A DNA stretch of 12,113 nt from Thoreauomyces humboldtii (lineage: Eukaryota; Chytridiomycota; Chytridiomycetes; Spizellomycetales; Powellomycetaceae), in assembly GCA_027596035.1 (NCBI GenBank), contig JADGJA010000705.1, forward strand, positions 1 to 12,113, in the 5' to 3' direction. Made by a program: the position numbers and the translations under genes. Below the pieces are notes generated by a model, which worked only from the letters and a program-made list of their open reading frames with translations, made no database searches and was not told the origin of the DNA. How positions within the stretch are numbered: position 1 is the first letter of the stretch; the number at the start of each line of letters is the position of its first letter. Positions 1 to 12,113 of the stretch are shown piece by piece.

Positions 1-18
1 CCCAACAAACTCATCACA

Positions 19-441
19 ATGGCCGAAGAGTGGAACCCATCCGAAGACCCCAAGCCCGAGATCGAGGCCGGTAAGTTCACGCTTCCTCCCGTCTGTTCAC
101 GGTCCGCTTTCGTTTCCTTCGCGATCCTTTTAGCGAACCATTTCTTCCACCCGCACTGTCCCTCACGCTCACCGTCCCGTGTTCTCTTAGCTTGCGCCGA
201 CTCCCACCACTGCCACTCTCTGAAGGCCAAGCTCGACTCTTGCACAGCTCGCGTGGAGGGCGGTGACGCCGGTGAAGAGACCTGCGTGGAGGTAAGGGCT
301 ACCCCCTTCTTGCACGTATCGACTGGATGGAAAACAAGTCCCTAACGCAACGACCTTCGATCCTTTTCCTAGGAGTTCTTCGACCTCATGGAGTGCGTCA
401 ACCACTGTGCGGCCGACAAGCTCTTTGCGAAGCTGAAATAA
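19..441 (+). CDS. QCR6: Ubiquinol-cytochrome c reductase hinge protein (complex III subunit 6)
   Basis: Exons 19-70, 191-291 and 373-441 (introns 71-190 with GTAAGT and 292-372 with GTAAGG, both ending in TAG) join in frame to a 73-aa protein. The mature hinge fold is clear: six cysteines in helical-hairpin spacing (ACADSHHC, LDSC, EETC, MEC, NHC) and the family-typical C-terminus EEFFDLMECVNHCAADKLF ending in KLK. In the family this small acidic subunit sits on the intermembrane-space side of the cytochrome bc1 complex beside cytochrome c1 and helps dock cytochrome c; the cysteines form two disulfides. The start is the first ATG, in a good context (CACAATGG), only 18 nt from the window edge, so a further upstream exon cannot be excluded. 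The N-terminus is short (about 17 residues before the first Cys, five of them acidic), unlike yeast Qcr6 with its long acidic presequence. An AATAAA overlaps the stop codon. Confidence 0.93.
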
Positions 442-442
442 A
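437..442 (+). terminator. Candidate poly(A) signal overlapping the QCR6 stop codon
   Basis: AATAAA lies at 437-442 and includes the TAA stop at 439-441. Fungal polyadenylation signals are degenerate and usually lie some distance past the stop, so the overlap may be fortuitous. Confidence 0.25.
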
Positions 443-912
443 AATGGAAATACATATCGCTAGCGCCCTTCACTTCCCCGGAATTATTCTTTTGAAGGAA
501 CACCGTCGCTCGTGTGCTCCCTTGGGAGTTTTGTGGAGATTTGACATGCCGCCAGTGCCCGGGGGATGCCACGGTTTCCGTCCGCGCTGTGGACACGTGA
601 CTCTTGACTGAGGGTCTCTCGGTTGACTTGGGTTGGAGACGCCCCGAAGGATTGGGGGCGTACGAGGATGAGCCCGTCCGCAGTGTGGGCCAAGGTTCTC
701 GGGTGCTGCATTGCCTGGGGAAATGGCTATAGGTGTCATTATATGGTACAAAGATACACGATGGAGTGGTACAGGGATGCAGAATGAGTAAAAGTAAGTG
801 AATGGTGCAGTAGTAAGGGGGCAAAGAGTGAAGGTGCGTATATGTGCGAAACGGAATCAGCGGACGAATTTGCCGCCGGAAGGGTGGTAGTGCGGTTCCG
901 TAGTGTTGCTCG
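442..912. other. Convergent intergenic region between QCR6 and the redox gene
   Basis: About 470 nt separate two stop codons facing each other, so this should hold the two 3' untranslated regions. Open frames run across it on the minus strand (for example 369-1028), but they resemble no protein family, have biased low-information composition and overlap QCR6 exon 3 and the last exon of the redox gene antisense. I see no RNA gene or clear repeat here. Confidence 0.7.
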
Positions 913-3900
913 TCACTCAGCATCGGGGTCCGTGCTAGACAAAACCTTGATGTCCTTTTCAGAGTAACCGAAATTCCGAGACAGCTGATGAAGAACGGGT
1001 AAGCGGGAAGCGTCACGGACGGATACACAGACGGATACGACGATCCGGTATCTTACCTCTCCTTGAACGAGCTCGTTGAAGTCCGGTGGACCACAAACGA
1101 TGGCCTTCCGGATTTTTCCCGCTACATATTCAGAAGCGGCAGGCGATTGGGCATCACCGACTTCCGCCTGAACAGTCACGACGGCAGCACCGTCCACAGC
1201 TTCCTTGATGATGGACTCGCTGATTTGGCCCTCGTATCCGAACCCGCTGAAGTTCCCTCGTCCGTCCTCCACGCCAGATTTCACAACGTGGTGGACTTCG
1301 AACTGGTGCGGGTAGGCCAGCAATACCGCGTCCATCATCTCGGATCCGACCATCTCGCCGGGAGTGTTGATGCAATTCACGAGCACGAGCTTGAATCGGG
1401 TTCCGAAGCGGGGATATGTTTTTGGCAACGGAAACACGCCTTCCTCGTCCGTCTTGGCGTTGAAACCTAAGGCCCAGCCATCCAGGTAGTGGTGCCGCAC
1501 AACGAGGCTATCGCCCTTCGTAATCTTCAGTTCGTCGGGCATGAGAGGCTCGTAGTTGCTTGCTGCCCGCAAGGGAACACCCGTGGGAAGGAATAGGTGC
1601 TGAAGGAGCTGCAAAAACGGAGTGATTCCGGTGCCTCCGGCTACGAACACGATAGAGCCTCGAATAGCAGGTGCATGACCGCCGCCAGACGTAGGGATCA
1701 TCGTCAAAAGAGGCGAGACGAGAGATTCTCCAAAAGATCCCCGGATCTTGAATTGACGGTCACCGGGGCGCTCAGTACATAGGAAAGAAGAAACTCCTTC
1801 CGGGTGCTGCTTGACCCAAATGTCGAAAGCCGTAAGGTTGCCCGAGACTGGGGTGTAGTATCGGGAAGAGGGGACGCCATGCACCCTGACTTGGATCTCG
1901 ACACTCTGGCCCGGCTGGAACTCCTCCTGCTGGCCTTCCCGAGTCTCGTATGGGTAGAGAAGGCAGAAGCGAAGACGCCAGATCGGCACTGAAACACCAT
2001 CGGTTACTCTGGTCAAAAGCTCTCTTTGGGTCAGGCCATATCGACGATATTCATATCGATCGAACTGACGGTCGGTCAGATGACAAGCAGTATCGCCGTC
2101 GGAGATGGATTTTTCGGGAGACGTGATTTCCCCGACCAGGAGGGATGAAAGACGCATGATCGCGAGTTTACTGTGCACGTGGGTTCTTCGCGCCTTGTGA
2201 ATTCGATACCAGTCGGCCTGTGTCAAGACGAGCGAGGCTAAGTTGATGGTCCCTTCGGAAACCACAGATATCTGGGACGATGAAGGTACGGGCTCTGGTT
2301 CGTGGAACTGTGAAGCGCGTTGACGGCGACCATTCTGAGGTGGAAACAGTGGTGGCGGTGTGAAGTCTTCCGCATCATAGCCGGCTTCGTGAAAGTAATC
2401 GCTGCTAACATCCGTACCGGCGACGGCCAGGAGGATCAGCTGGCCACCAGGGTGGCTGAAGATCCACTTCGAAACGTCGTAAACGTAGCGTCCATCGGCT
2501 ACGACGAGCAGTTTGCCGTGGACGACGGCTTCGTCGAGGGATTTCCACGTGTAAGCTTTGAGATCTGGGTATCGCCGTCTATCCTGTCGCTTCGTGAGTT
2601 CCAGCACGCCCACCGACTTCCCAGTCAGAACAGCCTTCGCATCGCCGCTCTCATCCATGGAAGGCACTCCCGTTTTCTTGATGACGAAGAAATACCGACG
2701 CGTAAACTCCGTCAAGGAAAACAAGAGAACCCAGAATCCGACCATGAAGAAATACACGATCCAGAACTGAACTCCGCCGCCATCGTCCATTGGATACAGA
2801 ATATAGAGCCCAAGCGCAGCCTGCGCGATCGATGCCAGGAGCAGGAAATAGCCAATGATTCTATGAACCAGCTTCACCGTCCTGCGACGCCTCGTCGCGG
2901 GAAGCTCGGTGCGAAGCAGGGAGCGGTTGGTAAGGCCCATCAGCAGCTGCAGTGTCAGCAGTGATAGCATGGTGACTCCCAGAACTGAGTGCGCGTGGAC
3001 TCGAAAGCGATCGATCGAGACAACGATAGTTACTAGCGAAGCAATGGCTAGGCAAACGCCGGTGACTTGCAAGATCACATGGACCCAGATCCATCGGGGC
3101 GTGAAGCGCATGTATCGTGAGTAGTAGGCTCCGCCCGGGAACAGCACAAGCCATGCTGTAAACATCCCGCTTCCATGAGCCACTCGTCGGACGGGTTTGG
3201 GAATCGAGATGAAACGAACAGTGTTTTCGGCGTAGTTGATGGCCATCGCACCGTGCGTCTGATTGGCTTCCGTGGGCAACCCCGTCTGCGAGCCTTGTGA
3301 AGCGACCAGATAGGGTGAGCTTCCAGTTCTTTCAGCCACATGATTTTGAAATACTCACCTGGATTCGCGTGGTGGTATGAGAAATATCCATGCCAATGAT
3401 TCTTGATTGACGCTAGGTTGTACGCCCAGATCATGTTTTGCTCGGAGCCGTCCCGACCCGACGCCAGCGTCGCGTGCGTGTAGCAACAGGAAGGCTGTGG
3501 AATCACCGGCCGCCGTACTTCCACAAAGAACGTCCCGTTGACGTATCCACCATTGAGAGGCGTCATGACCCATGGCTCTGGATGCCACACGGCATACGGC
3601 GGTGCATACTGATTCCGCGGTGTGTGTTCGTGGATCTGAACCGTCAAGTTGGGGTATAGATGGGAGACTATGAAGTCTGCGCCAAGCATCGTGGCTCCAA
3701 AGCCGATCCCCATCCACGGCTGCAACAGCAAAAAAGACGTCAGTTTCGACCAAACGACGTGGCAGATGTGTCTCTCGGTGGCCATTACCATGCCCATTGT
3801 CACGTCCGAAAGCGCCCAGTACATCCTCAAGTTGTTCTCATCTTCCAGGTATGAGCCGAACTGGTATCTGCCGTTCCCTGGGTATGCAAGGGTGTGCAGG

Positions 3901-4079
3901 TCCCCGTACAGTGTGAGGTCCGGCGCTTCGGTTGCTCGAAATTGAGGTTGGCCAGCCCAACCATATCCTACAAAGTTCACAGGGGAAGAGAGCGAGACGA
4001 CGGATGGCACCAAGGCGACCAGGATGCCGAGCAAGAGGAGTCGTAGGCTGCGAGGCTCGCGGCGATAGCGTTCCGTCAT
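913..4079 (-). CDS. DOMON - cytochrome b561 - cytochrome b5 - FAD/NAD(P)H reductase fusion, probable trans-membrane electron transfer protein
   Basis: Exons (minus) 4079-3789, 3719-3359, 3293-1057 and 984-913 give about 986 aa. Residues 10-30 are a hydrophobic signal peptide. Residues 50-217 are a DOMON domain (PWMGIGFGATMLGAD at 98-112; NHWHGYFSYHH at 204-214; candidate haem ligands Met108 and His213/214). Residues 240-420 are cytochrome b561, with haem-ligand His near 257, 289, 319 and 361 in successive helices. Residues 465-530 are cytochrome b5 (HPGG at 498-501, second ligand likely His519). Residues 630-986 are a ferredoxin-reductase type module: FAD motif RYYTPVS at 695-701, nucleotide motif GGTGITP at 770-776, VCGPP near 950. 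The order implies NAD(P)H to FAD to b5 to b561 to the outer DOMON haem, fitting a ferric/cupric or quinone reductase; the acceptor is inferred, not shown. Introns are 69, 65 and 72 nt; the 3358 donor is GTGAGT and the 1056 donor GTAAGA. ATG 4079 is chosen because a signal peptide follows at once; another in-frame start exists at 4130. The donor of the first intron (3788, GTAATG) is the least certain point. Confidence 0.9.
3720..3788 (-). other. Intron 1 of the redox gene, inside the DOMON domain
   Basis: The acceptor side is strong: a CTGAC branch site, a T-rich tract, then TTGCAG ending at 3720. The proposed donor GTAATG at 3788 gives a 69-nt intron without in-frame stops. Removing it leaves only 10 residues between the two DOMON tryptophans, fewer than I would expect for the hairpin strand, so the true donor might lie further into this segment, or it may be retained in some transcripts. 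Confidence 0.6.
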
Positions 4080-4140
4080 TTGCGAGGTGTGTGCGAGGGG
4101 GGGTTCGACCGCGTTCCCAACAGAACACAAAAAGAAACAA

Positions 4141-4170
4141 GGAGTGGGAACCTATATGGAGTGGGAACCT
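4141..4170. repeat. 13-bp direct repeat upstream of the redox gene
   Basis: GGAGTGGGAACCT occurs at 4141-4153 and again exactly at 4158-4170, separated by ATAT. The copies lie 62-91 nt upstream of the redox gene's start codon (AGGTTCCCACTCC as read on its strand), within its likely leader or core promoter. Confidence 0.85.
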
Positions 4171-4478
4171 CTCGCAGTGAATCTCTGCTGCCAGTTTGGA
4201 ATTGGCAAGCCGGATCCTGGGATCTTTCTTCAAACAAAGAAGGTGCAAGTGGGGGTGGGTTTCAAGAAGAAGGGGGAGGTTCGAAACAGCCAGAAAGATC
4301 AGAGAGAAGTCCAGAGTCAGAGAGAGTCAGAGAGAGAGAGGCGGCGCCGCGGCTTGCCTCTTGATTTGACGGCTGGAAAGGTTGCACCACCAGCCAGCCT
4401 GCCTTCGCCCCGACGCTGCTGGGACACCTCAGCCACATACCGTACCCGAATCTCAGAGCCTTGCATTAGATCGTCGAA

Positions 4479-4498
4479 AGAGAGAGAGAGAGAGAGAG
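4479..4498. repeat. (AG)10 microsatellite
   Basis: Ten uninterrupted AG units in the divergent promoter region, with a further imperfect GA-rich stretch at about 4316-4340 (repeated GTCAGAGAGA-like units). Confidence 0.95.
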
Positions 4499-5178
4499 AA
4501 GGGCAACTGGACCAGATCACCACGTCTCGAAGACAGGGAAGGCAGCAAGGAGAGTTGGACAACCGACGACGGCTCACCCCGGAGTATCCAGTACATGCCC
4601 ACAATGTCATTTTCATCTTTAGATTGGGGTTTGTGCACGTCACCTCGGCAGGCCAAGGGAGTCGGTGCTAGAGACGACGCATGTATGCAAGAGACTTCAC
4701 CGCCAGTGGTAAGAGTACCAAAGACCAGAGAAGCCAATGCAAGTGAACTTTATGGGTAATTTGGGGCAGCGATATCATGTACCATCGAGGGTTTGAGCTG
4801 TTCATGAAAGCGAGCGAGCAGCTCAGTTTCCAGGAGGGAGTTACTCGAGGTACCGGGTACGGTAGCAGCCGTGACCTGTCGAACGGAAGCGTTGCCATCG
4901 GGAGTCGGAAGATGGCTTAAACTGGGCCCAGAAATTCGTAAGGTACAGGGATGATGTGAGATGGCGGCTATGAGCCTACTGCATGTGCTGTATGAGCGAG
5001 ACTGGAACGGAAGAGAAAAGGCGAAACCTCGGGCTAAGTGGCTTTTCCAACACGTACAATCCGCTATCGAAAACAACGTGGCCTCAGCTACGAGCGGGTC
5101 TCATCGAACTCAGAGTCCTTACTACTTTGTATAAACTCAGCTGTCCTCGGAGGTGTCTCCTTGCGTCGACGAGCATCC

Positions 5179-8038
5179 ATGAGCTTTGCGCCACGCCCTC
5201 GATCAGCGGCCAGTCATCCTACCTTGTCATCGAACATTCAGGGACAGCCACCGTCGAGTACAACCCTTCCTGTCCGTCGTGAGCGCAAACCTGCCACAGC
5301 ATGGGCCTCCACTCCGTCTTTCGCTGCCACCACTCATCGCTCGACAACGCCCCGCAAAAAACCACAAGCTGGTCCTCAGGATGTTGTTGGCTTTGGCTCA
5401 CCCAAAGTCGTGTGGACCACTGCATATCAAACCGAGGAAGAGATGAAGGCGATACGGTTGGCTCAATCGCTGCCAGTGACTAGGTGCGTAGAACTGATGG
5501 TCGAGAGGCGAGCAAAAGACTGTGTTTCCCAATCTCACCTTGCTTTTTTTCGCAAGCAAGTTCATGCAGGAACTAAGGCCCCATGCCGCTTTGCTCAGAA
5601 AGGACATCCAACCGGTCTTTGAGCGGCTCGGTGCAAGCGTTGGTAGATTCTGCAGTTTCTCGGTGCTCGCCTTGTATCCTTCATAAACTGACCTTTGGAT
5701 AGCGCATTTCGGCAGACAAATGGACCAACGGGATGCTGATTACCTCCTCGTCCGATACTTCCATGACTATGAGGAGGCTCTTGCGTCATTTCTGCATGAT
5801 GTAGGTATCCACAAAACGTGCTAGTGCTTCCATGATCTTGACTACTTTCATGCTATCATCGCAGTACTTTGGGCCGAGCCACGCCGACGGTCACTCCCGA
5901 AACGCACAGTTGTTGGCAGCAGCACCTGCACCACCCTTACCACTCTGCCAGTCCATAACCTCCTGGGCGAAGACACAAATGCGATACTTTGACGTCCTGT
6001 CGGATCAAGACGCCATCGTACAACGATTCCTGAAAACGTTTGAAAACCTTGAGGAAGAAAACGTGATTCTGAAAGATGTGCTTGGACAACGGGGCAAACT
6101 GACAAGTGCACACACCACCAGCGCTACTACAGGCGCAAAAGGCGTAGATCAAGGGTTCCAGATGTCCGAAGTGACCATCCGACGAATCGTTCACGAACCC
6201 CTGGTCCGAAGACGGCAACCGGTGGATCGCGGAACGGATCCACCAGATCCGATCGTTGACTCAGCCACGACCCTCGCCTTGAACCATCTCGTCGCGACCA
6301 CCGAAGCCATCCCCTCGTCTTCGACCGAGTCCACTCCACGTGTCGACGCCCCGGCGCTTGCCTCCCTTCTTGCCGACATCCGAAGTTACAATCGTCGCGT
6401 CGCCAAGCGCGTCGAGACCGCCCACCGAGCTGTGCAGACAGACGCACCGAAAATAGTTGAGATCTCAAGGAAAGATGGAGGCACGCAGACCTGGGTCCCG
6501 GAGGAAGTGCGAGAGACGCAGGCGCGAGCATGTCAAACAGATGTTGGGGAGAAGGGTCAGGACGTGGCATCTCAGGTCGATATCCCCCACCCAGCTGAGA
6601 TCAAACTAGAGCGTTGCTCGAAAAAGGTTCAAAGCTTGGAAGCAAAGGTACGAGAAACTTTCGTACAAGCGACAGCTGGCAAGACGGAGCACCAGGTGTT
6701 GATCAAGTGTTTCGGTTAGCTGAAAGACACGATCCATGGGCACGAGGAAGTCCTACTCGATCTCAAGAAGGTTCACGAAGGCGAGATTTGTACCATTCGC
6801 CAGCACCATGAGACTGAGAAGAAACGTCTGTCCAAAGATCGCGAGGAAATGCTCGCATGGGTGGAACGGTCCGAAAGAGTAAAGACGGAAGCTATAAGCA
6901 TACAGCAAATTCTCGAGAGTCGATGTCAGAACTTCGACAATCAAGTCAAGGAAATGGAAGCTGACTGTAAGAACCCCCCGCTTGCTTCCTCTTCCTACGC
7001 AGGCGATGCTGATTACCCGTTGCACGGATATGTTGCGTGATGTAGATGACACGCTGCAAGAAACTCACGATAAGCTCACAAAGACCCACATAGCAACTCA
7101 ACTCTCACACTTGAAGGCCCGCAGTCTCCTGCAACTTCTTCAAACTGTCCAAGAGCGGCACTCGGCGGCGACAGATCAGGCCCACGCCGCACATCTCACG
7201 ACTCTGGAGTCCCATCTCAGCGCGCTTCGAGTCACTCTCGAGGAGACGCACAAGTCCCTCGTAAGCGTCCAAGAGCGCGCGCGCAGAGATCTGGAGACCG
7301 GAGACCAAGTCACGGAACGAGCGAAACAGGATCTGGCGGAGTCTCAGAAAGGAACGCAGAAGCTCGTCGATGGGACATTGGAGCTAGAAAGGCTCGTGAG
7401 GGTCGAAAGAGAGCGGAGAGGGGAGGTGGAACGTTGTCTTGGAGAAGTCATGAGGTTTCCGGATGTCAGCTTGGGGCATCCCGTCGGAATTGAAGGTATG
7501 ATAGAGTCAATATAACTATTCCTCTCGACCGACACCATGTTGAAGCACTTCCACCAGACCTCGATCCAAAGGATGGAGGAGGCGACCGCATCTTGAAGGA
7601 TATGATAACCGGCAACAGCGTTCGTATCTCACTTCTCGAGCAAAAGAACAACGAGCTAAGAATGTTACGAATAAAGCTCAGTACGCATAAAACGACACTT
7701 TTGACAACAGAAAACTGGAAAACTGGAAAACTGATATCTAAACTCTAGCAGCGACATCTAATCCCTCTCATATGGCCACTCCGATTCCCGCTTCTTCCCT
7801 CGTCGACCGACCTGCCGTTCAGAAGGCCACTGAAGCGCTCACGTTGCAATATCTCGAACAGCAAAGAAAACGACTGCAAAAACATCCGCCTAAAGGTTCC
7901 ATGCGCGAGCATCATCAACAGCCAAAGGTTCCATACACGGCCTGGGCGCAGCTTCGAGCGTCGGTGCCTGGACATGGGGCGGTCGTCAAGAGGAGCGTTA
8001 CGAAATATCCACCAGAAGACTTTCACTTGTCGTTTTGA
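5179..8038 (+). CDS. Coiled-coil protein with a cluster of LC8-type QT motifs, function unknown
   Basis: Exons 5179-5483, 5557-5642, 5703-5800, 5865-6647, 6720-6944, 7003-7495, 7546-7680 and 7749-8038 give about 804 aa. The start is the first ATG in the frame. Residues 1-65 are a basic, Ser/Thr/Pro-rich disordered tail. Residues 75-215 look folded and helical, rich in charged and aromatic residues (for example YFHDYEEALASFLHD around 148-163). Residues 260-350 are low-complexity linker. Residues 352-402 hold four QT-like motifs (AVQTD, GTQTW, ACQTD, ASQVD). Residues 409 to about 700 are long Glu/Lys/Leu-rich coiled coil, ending in a short basic tail. No membrane segment or catalytic motif. I do not recognise the family; cytoskeletal, spindle-pole, basal-body or transport scaffolds are the natural comparisons, by composition only. 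Most introns are 50-73 nt and several carry CTGAC branch sites. The intron-5 donor (GTCAAG at 6945) is forced by the frame change and non-consensus. The last acceptor is a tandem TAGCAG (7748 or 7751). Confidence 0.8.
6429..6584 (+). other. Cluster of four LC8-like QT motifs in the coiled-coil protein
   Basis: Within exon 4 the reading frame encodes RAVQTDA, GGTQTWV, RACQTDV and VASQVDI. Their central Gln residues fall at about 354, 371, 387 and 400, spaced 17, 16 and 13. TQT, VQT, CQT and SQV cores match the known variation of the short linear motif that binds the dynein light chain LC8 (DYNLL). The surroundings are charged and predicted-disordered by composition, directly before the coiled coil. 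Binding itself is inference. Confidence 0.6.
7681..7751 (+). other. Intron 7 of the coiled-coil gene, with triple 8-bp repeat and tandem acceptor
   Basis: The donor is GTACGC at 7681. AAAACTGG occurs at 7711-7718 and 7719-7726, followed by AAAACTGA at 7727-7734, which supplies the best branch-site match. The acceptor reads CTCTAGCAG, so splicing after 7748 or after 7751 both keep the frame and differ by one codon. Confidence 0.65.
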
Positions 8039-8590
8039 CTCCTTGGCCACTCATGTCCTCACTGTCGTGTAGTCGTAACTACGGCCAAGGGAAGGCCGTA
8101 ACAGAGCAGAGCATTGGAGCCGTGCGGCGTGGATAGTTTGTGGTGATGCGGCACAGATTCCTGACAGCTTTGTCGTAACCCGCTAAGTCATTTGAAGAAA
8201 TCAACGGTCATGAGGTATTGTAAGGCACAATCAGCGAACTCGAACCGTGAGCAGGATACGAACCCCGGGAAAACGTTCCGTCTATCTTTGGATCTTGAGT
8301 CCCTGTTGATCCCGGGAATGTCAGTGCGCGCGAACAGGAGCTGTCTAAAGCAAGCGCCATGCTGGCCCTTGTTCGAAGTAAGGTGCAAAAAGAGTGGCGA
8401 AATGGGTGGACAAGGTCCCCCATATCATCGTCATTGAAAGAAGTGTGGGGGAACTGCCTCTGGATTGCCTCAGCTGGCATTTAAAAGGAATAGGTGTCTC
8501 TTTTCCCTTGGGTTCTATTGTCTTATTCCCGTGAAAGCTTTCGAATGAAAACACATCCGAAATCGAATCCGCCGTTCGTAGACTCCGATC
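8039..8590. other. Intergenic region with 3' end of the coiled-coil gene and promoter of the 7TM gene
   Basis: About 550 nt between genes on the same strand. The first 60 nt contain overlapping inverted repeats (see the separate entry). Short frames such as 8192-8437 show no family resemblance and have no codon-use support. A stretch near 8240-8310 has tRNA-like words on the minus strand but does not fold as one. No clear TATA box was seen before 8591. Confidence 0.6.
8041..8100. repeat. Two overlapping inverted repeats just after the coiled-coil gene stop
   Basis: CCTTGGCC (8041-8048) is the exact reverse complement of GGCCAAGG (8083-8090). TACGGCC (8080-8086) is the exact reverse complement of GGCCGTA (8094-8100), with a 7-nt loop. 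The pairings share 8083-8086, so they are mutually exclusive hairpins in the 3' flank of the plus-strand transcript. Confidence 0.7.
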
Positions 8591-9730
8591 ATGGTTGCCG
8601 CCTTACGAGTCATTCTGGAGCAGAATGGCATGATCAACCTCTTCGCAGTTGCATTTGCCACGCTGCTTCTCGTTCGAAACGCGCAAGGCTTTCATGAACG
8701 GCTCCTTTTTGTCACATCTACCGCGAGCCTCGTTGCAGATTGTTTGTTGATCTTCACCGGTGGTCCCGTGGGTAGTAAGTGACGACTGCGTTGGAGCTCC
8801 GATGAATGATTATCTTGACAATTCCTTTCCCCATCCATGCAGTTGTCATCACTGCCTTACCGTGGCTCCGATTCATGAATTTCGTTGAAGGTAGAAAGCA
8901 CCCAGGATCTGCACCCAGGATCTGGTAAAGCAACACAACTGAATTTTCCCTGCAACTAGTTCTATGTTGGACCATTCGCGAAGGTACATTATTTGGACAA
9001 TGCTTTTAAGCAGGTACAGTAAATTTACTCATTCCTTCGTCACTCCCACAGTCGGTTTATGCCTATACACCAACAAGCTCATTGAAGTTCTCGATGTCGC
9101 CGGCCGCGAGCAATTCTACCACCGAGTCTTTCGGTTCATCTTTGGGGTGCTCATTCTCTGGCGCAGCGTGGACATGTGCCTCCGAACATACGATCCATCG
9201 GGGACCCAAGCGGAAGGAAGCGTCGTGCGCAAAGTCGACCCGCTGTATCTTGGCACGCTGTCCGCTCTCGAGCTCTTCTCGGCAGCTTTTCTCACAAAGC
9301 TGACGCTCACACACATCCGAAACACCGAAGTCACATCCAACGTCAACCGGTTCGCTACCCAAGTCCTGCGGACGGGGCTTTTGCGAGTAGTCGCCGTCGA
9401 CTTCATACCGGCCGTTAGATTGATCATGAATCAGTCGATAGCGAGCAGCTTTAATTATGGTCAGGATGCAAGCAGTATCATCTATTCCATTCAGGTCGGA
9501 GCACTTTGTGATGGATGAGCTGCCTTGGTACTGCTCATCAAAGCTCAAGCGACTTTTTTTAGGTGTCAATGAATTTGATGTTCTTGATGGATCTCGCACT
9601 CGTTAAAATAGACTCGACTCGGACGTTTCGGGCATGCTACCTGCCAACTACAAAACCCGCGGCTCCGCCAACTACCAATAGTACTCCCAAGAGCAGTGTG
9701 GAGGACATCAATCCAGGGAGATTGGGGTAG
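8591..9730 (+). CDS. Probable seven-transmembrane protein, family not recognised
   Basis: Exons 8591-8774, 8843-8890, 8960-8983 (only 24 nt), 9052-9494 and 9563-9730 give about 288 aa. Hydrophobic segments can be seen near residues 14-33, 38-56, 61-85, 110-130, 150-172, 200-220 and 232-255, which suggests seven membrane helices, followed by a short Pro/Thr/Ser-rich tail. There is no catalytic motif and no recognised receptor signature. The ATG at 8591 is followed directly by the first helix. Introns are 68, 69, 68 and 68 nt. The last intron uses a GTCGGA donor at 9495 and a strong acceptor (GACTTTTTTTAG ending 9562). If it is not spliced, the protein stops at 9518 at 240 aa and loses its last helix. 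I favour splicing because exon 5 continues directly with a hydrophobic helix (VSMNLMFLMDLALVKI). A transporter, receptor-like or scaffold role cannot be separated from sequence alone. Confidence 0.75.
8898..8923. repeat. Perfect 13-bp tandem duplication inside intron 2 of the 7TM gene
   Basis: GCACCCAGGATCT occurs twice back to back (8898-8910 and 8911-8923), starting 7 nt inside the intron that begins with GTAGAA at 8891. It looks like a recent small duplication. Confidence 0.9.
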
Positions 9731-9849
9731 CATTTTTGTATCTACTATAAAATAAAAATCTTTAGGATTGAGCTAGTGCAGGGAAGCGTAATCAGAAAAC
9801 ATCGCTAGCATCATTGAAGTAAATGTAACAGGCACGGTAACGGAGAGGA
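9731..9849. other. Short convergent intergenic region, 7TM gene versus zinc-finger gene
   Basis: Only 119 nt separate the two stop codons. An AATAAA at 9751-9756 on the plus strand, within an A/T-rich stretch, is a plausible poly(A) signal for the 7TM gene, 21 nt past its stop at 9730. That favours the longer, spliced gene model. No equally good signal is seen on the minus strand, so the two transcripts may overlap at their 3' ends. Confidence 0.55.
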
Positions 9850-12096
9850 TCACCCATCATGTTTCTTTCCAACTCTGCTCTGCTTTTGCGACGCGGTTTT
9901 GCTGAGTCCCGCGAACTTGCGAGGATCGTTTCTCGACATCTTGTTCCTATTCCTCGTGCCCTTGCCGCCCTCCCAGAACCCGCCTTTATGTTTGACGCGG
10001 ACGAGGTCCTTGCCGCATGCACAAGTCGTGACGGTGGATTGAAAATTCGCCTCCCGCGAGCAGAACCCACAAACGACGCGGTTCGCCCATGTCATCTCAT
10101 GCCCACCGGCCACCTCATCCTGATGGCAAACGTCGCAAGGATAAAGTTTGCCACAGCAAGGAAATCGGAAGTAACGATAGGAATGTTTGTAATGACGGCA
10201 TATGCCTGAAAAAGACGAGGTCAGTCTGGGATGTATACTGCTATTGATCGACAATAGCCTACCATTCTTTGGAAGCGGCGTGCCAACTACTAACGTAAAG
10301 TCATCTCTTGGTTTTTTCCTCTTCTTCAAGGTGAGCCCGCTGTTGTGCAGACCAGTCGGCGCAAGGTTGACGAACCTTGCGTCTTCGAGTCGCAAAGTCA
10401 TTTTGGCGTGACACCCGGCGATGCAGGTCATAGTGATAGGGTACCCGCGGATGACGGACTTGAAAGCATGGGCAGACGACTGGACTTTGAAGCATTGATC
10501 ACACGTTGCAACGTAATTGCTCGGCAGCAGATCCTGTGCACTACACTGTTCCAAGTCGAGATATCCGATGGAAAGACTGGTCGAATGAAGGGGAGAGGAT
10601 CGGAACCTGATTCCAAGAGCCATTCCACACTGCAGGCAAGTGACCCATCTAGGAGCAGGTGAGTCGCTTGGGACGAGGTTTTTAACATCATTTGATTGCT
10701 TGCATTTCGTACATCGGACGACGATGTTGAGAGACATGCATTGGAGGAGTGCTATGTTTTCGAGACCTGCGTTGGGAAGGCGGATATGTATACCCTTATG
10801 TTGTTGAGAGAGTGAAGTGGACGTCTGATTCACGACTTCTCCAGGATCCGAGTCTTCCTCCTCATCGTTCCCTTCCGAGAAATCCTCTTCAGAACTGGTT
10901 GCGGAATCTGATTCAGGTCCCGAGGGTACGACTCCCATGCTCAGCTCCCTTTCCGGAACCGAGACTCCCCTCTGGTGGCGCTCGTTATTTATGAACGTTA
11001 TCTTTGCAGGGGGTTCAGCACTTTCGATCAGAAGAGCTTCCAGTTGGGAATCTAGCCAATTGATCATAGGCAGAATCAGAAGTTTGGAAGCCGTTGCTTT
11101 CTTTGTCCATGCCTTTTCAACGTTGCGTCGAAGAGAAGCGGGAATGCTTTCATTGAGTACACGAATAGTGCATGGGATCATGGGATAGCTAGTCGGCAGA
11201 GCGATTTCCAACTCCAACCCCTCCAATTCAAAAGGAAAGTCGGGATCTGTTGGCACAAGATTTGCCCGGACGACTGTTTGGACCGCATTCGTCAAGACCA
11301 GACTGTAACCCGAGGCGCTGAAACGGCGCTCTATGGTTGCCAGGTCTGCCTCGCAAAGTAATTTGGCACGATCGGCTGGATCAGTGGTGATCTCGAGACG
11401 CGCTTCTAGCCCTCGGGGTTGCGGCCGCGCCACGGGCAGGCGTACGGGACGCGACTGTGTACTTTTCTGCGGTGCTGGAGACGGATCAGGGGCTGGTAAA
11501 GGCAACGGAGTGGCAAGGCCGGCATCAACGTCTGGAGGATTTGGTCTTGACGCCTGCGTCCTAGCGGGGCGGCCTCGAGATTTTGCCTTGGGCGCCTTTG
11601 CCTCGCGTCCAACCGTTGACTGGGACACCGCAGTCTGCTCTTTTTCCTTGCCACGCCGTCGCTGCTGCGGTCGAGTTTTCCCGGCGGTCGAGTCGGGGAC
11701 ATTTGCCGCCTGTACATGTAACTCTGCGGTCTCGGGCACGAAAGGCTTGGCGTTCGTGACGTCCACAAGCTGACCTTCAAGGCCTTTGATGATCTTTGAC
11801 ATTTGCGGCTGTGGTGCTGGGCCAGTGTGAGCAAAAGGACAGTCCACCCCTGATCGACAACCTGTGGAAGCAGCGAAGAAACGGCAACTTGGCGGTCGTC
11901 GAGTCACCTTCCGTTTTCTTGCAGCAGTTGCGGGTTGATCCTTTGCATGCGGGATGGGAGCGTCGGTCATCCTCGAAACTGGGGGTCGTGGGTCGGCTCC
12001 TTCAGCATCAACCTTCTCCAGATGGTCGCTTTTGAACCAAGGGGAAGAGGGTGGACGAGTTCCTTCTTACGATGACTCATGGTGTCGGAGTCCATG
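9850..12096 (-). CDS. CCCH - RWD-like - CHY zinc-finger protein
   Basis: Main exons (minus) 11978-10263 and 10205-9850 join in frame across a 57-nt intron (GTAGGC, CTGAC branch, TTTTTCAG). A first exon 12096-12072 is inferred from an ATG and a GTAAGA donor at 12071 that splices in phase to 11978, adding 11 residues; without it translation starts at ATG 11970 (687 aa). Numbered from that Met: CCCH finger C29-x8-C38-x5-C44-x3-H48; basic Pro-rich linker 50-190; RWD-like domain about 200-315 with the YPxxxP-type SYPMIPCTI; acidic Ser/Glu stretch 350-380; Cys pairs 420/423, 445/448 and 490/493, 516/520; CHY finger from 572 (CRHYKHSYRYF, CC at 586/587, CDVCH at 593-597, CGFC, CAC); Lys/Arg-rich tail. 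CCCH fingers usually bind RNA, RWD domains mediate protein contacts, and CHY fingers occur in ubiquitin ligases and redox-zinc proteins. No RING is present, so ligase activity is not supported. The exact role is unknown; nucleic-acid or ribosome-related binding is inference. Confidence 0.88.
11979..12071 (-). other. Candidate 5' intron (or uORF) of the zinc-finger gene
   Basis: On the minus strand GTAAGA starts at 12071 and a CCCCCAG acceptor ends at 11979 (93 nt). Splicing links ATG 12096 in frame to the main exon. If not spliced, ATG 12096 opens a 42-codon upstream ORF whose TGA overlaps the main ATG at 11970. Confidence 0.55.
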
Positions 12097-12113
12097 TATT
12101 ATTTATTCGATAG

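What the first reader, a model, noticed from the sequence alone, without database searches (positions are those of the whole stretch)
913..4079. One polypeptide containing a complete cytosol-to-outside electron chain (DOMON + b561 + b5 + FAD/NAD reductase)
Seen: four redox modules in one reading frame after splicing, with haem-ligand histidines (b561 His near 257, 289, 319, 361; b5 His498/519), RYYTPVS for FAD and GGTGITP for nucleotide. Known: DOMON-b561 proteins of plants and animals (CYBDOM, FRRS1 types) move electrons across membranes but take them from ascorbate and lack a flavin module. Inference: this fusion would feed NAD(P)H electrons directly to an exported DOMON haem, as a self-contained metal, quinone or oxidase-partner reductase, possibly analogous to FRE ferric reductases or to the cytochrome arm of cellobiose dehydrogenase.
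Basis: partly seen in the sequence, partly recalled or inferred. Interest (0 to 1): 0.75.

Follow-up and report, generated by a model that had tools for sequence, protein, structure and literature searches.

The report
Chytrid transmembrane electron chain with SH3
A chytrid fungus has one protein that seems built to take electrons from NAD(P)H inside the cell and pass them over four haems to the outside, with an SH3 docking domain set into its nucleotide-binding part and peroxidase-bearing sister genes in the same genome, so it resembles animal dual oxidases but uses a different membrane core.

Summary
In Thoreauomyces humboldtii (Chytridiomycota) a spliced minus-strand gene (913-4079, 986 aa) encodes signal peptide, DOMON, five-helix b561, cytochrome b5 and an FAD/NAD b5-reductase module. 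Likeliest mechanism: NAD(P)H-FAD-b5-b561 (two haems)-DOMON, exporting electrons to an unidentified acceptor. New context: all four animal-peroxidase loci found in the same genome are followed by DOMON on the same strand, three in one open frame; such fusions also occur in Nowakowskiella, Gigaspora and unnamed sources. On the tree the peroxidase changes once; rooted on the outliers, the window gene descends from a DUOX-like fusion. In a sister clade the inner b561 haem ligand is Lys (15 of 50 relatives), a candidate for the natural His-Lys membrane haem that a 2016 paper expected. No function was tested.

The parts
913..4079 (-). whole coding region with stop codon, 4 exons, 986 aa
   Evidence: introns 3788-3720, 3358-3294, 1056-985 are GT..AG; same as P0001 except that P0001 keeps intron 3
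3987..4079 (-). signal peptide (residues 1-31, judged by eye)
   Evidence: hydrophobic stretch after basic residues; predicted helix 11-23
3208..3971 (-). DOMON, extracytosolic haem domain; ligands Met108 (3687-3689) and His213 (3372-3374); interrupted by introns 1 and 2
2686..3195 (-). cytochrome b561 membrane core, 5 helices; outer haem His257/His319, inner haem His289/His361, Arg277 at H1+20
   Evidence: sidedness of the ligand pairs from PMC10691727 (passages)
2389..2559 (-). cytochrome b5 part 1, first haem ligand His498 (HPGG, 2452-2454)
2182..2388 (-). insert splitting the b5 domain (residues 520-588)
   Evidence: His498-His591 spacing 74-136 residues, median 99, over 51 rows including the window; about 24 in canonical b5 (recalled)
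2125..2181 (-). cytochrome b5 part 2, second haem ligand His591 (2173-2175)
   Evidence: 50 of 50 relatives; His-to-VGE spacing as in canonical b5 (recalled)
1726..2052 (-). FAD-binding domain of b5-reductase type (RYYTPVS)
1588..1662 (-). NAD-binding domain part 1 (GGTGITP and first helix)
1408..1578 (-). SH3 domain after the first helix of the NAD-binding fold (residues 790-846)
916..1398 (-). NAD-binding domain part 2 (VCGPP), interrupted by intron 3

Best explanation
A self-contained transmembrane NAD(P)H:acceptor oxidoreductase. Cytosolic NAD(P)H reduces the FAD of a cytochrome-b5-reductase module; the electron passes to the fused b5 haem (His498/His591), to the inner b561 haem (His289/His361), across the membrane to the outer haem (His257/His319), then to the DOMON haem (Met108/His213), which gives it to an acceptor outside the cytosol (metal, small molecule, O2 or a partner protein). 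The SH3 domain, set into the NAD-binding fold after its first helix, is a docking site for an unknown cytosolic partner. The gene probably descends from a fusion that also carried an N-terminal animal-type peroxidase-like domain. Shown: gene structure, domains, conserved ligands, SH3 position, peroxidase-fused paralogues. Inferred: haem occupancy, sidedness, direction of flow, donor (NADH or NADPH), acceptor, role of the SH3, loss of a peroxidase.
Against: No activity, haem, localisation or expression data. In the window protein DOMON is below Pfam's cut-off and FAD_binding_6 just under its own. PDB sequence searches with DOMON and b561 profiles gave 0 matches up to E 1. The whole-chain model has modest global confidence (pLDDT 78, pTM 0.54), and distances between haem sites were not measured. 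The genome also has ferric-reductase-type cores (9 of 10 PF01794 matches over cut-off, on 7 contigs, some being pieces of one locus), so this chain is not the only route out. Two aromatic residues of the usual proline-binding pocket of SH3 are missing (pocket layout recalled), so a conventional PxxP partner is uncertain.
Confidence: 0.75

Rival explanations
1. A NOX/DUOX-like oxidase on a different membrane core: the DOMON or outer b561 haem passes electrons to O2, making superoxide/H2O2; the SH3 recruits a cytosolic activator, and the peroxidase-like domain of sister genes plays the part that it plays in DUOX.
For: The 4 An_peroxidase loci found in the genome are each followed on the same strand by DOMON; both lie in one open frame at 3 of them, in C143 with only the start of DOMON at 18.6 bits. 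The C143 peroxidase part matches lactoperoxidase (E 6e-50) and dual oxidase 1 (E 9.2e-33). Fusions also in P0039, P0041 (Nowakowskiella), P0046 (Gigaspora), P0045, and P0044 with the last part of the peroxidase. SH3 within the NADPH domain is described for Naegleria gruberi NOX (PMC3591440, passages).
Against: The window gene has no peroxidase domain. The place of the distal His reads Q, Q, S, Q, S, T in the 6 of 7 genes where the motif was found (P0045 gave none), while the proximal RY[GA]H is kept in 7 of 7 (the position was set by alignment only for C143), so normal peroxidase chemistry is doubtful. DOMON haems with Met and His have both axial sites taken, which does not favour O2 binding (inference). 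NOX/FRE-type cores are present as well.
Confidence: 0.3
2. A ferric/cupric reductase feeding metal uptake.
For: CYBDOM proteins CRR and HYP1 are metalloreductases (PMC10784552, PMC10784544, passages); the genome has FTR1-type permeases (3 of 4 matches over cut-off).
Against: FRE-type cores are present and could do this; none of the 6 neighbouring frames scanned is an uptake gene by Pfam; nothing here ties the gene to iron.
Confidence: 0.35
3. Electron partner of secreted copper oxygenases or another wall enzyme, like the cytochrome of cellobiose dehydrogenase.
For: DOMON model matches CDH and DBH; CDH-cyt profile matched by 6 of 10 members.
Against: No AA9 and no LPMO_10 match in the genome (six-frame, exon by exon; AA9 without a positive control).
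Confidence: 0.12
4. An internal-membrane reductase (ER or vacuole) that reduces luminal ascorbate radical or a quinone; the SH3 is only a structural insert.
For: b561 proteins often work with ascorbate (PMC10784544, passages); the SH3 pocket is incomplete.
Against: NAD(P)H module and b5 are fused at the expected cytosolic side; CRR sits mostly at the plasma membrane with DOMON apoplastic (PMC10784552, passages).
Confidence: 0.15

Closest known systems
CYBDOM proteins (plant CRR and HYP1; animal SDR2/FRRS1)
   Same: signal peptide, DOMON with Met/His, b561 with two His pairs, five helices, DOMON outside
   Different: CRR and HYP1 work with cytosolic ascorbate (PMC10784544, PMC10784552, passages); no b5, FAD, NAD or SH3 part (recalled)
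NOX and DUOX NADPH oxidases
   Same: one polypeptide from NAD(P)H over FAD and two membrane haems; sister genes with an N-terminal animal-peroxidase domain as in DUOX; SH3 within the nucleotide domain as in Naegleria NOX (PMC3591440, passages)
   Different: core is b561, not the ferric-reductase domain; b5 and DOMON haems added; b5-reductase-type flavin module; no EF hand in the Pfam list. [quoted passage not shown]
FRE/FRO ferric reductases, including DOMON-bearing eFRE of Naegleria and oomycetes
   Same: electron export from a nucleotide donor; DOMON in some (PMC3591440, passages)
   Different: no PF01794 match in this protein
NADH-cytochrome b5 reductases (Cbr1, CYB5R3) and b5-reductase fusions such as Ncb5or (recalled)
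   Same: flavin module and its b5 partner
   Different: fused here to b561 and DOMON, with an SH3 inserted
Cellobiose dehydrogenase cytochrome
   Same: DOMON fold and Met/His ligands
   Different: CDH is secreted with a sugar-oxidising flavin domain (recalled); none here

Membership tests
CYBDOM (DOMON + b561) | DOMON with conserved Met and His ligands | tested here: met
CYBDOM (DOMON + b561) | b561 core with four haem His | tested here: met
   window protein has all four (B561 36.7 bits); in relatives H289 is Lys in 15 of 50
CYBDOM (DOMON + b561) | ascorbate as cytosolic donor | not testable with these tools
   no assay; the fused NAD(P)H module suggests another main donor
NADH-cytochrome b5 reductase module | RxYTP and GxGxTP motifs and FNR fold | tested here: met
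cytochrome b5 | two haem His | tested here: met
   H498 and H591 50/50 each; domain split by an insert
NOX/DUOX/FRE | ferric-reductase membrane core (PF01794) | tested here: not met
   not among the 11 families listed for the protein at E<=10
NOX/DUOX/FRE | NADPH oxidase or ferric reductase activity | not testable with these tools
   needs biochemistry
DUOX | N-terminal peroxidase domain | tested here: not met
   absent from the window gene, no An_peroxidase match listed on its contig; present in paralogues
Cellobiose dehydrogenase | sugar-oxidising (GMC) flavin domain | tested here: not met
   no such Pfam match

The most novel reading that the evidence does not exclude
Early-diverging fungi and some other eukaryotes have a second, independently assembled lineage of dual-oxidase-like enzymes: the same accessory parts known from NOX/DUOX/FRE (outer peroxidase-like domain, outer DOMON, SH3 inside the nucleotide domain) put together on a b561 core fed by b5 and b5 reductase. 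One branch of it uses a natural His-Lys haem inside the membrane.
Probability: 0.3. Interest if true: 0.85.

Novelty: new variant of a known kind. Interest (0 to 1): 0.66.

Why it matters
If true, cells solved the same problem (moving NAD(P)H electrons out through the membrane under regulation) at least twice, with the same accessory modules on unrelated membrane cores, a natural comparison for what each module does. The Lys variant of relatives bears on an explicit open question: PMC4807273 (abstract and passages read) says that, to its authors' knowledge, no natural Met or Lys axial ligand was known for haems within integral membrane proteins, and expects such cases to be found; here 15 relatives, one branch of the tree, have Lys at such a place, so it can be tested by spectroscopy.

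Tried and rejected
Rejected: two genes misjoined (b561 to NAD domain lie in one exon). Rejected: His519 as b5 ligand (28 of 50). Left open: NADH versus NADPH; the residue that I recall as setting it in b5 reductase is not acidic here. PDB sequence searches with profiles of the DOMON and b561 parts gave 0 matches up to E 1; DOMON was then supported by fold, b561 rests on Pfam and ligands. The 50 rows shown of each whole-model structure search are all of the reductase half and say nothing on the other parts. Homologue searches scored only 7991-7995 candidates each, so distribution outside chytrids is a lower bound; 45 of the 50 relatives carry a genus name, all genera that I know as chytrids; six species, the window's own among them, were looked up.

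Rows and counts. The 50 relatives are the 58 returned proteins minus P0001 (the window's own), P0040 (partial), P0042-P0046 (outside the SH3-type family) and P0058 (fragment). SH3 presence, 45 of 46, goes by at least 45 residues between the flanking columns, not by a profile; the exception is P0056; five truncated rows were set aside. By Pfam, SH3_9 is in 32 and SH3_1 in 31 of the 37 scanned members (E<=0.01, truncated ones included). For the SH3 change count on the tree (1) I left out P0056, the five truncated rows and P0046, whose record ends soon after GGTGITP; with P0056 the count would rise. Peroxidase changes: 1 (P0042 not scored because its record starts within DOMON). Ligand 289 was scored on the 51 aligned rows only. 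The deepest branches are weakly supported (82-83) and long branches were flagged; the direction 'peroxidase lost' depends on the root. In the paralogues several parts score below Pfam's cut-offs: C143 DOMON 18.6 and B561 19.7, C820 Cyt-b5 21.8 and no B561 or NAD match, C782 B561 15.9; those parts rest on tblastn and on reading the frames.

Literature: 10 searches of open-access papers; no listing that I saw names this family, but subscription journals and preprints were not covered, and the 2007 DOMON paper was not held. All papers cited were seen in passages (some with their abstract) only.

Full report
The observation. The window is C667:1-12113 of an assembly of 823 contigs. Its own product is listed in public data as a hypothetical protein of Thoreauomyces humboldtii, a chytrid of the order Spizellomycetales. 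The gene lies on the minus strand at 913-4079 with introns at 3788-3720, 3358-3294 and 1056-985, all GT..AG, and codes for 986 residues. The public model keeps intron 3 (1010 aa); aligned relatives have no residues at that place.

Haem ligands. Among 50 relatives aligned to the window protein (gaps left out): Met108 47 of 48 and His213 49 of 49 (DOMON); His257 49 of 49, His319 49 of 50 with one Cys (P0027), His361 50 of 50, and His289 35 with 15 Lys (b561); His498 50 of 50 and His591 50 of 50 (b5). The spacing from His591 to the VGE motif is that of canonical b5 (recalled), while His498-His591 is 74-136 residues, median 99, over 51 rows: the b5 domain is split by an insert, which fits with Pfam's match to positions 3-50 of 74 only. 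The SH3-less outliers P0042, P0044 and P0045 match 71-73 of the 74 positions. The inner haem belongs to the second and fourth His in Dcytb (PMC10691727, passages). Arg at H1+20, which holds a propionate of the inner haem in Dcytb, is kept in 48 of 50.

The SH3. Residues 790-846 match SH3 profiles and solved SH3 domains (vinexin, JIP2 and others) and follow the GGTGITP helix of the NAD-binding fold. Of 46 rows with a complete NAD domain (window included) 45 have an insert of SH3 length; P0056 does not. Kept among non-gap rows: Asp804 44 of 47, Glu805 45 of 47, Trp824 44 of 44, Gly836 44 of 44, Pro839 45 of 45; the first aromatic of the ALYDY motif and the SNY tyrosine are not kept (motif names recalled), so the pocket is incomplete. 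An SH3 within the NADPH domain has been described for Naegleria gruberi NOX (PMC3591440, passages): the idea is not new, the membrane core is.

Relatives. The first search returned 42 proteins (window product included), a third search with a profile 20, partly the same. Of the 50 relatives used, 45 carry a genus name, all genera that I know as chytrids (six species looked up, the window's own among them); five have no name. A search with the outlier P0042 added P0043 (no reductase part), P0044, P0045 and P0046 (Gigaspora margarita). P0044 and P0045 have an uninterrupted NAD match and no SH3 match; P0046 ends too early to tell. P0039 and P0041 (Nowakowskiella), P0045 and P0046 carry a near-complete An_peroxidase domain (269-345 bits), P0044 its last part.

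The window's own genome. DOMON, whole-protein and peroxidase searches (counts there are lower bounds) and fetched loci show six loci: the window gene and C112 (DOMON-b561-b5-FAD-NAD with SH3; no peroxidase match there); C143 (peroxidase, DOMON, b561, b5, FAD, NAD with SH3); C820 and C782 (peroxidase, DOMON, b561, b5, FAD, NAD, no SH3 match); and C109 (peroxidase and DOMON in one frame, later parts not found, perhaps decayed). Some of these parts score below Pfam's cut-offs and rest on tblastn and on reading the frames (see Tried and rejected). The four peroxidase loci found are thus each followed by DOMON on the same strand; in C143 (start of DOMON), C820 and C109 the two share an open frame. 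In the peroxidase-like domains the place of the distal His reads Gln in three genes, Ser in two and Thr in one of the 6 of 7 where the motif was found, and the proximal RY[GA]H is kept in 7 of 7.

History. On a tree of 59 rows, SH3 residues removed from the 51 aligned rows, the SH3-type rows form a starred group (99) with C143 at its base; peroxidase presence changes once and SH3 presence once (with the rows set aside that are named under Tried and rejected). Rooted on P0042, P0044 and P0045, the window gene would have lost its peroxidase. Deep order is weakly supported and long branches were flagged.

The lysine clade. The 15 Lys289 rows form one group, one change on the tree. They come from Boothiomyces, Polyrhizophydium, Globomyces, Entophlyctis and four unnamed sources; their pairwise b561 identity has a median of 34% (23-96%), yet Lys289 is one of only 15 of 169 scored b561 columns that never vary among them. 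Only His or Lys occurs at this place in the 50. Engineered His-Lys haems in cytochrome bc1 work and have raised potentials, and the authors knew of no natural case within membrane proteins (PMC4807273, abstract and passages). The window protein itself has His.

Function. The order of modules gives NAD(P)H, FAD, b5, inner haem, outer haem, DOMON haem, outside. Everything beyond sequence and predicted fold is inferred. For the acceptor: metals fit known CYBDOM proteins; O2 fits the peroxidase-fused kin; copper oxygenases are less likely, since AA9 and LPMO_10 gave no match in this genome. Ferric-reductase-type cores and FTR1 permeases are also present.

Verdict. A real, conserved chytrid family, new variant of a known kind: a CYBDOM chain with its own NAD(P)H dehydrogenase and an SH3 insert, kin to peroxidase-fused forms that parallel DUOX.

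Noticed in passing
P0007, P0013, P0020, P0021, P0022, P0025-P0028, P0030, P0032, P0034, P0036-P0038 (relatives, position of window His289): Lys replaces the inner b561 haem His in 15 of 50 relatives, a single change on the tree; candidate natural His-Lys haem inside a membrane protein.
   Followed up: partly
L017, L018, L019, L020 (contigs C143, C820, C782, C109 of the same genome): The four animal-type peroxidase loci found in this genome are each followed on the same strand by DOMON, three of them with the chain on to NAD; the distal His place is changed, the proximal His kept where read.
   Followed up: partly
L020 about 4500-6900 (minus): Peroxidase-DOMON locus with no recognisable b5 or reductase part; may be decaying.
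   Followed up: no
P0027: The outer b561 haem His (window His319) aligns with Cys in this one protein, which also has the Lys at 289.
   Followed up: no
window 985-1056: The public gene model (P0001) keeps this 72-nt GT..AG intron as 24 residues.
   Followed up: yes
window 1-440, plus strand: Cytochrome bc1 hinge subunit (UCR_hinge 33.4 bits on the unspliced frame).
   Followed up: partly
window 9853-12066, minus strand: 738-aa open frame with a CHY zinc finger match just under cut-off (30.8 against 31.3).
   Followed up: no
P0048, P0051, P0007: Extra parts in some public models (DCAF4 propeller, ThuA, a second reductase copy) that may be gene-model fusions.
   Followed up: no
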